NCBI GenBank assembly: GCA_018829185.1
Contig: JAHJUI010000023.1
Span: 1-47,074, forward strand
Origin: Nanobdellota archaeon
GTDB taxonomy: Archaea > Nanobdellota > Nanobdellia > SCGC-AAA011-G17 > PNOQ01
Direction of reading: 5' to 3'
Length of the DNA stretch: 47,074 nt
Part shown: positions 1 through 47,074 of the stretch, piece by piece
Layout: every line of letters starts with the position of its first letter
Numbering within the stretch: the stretch's first letter is position 1
The notes under the pieces: model-generated
What the model was told of the DNA's origin: nothing
The model's input: the letters and a program-made list of their open reading frames with translations, nothing else
Databases searched by the model: none
Position numbers and translations under genes: made by a program

Positions 1-10
1 AACAGGAATG

Positions 11-146
11 TTTTGTTTGAAACAAAAATATGGATCTAGTGTTAGCTCCAAATCTGCTAAAACAATCAAAGCAGATTTGTATGGCAGAATGCTCTGCCAC
101 AATTTATTTGGCGCGTTTAGAATGATTTAGGACAGCGCCGAATAAA
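11..146. ncRNA. run of five predicted hairpins, possible structured RNA end
   Basis: No gene is seen before position 233. Five inverted repeats follow each other: 11-17 with 21-27; 32-38 with 43-49 (one mismatch); 50-58 with 70-78 (9 bp); 83-88 with 93-98 (6 bp, extendable by 77-80 with 99-102); 103-114 with 135-146 (12 bp including one G-U pair, GGCGC/GCGCC core). Such density is unusual for 28-35% GC spacer DNA and suggests the 3' part of a structured non-coding RNA that starts upstream of the window, or a cis-acting leader. I do not recognise box C/D, box H/ACA, SRP or RNase P signatures, and transcription direction is unknown. Confidence 0.35.
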
Positions 147-153
147 TAAAAAG

Positions 154-227
154 TTTTATAAAGAAGCATTCTTTGGTTTTCTAATGAATTGGGGCTCATA
201 ATGCTTAAATTCATGCATATGGAGGTG
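154..227 (+). promoter_or_regulatory. promoter and Shine-Dalgarno of the histone-fold-like gene
   Basis: A TATA-like TTTTATAAA lies at about 154-162, and a full anti-SD complement GGAGGTG lies at 221-227, five bases before the ATG at 233. A start about 26 bases after the TATA box would give a leader of roughly 45 bases. This contrasts with the leaderless layout of most genes in the window. Confidence 0.6.
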
Positions 228-232
228 CAAAA

Positions 233-397
233 ATGTCATTGATAGTAAAAGCAAAAATAAAGGAACACTCAGGCGGATTAAATGTAGCAGGAGATCTTGC
301 AGAAGGACTAGATAAAGAAGTTGCTAATTTAATTGCAAAAGCTGTTGAAAGAGCGAAAGCAAACGGAAGAAAGACAGTTCAAGCTCGTGATATTTAG
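233..397 (+). CDS. small histone-fold-like protein (54 aa, DUF1931-like)
   Basis: A 54-residue protein whose C-terminal half (ERAKANGRKTVQARDI) matches the last helix of the archaeal histone fold, where GRKTV and the following acidic residue are the hallmark. It is shorter than the 65-70 residue canonical archaeal histone, and the N-terminal part (SLIVKAKIKEHSG) resembles the short DUF1931 type seen in DPANN genomes. Likely role, by family: a DNA-binding or nucleoid protein acting as a dimer. The ATG is fixed by a perfect SD at 221-227. It is monocistronic, with its own oligo-T terminator. Strong translation signals suggest high expression, which is an inference. Confidence 0.8.
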   Translation: MSLIVKAKIKEHSGGLNVAGDLAEGLDKEVANLIAKAVERAKANGRKTVQARDI

Positions 398-399
398 AG

Positions 400-412
400 T
401 TTTTTCTTTTTT
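400..412 (+). terminator. oligo-T terminator T6-C-T6
   Basis: Immediately after the TAG stop at 395-397 comes a run of six T, one C and six T. Archaeal RNA polymerase terminates at such T-rich tracts without needing a hairpin. The same C-interrupted form occurs after three other SD-led genes here. Confidence 0.6.
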
Positions 413-432
413 ATTTCAATTTTTATCATCAC

Positions 433-471
433 TGTGACAACTAAGACAAGTTCACAAGAAGCACTTATAAA
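433..471 (+). promoter_or_regulatory. homing-endonuclease promoter, copy 1
   Basis: TGTGACAA at 433-440, GACAAGT at 445-451, a 13-base gap, then TTATAAA at 465-471. The TATA centre is 25 bases before the ATG at 493, so the transcript should be leaderless. The GACAAGT-N13-TTATAAA arrangement recurs exactly at 16530-16556 and, on the minus strand, at 39745-39771, each time before a homing endonuclease gene. Confidence 0.75.
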
Positions 472-492
472 CAAAAACCGATTTTCTATCTT

Positions 493-1233
493 ATGAAATT
501 TAACGAAGCACAAAAACAGATAATTTTAGGAAGTTTATTGGGAGATGCGGGTATCAACAAAGATAAAAGATACGAAGGATATGAATTCGCTGAAAGACAT
601 AGCATAAGACAAATAGATTATCTTAAATGGAAAAACCAATATTTAAACTTTAATTTTAAAACTTATGAAAAACATAATTTGTGTACTATTAGAAAAAGTA
701 ATAAAATTTTCAAAGAATATAAAAAGTTATTTTATAAAGGTTTTACAAAAGTCATCACTAAAGAAATTTTAAACAAAGTAAACTCTCTTGGTTTAGCAGT
801 ATGGTATCTAGATGATGGGGATTACGTTTACAAATCCAATTACATTAGATTAGCAACACATAATTTCAAGTTAGAAGGAAATGAAATAATAAAAAAATGG
901 TTTGAAGAAAAATGGAATATTTCTCCAAAAATAAGAAAAACGTATGATCAAAGATGGCAAAAAGAATATTTCTACTTAGAATTTAATAACTTAAATGGAA
1001 AGAAATTGTTAAATCTTATAAAGGAACATGTGACAAAATCAATGGAATATAAAATTGGGTTAGACGAAGAAAAAAGAAAAAGAGCTAAAGAAAAAAAACA
1101 AGAATATAACAAAAGATGGTGGGAAAATAATGAAAATAAAAGAGTAGCATATTACCAAAAGTGGAAAAAGTTAAATTACCAACAATACCTAAAAAACAAA
1201 AGAAAACCAATCAAAAACTATTTATATGGGTAA
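493..1233 (+). CDS. free-standing LAGLIDADG homing endonuclease
   Basis: A 246-residue protein with two LAGLIDADG-type motifs: ILGSLLGDAG at residues 11-20 and LAVWYLDDGD at 101-110, giving candidate catalytic acids D18 and D108. One polypeptide therefore carries both halves of the active site, as in monomeric enzymes that cut long asymmetric DNA targets. The C-terminal 50 residues are very basic (YNKRWWENNENKR and similar), a likely DNA-binding tail. It is not inside an intron or intein: it has its own promoter and stop and sits between two unrelated genes. It is clearly related to the minus-strand gene at 38906-39688 (shared motif order, WYLDDG/WYMDDG, and an S-M-Y-K-I-G-like end) and shares its promoter type. 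Confidence 0.85.
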   Translation: MKFNEAQKQIILGSLLGDAGINKDKRYEGYEFAERHSIRQIDYLKWKNQYLNFNFKTYEKHNLCTIRKSNKIFKEYKKLFYKGFTKVITKEILNKVNSLGLAVWYLDDGDYVYKSNYIRLATHNFKLEGNEIIKKWFEEKWNISPKIRKTYDQRWQKEYFYLEFNNLNGKKLLNLIKEHVTKSMEYKIGLDEEKRKRAKEKKQEYNKRWWENNENKRVAYYQKWKKLNYQQYLKNKRKPIKNYLYG

Positions 1234-1254
1234 AAATCCCCTATTCTTATAAAA

Positions 1255-1458
1255 ATGAAAAAAGTACACACAAGGGCAAAAAGGAAAGCTAGATTATCTA
1301 CGCATAGAGGAAAAATACCTTCTTTAAATAAGAAAAAAGGAGCAAAAACATTCAAAACAGAAGAAGCAGCAAACATTTGGGCAAAAGATAATAAAATAGA
1401 GAAATTTTCTCTTAAAAAAGTTAAAAAAGATAAGAAATTTCAAATAGTTAAAGACTGA
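1255..1458 (+). CDS. small basic protein of unknown function
   Basis: 67 residues with about 24 Lys/Arg and no membrane segment. The start is rich in basic residues (MKKVHTRAKRKARLSTHRG), and a central stretch, FKTEEAANIWAKDNKI, looks like a short folded motif. I do not recognise the family. The composition suggests binding to RNA or DNA, possibly a ribosome-associated protein, but nothing specific supports this. It starts 21 bases after the homing endonuclease stop and precedes hjc by 44 bases. The spacer at 1459-1502 contains an AT-rich stretch that could be the hjc TATA box, so it may be a single gene. Confidence 0.55.
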   Translation: MKKVHTRAKRKARLSTHRGKIPSLNKKKGAKTFKTEEAANIWAKDNKIEKFSLKKVKKDKKFQIVKD

Positions 1459-1502
1459 TTTTCTTTAGAAAACTATTTATTCGACCCCTTCTAAACAATT
1501 GT

Positions 1503-1916
1503 ATGAAAAGCAAAGGCACTAGGGCTGAAAGAGAATTATTTCATATGTTATGGGAAACAGGGATATGGGCTTGTTGCCGCTCAGCAGGTTCTGGTTCAAC
1601 ACCTTTACCCAATCCTGACCTTATAGCAAGTAATGGTTCTAAAATACTTGCAATAGAATGTAAAGCAATAAAAAATACTAGCAAACATTTTAACAAATCA
1701 GAAATAGATCAATTAATTGAATTCTCAACTAAATTTGGTGCAGAACCCTGGTTAGCAATTAAATTTGATAATCAAGGGTGGAATTTCTTAAGGCCGGAAG
1801 AACTAAAGAAAACAAAAACGGGTAACTATTCTGTAAATCTAGCTTTAGCTAAACAAACTGGAAAAAAATTTGATGAATTAATTGGATTATTTGAACAACA
1901 AAAATTATTTAAATGA
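1503..1916 (+). CDS. hjc: archaeal Holliday junction resolvase Hjc
   Basis: A 137-residue PD-(D/E)XK nuclease. The start KGTRAERELFHMLWETG and the segment RSAGSGSTPLPNPDLIA are diagnostic of Hjc, with candidate catalytic residues E9 or E11, D39, E52 and K54 (IECKA). It resolves four-way junctions formed in homologous recombination and fork restart, as a dimer, and would work with RadA (37661-38668) and RPA (40576-41559) encoded in the same window. The length is typical for the family. The ATG follows an AT-rich spacer with no SD, consistent with a leaderless message. It ends 21 bases before the next gene. Confidence 0.95.
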   Translation: MKSKGTRAERELFHMLWETGIWACCRSAGSGSTPLPNPDLIASNGSKILAIECKAIKNTSKHFNKSEIDQLIEFSTKFGAEPWLAIKFDNQGWNFLRPEELKKTKTGNYSVNLALAKQTGKKFDELIGLFEQQKLFK

Positions 1917-1937
1917 CCCCCATATCCAGAATCTAAC

Positions 1938-3491
1938 GTGAATACCAGAAAATATATGTTTTTATTTGTATTTCTCATAGCAATAAATCTAACATCTGCA
2001 GATATTATCTTTAACGAAATTATGTACAATCCATCAACTGCTCAAGGTTCAGATAGTTACAATGAATGGATAGAAATATACAACACAGAAAACACAACAA
2101 TTTCTTTAGAAAATTATACATTATGTGAAAAATCATTTTTACCAGGATACATAAATCGTGAAGATTCAATAACATACCTAAACAATGGGTTAATAATTCA
2201 ACCTTTCAGTTATGCAATAATAACAGATGGTGGCTCAGGAACTGAAGTTTATACCAACTTTAACATAAATGAAAATTCATTAGCATTGCATGTAGATGCT
2301 GCAACACTCTGCGGAGGATTATCTGGTTCAGAAAAAATAACTTTAAAGTCAGAAATAGAAACAATTGACCTCTTAAGATATGATTCTATTTGGGGTGGAG
2401 ATAATAATGGGTTTTCAATCTGTACATTTCCTAATGAAATAGGAACTTGGAAAGAATGTTCAATAACACCAGGACAAGAAAATTCTCAAACATCAAGCCA
2501 ATCTTACAACTTAATAATCACTGAATTCCTTCCAAATCCATATGGAAATGACAATGCAGCAATGCCAGATGGAGAATTTATTGAACTTTATAATAAAGAA
2601 GAAACCACAATTGATTTACAAGGATTTTATCTAAAAGATTCTGCAAACCATAAAATAATAATTTCTAATATGAATTTACTAAACAACAATACAGAAATAG
2701 AAGGTAACTCTTATTTAACAGTCTACACAAATGGTTTTTCTGGATTCCTAAACAATGAAGGCTTAGAAGAAATAAAAATATATGATGTAAACAACAACAG
2801 ATTAGACAAAGTTTCATACTCAAACTCTCAAGAAGGAGTTTCATGGTCTCTAATAGAAGATTCATGGCAACAAACACAACCAAGTCCTAATGAAGAAAAC
2901 ATCAACCCAGAAGAAGCCAATCCAGCAAGAATTGAAATACAAACTATTTACATAGGATCAGATGAAAAAGCAAAATTTGGAGATTTATTAAGAGTAAAAA
3001 TATTCGCAAATAAAGGAGACGACACAAAAGAATCCTTACAATTATACCTTCAAGATGAAACAGGAGAAAAAATAAGCAAAATAACAAGAACAAATCTTGA
3101 AAAGAAATATACTGATTACTCAATGACCTTGCCAATCCAAATTTTTCCAAATTGTAATGAAAAATACCCAAATGAAAAATATGAGATAGTCTTAGAGGGT
3201 TTTGATTTAGAAGATTCAAAAAAAATAGATATTGAAGGAATAACACAAAATCTTTGTGAACAAATAAAGCCAGATTGTAAACCTTGTGCTACTTATGAAG
3301 AATTTTATTCATCAGAATTATCAGAAAATTATGAATCCGAAACAGTTATAAATCCCTATTCAATTACAGGCAATGTAATATTCGAATCAACAGGCATAAA
3401 ATCAAAGAGGTATGGGATATACTTCTTCTGTGCAGTTTTATTCCTTGTTATATTGCAATTACAAGTAAAAAATGGTAAAAATAAAAGCTGA
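1938..3491 (+). CDS. exported membrane-anchored protein with two lamin-tail domains
   Basis: 517 residues. An N-terminal signal peptide (about 1-21, with NTRKY then a hydrophobic core ending in TSA) is followed by two lamin-tail-like beta domains. The first begins IIFNEIMYNPS and contains NEWIEIYNT; the second begins LIITEFLPNPYG and contains GEFIELYNKE with DLQGFYLKDS. A second beta region and a Cys pair follow, then a C-terminal membrane segment at about 493-510 with a basic tail. Lamin-tail domains in prokaryotes occur on secreted proteins, often with nucleases or adhesins, but no nuclease domain is seen here. The start is GTG at 1938, chosen because it keeps the basic residues before the hydrophobic core; an internal ATG at 1956 is the alternative. 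The last 20 bases overlap the next gene. Confidence 0.8.
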   Translation: MNTRKYMFLFVFLIAINLTSADIIFNEIMYNPSTAQGSDSYNEWIEIYNTENTTISLENYTLCEKSFLPGYINREDSITYLNNGLIIQPFSYAIITDGGSGTEVYTNFNINENSLALHVDAATLCGGLSGSEKITLKSEIETIDLLRYDSIWGGDNNGFSICTFPNEIGTWKECSITPGQENSQTSSQSYNLIITEFLPNPYGNDNAAMPDGEFIELYNKEETTIDLQGFYLKDSANHKIIISNMNLLNNNTEIEGNSYLTVYTNGFSGFLNNEGLEEIKIYDVNNNRLDKVSYSNSQEGVSWSLIEDSWQQTQPSPNEENINPEEANPARIEIQTIYIGSDEKAKFGDLLRVKIFANKGDDTKESLQLYLQDETGEKISKITRTNLEKKYTDYSMTLPIQIFPNCNEKYPNEKYEIVLEGFDLEDSKKIDIEGITQNLCEQIKPDCKPCATYEEFYSSELSENYESETVINPYSITGNVIFESTGIKSKRYGIYFFCAVLFLVILQLQVKNGKNKS

Positions 3492-3876
3492 CACAATAAT
3501 TGAACTTGCAGGTTTTCCAAAAGAACATATAGAAAATGCAATGCAAGATGTAATTAAAAAAGTTAAAGCACTAAAAGGAATTAAAATAATCAAATCTGAA
3601 ACAGCAGAAACAAAGCAAAACAAAGAATTTTTTTCAATTTTCACTGAATTTGAAATAGAATTTAGTGATTTTGACTCATTATTGATTTATAGTTTTAACT
3701 TTATGCCTTCATCAATCGATATCTTAGAACCAGAAAATCTGAGTATTAAGTTAGAAGATTTGCAATATTTATTAAATGATTTAATTGGAAAACTGCATCA
3801 ATATGATATGGGTGTAAAAAAACTTTTATTAGAAAACAGAGCATTAAAAAATCAACTTACTGACCAAAAAAAGTAG
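3472..3876 (+). CDS. conserved-looking hypothetical protein, C-terminal coiled coil
   Basis: 134 residues, soluble, with no recognised family. It starts MVKIKADTIIELAGFPKEHI, has a mixed alpha/beta central part (KIIKSETAETKQ, then EFEIEFSDFDSLLIYSFNF), and ends in a helical, probably coiled-coil segment (YLLNDLIGKLHQYDMGVKK, then LLENRALKNQL). The alternation of beta strands with predicted helices and a C-terminal coil suggests a small cytosolic oligomer. It overlaps the preceding surface-protein gene by 20 bases, so it is probably co-transcribed and co-translated. It also overlaps the opposing gene at its 3' end by 20 bases. Confidence 0.6.
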   Translation: MVKIKADTIIELAGFPKEHIENAMQDVIKKVKALKGIKIIKSETAETKQNKEFFSIFTEFEIEFSDFDSLLIYSFNFMPSSIDILEPENLSIKLEDLQYLLNDLIGKLHQYDMGVKKLLLENRALKNQLTDQKK

Positions 3877-5167
3877 TTTTTGATTTTTTTATCTTTTTTT
3901 TAAATATTATAAACAAAGTAACTGCAATAACTAAAAGTATTCCTAAAAATACCCAAATCCAAGTCTTTCCACTTGGTTCTTGATCGTCTGGAGGCAAAGT
4001 ATCATTTGTATAAAAATTACCATTAAGTGGATCCTCAGTAATCTCCTGTTCTACAAATCCATCCTCCACTTCTCCTTCATTCTCAACAATCTCTTGATTT
4101 TCAATAACAATATTCACTGGAAAATCTACTACTTTTCCTTCATAAAGTAATCTTACTGAACCAGTATACTCCCCAGGTTGGGCTCCCCCTTCTCGATTTA
4201 TACTTAAAAATGTTTTATTAACTTCACCCGGTGCAACACTTTCAAAAAGATAAGTATCTAATTTAGCTATTTGATTTAAATTCCCAGTGAAAATAAAACT
4301 TACATCATTTATAGTCCTATTAATATAATTTCTAAAAAATAAGCTTCCTTCTGTTCTTTCCCCATATCCCAAAGTTTCATTCAAATAAGAATATTGATTT
4401 ACAAATTGAATCGCATCTGTAACTTCTGTTTCATTATCTTCTGGAACTGTTTCATTTCCGGGTAAAGTTACATTAGTATCATTTATTTCTGGGGTTGGAT
4501 CTACAATTTGTTCTTCAAAACCTAACCAAATTGGAATTTCATATGTTCTTCCATCCGTAGAAACGGTAATTACATCATTTTCAATATTATTAACATAAAT
4601 ATGATCAAAAAATATCTCTAAAACTTTAGTTTGTCCAGAATTCAATGAAAAACCATTGCTCCCTAAAAAAGTATATGGTTTACTTTTAGAAAATTCTACA
4701 TTAATTACACTATCTTTATTGTTTTTAACAAATAATTGAAAAATATAATCACTATCAGTATTTGCTACTTTAAAAATTCCGGGATTAAAATTAAGAGAAA
4801 CATCATCAATTATGCTAAAATCCGAAATAAAATCTTCACTTTTCAAAACCCCATTATCTAGATATAATAAATCTTTAACTAAAAAAGAATATTGTCCTGC
4901 TTCAAATGGCAATTTATAATAAGCAAAATAATAATCATTAATCAACTTAACTAAATAAGGATAAACAATAATCTCACTTCCTTCTTTTAACAAGCCCAAA
5001 TCAGTGTGCTTTATCTCTTCCTGAACATCTTCGCTAGCATTAATCCAAACCTGTAAGGTGTCCCCTTTAAAATAATTACTTTGTACAAATTCAAAACTTA
5101 AAGTATCTGCATTAACTAAAAATGCAGAAAAAACCAACATTATTACCAAAAATAAAAAAAACTTCAT
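3857..5167 (-). CDS. exported protein with C-terminal membrane anchor
   Basis: 436 residues. A signal peptide (1-20, ending LVNA) precedes about 380 residues of beta-rich extracellular sequence. N-glycosylation-type sites such as NVT, NET and NDT are frequent, and an acidic linker lies near the end. A single membrane segment (about 403-421, WIWVFLGILLVIAVTLF) with a lysine-rich cytoplasmic end closes the protein. The repeated pattern of strands suggests tandem immunoglobulin-like or COG1470-like domains, as in archaeal surface proteins. The ATG overlaps the stop of the preceding gene by four bases, so it is the second gene of a two-gene operon. The function is unknown; a cell-envelope or adhesive role is inferred from topology only. 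Confidence 0.7.
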   Translation of the reverse strand: MKFFLFLVIMLVFSAFLVNADTLSFEFVQSNYFKGDTLQVWINASEDVQEEIKHTDLGLLKEGSEIIVYPYLVKLINDYYFAYYKLPFEAGQYSFLVKDLLYLDNGVLKSEDFISDFSIIDDVSLNFNPGIFKVANTDSDYIFQLFVKNNKDSVINVEFSKSKPYTFLGSNGFSLNSGQTKVLEIFFDHIYVNNIENDVITVSTDGRTYEIPIWLGFEEQIVDPTPEINDTNVTLPGNETVPEDNETEVTDAIQFVNQYSYLNETLGYGERTEGSLFFRNYINRTINDVSFIFTGNLNQIAKLDTYLFESVAPGEVNKTFLSINREGGAQPGEYTGSVRLLYEGKVVDFPVNIVIENQEIVENEGEVEDGFVEQEITEDPLNGNFYTNDTLPPDDQEPSGKTWIWVFLGILLVIAVTLFIIFKKKIKKSKTTFFGQ

Positions 5168-7101
5168 TTTTTCCTTAATAAATCTCTAGCTTTTTTAATA
5201 GAGTCATCTAATTCTTTTTCAAATTTATCTTCTCTTACTTTTTTAACTGGAGGATAATAAGGTTTAGCAGGTTCAACATTACCTGGTTTAAATCCTTGTT
5301 TCTTTTGATCATTTGTTTTCTTATTTTTCAAAAAGTCTTCAAAAGTTTGTTTTTTATCCCCTTTTCCTCCGCCCCCAAACTTAAATTTAACTCCCTTTTT
5401 CTTTAAGAAAAATAATCCTGCTCCAACAATTACTAAAACTAATATTAATATCCAAAGCCACAACATACTTTCATCTTCATCCGAATCATCATCTTCTACA
5501 TAAATACAAGAACCAAGCTCACAAATATAACCAGTAGAGCAATCATCATCAAACTCGCATTCTAGATCACCAGAAGATTTACTTACACAAGTATTAGTTG
5601 CTACATTACATTCTTCTAAATAATAATCACAATCATCATCACTTTCACAACAATTTGTTGTATCTTCTCTACATGAACATGTGAATCCATCACAATTATA
5701 ACAAGCACCTAACCAAGAACAATCTAAATCACTTGAACATTCATCAGAAGCAGTACATTCTCCAGTATCACTTCCGCCAGGCAAAGTATTATTTACATTT
5801 GGGCCTTCATAAACATCTTGGCATGTACAATCTACGCATTTTTGATCAGCATCACAATTCAAAACATGCCCAGAAATTAACTCATTGTTAGAATCATAAC
5901 TTGCATCACATTGTTCTCCAATTCCAGGATCTAAAACCCCATTATCATTACAAGGCCCAGTCTCATTTCCCCCAATTGATTCATTACAATCAGAAGGACA
6001 ATTTATGTAAGATTCTCCAGAATCACAAATTCCATCATAATCACAATCGCCAGGCGGGGTTCCGGGTGGTAAATCAGTAGAATATACTCTCCATAAAATC
6101 ATTGCTGTTGTCTTAATATCATTGTTCCAAGAACCAGTTTCTGTTTCTTGTCGGTTTCCTAAATAATTAGTCGCACTTGTTACGGCATCTCCATAAGCCC
6201 CACTTTGTTTTAAACTTCCAACAACAAAGGCAGTTTCATAAAAATTACCCCAGTATTGGCCAAATTGGAAATGTTCTGGACTAACCAACCAATCTACATA
6301 ATACCCTTTTTCAGTTATTTCATAAAGTAAAGCATTTTGTAGCGGGGTATTATCACAAGCAGTTTCTAAATAATTAGAAGTTCTAAAGTCTTTATTTAAG
6401 GATTCTAAAACCCAACTTGTGTACCCCGTAGTTGTACAATCACATGAACTTACACCATAACAAGCATTTTCTAAGCTTAATGGATTAGAATCATCAATTA
6501 AATAATAATTACTATCTCTTTTAAACAATAATAATAAGTTACTTGGTGAAAAGTCACAATAAACATTAAAGCTATTATATTTTTCAACCGGGGTTACGCA
6601 AGCACCAACATCAATCCATTTGTCATTTGCATAACATCCAGAAACACTTGTTCCATCAATTGTAAATGGACCATATTCTGCCCCATTTTCTCCTTCAATC
6701 ATACATGCACCAGCATCATCTGTTAAAATTTGAATTAACCAATTTCCATCAGAATAAGCTTTTCTATCATTAGCTTGTAGCCAAGTAATATATCTACTCA
6801 CATCATGTCCTTCCTTATATAAAGCTAAAGTTGCCCAAGCAGTATCATATGGATTTCCTTGCCAACTATCTCCTGTTTTTCTAGCAAGTAATTTATCTAC
6901 TCCTCTTTGAACATCATAGCCAGCATTTCTTAATGCTATTATAGAAATTGCAATTTCATCTATGCTCGGCCTATTCCAATTCTGACCAGCCATCGTTTTA
7001 TTTAACCATGCAAAACCTGCAGCTTCATCTACTTCTGCAGTTACTAAAGAAGACATTAACAAACTTAGAAATACAAATATTATTACATAGTATTTTCTCA
7101 A
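5164..7101 (-). CDS. large exported protein: alpha-toroid-like and Cys-rich domains, membrane anchor
   Basis: 645 residues. A signal peptide (1-22) is followed by an alpha-helical region (about 25-345) whose repeats (AAGFAWLNKTM, DEIAISIIALRNAG, AWATLALYKEG, GSWNNDIKTTAMILW) resemble the prenyltransferase/terpene-cyclase-like alpha-alpha toroid. A region at about 350-545 then has some 30 cysteines in repeated short motifs (CDYDGICDSGES, CSSDLDCSWLGAC). A membrane helix at about 545-566 precedes an 80-residue basic cytoplasmic tail. Catalytic DXDD or similar residues are not evident, so a binding rather than cyclase role is likely. The start is TTG at 7101, supported by a GAGG SD in the leader and by the signal peptide; the next ATG would remove the signal. 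Confidence 0.75.
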   Translation of the reverse strand: MRKYYVIIFVFLSLLMSSLVTAEVDEAAGFAWLNKTMAGQNWNRPSIDEIAISIIALRNAGYDVQRGVDKLLARKTGDSWQGNPYDTAWATLALYKEGHDVSRYITWLQANDRKAYSDGNWLIQILTDDAGACMIEGENGAEYGPFTIDGTSVSGCYANDKWIDVGACVTPVEKYNSFNVYCDFSPSNLLLLFKRDSNYYLIDDSNPLSLENACYGVSSCDCTTTGYTSWVLESLNKDFRTSNYLETACDNTPLQNALLYEITEKGYYVDWLVSPEHFQFGQYWGNFYETAFVVGSLKQSGAYGDAVTSATNYLGNRQETETGSWNNDIKTTAMILWRVYSTDLPPGTPPGDCDYDGICDSGESYINCPSDCNESIGGNETGPCNDNGVLDPGIGEQCDASYDSNNELISGHVLNCDADQKCVDCTCQDVYEGPNVNNTLPGGSDTGECTASDECSSDLDCSWLGACYNCDGFTCSCREDTTNCCESDDDCDYYLEECNVATNTCVSKSSGDLECEFDDDCSTGYICELGSCIYVEDDDSDEDESMLWLWILILVLVIVGAGLFFLKKKGVKFKFGGGGKGDKKQTFEDFLKNKKTNDQKKQGFKPGNVEPAKPYYPPVKKVREDKFEKELDDSIKKARDLLRKK

Positions 7102-7199
7102 TTATATCATCCTCTTTTAACAATTATCTTAAAGCTTGGATTATTTAAAAACCTTTCCTTTCAACAATATTTAAAAACATTGGAAAATAGTTTTAATTT

Positions 7200-7757
7200 A
7201 TGGATTTAAACAAAACAGGAGTAAAAGACATAGAATTCTTTGCAAAAGGAAAAAGAGCATATATTTACACCGGAAAGTACAAAAATCAAAAAGTTGCAAT
7301 TAAAACAAAAAACCCAAAAAGTTTAGCAAAGAATAGAATCCAAAACGAAATAAAATTTTTAAAAATATTAAACAAACACAAAATAGGTCCAAAACTATTA
7401 AAACACAATAAAGGTTATTTCATCTACAAATTCATTGAAGGAAAACAATTCATAGATTCTAAAAAAACTAAAATATTAATAAAAAACATATTAAAACAAT
7501 GTAGAACCCTAGATAAACTAAAAATAAATAAATTAGAGTTCACAAGACCAATAAAACATATTTTCGTAAAAAACAACAAAGTAACAATAATAGATTTCGA
7601 AAGATGCTACAAAACAGATAATCCAAAAAATGTAACTCAATTCTGTCAATTTCTAATAAGCAACAATTTAATGAAAAAAGATATTAAAACAATAAAAGCA
7701 TACAAAGAAAAACAAACAGATAAAAACTTCTCAAAGATTATAACACTTCTCTCTTAA
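7200..7757 (+). CDS. atypical Ser/Thr protein kinase-like protein (COG2112-like)
   Basis: 185 residues with a minimal kinase fold: VAIKTKN (ATP-binding Lys), NEIKFLKILNKHKIGPKLL (helix C Glu), IYKFIEG (hinge) and VTIIDFERC, where DFE replaces the usual DFG as in Bud32-like kinases. The end of this loop, KPKNVTQF-like (NPKNVTQFCQF), matches my memory of the archaeal COG2112 family. A classic HRD catalytic loop is not obvious. The expected role is a cytosolic kinase or ATPase with unknown substrate. The promoter has TTTAAA at 7170-7175, about 27 bases before the ATG, so the message is leaderless. The 3' end overlaps the opposing Cas4-like gene by 27 bases. Confidence 0.75.
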   Translation: MDLNKTGVKDIEFFAKGKRAYIYTGKYKNQKVAIKTKNPKSLAKNRIQNEIKFLKILNKHKIGPKLLKHNKGYFIYKFIEGKQFIDSKKTKILIKNILKQCRTLDKLKINKLEFTRPIKHIFVKNNKVTIIDFERCYKTDNPKNVTQFCQFLISNNLMKKDIKTIKAYKEKQTDKNFSKIITLLS

Positions 7758-8546
7758 AGCACAACTCTTACATTTATTCTCATTCTTAACCTTCTCAGGA
7801 ACTTTATCACTTTCCAGCATTGCAAAAACATCATTAACCAATCCAACTATTTCTTCCCTAACAAAAGGATTCATAACTACTCCCCTCCGCTCCTTAGAAT
7901 CTAAATACTCAATATACCCTTCTTTAACATTCTTTCCGAGCCCTTCATTAATTAATAACATATAAGCCTCTAACTGAATTCTATGCCCGGGCCAAACTCC
8001 TTCATGGGGCATTTTACCAGTCTTCAATTCAATAGGAACTGCTCTATCTTCAAAGATTTCAATCCTATCAATTACCCCTTTAAGTTTTAAAAAATCGGAT
8101 TCTACCCAAATTTCAGTCATATACTTAGGGAATAATCTCTCCCAAAGTTGATCTCCAAAAACTTTTTCTTTCCCCATGAGATTATGGACTTTATTTGCTC
8201 TTTCCCTAGCTTCAAAAAGAAATGCTGGCCATTTTTCATGAAAAAACTCCATGGGTTTAATTCCAACTTTCAACAAATCTTCTTTATTTCTTTGAACAAA
8301 ACCAAAGAATGATTTGTAGTAAGCACTTCTGTAACTCATAAAAACATCACTAAAAGGAACAAATCGTTTAAAACTCTTAACAATGCTCTCATCCAATTTA
8401 TTGACATCATCAAAAACATTGTGCCTAATACTCCCCTTAACAACTTCTCTTTTCAATTCGGGAACAAAACCTAAAACCTCTTGAAGATACAGCTTTCGCT
8501 TGCAATAAAGATATTCAGATAACTTACTAACCGCAATTTTGTTCAT
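7731..8546 (-). CDS. Cas4/RecB-like Fe-S nuclease without CRISPR context
   Basis: 271 residues of the PD-(D/E)XK RecB/Cas4 family. Visible motifs: SEYLYCKRKLYL (C15), a conserved His in GSIRHNVFDD, D in LKGVIDRIEI, E and K in PIELKTGK, the QLEAYMLL helix, and a C-terminal cluster C259, C262, C268. The four cysteines fit a 4Fe-4S cluster. By family it is a ssDNA exonuclease or end-processing enzyme. No CRISPR repeats or other cas genes occur in the window, so a house-keeping repair role is more likely than spacer acquisition. It starts five bases after the Trm-G10 gene and is the last gene of a three-gene operon. Confidence 0.85.
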   Translation of the reverse strand: MNKIAVSKLSEYLYCKRKLYLQEVLGFVPELKREVVKGSIRHNVFDDVNKLDESIVKSFKRFVPFSDVFMSYRSAYYKSFFGFVQRNKEDLLKVGIKPMEFFHEKWPAFLFEARERANKVHNLMGKEKVFGDQLWERLFPKYMTEIWVESDFLKLKGVIDRIEIFEDRAVPIELKTGKMPHEGVWPGHRIQLEAYMLLINEGLGKNVKEGYIEYLDSKERRGVVMNPFVREEIVGLVNDVFAMLESDKVPEKVKNENKCKSCALREKCYNL

Positions 8547-8551
8547 AATTA

Positions 8552-9646
8552 TTATTTTTTATTTAAAACATAGATATATCGATTAATTCTAGTTTTTCTT
8601 TCAGAATAACAAATAGGGGATTCAATTGGATCCATCTCAATTTTAAACCCATTTTCTCTTGCAATTTTTTCGAAATCAAATTTAACAGTTTTTCTCTCCT
8701 TTGTAATAAAACTAGGAACAATAATTACCATTCTCTTTTTAACAAAATCACTAACTCTATTAAAATAATCAGAATATAACATTTCTAATTCCTTAGCAAC
8801 TTTTTTAGCTTCTCCGAAAGAAGGTAAATCCTTCAAGAAAGGCCCTAGATAAGGTTCTGTAACAACAATATCAACTTTTTTCTTTAATATTTGATTAATT
8901 TTAGCAGAATCCCCCCTTATAACATTAAAATTATTTTTTAAATTATATTTATGTTTAATCCAATCTAAATTTTTCCTACTAGCATCCACAGACCATTTAT
9001 CAATATCCACACCCATTACATCTAAATTTTTAAGTAAAGCTTCCTGTAAAATAATTCCGGTACCACAAAAAGGATCTAATAAAGTTTCATTTTTCAATGG
9101 TTGTGCTAAATTAATCATAATTTTAGCTAACCTAATTGAAGTACTTTTCAAAAAATCATTAGCTGGCCTTTGATCTCTCTCCTTATATTTAGAAGGATCA
9201 AAAAAAGCAACTGTTTCTGCAATATATTTCTTATACAAAACAAACTCTAAATCTAAATTAACCAAGTCACTAGGTGTTAACTCCTTAGTTTTTCCTTTTT
9301 TCCTCATTGCTTTAAGTTTTTGTTCCTTGAATATTGATTTTATTTTTTTCTTCAAAGGTTCATCATCTGTTTTCCCATAAGAACTAACTCCATAACTGAT
9401 TTTGTCTTTACTTCCCAAATAATTATAATCAAAGTTACCCAAATTCTCAGAAACAACTTTCGCAATCTTAACAGTCCCCCCCAAATCAGAGATTATTTTT
9501 TTAGAATCTATTTCATCTAATTCAATTAAAGCAACATATTTATCTGATTCTATAATATTATACTTAATCTCTTTAGATTTAAAATAGCTAACTAATTCTA
9601 AAACACTTAATTCTGGATCTCTTCCTAAAACAAAAACATATTTCAT
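8552..9646 (-). CDS. trmG10: tRNA (guanine10-N2)-dimethyltransferase, Trm-G10 type
   Basis: 364 residues: an N-terminal THUMP-type RNA-binding region (about 1-150) and a Rossmann methyltransferase domain. Motif I is DPFCGTGIILQEAL, followed by GVDIDKWSVDASRKNL. The catalytic loop reads VVTEPYLGP in place of the D/NPPYG form, as in COG1041 members. It methylates G10 in archaeal tRNAs, using S-adenosylmethionine. The ATG overlaps the upstream stop by four bases, so it is translationally coupled to the winged-helix gene. Together with EndA, RNase Z and TruD nearby it makes this 8.5-14.4 kb stretch a tRNA-maturation neighbourhood. Confidence 0.9.
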   Translation of the reverse strand: MKYVFVLGRDPELSVLELVSYFKSKEIKYNIIESDKYVALIELDEIDSKKIISDLGGTVKIAKVVSENLGNFDYNYLGSKDKISYGVSSYGKTDDEPLKKKIKSIFKEQKLKAMRKKGKTKELTPSDLVNLDLEFVLYKKYIAETVAFFDPSKYKERDQRPANDFLKSTSIRLAKIMINLAQPLKNETLLDPFCGTGIILQEALLKNLDVMGVDIDKWSVDASRKNLDWIKHKYNLKNNFNVIRGDSAKINQILKKKVDIVVTEPYLGPFLKDLPSFGEAKKVAKELEMLYSDYFNRVSDFVKKRMVIIVPSFITKERKTVKFDFEKIARENGFKIEMDPIESPICYSERKTRINRYIYVLNKK

Positions 9647-10518
9647 CTTATTTGTCTAAAAACTATTTGTCCCCCCATATTTGTCTCCATATGTTTTTCA
9701 GCTTTCTTAGTTAACTTTCCTTTTGTTAAAAATAAAACTGGCAACTTTCTCTGTTGGCCTTCACTTAAAGCTAAACTTAAATCTGCATCATTTATTGTCT
9801 TCTTATTCTTTGCTTTAACATAATATTTCAAAATCCCTGCATTAGATGGAACACCCACAATCAAATTAATCTCTCTTCCTTTCCTAATAATTTCGCTAGC
9901 AATCAAATGTATACTCTTGCCGCTCAAATACCCTTTTAGTTCCTCTAAAAACTTACTGGTATCTTGTTGAACTTTTTTTGGTTTCTCAACTTTTTCTTCT
10001 TTCAAGGCTTCTTCAGGTGCTACTTCAATCTTTTTCACTGGTTCAATTTTTTCTTTTAGTTTTTCTTGCTTAACTTTCATTAAATTCATTAAATAAGGTT
10101 TAACCTGCTCATTACTCAATAAATACCATTTCCAAAAAACTTCTGTATCCCCCCCAAGTTTAACTTGTATTGGATGAGCAAAATCTTTTATTGCCCTTAA
10201 AGCAACCCTCTGCCACGGCTCAGCAGTTTTATCTCTAACAATTTTATTCTCTTTAATTAAATTATAAGCATCCTTTTCTCTGCCAAACAAACAATTCTCT
10301 AAACTTTGTAACTTAGATTCTTGCCCAGGAGCATAATAAAAAGGAGAACTTCCCCTCTTAACCGTTGTAAGAAAAATCTTCTTATTAGCCACTAATTCGG
10401 ACATTAAAGCCCCGGCAAACAAAATATTGCTTCCTATTTGTTTAGAAATATGAACTGGTAAAACCGGCCCTTCTTTCCTTACAAAATCAAATATTTTTTG
10501 TTTGTCCCCATTAACCAT
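9643..10518 (-). CDS. winged-helix protein with a C-terminal nuclease-like fold, unknown function
   Basis: 291 residues. Residues 1-60 read as a winged helix (KIFDFVRKEGPVLPVHISK, then SNILFAGALMSELVANKKI). A charged linker (about 150-190, KIEPVKKIEVAPEEALKEEK) joins it to a C-terminal alpha/beta domain (IHLIASEIIRKGREINLIVG, then LKYYVKAKNKKTINDADLSL and LPVLFLTKGKLTKKA). The last domain has the look of a restriction-endonuclease-like fold, with E in the first helix, D in NDAD and a K-rich strand, but the catalytic triad is not convincing. The role is unknown; position upstream of Trm-G10 and a Cas4-like nuclease suggests a nucleic-acid function. TTTTTAAAC upstream, about 28 bases from the ATG, indicates a leaderless promoter. 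Confidence 0.6.
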   Translation of the reverse strand: MVNGDKQKIFDFVRKEGPVLPVHISKQIGSNILFAGALMSELVANKKIFLTTVKRGSSPFYYAPGQESKLQSLENCLFGREKDAYNLIKENKIVRDKTAEPWQRVALRAIKDFAHPIQVKLGGDTEVFWKWYLLSNEQVKPYLMNLMKVKQEKLKEKIEPVKKIEVAPEEALKEEKVEKPKKVQQDTSKFLEELKGYLSGKSIHLIASEIIRKGREINLIVGVPSNAGILKYYVKAKNKKTINDADLSLALSEGQQRKLPVLFLTKGKLTKKAEKHMETNMGGQIVFRQIR

Positions 10519-10551
10519 TAAAAAGAATGAATTAAGATGTGTTTAAAAAGC

Positions 10552-11085
10552 TTATGGCCGGACCCACTTTACTTCATAATAAGTAACATCATTTTCTTCA
10601 TCAACGATTCCAATCAATAAATTTTTCTTAGTTGAGTGTGCAACTCTGTTTTTAGCTGAAAATTCGTGCCAAGTTAAGCTAGCACCTTCATGAATAGCAT
10701 ATAAAATCCACTTAGCATGGTCTTCCCCCGGTTTAATTCCCCTATCATATACCCTAAAATCTGCTCCAAATTTCAAAGCTGTTTTGACAATATACCCTCT
10801 TTCCCTCATATCCTTAAAAACACAATATCTAATCCATAAATTAGACTCAAATTTCTTAAGTTTCTTTAAAAATTTATCAAAACTGATCGGTTTATATTTT
10901 CCATCTAAAACTTCCATCTTATCTTGTTCTAACAAAAACAGTGCTTCAACAAAACTATACTGAATATCTTCTTTTTTGTAAAGTTCCCCAAATCTACTTT
11001 TATCATATAAGGCTTTTGCAAAAAAATCGGCTTTCGCTACAACTCTCTCCCCAGAAAATAAAGCTTGTATCTTTTCACTTTTCAT
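10552..11085 (-). CDS. endA: tRNA-splicing endonuclease
   Basis: 177 residues from the ATG at 11085. A longer reading frame to 11178 would run through the divergent promoter and into rnz, so it is rejected. The catalytic triad is visible: Tyr in DFRVYDRG, His in GEDHAKWILYAIHE and Lys in HSTKKNLLIGIVD. The length matches the alpha4-type homotetramer subunit. It cuts introns at bulge-helix-bulge motifs in pre-tRNA. Its promoter is the central TTTAAA at 11111-11116, shared with rnz in the opposite direction; the ATG is about 28 bases from the TATA centre, so the message is leaderless. Confidence 0.93.
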   Translation of the reverse strand: MKSEKIQALFSGERVVAKADFFAKALYDKSRFGELYKKEDIQYSFVEALFLLEQDKMEVLDGKYKPISFDKFLKKLKKFESNLWIRYCVFKDMRERGYIVKTALKFGADFRVYDRGIKPGEDHAKWILYAIHEGASLTWHEFSAKNRVAHSTKKNLLIGIVDEENDVTYYEVKWVRP

Positions 11086-11106
11086 TATAACAAAAAGATA
11101 CCAAAA

Positions 11107-11120
11107 ACTATTTAAAAAGC
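11107..11120. promoter_or_regulatory. bidirectional TATA box between endA and rnz
   Basis: The 52-bp divergent spacer (11086-11137) contains one palindromic TTTAAA (11111-11116). Its centre is 24.5 bases from the rnz ATG and 28.5 from the endA ATG, near the usual archaeal TATA-to-start distance both ways, so both transcripts can be leaderless. No second TATA box is seen. Confidence 0.65.
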
Positions 11121-11137
11121 TTTCTCTAAACAAAATT

Positions 11138-12028
11138 ATGAAAATAGTATTCCTGGGAACTTCTGCAATGGTCCCCACAAGAGAAAGAAATTTAATGGGA
11201 CTTTTAATTAATTACAAGAACGAAAATATCCTAATCGACTGCGGAGAAGGTACTCAACGCCAAATGAAGCTTGTAAAAATCTCTCCTACAAAAATAACAA
11301 AGATACTTTTAACCCATTTACATGGAGATCATATATTCGGCCTACCAGGGTTATTACAAACCATGGCATCTTCAGGTTATAATAAGACTTTAGAAATCTA
11401 TGGCCCAATTGGAACAAAGAAATATCTATCATTCATAATAAACAATTACATAAATGAAGATAAAATATCAATAAAAGTAAAAGAAATTTCAGGTGGAACA
11501 TTCTTCAAGGGAAAAGAGTTCTCTTTAATAGCTGAAAAATTAAAACATAGAATTGCTTGCTTAGGATATTCTTTTATAGAAAATAATAAAATAAAAATAA
11601 ATACAAAATACACTAAAAAATTCGGGTTAACTAAACATCCTTTGCTTGGAAATCTACAGAAAGGCAAAGACATAACTTACAATGGTAAAAAAATAACAGC
11701 AAATCTAGCAACAACTGTAAAAAAAGGTAAAAAAATAACAGTTATTCTTGATACCGAAACAACAAACAATATAATTAAATTTGCAAAAGACTCAGATATT
11801 TTAGTTTGTGAAGCAACTTATTTAAACAACCTAAAAGATCATGCGAAACTATACAAACATCTTACTGCAAAACAAGCAGCAGAAATAGCAAAGAAATCTA
11901 AATCAAAAAAGTTAATCTTAACACATTTTAGTCAAAGATATAAATTAGTTAAAGATTTAGAAGAAGAAGCAAAGAAAACTTTCAAAAATACACATATGTC
12001 AAAAGATTTAGCTGCATTTTCTTTTTAA
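11138..12028 (+). CDS. rnz: ribonuclease Z (tRNA 3'-end processing)
   Basis: 296 residues of the metallo-beta-lactamase fold. The N-terminal MKIVFLGTSAMVPT and the metal motif THLHGDH (H60, H62, D64, H65) are diagnostic. Later ligands are H in KLKHRIACLGYSF, D in VILDTET and H in LILTHFSQRY, the last part of the RNase Z signature. It cleaves the 3' trailer of pre-tRNA using two zinc ions. The ATG is 24.5 bases from the central TATA box, with no SD, so it is leaderless. It is divergent from endA and the next gene starts 15 bases after its stop. Confidence 0.95.
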   Translation: MKIVFLGTSAMVPTRERNLMGLLINYKNENILIDCGEGTQRQMKLVKISPTKITKILLTHLHGDHIFGLPGLLQTMASSGYNKTLEIYGPIGTKKYLSFIINNYINEDKISIKVKEISGGTFFKGKEFSLIAEKLKHRIACLGYSFIENNKIKINTKYTKKFGLTKHPLLGNLQKGKDITYNGKKITANLATTVKKGKKITVILDTETTNNIIKFAKDSDILVCEATYLNNLKDHAKLYKHLTAKQAAEIAKKSKSKKLILTHFSQRYKLVKDLEEEAKKTFKNTHMSKDLAAFSF

Positions 12029-12043
12029 AGTTAGGAAATTAAT

Positions 12044-12508
12044 ATGAAATTAACTTTCAAAAAAATAGAAAAAGAGGATTTAAAATTTCTAAACGAGATT
12101 AGAGAAAAAAAGCTTGATGAGATTCATTTAGGGCGAATCAAAAAACAAAATAAAGATCAAGCAAATTATATCATGGCTTTTTTTAAAAAAGAGCCAGTTA
12201 GTCATGTATTCATAGATTACAAAAGCAAATATTCTTGGCATAAATTTCCGGCAATAGAAGACCTATATGTTAAAAAATCTAAAAGAAATAAAGGAATAGC
12301 CCAGGAAACTATGAATTATGCAGAAAAACAAATAAAACAAAAAGGTTTCAAAGAAGCTTGCTTAGATGTAGAAACACATGAACATTGGATAAAAAAATTC
12401 TACGAAAAATTAGGTTATTCAAAAGTAAGCGGGCCCCATAACTTAAGATACAAATTAGGTGATAAGGAAATAACCGAAATAGTTTTTCATTTAAAGAAGA
12501 AATTATAA
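12044..12508 (+). CDS. GNAT-family N-acetyltransferase
   Basis: 154 residues. Motif A of the GNAT fold is present: EDLYVKKSKRNKGIAQETMN, with the R-N-K-G-I-A pyrophosphate loop for acetyl-CoA. The helical and C-terminal part (HWIKKFYEKLGYSKVSG) is the usual motif B. The substrate is not predictable from sequence; small-molecule or protein N-terminal/lysine acetylation are both possible. It is downstream of rnz in the same orientation and probably co-transcribed. Its stop abuts the stop of the opposing membrane-protein gene with no spacer. Confidence 0.85.
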   Translation: MKLTFKKIEKEDLKFLNEIREKKLDEIHLGRIKKQNKDQANYIMAFFKKEPVSHVFIDYKSKYSWHKFPAIEDLYVKKSKRNKGIAQETMNYAEKQIKQKGFKEACLDVETHEHWIKKFYEKLGYSKVSGPHNLRYKLGDKEITEIVFHLKKKL

Positions 12509-13414
12509 CTATATCTTTTTTCTAGAATAAATATTAAAGATAAATATATCTCCTAACAATCCTAAAAAAATACTTATCAAATTCTTAAGTAAATTCAAAA
12601 TAAACAAACTAGTAACTGTTCCTGCAACTAAAAAGACTAATTGAGATACCCCAAAGGTTAAAGTAGATAAAACTAAACTTATCAAAAAAATTGCAATAAA
12701 CAAAAACAACCAAACCAATATAACAAAAACAGGATGTTGCTTAAAATAATAAAAAGCATCTTTTATTGAAGACCAAGCAGAAAGATTATCCAAAAACATT
12801 ACAGCATACCTAAAAAAGAATATAACTTTCACTAAAAATACAGAAATGGAAATAGCGAAAACCATAAACAAAAATCCAGCAGTATTCACATCAAGGAACA
12901 ATAAAGTAATTATGGATAAGAAAACTGCTAAAAATAACATTAAAACATAAACCAAAAAATTCATTTTTATAACATTGATAAACTTTTTAGGATCTAAAGC
13001 GACCATCAAAAGCTCTTTCTTAAAATTAGTAATTTTCTTTCCTTCAATCGTTCTTTTAATCATATTATATTTTATTGTAAGTAAACCTGCCCCAATAAAA
13101 AATCTTGCTACAAAAAAAGCTGCCAAGGAAATTAAAAAGGACGCAAAATCTGTTTTTCCTAAAAATTTCAATAGAATATTCTTAAAAGTTTCTACCCCTT
13201 CATCTGTTTGGAATAAAACAGAAGGGTCAACAAGTCCTCCAGGCATTAATCCATTAAACCATAAGAAAACTATTGATAAAATAAGGGTTACAAATAATAA
13301 AATTAAATCAGGAACCAAAATAAGTAAATTTCCTTTTAACTTTCTATATGAATCATTAATTATTTTAAAATATCTTTGATATTCGAAATGTTTCTTGTTG
13401 ATAAAGTGTGTCAC
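12509..13414 (-). CDS. multi-pass membrane protein, unknown function
   Basis: 301 residues with about five to six hydrophobic segments (LLILVPDLILLFVTLILSIV, ASFLISLAAFFVARFFIG, FLVYVLMLFLAVFLSIITLL, AGFLFMVFAISISVFLV, VFVILVWLFLFIAIFLISLV, and one near the C terminus). The pattern of a soluble YFKQHPV-type loop between helices resembles the DUF7847-like archaeal membrane proteins, but this is a loose resemblance. The start is GTG at 13414, because no ATG occurs before the first helix. It lies 25 bases downstream of truD and may be in its operon. The function is unknown. Confidence 0.65.
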   Translation of the reverse strand: MTHFINKKHFEYQRYFKIINDSYRKLKGNLLILVPDLILLFVTLILSIVFLWFNGLMPGGLVDPSVLFQTDEGVETFKNILLKFLGKTDFASFLISLAAFFVARFFIGAGLLTIKYNMIKRTIEGKKITNFKKELLMVALDPKKFINVIKMNFLVYVLMLFLAVFLSIITLLFLDVNTAGFLFMVFAISISVFLVKVIFFFRYAVMFLDNLSAWSSIKDAFYYFKQHPVFVILVWLFLFIAIFLISLVLSTLTFGVSQLVFLVAGTVTSLFILNLLKNLISIFLGLLGDIFIFNIYSRKKI

Positions 13415-13439
13415 TTTTAAAAATATGGAATATCAAGCA

Positions 13440-14399
13440 TTAAAAAGACTTTCTATTTGTAGCCTTTTTCAAAACAATAGTCGCATAACTCCCCTTAGGT
13501 AAATAAAATTTAACTTTTGCTTCCCTTTTTTCTTTATCATAACCAACAGAATCCCAATTCACACCAATAAAGGCTTTCCTTGAAATTCCTTCTGTAACTA
13601 ATTCTGGTATTTCCCTAATTAAAAAATCAACTTTTCCTATCCCTTCCTTTTTCATAACTTCATTATATTCCTTCTCAATTTCTTTATCTTTAAATTTAGT
13701 ATTAAAATTTATCAAAGGCAAATCAATGTTCTTTATTCTTTCATGTAAAAAAACAAAATTTCCATGACTATATTTAACTTTAAAATGTTTAAATTGTTCT
13801 AAATGTTTGCTTAAAACTAAATTCCACAACCAACTTTGATAACTATGTAAATAAAATTGTAATCTCCTAATTCCTAATTTCCTTAATGTACCAATATAAT
13901 CATTTTTTTCAACCTTTAATTCTAATTTTTTACACATTTCTTTAAACTGTCTTTTGACAATCATCTTACCAATCTCTATATTATTCTTAGAAAACCTTTG
14001 TTCATCAAAATAATTAGCAACAAACTCAATTTTTCCAATTCCATCAATATCCTTAACAACGATTTCAAAATCATTTCCTTCTAAACTCCCTAAACTAATA
14101 GGTTCAAATCCATATCCTAAAAAAGTTAACCAAATATCTTTAACTCTAATCCAATCAACCCTATCTTCTGTAACATTAAACATAGAGATATGTTGCTCTG
14201 TAACTGCATTTTTATCTTTGTTTCCCGCATAGCCAAAGCTCTTAAACGGTATTCTCAGTCTCCTAGAAAGCTCTTCTATGGCATTCAAAGTATTCCAATT
14301 ACGCTTTTTCATTAAAAAATAAGCATATTTACCATTTCCCCCCTTTAGCTTTAATATTTCTTTAACTACAAAATCCTCTGGATTTTCTTTAATTATCAT
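13440..14399 (-). CDS. truD: tRNA pseudouridine(13) synthase TruD
   Basis: 319 residues from the ATG at 14399. The catalytic segment FGYAGNKDKNAVTEQ carries the essential Asp (D62). ANYFDEQRFS and the C-terminal LPKGSYATIVLK are further TruD signatures, and NPEDFVVKEI starts the family. It converts U13 of tRNA to pseudouridine. The protein is at the short end for the family, with a compact TRUD insertion domain. An in-frame TTG at 14411 is rejected because the ATG is 26.5 bases from the central TATA box shared with the Gins51 operon, which fits a leaderless start. Confidence 0.93.
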   Translation of the reverse strand: MIIKENPEDFVVKEILKLKGGNGKYAYFLMKKRNWNTLNAIEELSRRLRIPFKSFGYAGNKDKNAVTEQHISMFNVTEDRVDWIRVKDIWLTFLGYGFEPISLGSLEGNDFEIVVKDIDGIGKIEFVANYFDEQRFSKNNIEIGKMIVKRQFKEMCKKLELKVEKNDYIGTLRKLGIRRLQFYLHSYQSWLWNLVLSKHLEQFKHFKVKYSHGNFVFLHERIKNIDLPLINFNTKFKDKEIEKEYNEVMKKEGIGKVDFLIREIPELVTEGISRKAFIGVNWDSVGYDKEKREAKVKFYLPKGSYATIVLKKATNRKSF

Positions 14400-14420
14400 G
14401 AAATTAAACAAACGAAAAGT

Positions 14421-14430
14421 AATTTAAAGC
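14421..14430. promoter_or_regulatory. bidirectional TATA box between truD and gins51
   Basis: The 50-bp spacer (14400-14449) contains one TTTAAA at 14423-14428. Its centre is 24.5 bases from the gins51 ATG and 26.5 from the truD ATG. One symmetrical element can therefore direct leaderless transcription of both genes. Confidence 0.65.
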
Positions 14431-14449
14431 TTTTCAAATACACAAATTC

Positions 14450-15076
14450 ATGGCAGAAACAGATATTATGATAACTTTCGAAACATTATACGATTTACTA
14501 CGTAGAGAAAAAACCAGGCAAGAAATACAGAAATTAGATGAAAATTTCTATAAAGATTTAGCCAAATATATAAGTGAGAAAAAAGACATTTTAGAATCCC
14601 AAAAACAAAAGGAATCTGTTTTTACTCAACAAGAAATCAAAAAAACCCAAAATCAGATAGATAGTATTTTAAAAATAATAAGAGAGTTATATGAAATCAG
14701 AGAAAATAAGATAATTCAAGTAGCTTTAATCAATTCTAGAACCAAATCTGAAAATGAAACAGTAACTAATTTAGTTCCGGAAGAAGAAGATTTCTATAAA
14801 CTAGTAATTCAAGGTTTAAACCAGTTTAGAAGCAATATTTTACATTCTGTACAAAATTCCAATCCACCAACGATAATTAAAAAAGAAGAACCGAAAGACA
14901 TAAAAAGGGATGAAAAGCCTCAAAATATCAAGTTCATAAGGTTTATAGAAACGGTTCCAAAATTCGTGGGGTCAGATCTTCAAGTCTATGGGCCTTTTGA
15001 AAAAGAAGATGTTGCAAATTTACCAATAAATGTTGTAACTTTACTAATCAAAAATAATAGAGCTGAAGAAATATGA
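14450..15076 (+). CDS. gins51: archaeal GINS subunit (Gins51 type)
   Basis: 208 residues. The helical A domain comes first (LYDLLRREKTRQEIQKLD, and later the LNQFRSNIL helix), followed by a linker and the small B domain (PKFVGSDLQVYGPFEKEDV, then ANLPINVVTLLI). The A-B order is that of Gins51 rather than Gins23. GINS bridges the MCM helicase and Cdc45/RecJ-like protein in the replisome; with one subunit type it is expected to form a homotetramer. The stop overlaps the L44e start by four bases. It heads an operon with two ribosomal proteins, aIF2-alpha and Nop10, coupling replication and translation genes. Confidence 0.9.
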   Translation: MAETDIMITFETLYDLLRREKTRQEIQKLDENFYKDLAKYISEKKDILESQKQKESVFTQQEIKKTQNQIDSILKIIRELYEIRENKIIQVALINSRTKSENETVTNLVPEEEDFYKLVIQGLNQFRSNILHSVQNSNPPTIIKKEEPKDIKRDEKPQNIKFIRFIETVPKFVGSDLQVYGPFEKEDVANLPINVVTLLIKNNRAEEI

Positions 15077-15381
15077 AATCACCAAAAATCAAGAAAACAT
15101 ACTGCCCAAAATGTAAGAAACACACTGAACATAAAGTAGCTCAAGCTAAAACAGGCGGTAAAAGGGGTTCATTAAAAAAAGGTTCTATTCAAAGACTTGA
15201 AAAAAGAGGCGGTGGAAGGGCCGGAATAGGCAACAAAGGAAAATATTCAAGACCTTCTGGACTAGGAAAAAGATATGGTAGAAAAGCAAGTAAAAAAACC
15301 AGTTTAGTTTTAACTTGTAAAGAATGTAAAAAATCAACAATTAGTGCAACAAAAAGGAGTAAAAAATTAGAATTACAATGA
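15073..15381 (+). CDS. rpl44e: 50S ribosomal protein L44e
   Basis: 102 residues with the L44e zinc-ribbon: YCPKCKKHTEHKV at the start and LTCKECKKS near the end give four cysteines. The intervening basic glycine-rich stretch (RLEKRGGGRAGIGNKGK) is typical of the family. It binds the E-site region of the large subunit. It overlaps gins51 by four bases and rps27e by four bases, so translation of the three is coupled. Confidence 0.97.
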   Translation: MKSPKIKKTYCPKCKKHTEHKVAQAKTGGKRGSLKKGSIQRLEKRGGGRAGIGNKGKYSRPSGLGKRYGRKASKKTSLVLTCKECKKSTISATKRSKKLELQ

Positions 15382-15563
15382 AAGCTACAAAAGAACCAAA
15401 AACAAAATTTATTAAAGTACGTTGCAATAAATGCAAAAACGAACAAATTATATTCAGCAAACCATCAAATAAAATCACTTGTTTAGTTTGTGGAGATATT
15501 TTAGCAGAATCCACTGGTGGAAAAGCTAAAGTAAAAGCAAGAATCTTAGAATTTTTAGAATAA
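15378..15563 (+). CDS. rps27e: 30S ribosomal protein S27e
   Basis: 61 residues. Four cysteines (VRCNKCKNEQ and TCLVCGDIL) form the zinc-ribbon of S27e, followed by the conserved glycine-lysine end (STGGKAKV). It belongs to the archaeal L44e-S27e-aIF2-alpha-Nop10 cluster and keeps the usual order. The start overlaps L44e by four bases and only one base separates it from the aIF2-alpha ATG. Confidence 0.97.
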   Translation: MKATKEPKTKFIKVRCNKCKNEQIIFSKPSNKITCLVCGDILAESTGGKAKVKARILEFLE

Positions 15564-15564
15564 A

Positions 15565-16341
15565 ATGTTCTATAAGAAAAAAGGCTACCCCGAATCAGGG
15601 GAAATAGTAATTTGCACAGTCAAGAAGGTTCTACCTCATTCTATTTTTTGTTATATAGATGAATATGAAGGTAAAGAAGGCATGATTCACATCTCTGAAG
15701 TTTCCCCGGGAAGAATTAGAAACATCAGAGATTATGTAAAAGAAGGGAAAAAAGTAATCTGCAAGGTCCTAAAAATAGATTTAGATAAAGGACATATTGA
15801 TCTTTCTTTAAGAAGAGTTAATCAAGCTCAAAAAATAAATAAAAATCAGTCATATAAACAAGAACAAAAAGCAGAAAAATTATTAGAACTAGTTGGGAAA
15901 AATTTAAAGAAAACTTTAGGTGATATGTATAAAGAAATCGGTCATAAACTTATAGAAGATTATGATTCTCTTTACGAATCTTTCCAAGAAATAGTTGCAA
16001 ATCCAGATTTAATAAAAGAATTAAAATTAGATAAAAAATTAGAAAAAGAATTACTAGAAACGGTATTAGATAAAATAAAAGCACCTGAATACAAAATAAC
16101 TGCAATTATTAAATTAGAATTACATACTCCAGATGCAATAGAAACAATAAAAAAATTATTCTCGAAAATAGAAAAAGAAGGCATAGAAGTATTCTATATT
16201 TCTGCACCAAAATACAAAATAGAAATAATTGCAGAAGATTACCAAACTGCAGAAGAAGAGCTTGAAGAAATACAAGAGTTTTTAGAAAAAGAAGTTAAAA
16301 AATTAAAAGGAATTATAGAATTCAAAAGAAAAAATGACTAA
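15565..16341 (+). CDS. eif2a: translation initiation factor aIF2 alpha subunit
   Basis: 258 residues. The N-terminal S1 domain (GEIVICTVKKVLPHSIFCYI, GKEGMIHISEVSPGRI, DLDKGHIDLSLRRV) is followed by a helical domain and a C-terminal alpha/beta domain (VFYISAPKYKIEIIAEDYQTA) that contacts the gamma subunit. As part of the aIF2 heterotrimer it delivers Met-tRNAi to the ribosome. The length is typical. The stop overlaps the Nop10 ATG by eight bases. Confidence 0.97.
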   Translation: MFYKKKGYPESGEIVICTVKKVLPHSIFCYIDEYEGKEGMIHISEVSPGRIRNIRDYVKEGKKVICKVLKIDLDKGHIDLSLRRVNQAQKINKNQSYKQEQKAEKLLELVGKNLKKTLGDMYKEIGHKLIEDYDSLYESFQEIVANPDLIKELKLDKKLEKELLETVLDKIKAPEYKITAIIKLELHTPDAIETIKKLFSKIEKEGIEVFYISAPKYKIEIIAEDYQTAEEELEEIQEFLEKEVKKLKGIIEFKRKND

Positions 16342-16504
16342 AGAAATTCTCTTTTGTAAAAAATGTCATATTTATACATTAGAAAAAGCTTGCCCTAAAT
16401 GTAATGAAAAAACTATTTCTCCAAAACCAGGAAAGTATTCTCCAATAGATAAATATGGAGCCTATAGGCGCATTCACAAAAAGCAAATTCTGAAAATTAC
16501 ATAA
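16334..16504 (+). CDS. nop10: H/ACA ribonucleoprotein subunit Nop10
   Basis: 56 residues: MTKEILFCKKCHIYTLEKAC then PKCNEKTISPKPGKYSPIDK, a zinc-ribbon (C8, C11, C20, C23) followed by the conserved basic linear arm YGAYRRIHKK. Nop10 binds Cbf5 in H/ACA particles that make pseudouridine in rRNA. It begins eight bases inside the aIF2-alpha gene, in the order usual for archaea. The gene that usually follows (a PAC2-family protein) is absent; a homing endonuclease gene sits there instead. Confidence 0.93.
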   Translation: MTKEILFCKKCHIYTLEKACPKCNEKTISPKPGKYSPIDKYGAYRRIHKKQILKIT

Positions 16505-16526
16505 ATCAAACGGCATTTTTCTCCAT

Positions 16527-16556
16527 TGTGACAAGTACGCACATGAAGTTTATAAA
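16527..16556 (+). promoter_or_regulatory. homing-endonuclease promoter, copy 2
   Basis: TGTGACAA at 16527-16534, with GACAAGT at 16530-16536, a 13-base gap, then TTATAAA at 16550-16556. Here the upstream TGTGACAA and the GACAAGT box overlap in one TTGTGACAAGT, so only one repeat of the box exists. The ATG at 16594 lies about 40 bases past the TATA box, leaving a short leader with GAGGAA before the start. Confidence 0.75.
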
Positions 16557-16593
16557 TAACAAAAATCATGTAATTGAATGATTTAAAGAGGAA

Positions 16594-17832
16594 ATGGCAA
16601 ATATACAAAAAAAGATACACTGCTGGGATTTAAATATAAAAGTTACTGAAATAAAAAGCGATTTGGCTAAAGAGATTAATAGAAAGATAAAAAATAAATT
16701 CAAAACATTAAAAAACGGAGCAGAATTTTACTCCAATCAAATAAACAAATCAGAAGCTCATCTTAAAAATATATTATCTTGGATTTGTAAAGGAAAAACC
16801 AAACAATACAAATATCCGTACAAAAATCAACAAGCAGGCATTCCGATATTAGACATTATTACAATAGCAAATGATCTCGGCATTAACAAGCATAAAATTG
16901 AAAGGAATTTGATCTCAATTAGAAAATCTAATAGCCATATTAAAATATACTTTCCCAGATTTCCGATAAAAATCACACCAATAGCCTCCTGCCTATTACT
17001 TCATTACTATTGTGATGGAAGTCATGAAAACTGGTGCCAAAGCATAAAAAAACACCCATTGAATAGGCAAAGATATTTTCAGAGAATAGAAAATCTCTTA
17101 GGTGAAGTGCGAAATTGGAATTCAAAAAAACATCAAGAAATATATACTCCATTAATAATCTATAAAATCCTAGAAAAATTATTTGGTGTTGAAAAAAATA
17201 GTTTTACTAATATAAAGCTCCCAGAAAAATTTCTAAATCTAAAAAAAGAAATCCTAATTGGAGCTTTAGTAGCCATTATCTCTGATGAAGGACACATATG
17301 TAAAGAACATTACGAAATAAGAATTGCTCAAAAAAATAAGGAAACAATAGAATTCTTTCATGCAATATGTGAAAAATTAAGTTATGATATCTCACAAATT
17401 AAGAAAGAAAAAAGTGGGATTTATTCTTTTAAAATAAGATCTCTGGGGCTACTTAGATTCCATGTAGATTTAATAAATCTAAATAAAAAATATGATAATA
17501 TTTTAGATTTGGGGGATAAACAAAAGTTTTTTGAAAACAAAATAAAGATAATCAAAAACAAAATTGAAAAAGAAAACTTAAAACAGCCAAGGGGACATGG
17601 AGAAAAATTATTTAAAACTGACTTTGAAATTTTAAAGCACTTTAAAACTCCAATTACTAAAAGAGAACTCTCAAAAATAACCATACAATCAATAAATACA
17701 TTACACCATAGGAAAGGAAGACTCAAAAACTTTGGATTAATAAAAGTAATTGGTTGGAGAAATAAAGAATCAATATTAGAGATTACAAACAAGGGAAAAG
17801 AAGTTCTAGAAGAAAATTATAACAAGTACTAA
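16594..17832 (+). CDS. free-standing LAGLIDADG endonuclease with C-terminal winged helix
   Basis: 412 residues. Two diverged LAGLIDADG motifs are seen: ASCLLLHYYCDGS (131-143) and LIGALVAIISDEG (221-233), giving acids D141 and D231. The N-terminal 110 residues look like a helix-turn-helix (DIITIANDLGINKHKIERNL), and the last 65 residues form a winged helix (FEILKHFKTPITKRELSKI, later LKNFGLIKVIG). The fold order resembles archaeal LAGLIDADG proteins that are also found inside inteins, but no splicing residues are present. It belongs to a different subfamily from the other two endonucleases, yet uses the same promoter type. It follows nop10 by 89 bases and is likely a mobile insertion. Confidence 0.8.
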   Translation: MANIQKKIHCWDLNIKVTEIKSDLAKEINRKIKNKFKTLKNGAEFYSNQINKSEAHLKNILSWICKGKTKQYKYPYKNQQAGIPILDIITIANDLGINKHKIERNLISIRKSNSHIKIYFPRFPIKITPIASCLLLHYYCDGSHENWCQSIKKHPLNRQRYFQRIENLLGEVRNWNSKKHQEIYTPLIIYKILEKLFGVEKNSFTNIKLPEKFLNLKKEILIGALVAIISDEGHICKEHYEIRIAQKNKETIEFFHAICEKLSYDISQIKKEKSGIYSFKIRSLGLLRFHVDLINLNKKYDNILDLGDKQKFFENKIKIIKNKIEKENLKQPRGHGEKLFKTDFEILKHFKTPITKRELSKITIQSINTLHHRKGRLKNFGLIKVIGWRNKESILEITNKGKEVLEENYNKY

Positions 17833-17842
17833 AAAAATTAAC

Positions 17843-17856
17843 AAAAAAAGAAAAAA
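17843..17856 (-). terminator. oligo-T terminator T6-C-T7 (minus strand)
   Basis: On the minus strand the TAA stop at 17860-17858 is followed by one C, six T, one C and seven T. It closes the relatively GC-rich gene upstream and also separates it from the converging endonuclease gene. Confidence 0.6.
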
Positions 17857-17857
17857 G

Positions 17858-18745
17858 TTATTCGGCCAGTGTGTCCGCGATGTCTTTGGCCGTTGAATAT
17901 CCGAGTGAATCTGTCATACCCGTTTCTTCTGCGATGTTTATTGCACGTTTTAGCCCAATTTCTCCATACATTGTTTCTGTAAAATAAGTTTGTATGTGGG
18001 GCTCGGCCATTATGTCATATTTTATTGCAAATTGTGCAGCATTCCTAATTTCGCCTTGTTCAATAAGCAAGTCAAACACCTGTATGTTCAGGCCTCTGTT
18101 GCTGGATCCGCATAGTTTTAGTTGCAAGCCAGTTCTATGGGCCTTTGCACTTCTTTTTAGTTGTTTTCCAACCATCTGATGTAACCCGTGTGTCTCTGCA
18201 ATGTCCATAACGCACTCTTCATTCCCAAAATAGGCTTCAAAGTAGGCCATGCTTTCTGCAACGTTTCTTATCCAGCTTTGGCTGTCTTCTTCGGAAATAT
18301 TTACACCATATTCTTTTGCAATGTCCAAATGCACTCTTCCCAAAGTCAGATTTTCTAATAAATACTCATCCAGGTGCGCTTTAAAGTTGGGTGCTCTTTT
18401 TATAACATCTTTTTCAAAAAGCCTTTGGTGCGAGTCTAGCCAAAATAGTGCAGCTTCTCTTTTTACGTCAGCTTCTGGAAGTCCATACTTTTTAAGTTCA
18501 TCTAAGGCATATTGGACAGCTCTTGCAGCATCCTCTTCTACTTTATCTCTGCCTATAAGTATGTTTTTATCCCAGTTATATTCACATTCATCTTCTAGAC
18601 TCATCTGTCCAACTCCAAGCATGACTTCACGGGCAAGGCCTAATACGCGGCCTGTTTGGCCTTTTCTGGCGTGGTAAGTCATCCTATCATCAAACGAAAG
18701 TTTTCTTAACATTAATATTTCCACTTCATCTGTTATTTTAACCAT
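17858..18745 (-). CDS. helical-repeat protein of unknown function with distinct base composition
   Basis: 295 residues, soluble and almost entirely helical. Short repeats recur: HLDIAKEYGVNISEEDS, VMDIAETHGLHQMVG, AAQFAIKYDIMAEP, AINIAEETGMTDS, DIADTLAE; these suggest a TPR-like or other alpha-solenoid. No catalytic motif is recognised. GC content is about 42% in a sampled 60-base line against about 30% in neighbours, with many Gly, Ala and Arg codons. The start has a good SD (AGGTAGGAG) and a leader of several tens of bases, and the gene ends in a clean T6-C-T7 terminator. The features fit either recent transfer or strong expression with codon selection; the two cannot be told apart here. 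Confidence 0.65.
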   Translation of the reverse strand: MVKITDEVEILMLRKLSFDDRMTYHARKGQTGRVLGLAREVMLGVGQMSLEDECEYNWDKNILIGRDKVEEDAARAVQYALDELKKYGLPEADVKREAALFWLDSHQRLFEKDVIKRAPNFKAHLDEYLLENLTLGRVHLDIAKEYGVNISEEDSQSWIRNVAESMAYFEAYFGNEECVMDIAETHGLHQMVGKQLKRSAKAHRTGLQLKLCGSSNRGLNIQVFDLLIEQGEIRNAAQFAIKYDIMAEPHIQTYFTETMYGEIGLKRAINIAEETGMTDSLGYSTAKDIADTLAE

Positions 18746-18826
18746 TTTTTATTTCTCCTACCTCTTTTAGGTCTGAGGCAAGGACCATATTGTTACAACT
18801 TAATAGTAATAATATAGGAATAGGTA

Positions 18827-18859
18827 TATTTAAATATTTGCTACTATTCTTATTAGTAG
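18827..18859 (+). promoter_or_regulatory. TATA box and inverted-repeat operator before the TrmB gene
   Basis: TATTTAAATA at 18827-18836 is a perfect palindrome and could serve both this gene and the minus-strand gene at 18745. Directly downstream lies CTACTA (18841-18846), a 7-base spacer, then TAGTAG (18854-18859), ending four bases before the ATG at 18864. The repeat sits across the expected transcription start, the position where a bound repressor would block RNA polymerase. Autoregulation by the TrmB protein is inferred. Confidence 0.55.
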
Positions 18860-18863
18860 TAAA

Positions 18864-19607
18864 ATGATAGAAGAATTAAGGCTGGCAGGACTCTCAGAAA
18901 AGGAAGCTAAAACCTACCTAGATCTATTGCAATATGGAGAGAACCAAACAGGAAAAATCTGCGAAAGAACAAAAATCCCCAGTTCACAAATCTATCAAAT
19001 ATTAAAAAACTTACTAAAAAATGGCTTAGTAACCTACAAGCTAATAAACAATATTAAAGTATTCTCAGCTTCAAAACCAGATTCTCTAAAAAATTTATTT
19101 GAAGAAAAAGAAAAAGAAATAAAACAAGAAAAACAACAATTGATAAAAGCCATAGCTAAATTAAAAGTAATTCCTCCAAAAATAGAAAGACTAACAGATT
19201 TCAAGTACTACCAAGGAATAAGAGGAATTAAATCCCTTTACACAGAGATAATGAACTCATGGGAAAAAGGAGATGAATACTACATTGCTTCTGCACCTTT
19301 AGAATCCTTTCAGAAACTTGAAGGGTTTTTTAGAGAAATAGTTCATAAAAAAAGAATAAGGGATAAAGTTAAATTAAAGATAATAATAAATAAAGGAAGT
19401 GAAAATAAAGGCAAAATCAGGGCTAAAATGCCTTTAACACAAATAAAGTACCTGAACATAAACACAAAAACAGAGTATGGAGTTCTAAATGATCTTTTCT
19501 TTTTAATTAGCTATGGGAAAGAACCCTATGCATTATTAATAAAGGACAAGAATTTTGCACAAACCTATAAAGCTTTTTTTGAGTTTCTGTGGAACACCGC
19601 AATTTAA
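18864..19607 (+). CDS. TrmB-family transcriptional regulator
   Basis: 247 residues. A winged helix (1-70: LRLAGLSEKEAKTYLDLLQ, then RTKIPSSQIYQILKNLLKNG) is followed by a coiled coil (about 88-112) and a sensor domain (about 115-245: YYIASAPLESFQKLEGFF, VHKKRIRDKVKLKIIINK, INTKTEYGVLNDLFFLI) of the PLD-like TrmB_C type. In this family the sensor binds a small ligand, often a sugar. Unusually, the enzyme at 21614-23077 carries a near-copy of this sensor without the DNA-binding part. An inverted repeat lies just upstream. The gene faces the DUF1152-nadE-dehydrogenase operon, 11 bases apart at the 3' ends. Confidence 0.9.
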   Translation: MIEELRLAGLSEKEAKTYLDLLQYGENQTGKICERTKIPSSQIYQILKNLLKNGLVTYKLINNIKVFSASKPDSLKNLFEEKEKEIKQEKQQLIKAIAKLKVIPPKIERLTDFKYYQGIRGIKSLYTEIMNSWEKGDEYYIASAPLESFQKLEGFFREIVHKKRIRDKVKLKIIINKGSENKGKIRAKMPLTQIKYLNINTKTEYGVLNDLFFLISYGKEPYALLIKDKNFAQTYKAFFEFLWNTAI

Positions 19608-19618
19608 ATATTACTCAT

Positions 19619-20743
19619 TTAGTTTATTATTAAATTTTTAATTTTTCCTTTGTTCACTTGTAACAAACCATAGTTAATTATATTCTCTTTTTGTTTAATG
19701 CTAACACGCGAAAAAGGATTCAATATAAATTTACAATCTGAATATTTCCCTCCTTTGATCTTTCCGGGCACATAAGCAAGATCTACTTCGGTTCCCCCAA
19801 CACCTTGCTTTTTTAAATTATGAAATGCTTCTAAGATATTAGAGTATTTTATATTTATGTCCATTCTTGTAGACTTAATTTTATTTAAATCAAAATAAAA
19901 GATTCTATTTGAAATATTTTTATCTAATTCCACTGGAAACCTTACCACCCAGGTCTTCTTTCCTATTTTTAATCTCTTTTGATATTCTTCTTTAAAATTT
20001 GATTTTTCCTCAACAAGTTTCTTAATAACTTTGCAAGTGTGACTCTGGGAATTAGTTCTTAAATTAATTTCATTATAAACATTAAGAAATTTTTGATATT
20101 CTACACCTTGTTTACTAATAATTTCATTTCCAAGAACTAAATCATCTTTTTTGTATTCTTTAAAAATTTCATTTAACTGTTTTTTATTTAATTCACCATC
20201 AACCCCTGGAGCAACAACTGACAGAACTTTAGCTGTTGGTTTTTTTAATTTTGAAAGAATTTCAAGACATGAAAAATCAACTATGGGTGTAAAAATAGAC
20301 CCCAAATCCTTCTTTCTAGCAAGAATATCTCCTCCAACATCAACAGCAATAATCAAATCATAAGATTTCCGTTTTATTAAATTTTCTAATTGAACTTTTA
20401 ATTTATTTGTTCCATATTGTAATGAAAAAAGGTAAATGTCTCTAATCCCTAATTTAAATTTCTTGTTTATTTCTATTAATTCTGGTTCAAAGAATGAATT
20501 TAATGATTCATTCTCTTTTGTGATGATAAATTTTTTTGCTGTTTTAGAATTTAATTTATTAATTGGTTTTTCTAATTTTCCGTTAAACAAATGTAAAGCC
20601 CACGGTGTAAGAAATCCTGCTAAGTCTATCACAACGCCTTCCTTCTTTAGTTTTTCTGTAATAAGAACAGAAGATGCAATATCTCTCCCACTTCCCGCAC
20701 CAATAACCAAAACTTTTTTATATTTATGAAAATTATTTATCAT
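19619..20743 (-). CDS. DUF1152-family protein
   Basis: 374 residues. The start VLVIGAGSGRDIASS is a glycine-rich nucleotide-binding-like loop, and IIAVDVGGDILARKKD is a second family marker; PGVDGELNKKQL is a third. The DUF1152 family has no established reaction. It is the last gene of the operon with the dehydrogenase-like and NadE genes; its ATG lies 11 bases inside nadE. The presence of a putative NAD supply gene and an NAD(P)-dependent enzyme in the operon suggests that it acts on a related small molecule, but no substrate can be named. Confidence 0.8.
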   Translation of the reverse strand: MINNFHKYKKVLVIGAGSGRDIASSVLITEKLKKEGVVIDLAGFLTPWALHLFNGKLEKPINKLNSKTAKKFIITKENESLNSFFEPELIEINKKFKLGIRDIYLFSLQYGTNKLKVQLENLIKRKSYDLIIAVDVGGDILARKKDLGSIFTPIVDFSCLEILSKLKKPTAKVLSVVAPGVDGELNKKQLNEIFKEYKKDDLVLGNEIISKQGVEYQKFLNVYNEINLRTNSQSHTCKVIKKLVEEKSNFKEEYQKRLKIGKKTWVVRFPVELDKNISNRIFYFDLNKIKSTRMDINIKYSNILEAFHNLKKQGVGGTEVDLAYVPGKIKGGKYSDCKFILNPFSRVSIKQKENIINYGLLQVNKGKIKNLIIN

Positions 20744-21602
20744 GAATATATCCTAAGGAAACATGACTAACTTGTAATACTCTTTTATGTTTACTTTGCT
20801 TATATCTTTTTATTATATCGGATAAATACTTTTTTGAAGCACCATATTTTTTTATGATTTGAGAAATTGACATTTTCCTCTCAAATAACAAATAAGCAGC
20901 AACATCTTGTTCAGTTAAAGTTGCTCCTAACTCTTCTTCATGAGTCTGCCCCTGATAAAAACCAGTTGTAGACTTCCTATTTAAAATATCTTGAGGAATG
21001 TCCAATTCTTTTGCAATCTCTTTGATGTCAATTTTGTATAAATCATCTAAAACCCCAAAATCACATGACATTGGAGTCCCATATTTAGTTGCATATCCTT
21101 GAACAAATTCAGCCCTATTAGATGTACCAAGAACCATACCTCCCTTTTCTCTTGCTACTGCATAAAAAAAATTTATTCTTAATCTAGATGCTATGTTTCC
21201 TTTGGTTATCAAATCTAATTTTTTTCCTATTATTTTTGAAACATCTTTTATTATTTTTTGGGTAGGAGAATTTATAGAAATTACATATCCCCCCTTAACC
21301 TTTAAATCAGATTTAACTAGTTTATAACATTTAATTCCTTCATCATTCCCTCGTACAGGCAGATTCAAAAGAATTACTTTTTTGGGCCCTACGGCCATTA
21401 CTGCCAAGTATGCAACAACCGTAGAATCAATACCACCAGATAATCCCAGAATTAAATTGCCTTTTGGATTAGTCTTTTTATGAAAATTTTTAATTTGACC
21501 AACTATCTTTTTAATCACTTCATTGTAACCTTTTTTATGTCTTGTTTTAATCTCTAACACTCCTTTTATTATGCCCTTTTCCGAAAAATTTCTTTTTTTC
21601 AT
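20733..21602 (-). CDS. nadE: NH3-dependent NAD+ synthetase
   Basis: 289 residues from the ATG at 21602; an in-frame GTG at 21611 is also possible and lies two bases after the upstream stop. The ATP pyrophosphatase P-loop LILGLSGGIDSTVVAYLA is diagnostic. LGTSNRAEFVQGYATKYG and TTGFYQGQTHEEELG match the nicotinate-adenine-dinucleotide-binding region. It has no N-terminal glutaminase domain, so it uses ammonia. It makes NAD+ from deamido-NAD+ and ATP. Position between a dehydrogenase-like enzyme and DUF1152, in a very tight operon, is unusual for a house-keeping nadE and hints at a specialised pathway. Confidence 0.9.
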   Translation of the reverse strand: MKKRNFSEKGIIKGVLEIKTRHKKGYNEVIKKIVGQIKNFHKKTNPKGNLILGLSGGIDSTVVAYLAVMAVGPKKVILLNLPVRGNDEGIKCYKLVKSDLKVKGGYVISINSPTQKIIKDVSKIIGKKLDLITKGNIASRLRINFFYAVAREKGGMVLGTSNRAEFVQGYATKYGTPMSCDFGVLDDLYKIDIKEIAKELDIPQDILNRKSTTGFYQGQTHEEELGATLTEQDVAAYLLFERKMSISQIIKKYGASKKYLSDIIKRYKQSKHKRVLQVSHVSLGYIHDK

Positions 21603-21613
21603 AATTGCCACTT

Positions 21614-23077
21614 TTATTTCTTTAAAAATATTTCATCTAATAAACCTATCGCTTTTTTTGAGTTATGGCCCATCAAAGTATTAAACTTACTTGCATCTCT
21701 TAATCCGCTTATTAAATATTCTTTCTTCAAACCAATTTTTTTAAGGGAATCATAATCTACTGGCAAACCCAATTTATTATAAATTTTCACCATTTTATCA
21801 TATAAACTATAATCATTGGTAATTTCCCCAAATAACTTTAATTCAATTAAAGTTCCAACCGATGCTATTTGCCCGTGCGTAGGCCAAATCTTTTTACCTT
21901 TTTTGTATCTTCTTTCCATAGCATATGCCAAATCATGTTCTCCCCCTCCACTTAATTCAAAGCTATCTCTTAAGATTATTGATACTGAAGCATCATGTAA
22001 AAAACTAGCCAATTTTTCTAATTCTTTTTTTCCATATCCTTCAAATGAAGTTAATACCCATTCTACAGCCTCAAAAACTTCTGGAACATTACGTCTAACT
22101 TTTTCTAAAGAAATAACATCTTTTGTTTTTTGAGAATTTCTAAAAACAACATCAATTGAAGCACCTATTTTTGCAAATAAATCTCCAAACCCAGATTGAG
22201 ACCATTTTTCAAGTTCTTTCCTATTTGAACTAAAAATTAATGGAAGGTTAAAAATTATTTTATTGGGAGTTTCAGTTTGGAAGGTTTTTATTTTTCCCCT
22301 AACACTTAATACTGATTTATCCACACTTATACAAACAGTAGATAGCATTGAAGGAATTAAAATAGAAGGAATATTTTTAGTGGAACATGCACGTGCAACG
22401 TCTAATGCAGTACAACCACCTAATCCAATCACAATCTTATGATTTCCTTTTAGAATTTTTCTTTGAACTAATCCCACATTTTCGTATTTGTTATTTTTTA
22501 TACATACTACCTTTCCAAATTTTTTGGCAATATTATAATTATAAGGGTCAGTTATTATTATAGGATTTTTTGATCTATAACTATAAATAATGCTTTTAAT
22601 TGAACTATTTAATTTAACTAAGGGGGGAGTATTTATTTCCCTTCCCTGATTCCAAAGGATATTAAAGAATTCTTTAAACGTATTGGCTAAATTAGAATCT
22701 CTAACTAAAATAGCACGTGGTTTTTTCCCATAATCTACAATAAAAAAAAGATTATTAAGGATACCATATTCAACTTTTGTATTAATATCTAAAAATTTTA
22801 CTTGGGTATGGGGCATCTTTTTTCTAATAAAACCATATGATTCCCCTTCTTTATTAATAAGTATTTTCAAAACAACTTTATCTTTTATTCTTTTTTTATG
22901 AACAACCTCCAAGAAAAATTTCTCTAGTTTTTCAAATGATCCTACTGGAGCAGAAGCAATATAGTATTGGTCTTTAGGTTTCCAGGAATTAATAATAATT
23001 TTATAAAGTTCTTTTATCCCACCAACCCCATTAAACTCTTCAACATACTTATTTTTTAAATTAATTTTAAAAAGCAT
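21614..23077 (-). CDS. TrmB-like sensor domain fused to a G1P-dehydrogenase-like enzyme
   Basis: 487 residues. Residues 12-145 are a copy of the sensor domain of the TrmB regulator at 18864-19607, about 60% identical over some 119 positions by hand alignment (YYIASAPVGSFEKLEKFF, INTKVEYGILNNLFFIV). Residues 150-487 are an iron-containing-alcohol-dehydrogenase/EgsA-like fold: VIGLGGCTALDVARA (nucleotide loop), and candidate metal ligands D299 (SGFGDLF), H381 (GGEHDLAYAME) and H401 (PTHGQIASVGTL). EgsA makes sn-glycerol-1-phosphate, the archaeal lipid backbone, and AraM is a related enzyme; which substrate applies here is not clear. No helix-turn-helix is present. TTTATATAT about 21 bases before the ATG makes the message leaderless. 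It heads a three-gene operon with nadE and DUF1152. Confidence 0.8.
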   Translation of the reverse strand: MLFKINLKNKYVEEFNGVGGIKELYKIIINSWKPKDQYYIASAPVGSFEKLEKFFLEVVHKKRIKDKVVLKILINKEGESYGFIRKKMPHTQVKFLDINTKVEYGILNNLFFIVDYGKKPRAILVRDSNLANTFKEFFNILWNQGREINTPPLVKLNSSIKSIIYSYRSKNPIIITDPYNYNIAKKFGKVVCIKNNKYENVGLVQRKILKGNHKIVIGLGGCTALDVARACSTKNIPSILIPSMLSTVCISVDKSVLSVRGKIKTFQTETPNKIIFNLPLIFSSNRKELEKWSQSGFGDLFAKIGASIDVVFRNSQKTKDVISLEKVRRNVPEVFEAVEWVLTSFEGYGKKELEKLASFLHDASVSIILRDSFELSGGGEHDLAYAMERRYKKGKKIWPTHGQIASVGTLIELKLFGEITNDYSLYDKMVKIYNKLGLPVDYDSLKKIGLKKEYLISGLRDASKFNTLMGHNSKKAIGLLDEIFLKK

Positions 23078-23115
23078 ATTTTTATTTTGTAATTAAGGAT
23101 ATATAAATTTTATCA

Positions 23116-24342
23116 TTAAAATCCACTTAAATTCTTCTGGGGATTAGCAGCACCAAGATCAACCTTGCCATAAAGCCCATCATAACCAGGTTTAATACTA
23201 ATTTTTCCATGCCTATTATCAATTATAATCTTAGCTAATTTCTCGTTAACAACTTTCCCCAAGTCTATTTCAGCAACATTCATCAAAATATTAAACTCAT
23301 TATCAAAAAACTTAATCAATTTGTTATAAACTTCCCAAACACCCTTAGAATTCAACATTTTAATTCCTAAATAAGCAGCAATTAACTCCGTTAATGGAAT
23401 CAAAGTCAAAAAAGGCTTAGCATTCTTTGGTTTGAAACCTTCTTCCCGATCAGATAAAACTTCTACCCTATGCTGAACACCAATTGTTAATGGTTTATTA
23501 CAAACAGGACAAATATCTTTATGTTTTATAGATTCTTTTGGATCAAAAACAACATTACAATTCCTATGCCCATCAAAATGATAAATTCCATAACCTGGAT
23601 CTGTTTCAACAGTTGAGTTTAAACCACCCCCTGTTCTAATAGCACTTAAAATATTCTTATAGCTTAATTCAACATCAAACAAGGTAGCCTCCCTTCCAAT
23701 TCTCCAAGGCCAAGCACTATGCATATCTGAAAAACTAACCAATTGAAACTTATCTAAACCGCTTAATCTCCAATTCATTGCAGGGTCACTGCTTATCCCA
23801 GTTTCTACAGCATGGATCTTTCTCGCTTTTTCCTGAAAAGCTTCTTCAATAGAATCAAAACCAGATTTGCTTCCAAGAACTCCAAACCAAGGAGTCCAAA
23901 TATGTGCAGGAATAATCTCAATCTTATCACCGATATCTTCCATCATTTCAACTAACTCTATTCCAGAAAAACCAAAGATTGGCCTGCCATCATAATCTAA
24001 TCTTCCTTTCTTAAGTAAAGCTTCAATAATCTGATCAGCAACTTCTAAATTTGGAGCAAGAATAGTTAAATGTACTCTTCGTCCCTTTCCCCCTTGGCTG
24101 TACATTAAACTAATTTCTGTCTGTAAAATAAAATTAAAACCATTCTTACTAACCAAAATTCCATTATCTTTTTGTTCTAAAGTTTCTTTAATATGTTTAA
24201 TCCATTTTGGGTGAGTAAAATCTCCAGTACCAAGCAAATTAACTCCTTTAATCTTTGCCCATTTTTCTAAATTATAAATATCAATTGCTTTACTTGTTGC
24301 CCTAGAATACTTAGAATGTATATGTAAATCTGCTATAATCAT
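23116..24342 (-). CDS. endoQ: endonuclease Q (PHP-family DNA repair nuclease)
   Basis: 408 residues. The start MIIADLHIHSKYSRATSK is the PHP-fold metal site (DLHIHS) of EndoQ, and LLGTGDFTHPKWIKHIKE continues it. A zinc-binding part with C-V-V-F, CPVCNKPLTIGV and HRVEVLSDR lies near residues 265-300. By family it nicks DNA on the 5' side of uracil, hypoxanthine, xanthine and abasic sites. The length agrees with Thermococcales homologues. The ATG is preceded directly by a T-rich tract that also ends the upstream lipoprotein operon, and an AT-rich TATA-like stretch lies about 26 bases upstream. Confidence 0.9.
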   Translation of the reverse strand: MIIADLHIHSKYSRATSKAIDIYNLEKWAKIKGVNLLGTGDFTHPKWIKHIKETLEQKDNGILVSKNGFNFILQTEISLMYSQGGKGRRVHLTILAPNLEVADQIIEALLKKGRLDYDGRPIFGFSGIELVEMMEDIGDKIEIIPAHIWTPWFGVLGSKSGFDSIEEAFQEKARKIHAVETGISSDPAMNWRLSGLDKFQLVSFSDMHSAWPWRIGREATLFDVELSYKNILSAIRTGGGLNSTVETDPGYGIYHFDGHRNCNVVFDPKESIKHKDICPVCNKPLTIGVQHRVEVLSDREEGFKPKNAKPFLTLIPLTELIAAYLGIKMLNSKGVWEVYNKLIKFFDNEFNILMNVAEIDLGKVVNEKLAKIIIDNRHGKISIKPGYDGLYGKVDLGAANPQKNLSGF

Positions 24343-24360
24343 AAAAAAGAAAAAGAAAAA
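24343..24360 (-). terminator. oligo-T terminator T5-C-T5-C-T6 (minus strand)
   Basis: On the minus strand, downstream of the lipoprotein stop at 24374, lies TTTTTCTTTTTCTTTTTT, running straight into the ATG of the EndoQ gene. It probably ends the exported-protein operon; the EndoQ start therefore lies at the edge of a terminator. Confidence 0.5.
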
Positions 24361-24373
24361 CTAATTAATAAAG

Positions 24374-25291
24374 TTAACTGGTTTCGTAAACAGTTACTAT
24401 TTTACTTGTAGTATCTAGATATTTATAATCTAATATGATCCTCAAGTTATCTTCATAGTTACTATCTGCTCCAGATTCCAAAGTTCTCTCGCAAATTATT
24501 GTTTTTGCTCCATTGTACAAAGTTAATTTTCCTTTATCTCCCTCTGTACCTTCTGGAAATCTGCATCTTATATCATCTGGATAGATATCCATGTAAACAA
24601 TATCTGCAAAATCAGAACTATCTAATTCTTCACAAGCTTTTGTATGGTCATTAACTGTTCCCGTACCTTTGTTCTCAATTGTTATTGAAAACGTCATTCC
24701 ATCACTACCCTTGTATCCTTGTTCTACCCCGGTTACTTGAACTGGTGCAGATGAGACTGTACCTGTAGTAATTCTGCTTCCTTCTACTTCACAAACTTGT
24801 TCAGCTCCACCTTCACTTAATCTTCTAGAACCCATACAAACAGTTGTACTCACTCTTGTTTTATAAGGATAACAAACTCTTGCATTCACTGGAAATTCTT
24901 GTTTAATAACAATATCTTCAGCATAATTTCCAATTCCCAAATCAATTTCCCTTTCTCCAGGAGTATCTCCCTCTACCGAAATACCATAAAGAACTTCAGA
25001 ACTTGCCATATAATTATTATTTAATCCAAAACTTGGACTTGTACTAAATATTCTAGCTTTTGCTTCTCCAGCTGGAACATCATATTCTCCACTATTTGTT
25101 AATTTAACACTAAATTCTGCATTTTCTCCAGCATCAAAACTTGAAACAGGAGATCCTTCAACAAAGACTATACCAACTCCTTCGGTTCCTCCCTTAAAAG
25201 TTCCTTGGGGCTCATCTACATCCTTTTTATCGCAAGCTGAAAAAGTCATTAGAACACCTATTAAAATTACTGCCAAAAGATATTTTTTCAT
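24374..25291 (-). CDS. predicted lipoprotein, beta-sandwich surface protein
   Basis: 305 residues. The signal ends in a lipobox-like TFSACDKK with Cys20 as the lipid-attachment candidate. The rest is beta-rich, with an early domain like a CARDB or immunoglobulin fold (FDAGENAEFSVKLTNSGEYD) and a C-terminal domain (DIVYMDIYPDDIRC, GDKGKLTLYNGAKTIICE, LRIILDYKYLDTTSKIVTV). That C-terminal domain recurs in the next gene upstream. A GGAGG SD precedes the ATG. It is the last of four exported-protein genes. The function is unknown. Confidence 0.75.
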   Translation of the reverse strand: MKKYLLAVILIGVLMTFSACDKKDVDEPQGTFKGGTEGVGIVFVEGSPVSSFDAGENAEFSVKLTNSGEYDVPAGEAKARIFSTSPSFGLNNNYMASSEVLYGISVEGDTPGEREIDLGIGNYAEDIVIKQEFPVNARVCYPYKTRVSTTVCMGSRRLSEGGAEQVCEVEGSRITTGTVSSAPVQVTGVEQGYKGSDGMTFSITIENKGTGTVNDHTKACEELDSSDFADIVYMDIYPDDIRCRFPEGTEGDKGKLTLYNGAKTIICERTLESGADSNYEDNLRIILDYKYLDTTSKIVTVYETS

Positions 25292-25320
25292 TTTTTAATT
25301 TCCTCCTTTTTTTAACATAA

Positions 25321-26256
25321 TCAACCGCTAAATCCGACACCTGCTGTCTCAAACGGTATTGTTACTGAATGTTTAACCTTATAATAATACTTTAGATTGA
25401 TATTTAAATTTACCTGATGTGGGTCAGTTTCCTTCAAATTCACATCACTGTAACATTCCAATCTTTTAGCGCCTCTAACCAATTTTATTTTACCATCGTT
25501 ACCAACATCTGTTCCGCAATTGAAATTAAGATCATATCCCTTTACATCTATATCCATATATAAATTATCTAAATCCCCATCCCTTTGATTTACACTGGCA
25601 TAAACAACTCCTTCCGGAGCTTGTGTCAAATATAAAATCAACTTCAATCTTACTCTTCCTTCACTTAAAGGCCTTACTTCTTTTTCAAAAGAATTTATTG
25701 TAATCGGTGTTTTTTCTTTAATTACAAAATCATCAAATGAACCAGTTTCTTTTGATTTTTCTTCATCTTCATCACTTAAAAAACTTGGATAAAGTAAATA
25801 AATATTTCTAGACAAAGTTGTATCAACAGGGTATCCTACGGTCACAAAGAAAGTAACAGGTCCAAATTCCAAGTTTCTATAAGCATATTCTCTGTTATTT
25901 CCTGGAAATTCAACCCTTTGCTGTTCTGGCAAAGTTTCTAACTGGCCGTTTTGATTTTCAATAACATTTGCAGCTTCCATTGAAATTGTTTTACATTCTT
26001 CCCCAGAAAGAGGGCTATAATCATCAGGATGAACGTCTCCTAAACAAACTTTAATATTTTTATCCATTTTTTTAGTCATGTAATTAAAAATATCAAGATT
26101 CACAGTAAATGGCATATCATTCATTAACTTATCGGGCAAACCATAAAAAGAAAAATCAATACCCCCTGTAACAGATTGCAATGTTCCAGGATTCCCTCTA
26201 AAATCGCAACCACTAACTAAAACTAAAAATATTAAAAATATCACCAATCTTTTCAT
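25321..26256 (-). CDS. predicted lipoprotein sharing a C-terminal domain with its neighbour
   Basis: 311 residues. The signal peptide has a lipobox LVLVSGCDFRG (Cys17). The middle resembles the neighbour's beta domains, and the C-terminal domain (LYMDIDVKGYDLNFNCG, DGKIKLVRGAKRLEC, VNLNINLKYYYKVKHSVTI) is clearly related to that of the 24374-25291 protein, with the same order of strands and Cys. TTTTATAAG about 20 bases before the ATG could be its own promoter. It is probably anchored on the outer face of the membrane beside the 638-residue protein encoded upstream. Confidence 0.75.
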   Translation of the reverse strand: MKRLVIFLIFLVLVSGCDFRGNPGTLQSVTGGIDFSFYGLPDKLMNDMPFTVNLDIFNYMTKKMDKNIKVCLGDVHPDDYSPLSGEECKTISMEAANVIENQNGQLETLPEQQRVEFPGNNREYAYRNLEFGPVTFFVTVGYPVDTTLSRNIYLLYPSFLSDEDEEKSKETGSFDDFVIKEKTPITINSFEKEVRPLSEGRVRLKLILYLTQAPEGVVYASVNQRDGDLDNLYMDIDVKGYDLNFNCGTDVGNDGKIKLVRGAKRLECYSDVNLKETDPHQVNLNINLKYYYKVKHSVTIPFETAGVGFSG

Positions 26257-26291
26257 ATTATCAAACCTAACTTATACTTATAAAAAACTTT

Positions 26292-28208
26292 CTAATTGGA
26301 ACTAAGACATCCCCCTTCTTCTTCACTCAAATCAACCCAATAACATGAACCGAAATTACACTCATCTGCCCCACAATCTTCTTGAAGAACATAATCTTCA
26401 CATTCTCTTAAAGAAGCACTACACTCAATACATTCTAAAAAGTTTCCATCAAAATCATATATCATTTTACAACCAGGAGTATTACAATAAATTTCTGTTT
26501 TATCCTGGCATACATCTTCATCTAATTGACCCCTCCTAACTTTAACTAATGTCCATTCTCTATCTGAAAATACATATTTAGATTCTGCAAAAACAACATA
26601 TTTATAGAAGTCGGTGTCATCATATGAATCTCTAATTTCAAACTGACAATTTAGGTTTATAACATCTTTATACCTACTTATGCAATCTTGTTCACTAACT
26701 GGTTCTCCAAACAATTCATTTCTTCTTTCTTCATCAGTACAATCAATATTTACCTTATCTCTATAAGCAGCATCTGTAATTTTATACAATTTATTTCCAT
26801 ACCCATCTCTAAGTCCAATATCTTTAAAGTCGCAGAACCGTTCATCTTCTGTAAATTTAAGCGGTGGTGGAACGTGTAATAAGAAGTCTTGAACCTCATT
26901 CAAATACCCACTCCACTCCGGATTTTTGCTTAAATCTATATTAAAATATAAGGGAACTTCTGACCCTAGCACAAATGGTTGGGGGCTTTTATATCTTTTA
27001 GTTCCAACATAAAAACCAATATTCATTGGCCCATAAGTAGAAACACCTTTAACAACTCCACTAATAAAATCTACTCCCGGTTCTGCTGCAACAATCCATA
27101 AAAGTGGTTTTCCTTCAGCATCGAATTCTCTTTTCAATTCTTTTCCTATAAAGTAAACATCCCATGTGGCATTAGTAATAAATTCATAATCTGCTTTTAT
27201 TTCTGCTGTCCTACTTAATTGTTTAGTATCTTTTCTTTCAAAGAAAATATCTGGGAAGTACAATCCTTCTGGAAAAATACAGGTAACATGATAATAAGTT
27301 TCCCCCAATATTGTTTCAGTATATTCTTCATCAACATAAGCAGTATCAGATATACTCACTAATTCAAATTCTTCCGGAGAAACATCAATATCTTTCCCAA
27401 GATAATCTTCCAAAGAACAACTCATTTTAACATCTAAATCTCTTGTTAAACTTTGTCCAGCTAAAGTAGCCTGCAAAATAATTGGATCTCTTGAAGCATA
27501 AATCGATCCTGGAGCTGTTGAAAAAAATTCTTTTATCTTCAACCCTAAAAAAAGATTATTTTCATTTTGTTCAACATCTGATTGCCAAGCAAATTGTTCT
27601 TGAATTCCTTCTCCTGTCCAAAATCCCCTAAAACCTTTTTGGAATGTTGTCCATGCATTCCCATCTTCTTGAATTCTATATTCGGTCATAGTCCCTTCAG
27701 CCCCAGCAACTTCCACCCAACCAGATTGATTAGCGCCATACATAAACCAAATAATTCCGCCCACTACTAAAATTCCAAGAATCAAAGGTCCACCAACTCT
27801 TTTAAAAAATCCTCCAACGCCACCCATTCCGCTTTTAAGATAAGTTACGAAAAGGATAATAAATAAAAGAAGAACCCCCCATTTAATATAAAATACTCCG
27901 GGTACAAAAATAAGTATTAAAATTGCTATAATTATTCCTATAAACCATTTAAATAAAGTTATACCAATTCCCTTATATCTTCCAAGGGCTTCAAGCTGAT
28001 CCACTCTATCTTTCCAACTCCTACTAGAACTAGAGCCTCCAGAATATCCGCCTTGAGAAGAAAGATTATTACTTATACCAAACAGATTTTTGCCTCTTTG
28101 ATCTCCTGCAGCTCTTGCTTCAGATTTTGCTCTTTCTTGAGCCATTTCCTTTGCTGCCGCTCTTGCTCTTGCTTCAGTTTTTGCTCTAGCTTGACCTTCC
28201 TTAGACAT
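26292..28208 (-). CDS. large membrane protein with three N-terminal helices and Cys-rich exported domain
   Basis: 638 residues. An Ala/Arg/Glu-rich cytosolic head of about 50 residues (EGQARAKTEARARAAAKEMA) precedes three membrane segments (about 86-160: WFIGIIIAILILIFVPGVF and two more). About 470 extracellular beta-rich residues follow, with Cys pairs. A Cys-rich end (CQDKTEIYCNTPGCKMI, CIECSASLRECEDYV, CGADECNFGSCYW) closes it. Repeated strand patterns (NCQF, then a Tyr-rich stretch ending in TLVKV) resemble the domains of the two lipoproteins. A GAGGT SD precedes the ATG. A structural surface complex is inferred; no enzyme motif is seen. Confidence 0.7.
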   Translation of the reverse strand: MSKEGQARAKTEARARAAAKEMAQERAKSEARAAGDQRGKNLFGISNNLSSQGGYSGGSSSSRSWKDRVDQLEALGRYKGIGITLFKWFIGIIIAILILIFVPGVFYIKWGVLLLFIILFVTYLKSGMGGVGGFFKRVGGPLILGILVVGGIIWFMYGANQSGWVEVAGAEGTMTEYRIQEDGNAWTTFQKGFRGFWTGEGIQEQFAWQSDVEQNENNLFLGLKIKEFFSTAPGSIYASRDPIILQATLAGQSLTRDLDVKMSCSLEDYLGKDIDVSPEEFELVSISDTAYVDEEYTETILGETYYHVTCIFPEGLYFPDIFFERKDTKQLSRTAEIKADYEFITNATWDVYFIGKELKREFDAEGKPLLWIVAAEPGVDFISGVVKGVSTYGPMNIGFYVGTKRYKSPQPFVLGSEVPLYFNIDLSKNPEWSGYLNEVQDFLLHVPPPLKFTEDERFCDFKDIGLRDGYGNKLYKITDAAYRDKVNIDCTDEERRNELFGEPVSEQDCISRYKDVINLNCQFEIRDSYDDTDFYKYVVFAESKYVFSDREWTLVKVRRGQLDEDVCQDKTEIYCNTPGCKMIYDFDGNFLECIECSASLRECEDYVLQEDCGADECNFGSCYWVDLSEEEGGCLSSN

Positions 28209-28223
28209 AATTAACCTCTTTTT

Positions 28224-29384
28224 TTAATCTTCTAAACTAATTTTTAATTCATCAATTTCAAAATCTGTGTTCGGAATAATTTTAAAATCATTATCTCCTT
28301 TTCTAATATGTTGAGTAATATCCTTCTCAAAAGAATTTGAAGAAGTATCTATCCCAATTGTATAGCCATTAATAATAATATCTGCTACAATCCTATCGCC
28401 ATCAAACTCCATCTCTAAAATAACATCATCTCCATCTCTTATCATGTCCCATTGTTCAGTATCAACTTCAAAATCATATTCATATTCGTTTTCTACACCT
28501 TCATCATACTCATTTCTAACCGTAATATCATTAAACATAAAATCCCCATTATCTATTGAAAACTCTAAAACATTACTTCCACTTTCAAAATCATCTTTAT
28601 CTAAATTTATTGTTTTCTTACCGCCAGAACAAATTAATGGTTCATCAACTAAAATTTTATCATTAAGATATAACTTGAACCGCCCATATCCATCTAATTC
28701 TTTACAATATATAAAGAAGCTAAGTTCAGCATCTTTAATATTTCTTTTTTCGCTTGAAGAAACCCTAAATGTTTCAATTGCTAATGAATTTTTCTTTTCA
28801 AAAACTTTCTTAATTTTGATATCTCTTAAATCATAATGGTTCTTTACGAAAAATCCGCTAGTTACAGATATTTTTATATTATTATTTTCTTCAATATAAT
28901 CTGTTGGTAAAATAACTTCTACAATTCCCGCTCTTTTAAATCCATTAAATACAATATTTCCATTTAGTTCAATTACCAAATCTCCTTTTGGATCTAAAAC
29001 ACTAAAATATAACATTAATTCTTTTAGATTTTCAATATCGTCAACTCTAAAAGACAACTCTTGAGAACTATCTCCAAAAATGCTTCTTTCAATTTTTAGA
29101 TTACTGGCTAAAGTTTTCAATTCTGGTTCATCTTTAAGAAACAAATTAATATTGCCCAACTCATATTCTTTAACTTGGTCATCAGAAAGGTCTCCGGGAT
29201 ATTCAAGTAATAAAACATCTTTAAGTTCTAAATCATCACAAACATCTAAACATTCATCATCTTCATTCAATAACATACACCTATCGCAAGGTGGCATTAA
29301 AGCAATTACAAAGAGCATTAAGGTAATCATACCAGCAATAACACCGCCAGCAGTACCGATAATAGGTTCTTTATCTTTTCCCAT
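28224..29384 (-). CDS. exported protein with a single N-terminal membrane anchor
   Basis: 386 residues from the ATG at 29384. One membrane helix (about 12-30) is followed by PPCDRC and an acidic Cys cluster. About 330 beta-rich residues make up the rest, including LFLYFSVLD-like and FELNGNIVFNGF-like strands that suggest carbohydrate-binding-like or immunoglobulin domains. It is the first gene of the exported cluster and is divergent from pelota. TTTTATATAT on the minus strand about 24 bases before the ATG gives a leaderless start; the alternative TTG at 29390 is less likely. Confidence 0.7.
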   Translation of the reverse strand: MGKDKEPIIGTAGGVIAGMITLMLFVIALMPPCDRCMLLNEDDECLDVCDDLELKDVLLLEYPGDLSDDQVKEYELGNINLFLKDEPELKTLASNLKIERSIFGDSSQELSFRVDDIENLKELMLYFSVLDPKGDLVIELNGNIVFNGFKRAGIVEVILPTDYIEENNNIKISVTSGFFVKNHYDLRDIKIKKVFEKKNSLAIETFRVSSSEKRNIKDAELSFFIYCKELDGYGRFKLYLNDKILVDEPLICSGGKKTINLDKDDFESGSNVLEFSIDNGDFMFNDITVRNEYDEGVENEYEYDFEVDTEQWDMIRDGDDVILEMEFDGDRIVADIIINGYTIGIDTSSNSFEKDITQHIRKGDNDFKIIPNTDFEIDELKISLED

Positions 29385-29403
29385 AATCAAAAGAATAAGT
29401 TTA

Positions 29404-29416
29404 TTAATATATAAAA
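29404..29416. promoter_or_regulatory. bidirectional TATA region between the exported cluster and pelA
   Basis: The 51-bp spacer (29385-29435) contains TTAATATATAAAA with a symmetrical ATATAT core at 29407-29412. The core is about 26 bases from the pelA ATG and 25 from the ATG of the minus-strand gene. Both genes lack an SD in this arrangement. Confidence 0.6.
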
Positions 29417-29435
29417 CTTACTTTTGTATAAAACC

Positions 29436-30497
29436 ATGAAAATCATTAAAGAGAACATAAAAAAGGGCTTTGTAACTCTAAAAATCGAAAATCTAGATGA
29501 CTTATGGTACTTAAGCCAGATAATAGATGAAACAGATTTTATTAGTGGTAAAACTCTAAGAAAAATAAAATTAGAATCAGATACTCGTTCAAAAAAAATA
29601 GAAAAAAAGACAGTTAAATTAAAAATCGAAGTTAACAAAATAGAATTTCATAAAACTTCTGATATCTTACGTGCTTCTGGAAAAGTTCTAGAAGGCCCCG
29701 AAGACATTTCATTAGGTTCCCACCATACTTTCAATTTAGAAAATGGGACTATTTTCACATTAGAAAAAAAATCTTGGTTAAACTATCAAATAAAAAGAAT
29801 AAAAGAAGCTTCAAAAGAAAGTAAAACAAAAATTTTAATATTAGTTTTAGATAGAGATGAAGCAACCTTTGCTTTACTTAAAAAATATGGGTTTGATATA
29901 TTAACTAACTTTCAAGGAGAAGTGGAAAGGAAAAGAGAAAAAACAAAAACAGAATCAAAATTCTATGATGAAGTTATAAAAATTCTAAATCAATATGAAA
30001 AGAAATACAATTTCAACCATATAATTTTAGCCTCTCCAGCATTTTGGAAAGAAAATTTATTTAAAATAATAAAGAAAAAAGCTCCAGAATCGGCTAAAAA
30101 AATAATATTATCAACCTGTAATTCAACAGGGGAGAATGCAATTATTGAAGTTCTAAAAAGAAAAGAAGTTCAAACAGCATTAAAAGAAGATAGAATTGCA
30201 AAAGAAACAGGTTTAATAGAAGAATTATTAGAAGAAATCTCAAAAGATAATTTAGCAGTTTATGGTATAAAAGAAGTTGAAAATGCAGTTAATTCAGGTG
30301 CTGTAAAAACCTTATTATTAACAGACTCTTTAATGAAAAAATACAGAACTAAAAACTTCGAAAAACTAGACTCTTTAATGAAAAACGTAGAATCTCAAAA
30401 AGGGGAAATTCGTATTATCTCAACAGAACATGATGCAGGAAAAAAACTAAATGGTCTTTCAGGAATAGCTGCAATTCTTAGATACAAAACTTATTAG
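29436..30497 (+). CDS. pelA: pelota (mRNA surveillance / ribosome rescue factor)
   Basis: 353 residues from the ATG at 29436. The N-terminal domain (KKGFVTLKIENLDDLWYLSQ, VEVNKIEFHK-like strand, LRASGKVLEGPEDISLGSHH) is the Sm-like Pelota domain. The middle and C-terminal eRF1-like domains follow (ILVLDRDEATFALLKKYG, AVYGIKEVENAVNSGAV, ISTEHDAGKKLNGLSGIAAI). There is no GGQ motif, as expected. It works with aEF1A/ABCE1 to free stalled ribosomes. A TTG at 29424 is an unlikely start because the TATA box is placed for the ATG. The next gene follows after 35 bases, with its own TATA-like TTTAAATA. Confidence 0.95.
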   Translation: MKIIKENIKKGFVTLKIENLDDLWYLSQIIDETDFISGKTLRKIKLESDTRSKKIEKKTVKLKIEVNKIEFHKTSDILRASGKVLEGPEDISLGSHHTFNLENGTIFTLEKKSWLNYQIKRIKEASKESKTKILILVLDRDEATFALLKKYGFDILTNFQGEVERKREKTKTESKFYDEVIKILNQYEKKYNFNHIILASPAFWKENLFKIIKKKAPESAKKIILSTCNSTGENAIIEVLKRKEVQTALKEDRIAKETGLIEELLEEISKDNLAVYGIKEVENAVNSGAVKTLLLTDSLMKKYRTKNFEKLDSLMKNVESQKGEIRIISTEHDAGKKLNGLSGIAAILRYKTY

Positions 30498-30532
30498 TTA
30501 AGTTTAAATATTAATTTTTCCAAGAATGATTT

Positions 30533-30994
30533 ATGGTTTCAAAAAAACAAGTAAACAAATTTGTTAAATCTCAAGAAAGCATACAATTCTACAAAAAAAT
30601 TCAGGGGGCATTAACTGAAGTTCTTCAAGCAATGCCGAATGAGGATTTCCATAAAGTTACAAAAAATCTTAAAATCATTTCCTTACAAGAAGGCATAATC
30701 GGCCAAGCAATGGTTTTTCCAAATTCAAAAGGAAAATTTAAAGTTGTTTCAATTGTTTATGTTCCAAAAATACCCATGAATGTTCTAAAGTTCATAATCG
30801 CTCATGAATTGGGGCATATCCACCAAGGGAGACACAATACAAAAAAAGGGGAGAATATTTACATTTTAGAAAAGCATGCCAACAAAATGGCAAAGAAGTG
30901 GGGTTTTCCGCCAACAGAAAAAACATGGGAATGGATATTCAAATATATGAAAAAATATAAAATAAAGTGGCCAAAAGATTGGCCAAAGGAATAA
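30533..30994 (+). CDS. small HExxH metalloprotein (ImmA/IrrE-like or M48-like)
   Basis: 153 residues. IIAHELGHIHQGRHN gives the zinc site H91, E92, H95, and E113 in ILEKHANKMAKKWGF fits the third ligand spacing of the ImmA/IrrE-like peptidases (E..A...A..W.). The N-terminal part is helical. It has no signal peptide, so it is cytosolic. A possible role is regulated cleavage of a repressor or antitoxin; nothing around it confirms that. It is followed at two bases by the cysteine hydrolase gene, with which it is probably co-transcribed. A TATA-like TTTAAATA lies about 25-30 bases before the ATG. Confidence 0.7.
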   Translation: MVSKKQVNKFVKSQESIQFYKKIQGALTEVLQAMPNEDFHKVTKNLKIISLQEGIIGQAMVFPNSKGKFKVVSIVYVPKIPMNVLKFIIAHELGHIHQGRHNTKKGENIYILEKHANKMAKKWGFPPTEKTWEWIFKYMKKYKIKWPKDWPKE

Positions 30995-30996
30995 AG

Positions 30997-31461
30997 ATGG
31001 TAAAAGCACTTATTATCATAGACATGGAAAAAGGTTACATGAAAGATATTTATAATCCTAAAGAAATAATAAAAAATCAAGTTAAATTAATTAAAGCATT
31101 CAACAAGAAAAAACTTCCGGTAATAATAACAACCGGGAAAGCAAGAAAAAAGAAAAATCCTGTAATGGACAGACTATGGGAAAAAGAAACAACCGAATTC
31201 GCAAAGAAGGGATTAGATAAATTTGTTCCAGAAATAGAAAAGGCAAAGGTAAGTAAAGTTTTAGGCAAATCAGAATATGATTGTTTCTATGGAACAGAAC
31301 TAGAAAAATATTGTAAACAAAACAAAATAACAGATTTATATCTATGTGGTGTTTTTTCTGGATGTTGTGTATATCTTACTGGCACCGGAGCAGCATACAG
31401 GGGAATTATGCCTTATTTTGTTAAAGATGCTGTTTCTACTGAAAAAAATCTTGGCATTTAA
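30997..31461 (+). CDS. isochorismatase-family cysteine hydrolase, apparently frameshifted
   Basis: 154 residues as read, from the ATG at 30997. Markers of the family: D9 in ALIIIDMEKGY, K91 in LGKSEYDCFYGTEL and the catalytic Cys in GVFSGCCVYLTGTGAAYRG (C124). The family includes nicotinamidases, so a link to NAD metabolism is possible but unproven. The frame stops early, after DAVSTEKNLGI. The expected end continues in another frame to 31538 (see the next feature). The shift lies at a run of seven A (31442-31448). Upstream ATG codons from 30967 give an unlikely N-terminal extension overlapping the preceding gene. Confidence 0.75.
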   Translation: MVKALIIIDMEKGYMKDIYNPKEIIKNQVKLIKAFNKKKLPVIITTGKARKKKNPVMDRLWEKETTEFAKKGLDKFVPEIEKAKVSKVLGKSEYDCFYGTELEKYCKQNKITDLYLCGVFSGCCVYLTGTGAAYRGIMPYFVKDAVSTEKNLGI

Positions 31462-31538
31462 GAAATTGTAATAACTTCAAAACACTTTTAGGTCCAGTTG
31501 TAACAACAGAACAAGTAATTAAAGAACTAAAAAAATGA
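31442..31538 (+). other. off-frame C-terminal tail of the cysteine hydrolase; possible -1 shift site
   Basis: The -1 frame after the A7 run reads SWHLRNCNNFKTLLGP then VVTTEQVIKELKK and stops with TGA at 31536-31538. GPVVTTEQVI is the usual end of an isochorismatase fold (v-TTEEV). That TGA overlaps the next ATG (31535) by four bases, the coupling style used throughout the window, so the off-frame tail looks genuine. The bases A-AAA-AAT in the zero frame form a classical -1 slippery heptamer. A homopolymer sequencing error is the simplest alternative. Confidence 0.6.
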
Positions 31539-32266
31539 CAAGAGAATTCTGGAAAGATTGGAAAAGGAAAACTATTATAGAGAAAAAAGCTATTAAGAGA
31601 ATAATCAAAGCCAGAGGGTTAATAATCAAATCAATTCCAAAAAACAAACTAATTGCAATTTACATAAAAGGAAGTTTTGTTAGACGTGAAATGAATAAAA
31701 ATAGTGATATTGATATAGTTCCAATAGTTACAGAAATAAAATATGAAGGTCGTGTTTTTGAAGTAAATTCTCATAATGTTTACCCCTGTATTGTTGTTCC
31801 GTTGTCAATAGAAGAATTTAAGAAAAATAAGTTAATGACCCAAGCAAATCATAAACCAGATTTGAGAGCTAAACCAGATAGATTTCTTAAAAAATTAAAA
31901 GAATGTGGATTAATTTATGGAAATGGATTGAATCCTAAAAAGTTTCCAATAAGAAGTAATGAAAAAGCTTTGAAAGATGAAATAAAACTAATGGGGGAAG
32001 GTTATATTAAACTATATAGAAAAAAAGAAATAAAATTTGCTCCTTTGTTAAAACAAGTATTTTGGTTAACAGAAACAGAATTAGAACATAAAAAAAAGAA
32101 AGTATCTCATACTTGGAAAGGTTTAGATAAAGCTATAAAAGAAAAAAGCCACATAATGCATCTTGCTTACAAATATAGATTAAACAAACCAAAAGATAAA
32201 AAAAGAAGAGACGCTTTTGTTAAAAAATTAGAAAAACATTTAAATAAATTAGAAAAAATTTTCTAA
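31535..32266 (+). CDS. nucleotidyltransferase-domain protein (Pol-beta superfamily)
   Basis: 243 residues. The signature GSFVRREMNKNSDIDI (G46, S47 then D58, D60) is the nucleotidyltransferase active site, with a possible third acid in the next strand. An all-helical C-terminal half (LMGEGYIKLYRKKEIKFAP, then basic) resembles HEPN-like or substrate-binding partners of such enzymes. The substrate is not evident; AMP transfer to a protein or small molecule is possible. The ATG overlaps the off-frame end of the cysteine hydrolase. The last four bases overlap the opposing gene. Confidence 0.75.
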   Translation: MTREFWKDWKRKTIIEKKAIKRIIKARGLIIKSIPKNKLIAIYIKGSFVRREMNKNSDIDIVPIVTEIKYEGRVFEVNSHNVYPCIVVPLSIEEFKKNKLMTQANHKPDLRAKPDRFLKKLKECGLIYGNGLNPKKFPIRSNEKALKDEIKLMGEGYIKLYRKKEIKFAPLLKQVFWLTETELEHKKKKVSHTWKGLDKAIKEKSHIMHLAYKYRLNKPKDKKRRDAFVKKLEKHLNKLEKIF

Positions 32267-32676
32267 ATCTCTAACATCTCAGCATACTTAGGAAATTCTT
32301 TCTTAAAATCCTTATGAACCCTGTCCTCACTAGCAATAAAATCTAACATATCCTGTCCTTTAACCTTACTCCTATCCAAAACATGAAACAATTCATGCAA
32401 AACAAGAGCTTTAATAAACTCTGGATCTTTAGTTAACAAATTAATTACATCCTTACAAAGAACAATTGTCTCCTTACGACCAGAATGAACAACCAGACTA
32501 CCCACTTTAATAGGTAAACCTTCTTTCATCTCTTCATGAATAATCCTACTTCTAGAACTCAAATCAAAAAACTCTTCCTCATTCAAAAACTCCAAAAAAA
32601 CATCAACCTTATGTTTCTTAGAAAACATACTATACGCTTGCTCGGCAGCTTTTATCACCTCTTTCTCATTCATCAT
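32263..32676 (-). CDS. small HExxH metallopeptidase-like protein
   Basis: 137 residues. LVLHELFHVLDRSKV gives H94, E95, H98, and an acidic residue in FIASEDRVHKDF is the candidate third ligand. The rest is helical and cytosolic. It resembles the SprT/WLM or putative archaeal zinc-peptidase families only in this site. The ATG overlaps the stop of the upstream FAD-dependent gene by four bases, so it belongs to that operon. No substrate is suggested by context. Confidence 0.65.
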   Translation of the reverse strand: MMNEKEVIKAAEQAYSMFSKKHKVDVFLEFLNEEEFFDLSSRSRIIHEEMKEGLPIKVGSLVVHSGRKETIVLCKDVINLLTKDPEFIKALVLHELFHVLDRSKVKGQDMLDFIASEDRVHKDFKKEFPKYAEMLEI

Positions 32677-33734
32677 AACACCTTTGATCCAAATTTAATA
32701 AACCTTGGTTCAGTTAAAGCCAATTTCAATAACATTGCAAAAGGAAAATCTCTATTTCCATTTTCAACTATGCTTCTTATTCTATCTTGGCCAGTTAACT
32801 TAACTAAGTAATTATAATCATTGTTATTAAACTTATTTAAAATTTTCCTTACCTTCAAACCAGTACTTAATTCCTTCCCAATTGTGCTTTTCCATAATTC
32901 ATCATAATTTTTATTGTATTTAATTGCTTTTGCTAATTCTTTAGCCGCAAACATCCCAGGAATAATTCCTCCGCCAGTAGTTGGCTTTACCTGAGTAGCA
33001 GCATCTCCAACTAAATAAACATTATTTTTATGTGTATTAATATTTGGATTATAAATTGGCAATAATCCAGCTTGTTTATCTAATATTTTCCATTTTACAA
33101 ATTTATCAAAATATTGTGCAACATTTTCAGTAGAAGCAACTCCAACTCTTGCAATTTCTTCGTTTTCGGGAACTATCCATGTAAAAAAACCAGGAGCAAC
33201 ATCTCCAAAAGAAGAAACAAAAGTATCTTTCTCAAATTTTCCTTTTACTCTCGCTTGTAAACCTAACAAAAATTTCCTCCCCCCAAACATATTATTACTT
33301 TTAGCAACTTGAGACAATGGACCATCGGCCCCAACTAAAATATCACTTTTAACAATTTTATTCTTAAATTTAATTTTATCCCCTTCATTAGAAATAAATT
33401 TATGCTGTAAAAACGTCTTAACTCCTGCTTCTTTAGATTTATCAAATAAAAACCTATCAAATTCAGACCTATCTACTAAAAAATCTGGTTTATCCAAATT
33501 AAATTCAATAAAATTTCCATCTGGAGCAATAACCCTAGATTTCTTAATCTTATTCAATATTAAATCATTCTTAATTTTAACAAGTTTACTTAAAGAAGAA
33601 GTAATCAACCCAGTACATTGAATAGGTTTCCCAATTTCCTTGTGCTCTTCATATAAACTAACATCGAAACCTGTCTCTACCAATAAATAGCTAGCATAGC
33701 TTCCTACAGGTCCCCCACCAATAACACTTATCAT
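32673..33734 (-). CDS. geranylgeranyl-reductase-family FAD oxidoreductase
   Basis: 353 residues. The FAD-binding start MISVIGGGPVGSYASYLL, the family marker GKPIQCTGLITSS, VGADGPLSQVAKS and LVGDAATQVKPTTGGGI are those of the geranylgeranyl/digeranylgeranylglycerolipid reductase family. In archaea these enzymes saturate isoprenoid side chains of membrane lipids. The G1P-dehydrogenase-like fusion elsewhere in the window could be in the same general pathway, but this is only an inference. The start lies 26.5 bases from the central palindromic TATA box shared with the prepilin peptidase gene. Confidence 0.85.
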   Translation of the reverse strand: MISVIGGGPVGSYASYLLVETGFDVSLYEEHKEIGKPIQCTGLITSSLSKLVKIKNDLILNKIKKSRVIAPDGNFIEFNLDKPDFLVDRSEFDRFLFDKSKEAGVKTFLQHKFISNEGDKIKFKNKIVKSDILVGADGPLSQVAKSNNMFGGRKFLLGLQARVKGKFEKDTFVSSFGDVAPGFFTWIVPENEEIARVGVASTENVAQYFDKFVKWKILDKQAGLLPIYNPNINTHKNNVYLVGDAATQVKPTTGGGIIPGMFAAKELAKAIKYNKNYDELWKSTIGKELSTGLKVRKILNKFNNNDYNYLVKLTGQDRIRSIVENGNRDFPFAMLLKLALTEPRFIKFGSKVL

Positions 33735-33755
33735 ACAAAAAAATACTAAGCAAAT

Positions 33756-33765
33756 ATTTATAAAT
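33756..33765. promoter_or_regulatory. bidirectional palindromic TATA box (GGR-like gene / prepilin peptidase)
   Basis: ATTTATAAAT is a perfect 10-base palindrome in the middle of a 52-bp spacer (33735-33786). Its centre (33760.5) is exactly 26.5 bases from both start codons. Both genes lack an SD. It is the cleanest of four such promoters in the window. Confidence 0.75.
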
Positions 33766-33786
33766 CTAATCTTTTAAGAATTCATT

Positions 33787-34797
33787 ATGCTAATCGAAAT
33801 AATCTTACTAATTATAGCATTAGTTTGGCTTTCTTTTGCTACTTATTTTGATATTAAAACACAAGAAATTCCAGATTGGCTAAGTTATAGTTTAATTATA
33901 ATCGGTTTTGTTTTAAGTATATTAAAGTCAAATCCATCTTACATTTTGATTATCTTAGGGTTATTAGTCATCACTTCAATTTTTTACTATATTGAAAAAG
34001 AACTTAAGTGGGTTAAGGGGTATATCTTAATTGTAATTAGTGCTTTCATTTATTTCTTTGTAGCAGCTAAGTTAACACAAAACATTTTTTCAAGTAGTAT
34101 CTTGGGTTTCTTAATTTTCTTTATAATTGGAGACTTAATGTACCATTCAAAACAATGGGGTGGGGGAGATGTTAAATTACTGGCGGGACTTGGGATAGTA
34201 TTCGCAACATATCCAAAAGTATTACTAACTTTCTTAAATCCAAACCTAAATCTTCCATTTTTAATCATCTTATTCATAAATATATTAATTGCAGGGGCAT
34301 TTTATGGAATAATTTGGGCATTTGTCTTAGCAATCAAAGATAAAAAGAAGTTTTCACTTAACCTAAAAAAAATACTCCATATGAAAAAAGTAAGGTTATT
34401 AGAATCAATAGTTTTTATCCTAACTTTAGTTTTATTATTAGTTGCATTCTTTACAGTCCAAGATTTAAGAATTAGATTATTTGCATTATTCCTAGGAATC
34501 TTACCTTTATTTTTCCTATACCTACTAATTTTAGTAAAATCAATTGAAAACATGTCATTCATAAAGAAAATTCCAATTTCAAAAATTAGAATAGAAGACC
34601 AAATACAAAATGATATTTTCTACAAAGGTAAAAAAATATATTCAAAAAAATCATTAGGAGTTACAAAGGCACAATTAGCTTTAATTAAAAAAGCAAAAAT
34701 AAAATCAGTTATCATAAAAGAAGGTATTCCTTTTGTTCCTAGTTTTCTAATTGGTGTTTTAATTAGTTTAATTTTTGGTAGTTTAATTTTCTTCTAA
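33787..34797 (+). CDS. A24-family prepilin/preflagellin peptidase
   Basis: 336 residues, membrane-embedded, with about seven to eight hydrophobic segments. The two catalytic aspartates are D22 in TYFDIKTQEIPDW and D128 in WGGGDVKLLAGLG (the GxGD motif). The enzyme cleaves class III signal peptides of pilins and archaellins in front of the hydrophobic helix. Candidate substrates with basic KKG leaders are encoded at 41606-46891. It is leaderless from the bidirectional TATA box. The final helix is followed by a 4-base overlap with the opposing HIT gene. A soluble loop of about 60 residues near residue 250 is longer than usual for the family. Confidence 0.9.
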   Translation: MLIEIILLIIALVWLSFATYFDIKTQEIPDWLSYSLIIIGFVLSILKSNPSYILIILGLLVITSIFYYIEKELKWVKGYILIVISAFIYFFVAAKLTQNIFSSSILGFLIFFIIGDLMYHSKQWGGGDVKLLAGLGIVFATYPKVLLTFLNPNLNLPFLIILFINILIAGAFYGIIWAFVLAIKDKKKFSLNLKKILHMKKVRLLESIVFILTLVLLLVAFFTVQDLRIRLFALFLGILPLFFLYLLILVKSIENMSFIKKIPISKIRIEDQIQNDIFYKGKKIYSKKSLGVTKAQLALIKKAKIKSVIIKEGIPFVPSFLIGVLISLIFGSLIFF

Positions 34798-35441
34798 GGA
34801 ATTCTTTCAGACATCTCAAATTCATATTCTAAAATCTCTTCAGGTTCTTCTTCAACTTCTTGTTCTATAGAAAAACCTTCCTTAAGAATTTGTTCTCTAA
34901 CTTTAGCTAACTCTTCATCTTCTGTTTTCTTACCTTCCCATTCAAACTTAACCTCATCTCCATTATACCTTGGAATCACATGAACAAAAACATGTGGTGC
35001 TCTTTGACCTGCTGCAGCACCATTTGCTAAAAATATATTAGTTCCTTCTGCTTGTATTGTCTTAAATAAATGTTTAGCTAGGTTATTAACTACCATAAAC
35101 AAATGAGCTAATTCCCCATCTGGCATTTGAGCAGTTAAAGCATAGTGTTTTTTAGGCATAACTAACGTGTGTCCTCTTGTAGCTGGATTAATATCTAAAA
35201 CAGCAATAACCTGATCATCTTCATAGATTTTTTGACTAGGAATCTTCCCTTCAATAATCATACAAAAAGGACATTGGCCACCTTGTTCTTGAGTTGCTTT
35301 TTGTTGATCTTGTAAAAACTTAATTTGTTCTTCATTAAAAGTAGAAAGCATTGCTTGTAATTTAGCTTGTTGTTCAGCAGGAGGCAATTTACCTATTTCA
35401 TTTAACTGTTTAATTTGCTCTTCACTAAAAGGATTTTGCAT
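34794..35441 (-). CDS. HIT-family protein with altered His triad
   Basis: 215 residues. A 50-residue Gln/Glu-rich helical start precedes the HIT domain: zinc-like CPFC (C57, C60), VIAVLDINPATRGHTLVMP, and the signature region. The triad, normally H-x-H-x-H, reads H150-V-F152-V-H154 (PHVFVHVIPR), so the usual catalytic middle His is Phe (codon TTT, clearly not a single-base error from CAT). Nucleotide hydrolase or transferase activity is therefore doubtful, although nucleotide binding may remain. It shares a 4-base overlap at its 3' end with the prepilin peptidase gene. Its start lies in a stretch rich in T tracts. Confidence 0.85.
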   Translation of the reverse strand: MQNPFSEEQIKQLNEIGKLPPAEQQAKLQAMLSTFNEEQIKFLQDQQKATQEQGGQCPFCMIIEGKIPSQKIYEDDQVIAVLDINPATRGHTLVMPKKHYALTAQMPDGELAHLFMVVNNLAKHLFKTIQAEGTNIFLANGAAAGQRAPHVFVHVIPRYNGDEVKFEWEGKKTEDEELAKVREQILKEGFSIEQEVEEEPEEILEYEFEMSERIP

Positions 35442-35480
35442 ACAAAGAATTTAGATTAGTTTACTTAAAAAACTTTCTAA

Positions 35481-35500
35481 GAAAAGAAAAAAAGAAAAAA
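35481..35500 (-). terminator. oligo-T terminator T6-C-T7-C-T4 (minus strand)
   Basis: On the minus strand, about ten bases after the TAA stop of the lipoprotein gene (35512-35510), six T, one C, seven T, one C and four T occur. It has the same layout as the tracts after the histone-like and GC-rich genes. Confidence 0.6.
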
Positions 35501-35509
35501 TTTATGCAA

Positions 35510-35911
35510 TTATGTGCAAGTCTTTAATACAGCTCTACTTAAAGTAGGATCATTAGAATTTAAATTAATATCTTTAACAGCTACAAAAAGACCATCATTT
35601 ATAAGCCAAGCCCTATTTTCACCTATTAATGTCGTGGTATTACCTACAGACACTTCAACAGCATTTGAAAAAATAGATCCTATTTCTAGATAGTACTCTC
35701 CTACGTTAAAAGAATCCCCTTCACCAACCAAATAACTCTCGGCACATAAATTTTCTGTTCCAACTGGAATATCCGTCCCACTACCTCCCCCACCTAGCAT
35801 GGAAGTTGCTGGCCTACTTAACTGCGGATCTGGAGGACTATTTTCAACACAGCTAGAAACTAAGAACATAACAACAGCTAAAACAGAAACAAAAATTAAA
35901 GTTTTTTTCAT
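35510..35911 (-). CDS. small predicted lipoprotein
   Basis: 133 residues from the ATG at 35911, which is preceded by a perfect GGAGGTG SD at the right spacing; a longer frame from 35944 lacks one. The signal peptide ends in LVSSCVEN with Cys as the lipidation site. A short Gly-rich linker (MLGGGGSGTD) and a beta-rich region with one Cys pair complete it. It has its own terminator, so it is monocistronic. The strong SD plus terminator suggest abundance. The family is not recognised. Confidence 0.7.
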   Translation of the reverse strand: MKKTLIFVSVLAVVMFLVSSCVENSPPDPQLSRPATSMLGGGGSGTDIPVGTENLCAESYLVGEGDSFNVGEYYLEIGSIFSNAVEVSVGNTTTLIGENRAWLINDGLFVAVKDINLNSNDPTLSRAVLKTCT

Positions 35912-35985
35912 TATTTCACCTCCTTTTAAATTTTTATTAAACAATATAAAAGTATAAAGAATTATTCATATATATATATAACTTT

Positions 35986-36264
35986 CTAACCCAGTGCTCT
36001 TCTAACATCAATAACTTCAATAGAATTAACACCTTCAATTTCAGCTATTTCTTTTTCTAAATCATCAGTTCCGCCTCTAGCTTCATCAACAACAAATATA
36101 ATCTTTAAAGCTTGTAATCCAAAAGCAACAGGTACAACTTCATCTTTAGTTTCGCCTTCACCAGCATAATTAACAATTGCTTCTTTAACCTTAACTTTCA
36201 ACTGCTCTAAGTCCACTTCTGGAGAAATAGGCATAATTCTAATTGTAATAACAGAATTTGCCAT
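35986..36264 (-). CDS. ef1b: translation elongation factor aEF-1beta
   Basis: 92 residues from the ATG at 36264. The ferredoxin-like fold of the guanine-nucleotide-exchange factor is visible in IMPISPEVDLEQLKVKVKEA, VVPVAFGLQALKIIFVV and GGTDDLEKEIAEIEGVNSIE. It exchanges GDP on aEF-1alpha. The ATG follows the stop of the Zn-ribbon gene by one base, so the two form an operon driven by TTTATAAA at 36468-36475. A reading from 36294 would overlap the Zn-ribbon gene and is rejected. Confidence 0.95.
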   Translation of the reverse strand: MANSVITIRIMPISPEVDLEQLKVKVKEAIVNYAGEGETKDEVVPVAFGLQALKIIFVVDEARGGTDDLEKEIAEIEGVNSIEVIDVRRALG

Positions 36265-36265
36265 T

Positions 36266-36439
36266 TTAATTAGGACCTTCAAAACCGCAATCACATTTGT
36301 ATTTTGCAGCTACTTTTCTACAATGTTCACATCTAATTAATTCTTTCTTTCCACAACCAGGACACATAAATCTAACTGCCCCAGCCATACTCTCAATTTT
36401 AACTTTACAAGATGTGCATTTAAGTTCTTTTTTTACCAT
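36266..36439 (-). CDS. small zinc-ribbon RNA-binding protein (COG2888-like)
   Basis: 57 residues with four pairs of cysteines: LKCTSC, FMCPGC, RCEHCR and CDCGF. The last two are also seen in the rRNA/ribosome-associated small zinc proteins of archaea (COG2888). It is not a standard ribosomal protein. The stop lies one base before the aEF-1beta ATG, an arrangement often kept in archaea, so a translation-related role is likely. TTTATAAA at 36468-36475 lies about 32 bases from the ATG. Confidence 0.85.
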   Translation of the reverse strand: MVKKELKCTSCKVKIESMAGAVRFMCPGCGKKELIRCEHCRKVAAKYKCDCGFEGPN

Positions 36440-36553
36440 TTTGTTAAGAATGTGGAAAAAAATATGTTTATAAAGCTTTGGTAAAGCAAACCTCTTTATA
36501 TCAAATAAAAATTTTAATGTTTTTTAATTTTTAAGAAGATCGCTTTAAAATAC

Positions 36554-37129
36554 TTATTTTTTTATCTTTCTCCCAATTTTTGTATCTTCAGAAAATCCTT
36601 CAAAAAATAAGGCATTATTTTTTCTATCCTGCGAAATTATTGATTGAAAATTCTCAACAAATCTCTCAGGGTTACTTATATTTTTAATTTTAATAGACGT
36701 TTCATTTAAGAAAATCCTTACAGTAACATCACCATAATTTAAAAGTCTTTTAAAAAGAGGTTTATTTATGCCTACATCCGAAATAGATGAAAAACTAACT
36801 TCCCTCATGTTTTTATTAAGCAAACCAACGCTTTGTATTAATGTAGAATCAGTAATTGCCCACCAGTGCCTCATTCTATGAATTTCAGTAAATTTCACAA
36901 GGAGGATAATAAAACCAATCGAAATAACTAATGTAAAAGTTGGTATTGCTAATCCATTTATATTAAAATAAATTAAAACTCCGATAATAATTAAGATCAT
37001 AAAATAAACTAAAAAATAGCTTCTTCTAGTTCTTCTCACTTTTAATAAAAAATTCTTCTTTTGCATATTGTTTCCTTGTTCCACTAATGATAAATCATCA
37101 CCTATGCTTTTCCGCCTTGGGATATTCAT
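36554..37129 (-). CDS. membrane protein with bacterial-type PH domain
   Basis: 191 residues from the ATG at 37129. A basic N-terminal part (NIPRRKSIGDDLS) is followed by two closely spaced membrane helices (about 38-82: YFLVYFMILIIIGVLIYF, FTLVISIGFIILLVKF) and a PH-like domain (WAITDSTLIQSVGLLNKNM, VSFSSISDVGINKPLFKRLL, GDVTVRIF). It resembles the YdbS/bPH_2 family, of unknown function. It is a single gene on its strand with no near neighbour. A TTG at 37135 is the other possible start. Confidence 0.75.
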   Translation of the reverse strand: MNIPRRKSIGDDLSLVEQGNNMQKKNFLLKVRRTRRSYFLVYFMILIIIGVLIYFNINGLAIPTFTLVISIGFIILLVKFTEIHRMRHWWAITDSTLIQSVGLLNKNMREVSFSSISDVGINKPLFKRLLNYGDVTVRIFLNETSIKIKNISNPERFVENFQSIISQDRKNNALFFEGFSEDTKIGRKIKK

Positions 37130-37227
37130 GACCAAATCTTTTTTTATTTCTAATGCATTTAATGTGCTTTTCTTATTAAAGTTAGGGAATCTTATTTTTA
37201 AATGTTTCTATACTTATCTAGTGAAAA

Positions 37228-37668
37228 CTATTTAATACACAGAAAACTTTCCACTCTTTTTATTCTTTCATCAATCGGAGGATGAGTTTTAGAATTATAC
37301 TTTACCACCCCATTCTGATAAAACTCCTTAATTTTTCTTAAAAATTTAAGAGTATTTTCTCTCCCACAGTTAGATGCAGCAAATTTATCTGCCCTGAACT
37401 CTGTAGACCATTTTATTTTCTTAGAATCAAACCAAAGTCTTATTGAATCAAACAACCAATTAAAAAGAGAATGCTTAGCATGATAAAGTTCATGCCAAAC
37501 AATAACTCTTTGTTCATTTAAATCGAACTTATCAAAAAAATAGGTTCCAACTTTGACTGTAAACCAACCACCCCAAAGAAGATTTTTATATTCAGGAGAC
37601 TCATAAAATCTCAATTTAACCTTCTTGCCTTCCTTTAAATCAAAGTCTATTCTCTTATATTTATTCAT
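37228..37668 (-). CDS. M48-like minimal metallopeptidase
   Basis: 146 residues from the ATG at 37668; a longer reading into radA is a shadow. [13 protein letters not shown] gives H59, E60, H63, and E90 in [12 protein letters not shown] is the third zinc ligand of M48 enzymes. The end [18 protein letters not shown] is also an M48 feature. Unlike HtpX it has no clear membrane helices, though [10 protein letters not shown] is amphipathic. It overlaps the radA stop by eight bases, so it lies in the same operon, which is unexpected for a protease. The function in that context is unknown. Confidence 0.8.
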
Positions 37669-38668
37669 CCCTAAGACCTTCTTCTCTAATCCAAAACATA
37701 CATTCTGAATCTGGCAAATTAGGAGCATCTACTAACTTAGCAACCCTACAACCTTTCTTACCTTTCCTTAAATATAACCTAAAGGTTGAATTATGACCTA
37801 CAATATGCCCACCAATCGCGGTAGTTGGATCACCAAAAAACATATCTGGTTTTGACATTACTTGATTAGTTACATAAACAGAAGTATTATACTGATTGGC
37901 TAATTTCATTAACTGGTGCATATGCTTATTCAATTTCTGTTGTCTATCTGCAAGTTGTCCTCTACCAGAAAAATCAGCTCTGAAATGGCCCATTAATGAA
38001 TCAACTATAATCAATTTGATATCTTCCTTTTTCATTAAATCTTCCGCTTTTTCAGCTAGTAACATCTGATGATCAGAATTAAAAGCTCTTGCAACCTTAA
38101 TATTAGATAATGCTTTTTCAGGATCTATTCCTACACCTTTTGCAAACTGAATAATTCTCTCTGGTCTAAATGTCCCTTCAGTATCAATAAATATAACTTT
38201 ACCATTAGAACCCCCTTTCTCAACAGGCAACTGAACATTAACAGCTAAAGCATGAGCAAGTTGAGTTTTACTAGACCCAAATTCACCAAAACATTCTGTA
38301 ATACAACCAGTCTCAATTCCGCCAGCCATCATCTCGTCAAAACTTTTGCTGCCAGTAGTTATCTTAACCACTTTTTCTCTCCTCTTTAATAAATCAGCTC
38401 CAGATTCAAAACCCATGTCTAATTTATCTCTAGAAACTTTTATAATCTTCCTTGAAACTGTTTCACTTAAACCAGTAATAGTACTAATCTCCTTAGGGCT
38501 GGAAACAGCAATTGACATTAAACTATCAAAACCATTATCTCTTAATTTATCGGCAGTTGTAGGCCCAACGCCAGGTAAATCTTCTATACTATTTGTACTT
38601 TCAACTATTGGTTCTTTAGTTTCTACTTCAATGATTTCTTCAATAACTTTCTCTTTTGCCATTTTCAT
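37661..38668 (-). CDS. radA: DNA recombinase RadA
   Basis: 335 residues. An N-terminal helix-hairpin-helix region ([20 protein letters not shown]) is followed by the RecA core. The P-loop is [10 protein letters not shown] (128-137), where the usual RadA form has G before K; Walker B is [16 protein letters not shown] and the ATP-cap region contains [11 protein letters not shown]. It forms filaments on ssDNA and does strand exchange. The ATG at 38668 overlaps the upstream stop by four bases; a second ATG at 38662 is possible. RPA and Hjc in the window belong to the same pathway. Confidence 0.95.
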
Positions 38669-38916
38669 TCATCTCCTGCATCATTAAGAAATAATTCTTC
38701 TTGTGCTTTTTGTAAAACAACAAGTGCTTTTGGTATATCTGCTTTTCGGAGATTTATAACATCATTTCTCCAAACGTCTTCTCCCTGTTTCTTCCAATTT
38801 CTAGATAAGCTAACTGTTTTAAAACTAACTTTATCTTTTCCTATTTCTTTTATATTTTCCCATATTGCAGCTTCTATGTTGGAAGCCCTAAATTTTTTAA
38901 CTGGTTTATCTGCCAT
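38665..38916 (-). CDS. small protein linked to RadA, PC4-like ssDNA-binding candidate
   Basis: 83 residues from the ATG at 38916 (TTG at 38922 is also possible). [33 protein letters not shown] and [20 protein letters not shown] form a beta sheet plus helix pattern like the PC4-type single-strand DNA-binding fold, and the [21 protein letters not shown] pattern is recalled from a widespread uncharacterised family. The stop overlaps the radA ATG by four bases, so a function in ssDNA handling with RadA is likely. A GGAGGA SD sits at 38928-38933. The family assignment is tentative. Confidence 0.7.
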
Positions 38917-39688
38917 TTTCAATTAAATCCTCCTTATTTGAATTTGAAACTCCAATTTTATAACTCATTGATGGATGAATATAATTTTTTATAAGTTCAA
39001 ATAATTTTTCTGTTTCTTTTCTACCAAAATAAAGATAAAACCAAACTTTCCCGGGATAATTTTTGGGATCTCTTGCTTTATATATTCTAGGGAAAATGCT
39101 CCATCTTTCTCCAAACCACTCTTTGATCAAATCATTTTCATTATAACTGAATCCATTTGTATATATCCTGCAAGTAGAATCTCTTTTGTGGAATGAACCA
39201 TCGTCCATATACCAAATTGCTAAGCCAAATTCATTCAATTTATCCAAAATAACTAAATTAATCTCTTTCTTTCCGTTTTTGTAAAATAAATTACTATAAT
39301 AATTTAAACAAGAATAAGATTTGCTTTTATAAAAAAATGTAGCTAATTTTGTTTTTCTTACATTAAAAGATAAATTCTCAAATAAACTAACCTTCCAAAG
39401 CAAATAAAGTTTCTGTTTTTTACAATGTGCCCCTTCTAACCTAGCATTTTTAGTAGTACGAGTTGTTTTACAATACAAATCTCCCAAAAGACCTCCCAAA
39501 ATAAGTTGTTCTTCTTTTTCTGTTAATTTAATAGCATTTCTTTTGTCATATCTACTAACTCCAATTCTAAATGCTTTTATCCTAATCGCATTTGGAGATT
39601 TATTTAGAACTTTAGAAAGGCTATCCCCTTTATCACAATAATCTTCCTTTAAAATCTTAATTTCTTTTTCTTTCCATACCAACCACAT
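38906..39688 (-). CDS. free-standing LAGLIDADG homing endonuclease with Myb-like start
   Basis: 260 residues from the ATG at 39688 (GTG at 39691 also possible, with GGGGGG as SD). A Myb/SANT-like helix set (WKEKEIKILKEDYC, then SPNAIRIKAFRIGVSR) precedes two LAGLIDADG motifs, LILGGLLGDLYC and LAIWYMDDGSF. It is the closest relative in the window of the enzyme at 493-1233. It is not inside a host protein: no splice residues are seen and it has its own promoter. Its 3' end overlaps the start of the 83-residue gene by 11 bases and contains that gene's SD, so the element is fused to the upstream border of the radA operon. Confidence 0.85.
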   Translation of the reverse strand: MWLVWKEKEIKILKEDYCDKGDSLSKVLNKSPNAIRIKAFRIGVSRYDKRNAIKLTEKEEQLILGGLLGDLYCKTTRTTKNARLEGAHCKKQKLYLLWKVSLFENLSFNVRKTKLATFFYKSKSYSCLNYYSNLFYKNGKKEINLVILDKLNEFGLAIWYMDDGSFHKRDSTCRIYTNGFSYNENDLIKEWFGERWSIFPRIYKARDPKNYPGKVWFYLYFGRKETEKLFELIKNYIHPSMSYKIGVSNSNKEDLIENGR

Positions 39689-39744
39689 CACCCCCCCTAT
39701 TCGGTTTTTCTTTCATGGAGATAAAAGATAGTAATTGAAAGACA

Positions 39745-39783
39745 TTTATAAAGACTTTGCCCGCACTTGTCACAGTTGTCACA
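39745..39783 (-). promoter_or_regulatory. homing-endonuclease promoter, copy 3
   Basis: On the minus strand two TGTGACAA repeats (39783-39776 and 39774-39767) precede GACAAGT (39771-39765), a 13-base gap and TTATAAA (39751-39745). The two repeats have a 9-base period, a nearly exact form of the diverged pair at 433-451. The region also lies upstream of the plus-strand gene at 39826, so the two genes may be jointly regulated. Confidence 0.75.
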
Positions 39784-39825
39784 GTGTAGAAAGATTTTTA
39801 TATTCAAAAAATAAAATACAATATA

Positions 39826-40170
39826 ATGAAAACCTGGCAAAAAGGTGGATTAATTGGAATTCTAGTTTTCATCGGATTATTTTTAATAGAAGGAACAATT
39901 AAAGCCATAACAAATGGCGGAAAATGTATTATTGTTTGTCCTGCAGGTGGAGGAGCTTGTGCGCAAAGCTTCAGTCATTGTTTCACCTCAAGCATAAGTT
40001 ATAATTTCTTCCATGCTACATTATTTCAATTCTTCGCAGGAATGCACGTTTCCCAAATTCTTTTGAATAACTTATTTAGGGGTTTCGCAGGATTAATAGT
40101 CACCATTGTATGTTATTTCTTAATTGGAGTATTAACAGCAATCATTGTTAAAAAGATAAAATCGCGATAA
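39826..40170 (+). CDS. small membrane protein with Cys-rich loop
   Basis: 114 residues with an N-terminal helix (GLIGILVFIGLFLIEG), a central loop with several Cys (GGKCIIVCPAGGGACAQSF, HCF), a second hydrophobic stretch and a C-terminal helix (FAGLIVTIVCYFLIGVLTAI) with a basic end. No family is recognised. TTTTTATATT about 26 bases before the ATG gives a leaderless start. The end overlaps the opposing YdjM-like gene by 23 bases. It lies directly beside the endonuclease promoter, so it could be cargo or simply a neighbour. Confidence 0.6.
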   Translation: MKTWQKGGLIGILVFIGLFLIEGTIKAITNGGKCIIVCPAGGGACAQSFSHCFTSSISYNFFHATLFQFFAGMHVSQILLNNLFRGFAGLIVTIVCYFLIGVLTAIIVKKIKSR

Positions 40171-40579
40171 TTACCAAAATAACAAAAAACAAAACATGTT
40201 CTAAAAAACTTCCAGTTTTAATAAATCCTTTAATCTTAAACTTAGCAGGATAAAACCACCTAATTCCAGCAAAATTAAAACTATCAATCACTAAATGACT
40301 CAAATATCCAACAAAAAAAGCCAAAGCTAACTCAAAAGAATACAAATATATTAAAAAACTTAAACCTGCAGCAAAAAACAAACTATGAAATAATTTCCTA
40401 TGCCCAAAAAGAACATTAAAAAACCAACTCAAAGGCTTAACCTTCCTACCTAATTTGCTTTTAGTTGTATCAATATCAGGAACTAAAGAAGCAAATACAC
40501 AAACTAAAACCATAATCAAATTAAACTTTAATAAAATTGCAACTAACAATCCAAAAACAGCATGAGTATACCATCTCAT
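40148..40579 (-). CDS. YdjM/DUF457-type membrane-bound metal-dependent hydrolase-like protein
   Basis: 143 residues. The family's conserved sites are visible: FASLVPDIDTTKSKLGRK, FGHRKLFHSLFF and GYLSHLVIDSFNFAG, between hydrophobic helices. The His and Asp pattern resembles a metal site in a membrane protein; a phosphatase-like role is suggested for some relatives. The ATG overlaps the RPA stop by four bases, so it is the second gene of an operon led by RPA, an unexplained partnership. Confidence 0.75.
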   Translation of the reverse strand: MRWYTHAVFGLLVAILLKFNLIMVLVCVFASLVPDIDTTKSKLGRKVKPLSWFFNVLFGHRKLFHSLFFAAGLSFLIYLYSFELALAFFVGYLSHLVIDSFNFAGIRWFYPAKFKIKGFIKTGSFLEHVLFFVILVIIAILSF

Positions 40580-41559
40580 TGTAATTCTTTCAAAATTTCT
40601 TCAGGGGTAATCTCCCTAACATCTCTTGCCATAAACTCAAGTCTATCAAACATTTGATTTTTAGAAACTCTACCAGCAATCACTAATTGCTTACCTAAAA
40701 GCCCATTTTTAATTTCCTCAAATTTACTTAAATCATCTTTTAAAACTAACACCTCTTTTTCTCCCAGACCTAAAACTTTTTCAACAACATCTCTAAAGAA
40801 TACTATTCTAATATTCCCAAACCCATCATCAAAAAATACATTCAATATAGGGATCTGCGTTGCAACAACATTTTCATGCTCTGCACATTTTCCTTCAACC
40901 AACTTTTTCCCACAGCTTGGACAAGCATCATAAAACCTAGGATCAAAAACCTGAACAATAGTACCAAACACTTCAGCACTTTCATTTTCTTGTAATTCAC
41001 TTATTTTCTTTCTAGAATAATTAACTTGATTCTGCCTTACCACATCACCTACATTCACCCCAGCAGGATTAACTTCTATCTCAGATTTAGTACCTAAATG
41101 TAATTCCTTGTAACCATTATTATCTCTTGCATAAGCTGCTTTAATCTTCAAAATATCCCCTTCCTTAAACTTCCCTTCTTCAAGAGTTTTAATTAAAGGT
41201 TCATCCCAAATAACCATCCTGACCATTCCAGTTTCATCCCCCACATTCAAATTAGCAACTCTCCCTTTTCTTTTTCCAGTATCAAAATCTCTAATCCCAA
41301 ACAAATTTAGAACTCTAACATTAACATTAACAACTGGCATTCCAGGAATAACATCTTTAATCTTAATTTCCCTATTGTTTACGCTCTCAAAAACCTTAAC
41401 TCCTAATTGATTTGCAATTATGTGCGCTGCACCCTCTTTACTGACTAAATCACTTAATTGCCTTATTTTTTCAGTGACTTTAACATCAATTTCTTCCTTA
41501 GAAATATTCTTCTCTTCAACAATCTTTCTTACAATATCATCATAGCTTATCTTAAACAT
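40576..41559 (-). CDS. rpa: replication protein A (RPA-like ssDNA-binding protein)
   Basis: 327 residues. After an N-terminal helical stretch, OB folds are seen (DVIPGMPVVNVNVRVLNLFG, GRVANLNVGDETGMVRMVIW) and a second near 180-300. A C-type zinc site lies between them (CPSCGKKLVEGKCAEH). This is the archaeal RPA pattern. It coats ssDNA in replication, repair and recombination. CTTTATATTT about 26 bases before the ATG indicates a leaderless transcript. It is the first gene of an operon with the YdjM-like protein. Confidence 0.9.
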   Translation of the reverse strand: MFKISYDDIVRKIVEEKNISKEEIDVKVTEKIRQLSDLVSKEGAAHIIANQLGVKVFESVNNREIKIKDVIPGMPVVNVNVRVLNLFGIRDFDTGKRKGRVANLNVGDETGMVRMVIWDEPLIKTLEEGKFKEGDILKIKAAYARDNNGYKELHLGTKSEIEVNPAGVNVGDVVRQNQVNYSRKKISELQENESAEVFGTIVQVFDPRFYDACPSCGKKLVEGKCAEHENVVATQIPILNVFFDDGFGNIRIVFFRDVVEKVLGLGEKEVLVLKDDLSKFEEIKNGLLGKQLVIAGRVSKNQMFDRLEFMARDVREITPEEILKELQ

Positions 41560-41605
41560 AATGCCGATAATCCAAACTCAAATATAAAGATTTGTATGCT
41601 AAAAG

Positions 41606-42370
41606 CTAACAAATTAAAGAACTTTTCCCTAATCCAGAACCAAAATCAACAGCTCCTTTTAGAGTTAAATTAGTTTCTCCAAATACATTCTCTACTTTTC
41701 CCAAATCAACATCAAAAGTAAATAATTTCCCATTATTGCTCCAATTAAAATTAGAACTTCCCCAACAACCAACATTATCTCCACAACTATCAATAACACC
41801 CTTAACCTCTAAAACTTTAAGCATTACTTGGTCTAAATCATAATCAACAATATATGTTAAAGTGGGATTAACTTCATAATCAACATGAATATTTTCTAAA
41901 TCTCTTGAATAAATTAAATTATCTGATTTGCCAATTACTTTCAATCCATTTGTATCTTTTTCAAAAGTAAACTCAAAATCTCCATTTAAATTAATTTTAT
42001 CTAAATCTTCAACAATAGTTTTATTTAAGTAAGAACTCAATGCTCCCTTAATTGTGTCTTCAGTTGGATAACATTCATTAACATCTCTTTTCCATAAAAC
42101 ATATTCATTTTCCTTGTTCTTACTTTCAAAAAATCCCCCATTCAACAAAAGTTCATTCAAAGAATCTGAAAAACCATATTCTAAAGATTTATCCATATAC
42201 ATTAAATCTGCTTCTACTTCATCAAAAACATTATACAATAAAATAGAACTTAATCCAGTAGCTCTTTCAATCGGAGAAGAATTAGTTAAAACCAACCAAG
42301 AAGTCCAGCCCAATATTATAATTGTCACTACCAATAATGTAAATGACCAATAATCTCCTTTTTTATTCAT
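41606..42370 (-). CDS. prepilin-like exported protein (KKG leader, 254 aa)
   Basis: 254 residues starting MNKKGDYWSFTLLVVTIIIL: basic residues, Gly, then a hydrophobic helix, as in type IV prepilins cleaved after Gly. The extracellular remainder is beta-rich with some Cys pairs (CGDNVGCWG) and ends FGSGLGKSSLIC. It is the last gene of the operon; its ATG overlaps the upstream stop by four bases. A minor-pilin or surface-filament role is inferred from the leader only. Confidence 0.7.
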   Translation of the reverse strand: MNKKGDYWSFTLLVVTIIILGWTSWLVLTNSSPIERATGLSSILLYNVFDEVEADLMYMDKSLEYGFSDSLNELLLNGGFFESKNKENEYVLWKRDVNECYPTEDTIKGALSSYLNKTIVEDLDKINLNGDFEFTFEKDTNGLKVIGKSDNLIYSRDLENIHVDYEVNPTLTYIVDYDLDQVMLKVLEVKGVIDSCGDNVGCWGSSNFNWSNNGKLFTFDVDLGKVENVFGETNLTLKGAVDFGSGLGKSSLIC

Positions 42371-43311
42371 GGGGGGTTTGCCTCCCTAAAATGTTCATAA
42401 ACGTTCTTAGCAATAATTTTCATTTCATAAAGATGATTAATTTTCCATGTACCTAATTTAAGGTGATCGGATGCTTTGGGGGATAAATAATTATAAAGAT
42501 ATTTCCCAGGATCATTTTTTACGTCTTCTGTTATTTTTATTTTTCCTAACCAAATATTTTCATTATAAGTAGATATTATCAAAAGTAAATAATCTTTAGG
42601 CACCCCATTTATTATGTAAAGCATATCTTCCGCTTTTACCCTATTCCTTGCTTCTTCTGTTGGGCCAGCAGGAGTATTCAAGGCAGATAACTTAGCACTT
42701 AAAGATACGTAAGTATGCTCCTGTTTCCAAGCTTCTTGCAATCCAGGATGAGTATCTGCAACTAAACCGTATGTAGCTGCAATACCTTGTACATCATCAA
42801 ACCAAACCTTAGTTCCAAGAACATTATATTTATTTATTGCAACCAAATCCCCATTTTTATCTATAGTATGAACAGTCTCCAATAAATCTCCTTGCCCAAT
42901 CATTTTTAAATAAGATTCAGCAAACAAAATCTCTCCGTTCTTACATTCAATACTAAACAACCATTTCAAATTATAACTAGCAGGATTAGTCAAAGACTCC
43001 GCATTCTGAGCTAAAACCATATAATTCCTAGTTTTCAAAACCAATTCCCCAATATAACTTTCATTTACACAAGCAAGTGCAACTAAATCATTCATCTCCA
43101 TTTCTTTTCCATCAACAATAACTTGTTCCCATAAATAATTAGTAAAAATCAAGCTTCCATGGGTTGAATATTCTGCAATCAATTCTCTATCATGTGTAGT
43201 TCCTGTTTTAAGACTTAATTGATTAAAAATAACAAAATAAGCAAATAAAAGAAAAGTTAATACAATTATTATAAAGAAGTTCACCAAAAATTCTTCGCCT
43301 TTCTTATTCAC
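42367..43311 (-). CDS. prepilin-like exported protein (KKG leader, 314 aa)
   Basis: 314 residues, starting with GTG at 43311 (MNKKGEEFLVNFFIIIVLTF). The start overlaps the upstream stop by eight bases, and GTG is the only start that includes the KKG leader. About 285 residues of mixed alpha/beta extracellular sequence follow, with one Cys pair near residues 79 and 129. No known domain was recognised. The size is large for a pilin, so it may be a pseudopilin or an assembly component. Confidence 0.65.
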   Translation of the reverse strand: MNKKGEEFLVNFFIIIVLTFLLFAYFVIFNQLSLKTGTTHDRELIAEYSTHGSLIFTNYLWEQVIVDGKEMEMNDLVALACVNESYIGELVLKTRNYMVLAQNAESLTNPASYNLKWLFSIECKNGEILFAESYLKMIGQGDLLETVHTIDKNGDLVAINKYNVLGTKVWFDDVQGIAATYGLVADTHPGLQEAWKQEHTYVSLSAKLSALNTPAGPTEEARNRVKAEDMLYIINGVPKDYLLLIISTYNENIWLGKIKITEDVKNDPGKYLYNYLSPKASDHLKLGTWKINHLYEMKIIAKNVYEHFREANPP

Positions 43312-43795
43312 TTTCTACCACCATTAAACTCAGATAACCTGGTTTTAATTTCCCATTTTCATTTATTAAAACATAATCTTTTCTTACCCAACAATCAAAA
43401 CCAACCGGATTTTTAGTATCACATAAAGATAAAAAAGCCCTAGCCTTATCATTAGTTACAAAACTCCCATAATTTTTTCCATTTATTTCTTCTAAACTAA
43501 CATTAAATCCTATTTTGTCTGGTAAAACTAAACAAGTATTAATTCTACTTAAATCAAATTTAGTCGGATCAATTATTCCTTGATAAACTCGATCATTCTC
43601 TTCAAAAGCCAAACAGTTCTCAGACCTAATCAATCTTTGACTAACAATAAAAGTTTCTTCTATAATTATATCTATATCTCTTGCAACAAATAAATTAAAT
43701 ATAGTTAAAATAACAGCCACAACAACTATTAATAAAAATAATCTAAAAATAAATTTAATAAACTCTCCTGGCAAATCTTCCCCTTTTTTATTCAT
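43304..43795 (-). CDS. prepilin-like exported protein (KKG leader, 163 aa)
   Basis: 163 residues from the ATG at 43795: MNKKGEDLPGEFIKFIFRLF, followed by a hydrophobic helix. An in-frame ATG at 43810 would add a five-residue MRLVR; the start at 43795 is preferred because one base separates it from the upstream stop and the MNKKG leader matches the neighbours. Three or four Cys occur in the extracellular domain. It overlaps the downstream gene by eight bases. Confidence 0.65.
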   Translation of the reverse strand: MNKKGEDLPGEFIKFIFRLFLLIVVVAVILTIFNLFVARDIDIIIEETFIVSQRLIRSENCLAFEENDRVYQGIIDPTKFDLSRINTCLVLPDKIGFNVSLEEINGKNYGSFVTNDKARAFLSLCDTKNPVGFDCWVRKDYVLINENGKLKPGYLSLMVVESE

Positions 43796-43796
43796 T

Positions 43797-44654
43797 CTAA
43801 CTAGCCTCATAAGCCGGGAAAGGTCTTAACTCCCCGCACATCTTATTCAAATCCGTTTTACTATACATACTAACTGTTGCAGCAAGTCTATCTGGAGCTT
43901 TTGCACCCCCAAAAAAGGCACCAACAATCGCTGCTCCTCCTACAACAACACCAGCTACTGCATTAACTCCAGGGATTGCAAATAAAACAGCACTTGCAGC
44001 TAATCCCCCCCCAACCATAGCTTTAGCTTTTGTTCCAGTATCCACAAAAAATGACTCAACAGCTCCGTCTTTAACTACATTAAACACAACCCAATATTCT
44101 TTATCCAATGGAAGATATGATTTATCAGCAGGATCTGGATTATATCTAGCTCCTTTAGTTCCAATTAAATATTCTGAATAAGTCTCTCCACCCAACGGGA
44201 CATTATGATTATTTAAATAAGTAAATAATTCATTAACAGTAATTCCCCCAGGATAATTAACTCTTGTTTGATCACTAAAAGTAAATTGAGAACAAACATA
44301 ACATTTAGATACACTATTCAATTTATAATCTGTAAGGAAATCTACTTTTCCACTTCCAAACTGCCAATAACACCAAAACATTTCATCTGCCATGTCCTTC
44401 AACATAATATCTTTTGTTTCTATATCATAATTATAATAATATGTTCCACAATTAAAATTCTCAGTAACTCCTTTTCCGCCCCTTAAAGTTTTAGATAAAC
44501 CAGCTATCTTTACACTTTGCAAACAAGCTTCTCTTAATCCATATTTTCCAGTCTCCCTTAAAAAAGTAGTAGAAAAAATAATCAATATAACTCCAATTAA
44601 AATAATTCCAATTACAACTACTAAATTAGATATCCCTTTTTTACCTGAACGCAC
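43797..44654 (-). CDS. prepilin-like protein with Gly-rich hydrophobic end (285 aa)
   Basis: 285 residues, GTG start at 44654 (MRSGKKGISNLVVVIGIILI). An SD-like GGGGGG lies eight bases upstream. KKG-I and the following Leu/Ile/Val-rich helix are the closest here to classical archaeal pilins. Near the C terminus, a hydrophobic Gly/Ala-rich stretch (MVGGGLAASAVLFAIPGVNA, then VAGVVVGGAAIVGAFFGG) could form a second membrane hairpin, which is unlike a pilin. It overlaps the 34-residue ORF by 14 bases. Confidence 0.65.
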   Translation of the reverse strand: MRSGKKGISNLVVVIGIILIGVILIIFSTTFLRETGKYGLREACLQSVKIAGLSKTLRGGKGVTENFNCGTYYYNYDIETKDIMLKDMADEMFWCYWQFGSGKVDFLTDYKLNSVSKCYVCSQFTFSDQTRVNYPGGITVNELFTYLNNHNVPLGGETYSEYLIGTKGARYNPDPADKSYLPLDKEYWVVFNVVKDGAVESFFVDTGTKAKAMVGGGLAASAVLFAIPGVNAVAGVVVGGAAIVGAFFGGAKAPDRLAATVSMYSKTDLNKMCGELRPFPAYEAS

Positions 44655-44745
44655 TAAAAATCCCCCCCGAAACAGCTTGCCAAATTAAAAATATTAAAAA
44701 AAATGCTAATATCCAACCCATTACTCTTATTGCACTTACTTCCAT
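44641..44745 (-). CDS. 34-residue single-helix membrane protein
   Basis: MEVSAIRVMGWILAFFLIFL, then IWQAVSGGIFSAFR. One membrane helix with a short basic end; no KKG leader. It is too short for a family search by eye. It overlaps the GTG-started downstream gene by 14 bases and sits in frame with the operon, so it may be translated as a small structural subunit. The coding status is moderate. Confidence 0.5.
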   Translation of the reverse strand: MEVSAIRVMGWILAFFLIFLIWQAVSGGIFSAFR

Positions 44746-44770
44746 AAATTAGAATTATATTCTGTCCTAT

Positions 44771-45187
44771 TTAAATATTTTCATCAGCATCAAAGAAAAC
44801 ATTATCTTGCTCAATTTGTACACTTAACTTATTGACATCTCCAAACTTAGCATCCACTATATTCATCTGCTGATTAATATCTAAAAAGCAAAAATAAGAA
44901 TTTTGTTTACTTCCGTCAAACGCTTCTTGAAAAAATTTAACTTCGCATCCAGGTAATTGTTCAAAACTATAAATTCCTGCTCGGCTCTCCATATCCATTT
45001 CTACTTTTAACCCATTATTAACTATCATAGCAGAACTTTCTAACATTCCAAAATCCTTAGCTAAAAACTCTCTTTCAAAAGATTCATTTCCAATATTAGA
45101 TTTCATAAAAATAGCCAAGCTTCCCATTACAATAACCACTATCCCAATATAATACAATTGCAAAACCATTTTTTGACTCATTCCCAT
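44771..45187 (-). CDS. exported protein with N-terminal anchor (138 aa)
   Basis: 138 residues beginning MGMSQKMVLQLYYIGIVVIV, a hydrophobic helix without the KKG leader. The outside part is beta-rich with two Cys (GCEVKFFQ and SYFCFLD). One base separates it from the upstream stop. It is likely a component of the same surface complex as its neighbours, but its family is unknown. Confidence 0.65.
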   Translation of the reverse strand: MGMSQKMVLQLYYIGIVVIVMGSLAIFMKSNIGNESFEREFLAKDFGMLESSAMIVNNGLKVEMDMESRAGIYSFEQLPGCEVKFFQEAFDGSKQNSYFCFLDINQQMNIVDAKFGDVNKLSVQIEQDNVFFDADENI

Positions 45188-45188
45188 T

Positions 45189-46712
45189 TTAAACCATTAT
45201 ATTTTCTGAATTATAAACAATTTGTTTTCCATTAGGATTATAAACCCAAACATTAAATAAATTAGCACCATCTGCACTATCCGGTAAACTCAAACCATTT
45301 GCTATCTCTCCTAATCCAGCATAAATATCTATTTGACATCTATTATCAATTGTATAAGAACCAGTATCTTCTGCAACATACCATCCAGTCCATTCTCCTT
45401 TATCATATCCGCTTTTTGGTTCAATATAAACATATGAACCTAAAGGAATATAACATTCTGTCCCTTCTTTAATATTTACTGCAATAGTTTTAAACGCTCT
45501 TGGACCAGTATTAACTGTAGTTTTTCCTAACATATCTGAAGGTGGATCATTACATCCAGTTGAATCGTGTTTAATACATTTGTAAGTATAAGTTATAAAA
45601 TTATTATCAACTCCTGAACCTTGACATTTAACAGCTTCATAAAATCCTTTTGGATATTTTACGCATGCTGCGATACCTCCCAGATTCTCTTCATTAGTTG
45701 TGGTCCATGAATTGTAATCTCCTTGATAAGCTGTAACATAATGACTCAACATTAAATTTAAAGAAGACTCTGCTAATGGTTTAGACTGCCTAAAAAATTC
45801 AGATTTTGGCCAACTTTGGGGATTATTTGCCTGAATAATACTTCCATCGACCCTAATTGAATCAACTTCTATATCCAAATAAGCTAAAGAATCTGCAGGA
45901 GAACTAGGAAAACTATAAGTTCTACTAGATGGAGCTATGCCCCCGATTAACAAAGATGGGTTAATATTATATTTAGCAAGAATTTCCATTCTTTTACTTG
46001 GATCAGCTTTTGCAATATCGATATCTTGTTGTGTAATTCCTAAAGCTTCAAAATTAATTTGAATAAACTCCTCGGTTTGCCCTTCTATAAACGCTTGCCC
46101 AGGAACTTGACCTGGTGTCTGGAAAACAGTTAAATCATCATACAAATTATCTTTTGAAATATAAATTATCTTACTAAAATAATTAATATAATAAGGTGCT
46201 TTTCTATTGGAATATATTTCAACTGGTTTTCCAAGATTATAATCCGGAACGCCACCTGAATTAATAAAAACTTCATCCCTTGTTGCTTCTTCATTTTCAA
46301 AAACATGACAATAAGAATATTTTTCGCAACTAGAACTAGTTTTTAACAAAGGCATAAATCCTAAAACCTTAATTTGTTTTTTTTCTGCAGCACAAACACA
46401 CAAACAAGTTTGCCCTTCACATTCAAAAGGCCTAGTTGCTCCGTGATTTTTATCTGCATCAAAACCAATTAAAGAACAACCACTATTAATATGGAATAAT
46501 CTAACCCCATAATTCACTTCTCCTGCTTTTATAGAGTCTACTATTTCCTGCATTTCATCCACAATATAATCTGTGCCCTCACATTCCCCATCTAATCCGA
46601 AAATAGATTTAAACAATTGCGTGGCCAGATCTCCAACACCAAAAATTAAAATAATTGCAATAACTACATAGATTAATGCTTTAACACCCATGCTTAATGA
46701 ACCTTTTTTCAT
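45189..46712 (-). CDS. KKG-leader exported protein with C-terminal 3D domain (507 aa)
   Basis: 507 residues. MKKGSLSMGVKALIYVVIAI is a short basic leader plus membrane helix. A Cys-rich domain follows (GQTCLCVCAAEKKQIKVLG), then alpha/beta parts. Residues about 405-475 match the 3D domain of double-psi barrels: FKTIAVNIKEG, YIPLGSYVYIEP, YVAEDTGSYTI and QIDIYAG. The three conserved positions are N413 (usually Asp), D449 and D462. This domain occurs in peptidoglycan lytic enzymes such as MltA and in resuscitation-type factors, so its presence in an archaeon is notable. An upstream ATGA overlap links it to the 60-residue gene. Confidence 0.7.
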   Translation of the reverse strand: MKKGSLSMGVKALIYVVIAIILIFGVGDLATQLFKSIFGLDGECEGTDYIVDEMQEIVDSIKAGEVNYGVRLFHINSGCSLIGFDADKNHGATRPFECEGQTCLCVCAAEKKQIKVLGFMPLLKTSSSCEKYSYCHVFENEEATRDEVFINSGGVPDYNLGKPVEIYSNRKAPYYINYFSKIIYISKDNLYDDLTVFQTPGQVPGQAFIEGQTEEFIQINFEALGITQQDIDIAKADPSKRMEILAKYNINPSLLIGGIAPSSRTYSFPSSPADSLAYLDIEVDSIRVDGSIIQANNPQSWPKSEFFRQSKPLAESSLNLMLSHYVTAYQGDYNSWTTTNEENLGGIAACVKYPKGFYEAVKCQGSGVDNNFITYTYKCIKHDSTGCNDPPSDMLGKTTVNTGPRAFKTIAVNIKEGTECYIPLGSYVYIEPKSGYDKGEWTGWYVAEDTGSYTIDNRCQIDIYAGLGEIANGLSLPDSADGANLFNVWVYNPNGKQIVYNSENIMV

Positions 46713-46891
46713 CTTTTTGGAAAGGTAGATACAGTATCATTAGCTAAATGAAGTGTATCCTTAAAAAAACTTAAGGCTTTACTTAAACTGCCCATTACAC
46801 TTTCTCTAAAAATAATCAAAATAACTAATAAAACTAAAATAGCTAAAATCATTATAACAACTGTAGACATCTGGATATCTCCTTTTTTCAT
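46709..46891 (-). CDS. small prepilin-like protein (KKG leader, 60 aa), first in operon
   Basis: 60 residues: MKKGDIQMSTVVIMILAILV then an LVILIIF stretch and a short polar amphipathic end (MGSLSKALSFFKDTLHLAND). The KKG leader and single helix make it the most pilin-like small subunit. The promoter TTTATAATTATATAAA (46906-46921) lies about 21 bases before the ATG, so it is leaderless and opens the eight-gene operon running to 41606. The same element faces the gene at 47012. Confidence 0.65.
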   Translation of the reverse strand: MKKGDIQMSTVVIMILAILVLLVILIIFRESVMGSLSKALSFFKDTLHLANDTVSTFPKR

Positions 46892-46971
46892 AAACAGAAA
46901 TTACTTTTATAATTATATAAAGGTTTTGTTAGAATAGCTCTGGTGCAACCCTATAATTTTTAAATAAAAAA

Positions 46972-47003
46972 CCTCTAAGGTTTCTGTAAAGAAACCAAAG
47001 AGG
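46972..47003 (+). promoter_or_regulatory. hairpin that sequesters the Shine-Dalgarno of the last gene
   Basis: CCTCT (46972-46976), AA, GGTTTC (46979-46984), loop TGTAAA, GAAACC (46991-46996), AA, AGAGG (46999-47003). The stem is 6 + 5 bp around two opposed A-A pairs. AGAGG is the core of the SD AGAGGTG (46999-47005), six bases before the ATG at 47012, so folding would block ribosome binding. This works only if transcription starts before 46972, for example from the TATA-like stretch at 46906-46921; another TATA at about 46959-46966 would start within the loop. Confidence 0.6.
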
Positions 47004-47011
47004 TGAATCCA

Positions 47012-47074
47012 ATGAATAATGAATATTCAGATTATTTAAAGTTTATTGATGATGCTTTAGAGCTTGCTAAAGCC
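47012..47074 (+). CDS. start of an unknown gene, cut by the window end
   Basis: MNNEYSDYLKFIDDALELAK is seen, with an SD AGAGGTG six bases before the ATG. The open frame runs to the window edge. The visible helix (YLKFIDDALELAKA) is too short to assign a family. Its start is probably controlled by the SD-masking hairpin upstream. It is divergent from the prepilin-like operon. Confidence 0.55.
   Translation, partial: MNNEYSDYLKFIDDALELAKA

Follow-up and report, generated by a model that had tools for sequence, protein, structure and literature searches.

Eight tightly packed minus-strand genes, spanning positions 46891-41606 of the Nanobdellota contig JAHJUI010000023.1, very probably form the distal portion of an archaeal type IV filament locus of 13 genes, which encodes a divergent type IV filament machine. 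Besides an ATPase and a GspF/TadC-like platform protein, the complete locus would encode some 11 subunits that are prepilin-like or have a single helix. Assignment to this class is supported by gene content, conservation, leaders, the peptidase, ATPase motifs and the predicted platform fold. The window analysed is the whole contig (47,074 nucleotides; C23), and the features described below lie on its minus strand unless stated otherwise.

Organisation of the operon and leader sequences

The first-pass annotation described an eight-gene operon in which six proteins carry KKG leaders and the genes are coupled by overlaps or short gaps, and this description was confirmed. All eight ORFs were found at the place and on the strand given; in gene order, they encode proteins P1-P8 of 60, 507, 138, 34, 285, 163, 314 and 254 amino acids, the 163-residue product being 168 residues long if started at an upstream ATG. 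Between neighbouring ORFs there is either an overlap of 4-14 bp or a spacer of 1-25 bp. A KKG motif directly precedes a hydrophobic helix in six of the eight products, as against none of the remaining 47 ORFs in the window that encode 80 amino acids or more (Fisher p ~1e-6), leaders being scored by pattern, without a trained predictor. The two products without KKG are P3 and P4. Orthologs of the 34-residue P4 have K(K/R)G in relatives. Of the 11 subunit families, nine keep the K(K/R)(G/A) leader (KKG/KKA) at the same place in the majority of their orthologs; in family B it is found in only a minority of orthologs, and in family F in about half.

Except for one 3D domain, no Pfam or NCBIfam model matched P1-P8 over its cutoff, and none of the eight proteins matched a pilin or archaellin model of the described archaeal families (PilA, archaellin). 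The earlier statement that the extracellular parts are unrecognised needs correcting for P2, which has this domain.

The small Flp-like subunit P1 (46709..46891), a KKG leader followed by a helix, matches the family D profile built from seven relatives (E=1e-8) and, below threshold, the Flp1_like model. The sequence TTTATATAA (46913..46921), located 22-30 bp before P1, is a possible TATA box of this gene, as read from the sequence.

P2 (45189..46712; KKG) combines an N-terminal region of about 110 residues, representing the conserved pilin family E (profile E=1e-20), with a C-terminal 3D domain (PF06725, 26.7 bits, cutoff 23.8). Comparison of the C-terminus with sequences of solved structures returned nothing useful. 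Since close relatives have only a form of about 165 residues, the 3D domain is regarded as an addition in this lineage. It is rare (9/279 genomes), and its candidacy as a defining feature of the system was rejected, given that the relatives lack it.

P3 (44771..45187) has a single N-terminal helix and belongs to family F (E=8e-10). P4 (44641..44745) is likewise a single helix; it is probably the family G member, as judged from position, its match to the family G profile being non-significant. The KKG protein P5 (43797..44654; family H, E=2e-44) has six conserved cysteines in the alignment, and its predicted structure consists of a pilin-like N-terminal helix of 52 residues and an alpha/beta head (AF2 pLDDT 77), for which Foldseek found no significant fold (E-values >0.1). 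The family occurs in 205 of the 279 sampled genomes of the phylum, and its heads are fast-evolving (17-28% identity in P5). The remaining KKG subunits are P6 (43304..43795; family I, E=3e-32), P7 (42367..43311; family J, E=6e-11), the head of which is longer than in relatives, and P8 (41606..42370; family K, E=5e-46).

Upstream part of the operon

The window itself encodes neither an assembly ATPase nor a platform protein, as had been noted before; the window is, however, a whole contig, and the operon goes on in another, C15. The contig break falls within the operon because an insertion sequence split it. The right end of this multi-copy element (46937..47074) carries the terminal repeat GGGTTGCACCAGAGC, of which 21 copies are present, almost all at contig ends, and terminates the contig. 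The adjoining 9-bp target duplication ATTCTAACA (46927..46935) is also found at the end of C15 beside the upstream half of the operon. On the basis of these matching duplications at a shared insertion sequence, C15 and C23 are read as two halves of one operon. An operon without its own engine was rejected, as the join supplies both the ATPase and the platform gene.

The C15 half encodes a 761-residue ATPase, a 696-residue platform protein and subunits of 62, 533 and 139 residues. The first of these matches PF00437 (53.7 bits, cutoff 24.9), has conserved Walker motifs, is well conserved as a whole (64-67% identity) and is assigned by sequence as a PilB/GspE-type assembly ATPase. The 696-residue family, present in 270 of the 279 sampled genomes, matched no Pfam model, and searching its profile against solved-structure sequences gave nothing useful. 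Among PDB structures, its model (AF2 pLDDT 82) matches with high probability only EpsF and OutF, in both cases the GspF cytoplasmic domain (probability 0.99-1.0, target TM 0.69-0.75); Foldseek E-values are near 1 (>0.1), and the assignment derives from probability and target-normalised TM over about 120 residues. The predicted fold thus includes the cytoplasmic domain of type II secretion GspF, and the protein is predicted to be a GspF/TadC-like platform.

An A24 prepilin peptidase is encoded on the plus strand of the window (33787..34797), as previously reported; it matches PF01478 (Peptidase_A24) over the cutoff and retains both catalytic aspartates, which lie in FDIKTQ and GGGD in the alignment. 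Ten of the 46 loci, that of the window among them, have such a gene at a distance of 0.1-7 kb from the pilin genes.

Conservation of the locus and its neighbours

Absence of the operon from relatives would have counted against the first-pass proposal; instead, many families of the phylum have conserved it. The ATPase and platform genes sought alongside it belong to its upstream portion. Intact loci of relatives have the same gene set: the ATPase, the platform protein and about 11 prepilin-like genes, then genes for the ssDNA-binding protein RPA, a YdjM-family protein and RadA. In other lineages, the cluster begins with very large surface proteins bearing TSP3 repeats.

In the window, RPA (40576..41559), recognised by RPA models, directly follows P8, and is accompanied by the conserved neighbours YdjM/DUF457, a membrane protein (40148..40579; PF04307, E=2e-27), and the recombinase RadA (37661..38668; PF08423, E=3e-98). 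RPA is linked to the pilin genes in 23/46 loci, representing 12 of 29 families, and RadA in 17/46; where linked, RPA is always on the pilin-gene strand (23/23), and in some genomes it overlaps the last subunit. RPA is present as a single copy in the genome studied, so its linkage may represent housekeeping co-location, and the proposal that it is a specialised competence protein is weakened.

Proposed filament machine and its function

In the proposed machine, the A24 peptidase would cut the leaders after KKG, and the ATPase would drive the platform protein, with mature subunits being extruded via their N-terminal helices into a cell-surface filament. The small, almost all-helix subunits (P1 and the 62- and 139-residue proteins of C15) probably form the shaft, and the larger, fast-evolving, Cys-rich subunits (P2, P5-P8 and the 533-residue protein) the base or tip. 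Leader cleavage is a prediction, and P3 and P4 lack KKG, as would be expected if P1-P8 were ordinary membrane-anchored proteins that are not assembled; this is highly improbable, however, with an ATPase and a platform protein encoded in the same operon of relatives and a peptidase nearby.

The neighbouring genes suggest that the machine may serve cell contact or the uptake of DNA. Its role would lie in contacting other cells or surfaces, with adhesion or host contact as the default; within this role, DNA capture and import would be the most specific candidate. There is about an even chance that the structure is a pilus with which an episymbiotic archaeon adheres or attaches to its host, without a DNA function, RPA and RadA being bystanders. 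Consistent with this are the fast-evolving heads, exemplified by P5, beside a conserved ATPase, and the TSP3-repeat surface proteins of other lineages. Type IV pili have also been proposed as the means of host attachment in Nanoarchaeota (PMC6142677). Attachment leaves unexplained, however, the constant orientation of RPA directly after the last subunit. That linkage, together with that of RadA, would be accounted for if the pilus captured DNA, an OB-fold/TctA pair imported it and RPA and RadA processed it, a possible role that we propose tentatively. On C15, a gene for a single-TM OB-fold protein overlaps a TctA-like permease gene located about 16 kb from the platform gene; the TctA family was found in 128/148 genomes, and Methanothermococcus has an equivalent pair. 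In Methanococcus maripaludis, which likewise has a type IV-like pilus, a single-TM OB-fold protein and a TctA-like permease, transformation requires both the genes MMJJ_13020/13030 and the pilus (PMC10133366); the pair described here is likened to these by architecture. Sulfolobus Ups pili promote DNA exchange. Against DNA uptake, RPA is the only copy, TctA is widespread among archaea, no retraction ATPase was identified and DNA binding is conjectural. ComEC is also absent (0/193 genomes, the same search being positive in 10 of 14 controls), which led to the rejection of ComEC-dependent uptake of the bacterial competence type; to our knowledge, archaea generally lack ComEC. It is more doubtful still that the many-subunit pilus, the OB-fold/TctA pair and the RPA and RadA encoded beside the pilus genes constitute a phylum-wide apparatus for DNA uptake and recombination in these ultra-small archaea; on that reading, the gene-poor and probably host-dependent cells would import DNA as a matter of routine, the donors being hosts or relatives.

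The many different pseudopilin-like subunits, and the enzyme-like domain fused to one of them in this genome, would also suit a type II secretion-like pseudopilus exporting proteins, such as the 3D-domain enzyme or the large surface proteins. This function is improbable, as the 3D domain is rare and missing from family E in relatives, and we know of no outer membrane to be crossed in archaea of this kind.

Since nearly all sampled members of the phylum, with genomes of 0.5-2 Mb, retain the machine, it is likely central to their lifestyle. Most of its parts are nameless in public models, and the analysis puts about 11 unannotated protein families in order and supplies profiles with which to search for them. 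If DNA uptake is the function, this would point to the gene-acquisition route of such reduced archaea and make natural transformation in them testable. If host contact is the function, studies of host range should turn to the fast-evolving heads.

Comparison with known systems

The locus shares with archaeal type IV pili (PMC4858521) class III-type leaders, an A24 peptidase, a VirB11/GspE-type ATPase, a GspF/TadC platform, and major and minor pilins. It differs in having about 11 prepilin-like families per locus, none over a pilin-model cutoff, a platform protein of about 700 residues without a Pfam match, and recurrent RPA/RadA neighbours. The first-pass reading of the apparatus as an uncharacterised multi-subunit surface structure with pilin-like parts is supported, but "uncharacterised" needs qualifying: the apparatus falls within the superfamily of archaeal type IV filaments, and pilin islands of DPANN archaea have already been published. 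Some DPANN loci with an ATPase and TadC are stated to encode unrecognisable signal-peptide proteins that are probably pilins (Makarova et al. 2019, PMC6393860). These divergent-pilin islands are likely the same kind of locus; the passage describing them gives no family anatomy, phylum-wide count, or link to RPA/RadA or transformation genes.

The Ups pili of Sulfolobales also combine an ATPase, a platform protein and pilins. Their cell contact leads to DNA exchange, as may be the case here. They differ in containing only two pilins (UpsA and UpsB), with no RPA/RadA in the operon as published.

A second type IV filament locus, on contig C20 of the same genome, likewise encodes an ATPase, platform proteins and KRG prepilins. 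Unlike in the C15/C23 locus, its platform genes are of the standard PF00482 kind and its pilins of the archaeal KKGISPLIATVLLI type, and its ATPase shows only distant similarity to that of C15 (E=5e-32).

Operon structure and leader sequences

The locus is a real type IV filament system, both conserved and divergent, which an insertion sequence has split in the assembly. The eight minus-strand genes P1-P8 (46891 to 41606) are tightly packed and have the order and coordinates reported in the first-pass annotation, and the KKG leaders described there are also genuine: KKG directly precedes a membrane helix in six of the eight genes, compared with none of the 47 other ORFs of at least 80 aa in the window (p ~1e-6). 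None of the eight proteins received a pilin assignment from Pfam or NCBIfam or was placed in any named pilin family; gene content gives good support to their membership in the type IV filament superfamily. The description of these proteins as unrecognised holds for pilin models, but the 507-aa P2 carries a C-terminal 3D domain (45189-45500) fused to the prepilin, the sole match over the cutoff among the eight. This domain is usually found in bacterial cell-wall enzymes. Stretches related to the P2 C-terminus occur in huge 3000-aa open frames of two other genomes (G029 and G041) and in a 281-aa protein of a third (G046). Makarova et al. 2019 (PMC6393860) describe some DPANN loci with an ATPase and TadC that hold unrecognisable signal-peptide proteins, probably pilins.

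The upstream half of the operon

The reported absence of an assembly ATPase and platform protein is correct for the window, which is one complete contig of a genome of 827 kb and 27 contigs, but not for the genome, where one end of contig C15 holds both genes and, after them, those for 62-, 533- and 139-aa subunits. In the relatives searched, the operon is present and unbroken, and its first genes encode the ATPase and a membrane platform protein of about 710 aa. GGGTTGCACCAGAGC, the terminal repeat of a multi-copy insertion sequence, lies at both the C15 and the window ends (46927-47074 in the window). The repeat occurs in 21 copies in the genome, nearly always at contig ends, and the insertion sequence breaks the assembly here as at 20 other contig ends. 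Beside GGGTTGCACCAGAGC, C15 and the window have in common the 9-bp repeat ATTCTAACA, or 11 bp including flanking bases. Among the 21 ends, a repeat of at least 6 bp directly beside the core repeat is common to five pairs only, and in all of these it measures 10-11 bp: the C15 start with the window end, and the C1 end with the C22 end, C2 start with C25 start, C4 end with C20 end, and C15 end with C18 end. Counted from one base further in, the C15/window pair is one of two 9-bp matches; thus, the target duplication appears to differ in length by about one base among copies. Since the two ends share both GGGTTGCACCAGAGC and the ATTCTAACA duplication, C15 and the window are very probably adjacent, with one copy of the insertion sequence, known here from its ends alone, between the 139-aa gene and P1. 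The empty-site gap between these genes is about 62 bp, and TTTATATAA ahead of P1 is a possible promoter of its own.

Orthology and divergence of the subunits

Profiles made from the sequences of seven relatives alone (four for the probable family of P4, five for the ATPase) were run against the genome and matched P1 (E=1e-8), the P2 N-terminus (1e-20), P3 (8e-10), P5 (2e-44), P6 (3e-32), P7 (6e-11) and P8 (5e-46) in the window, and the 62-aa (1e-13), 533-aa (6e-6) and 139-aa (1e-21) subunits, the platform (2e-305) and the ATPase (E=0) on C15. P4 is assigned to its family by position only. The assignment of P1 is the weakest among the small subunits, because the C15 139-aa protein outscores it on its own family profile; here position settles the membership. 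Identity across orthologs is 64-67% for the ATPase, 52-56% for the platform and 24-27% for P5; by this measure the engine is slow-evolving and P5 fast-evolving.

The 696-aa platform has no convincing match among Pfam and NCBIfam models. Its structure was modelled from 28 sequences (pLDDT 82) and searched against the PDB, where a probability of 0.99-1.0 was reached only by the cytoplasmic domains of EpsF and OutF (target TM 0.69-0.75, ~2.9 A), both GspF proteins of type II secretion; the likeness lies in the predicted fold of this domain. The E-values were about 1 or higher, which the shortness of the GspF domain against the 696-aa query probably explains. The model provides good but not overwhelming evidence for a GspF-type platform. 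In P5, six cysteines are conserved or nearly so (36-sequence alignment), and the predicted structure (pLDDT 77) combines an N-terminal helix of 52 residues, like that of type IV pilins, with an alpha/beta head for which the PDB holds no significant match.

Distribution and cluster layout

Of the 279 genomes sampled in the phylum, those listed being all within the window's class, 270 have the platform family and 205 the P5 family. Genome size, the types of RPA, RadA and eRF1 genes and published work point to a DPANN lineage akin to Nanoarchaeota/Woesearchaeota. In many lineages the pilin cluster is separate from the ATPase/platform pair, while in some, from other families, it opens with further prepilins and very large TSP3-repeat surface proteins of 1657-1877 aa (L114:319-5952, L128:58-5031), possibly adhesins. 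The ATPase gene in most relatives is flanked by two to three small membrane proteins of four to five helices and two divergent soluble genes, all unnamed (L026:7961-9598 and relatives). The window's own genome also holds a second type IV filament locus (C20:41800-48000), whose platform genes are standard and whose pilins are archaeal-type.

Possible role in DNA uptake or adhesion

Transformation of Methanococcus maripaludis requires a type IV-like pilus, the OB-fold protein MMJJ_13020, which has one membrane helix, and MMJJ_13030, a TctA-like permease that bears the next locus number (PMC10133366). The TctA family is present in 128 of 148 genomes of the lineage studied here; in the window's genome, C15 carries the TctA gene some 16 kb away from that for the platform. 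This TctA gene overlaps one of 121 aa whose product has a single helix and an OB fold scoring above the Pfam cutoff, a pair similar in architecture to MMJJ_13020/MMJJ_13030. The pair also occurs in G004, G014 and G175; no OB-fold gene was found beside TctA in G038, G076 and G137. In one Methanothermococcus genome the single TctA homolog overlaps a preceding 204-aa gene that matches the lineage OB profile (E=6e-10), and no such neighbour was found in a second Methanothermococcus or in Methanoculleus genomes. TctA and platform genes on the same contig are often 4-40 kb apart (G014, G038, G030, G012, G009), and 394 and 534 kb apart in G126 and G122.

DNA uptake is therefore a candidate role of the machine, offered as a hypothesis and not a demonstration; a proposal of this kind was not found in the titles and abstracts of the open-access papers searched. 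However, TctA is common in archaea, and ComEC was absent from the searched genomes. The pilus could also be accounted for by adhesion without any uptake, the other candidate role, and a 2018 single-cell study of Nanoarchaeota suggests host attachment by T4P (PMC6142677).

Genomic neighbours

Among 46 loci covering 29 families, 23 (12 families) encode RPA near the pilin genes, 17 (nine families) RadA, 15 a YdjM-family protein and 10 the A24 peptidase, all lower bounds since several loci are cut by contig or fetch ends; linked RPA, RadA and YdjM genes are always on the pilin strand. P2 was the route to eight of the loci, namely the window and seven relatives; the other 38 were selected with P5 alone, and 15 of these (from 10 families) show the RPA linkage. 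Chance would place a random gene no more than 10 kb away in an estimated ~2% of 1-Mb genomes. RPA is present in one copy in each of eight genomes searched and is thus the general RPA, which weakens any case for a dedicated competence factor. The window also contains a LAGLIDADG endonuclease gene (PF03161; 38906-39691) between the YdjM and RadA genes, and encodes a 517-aa protein with a Lamin Tail Domain (PF00932; 1938-3491).
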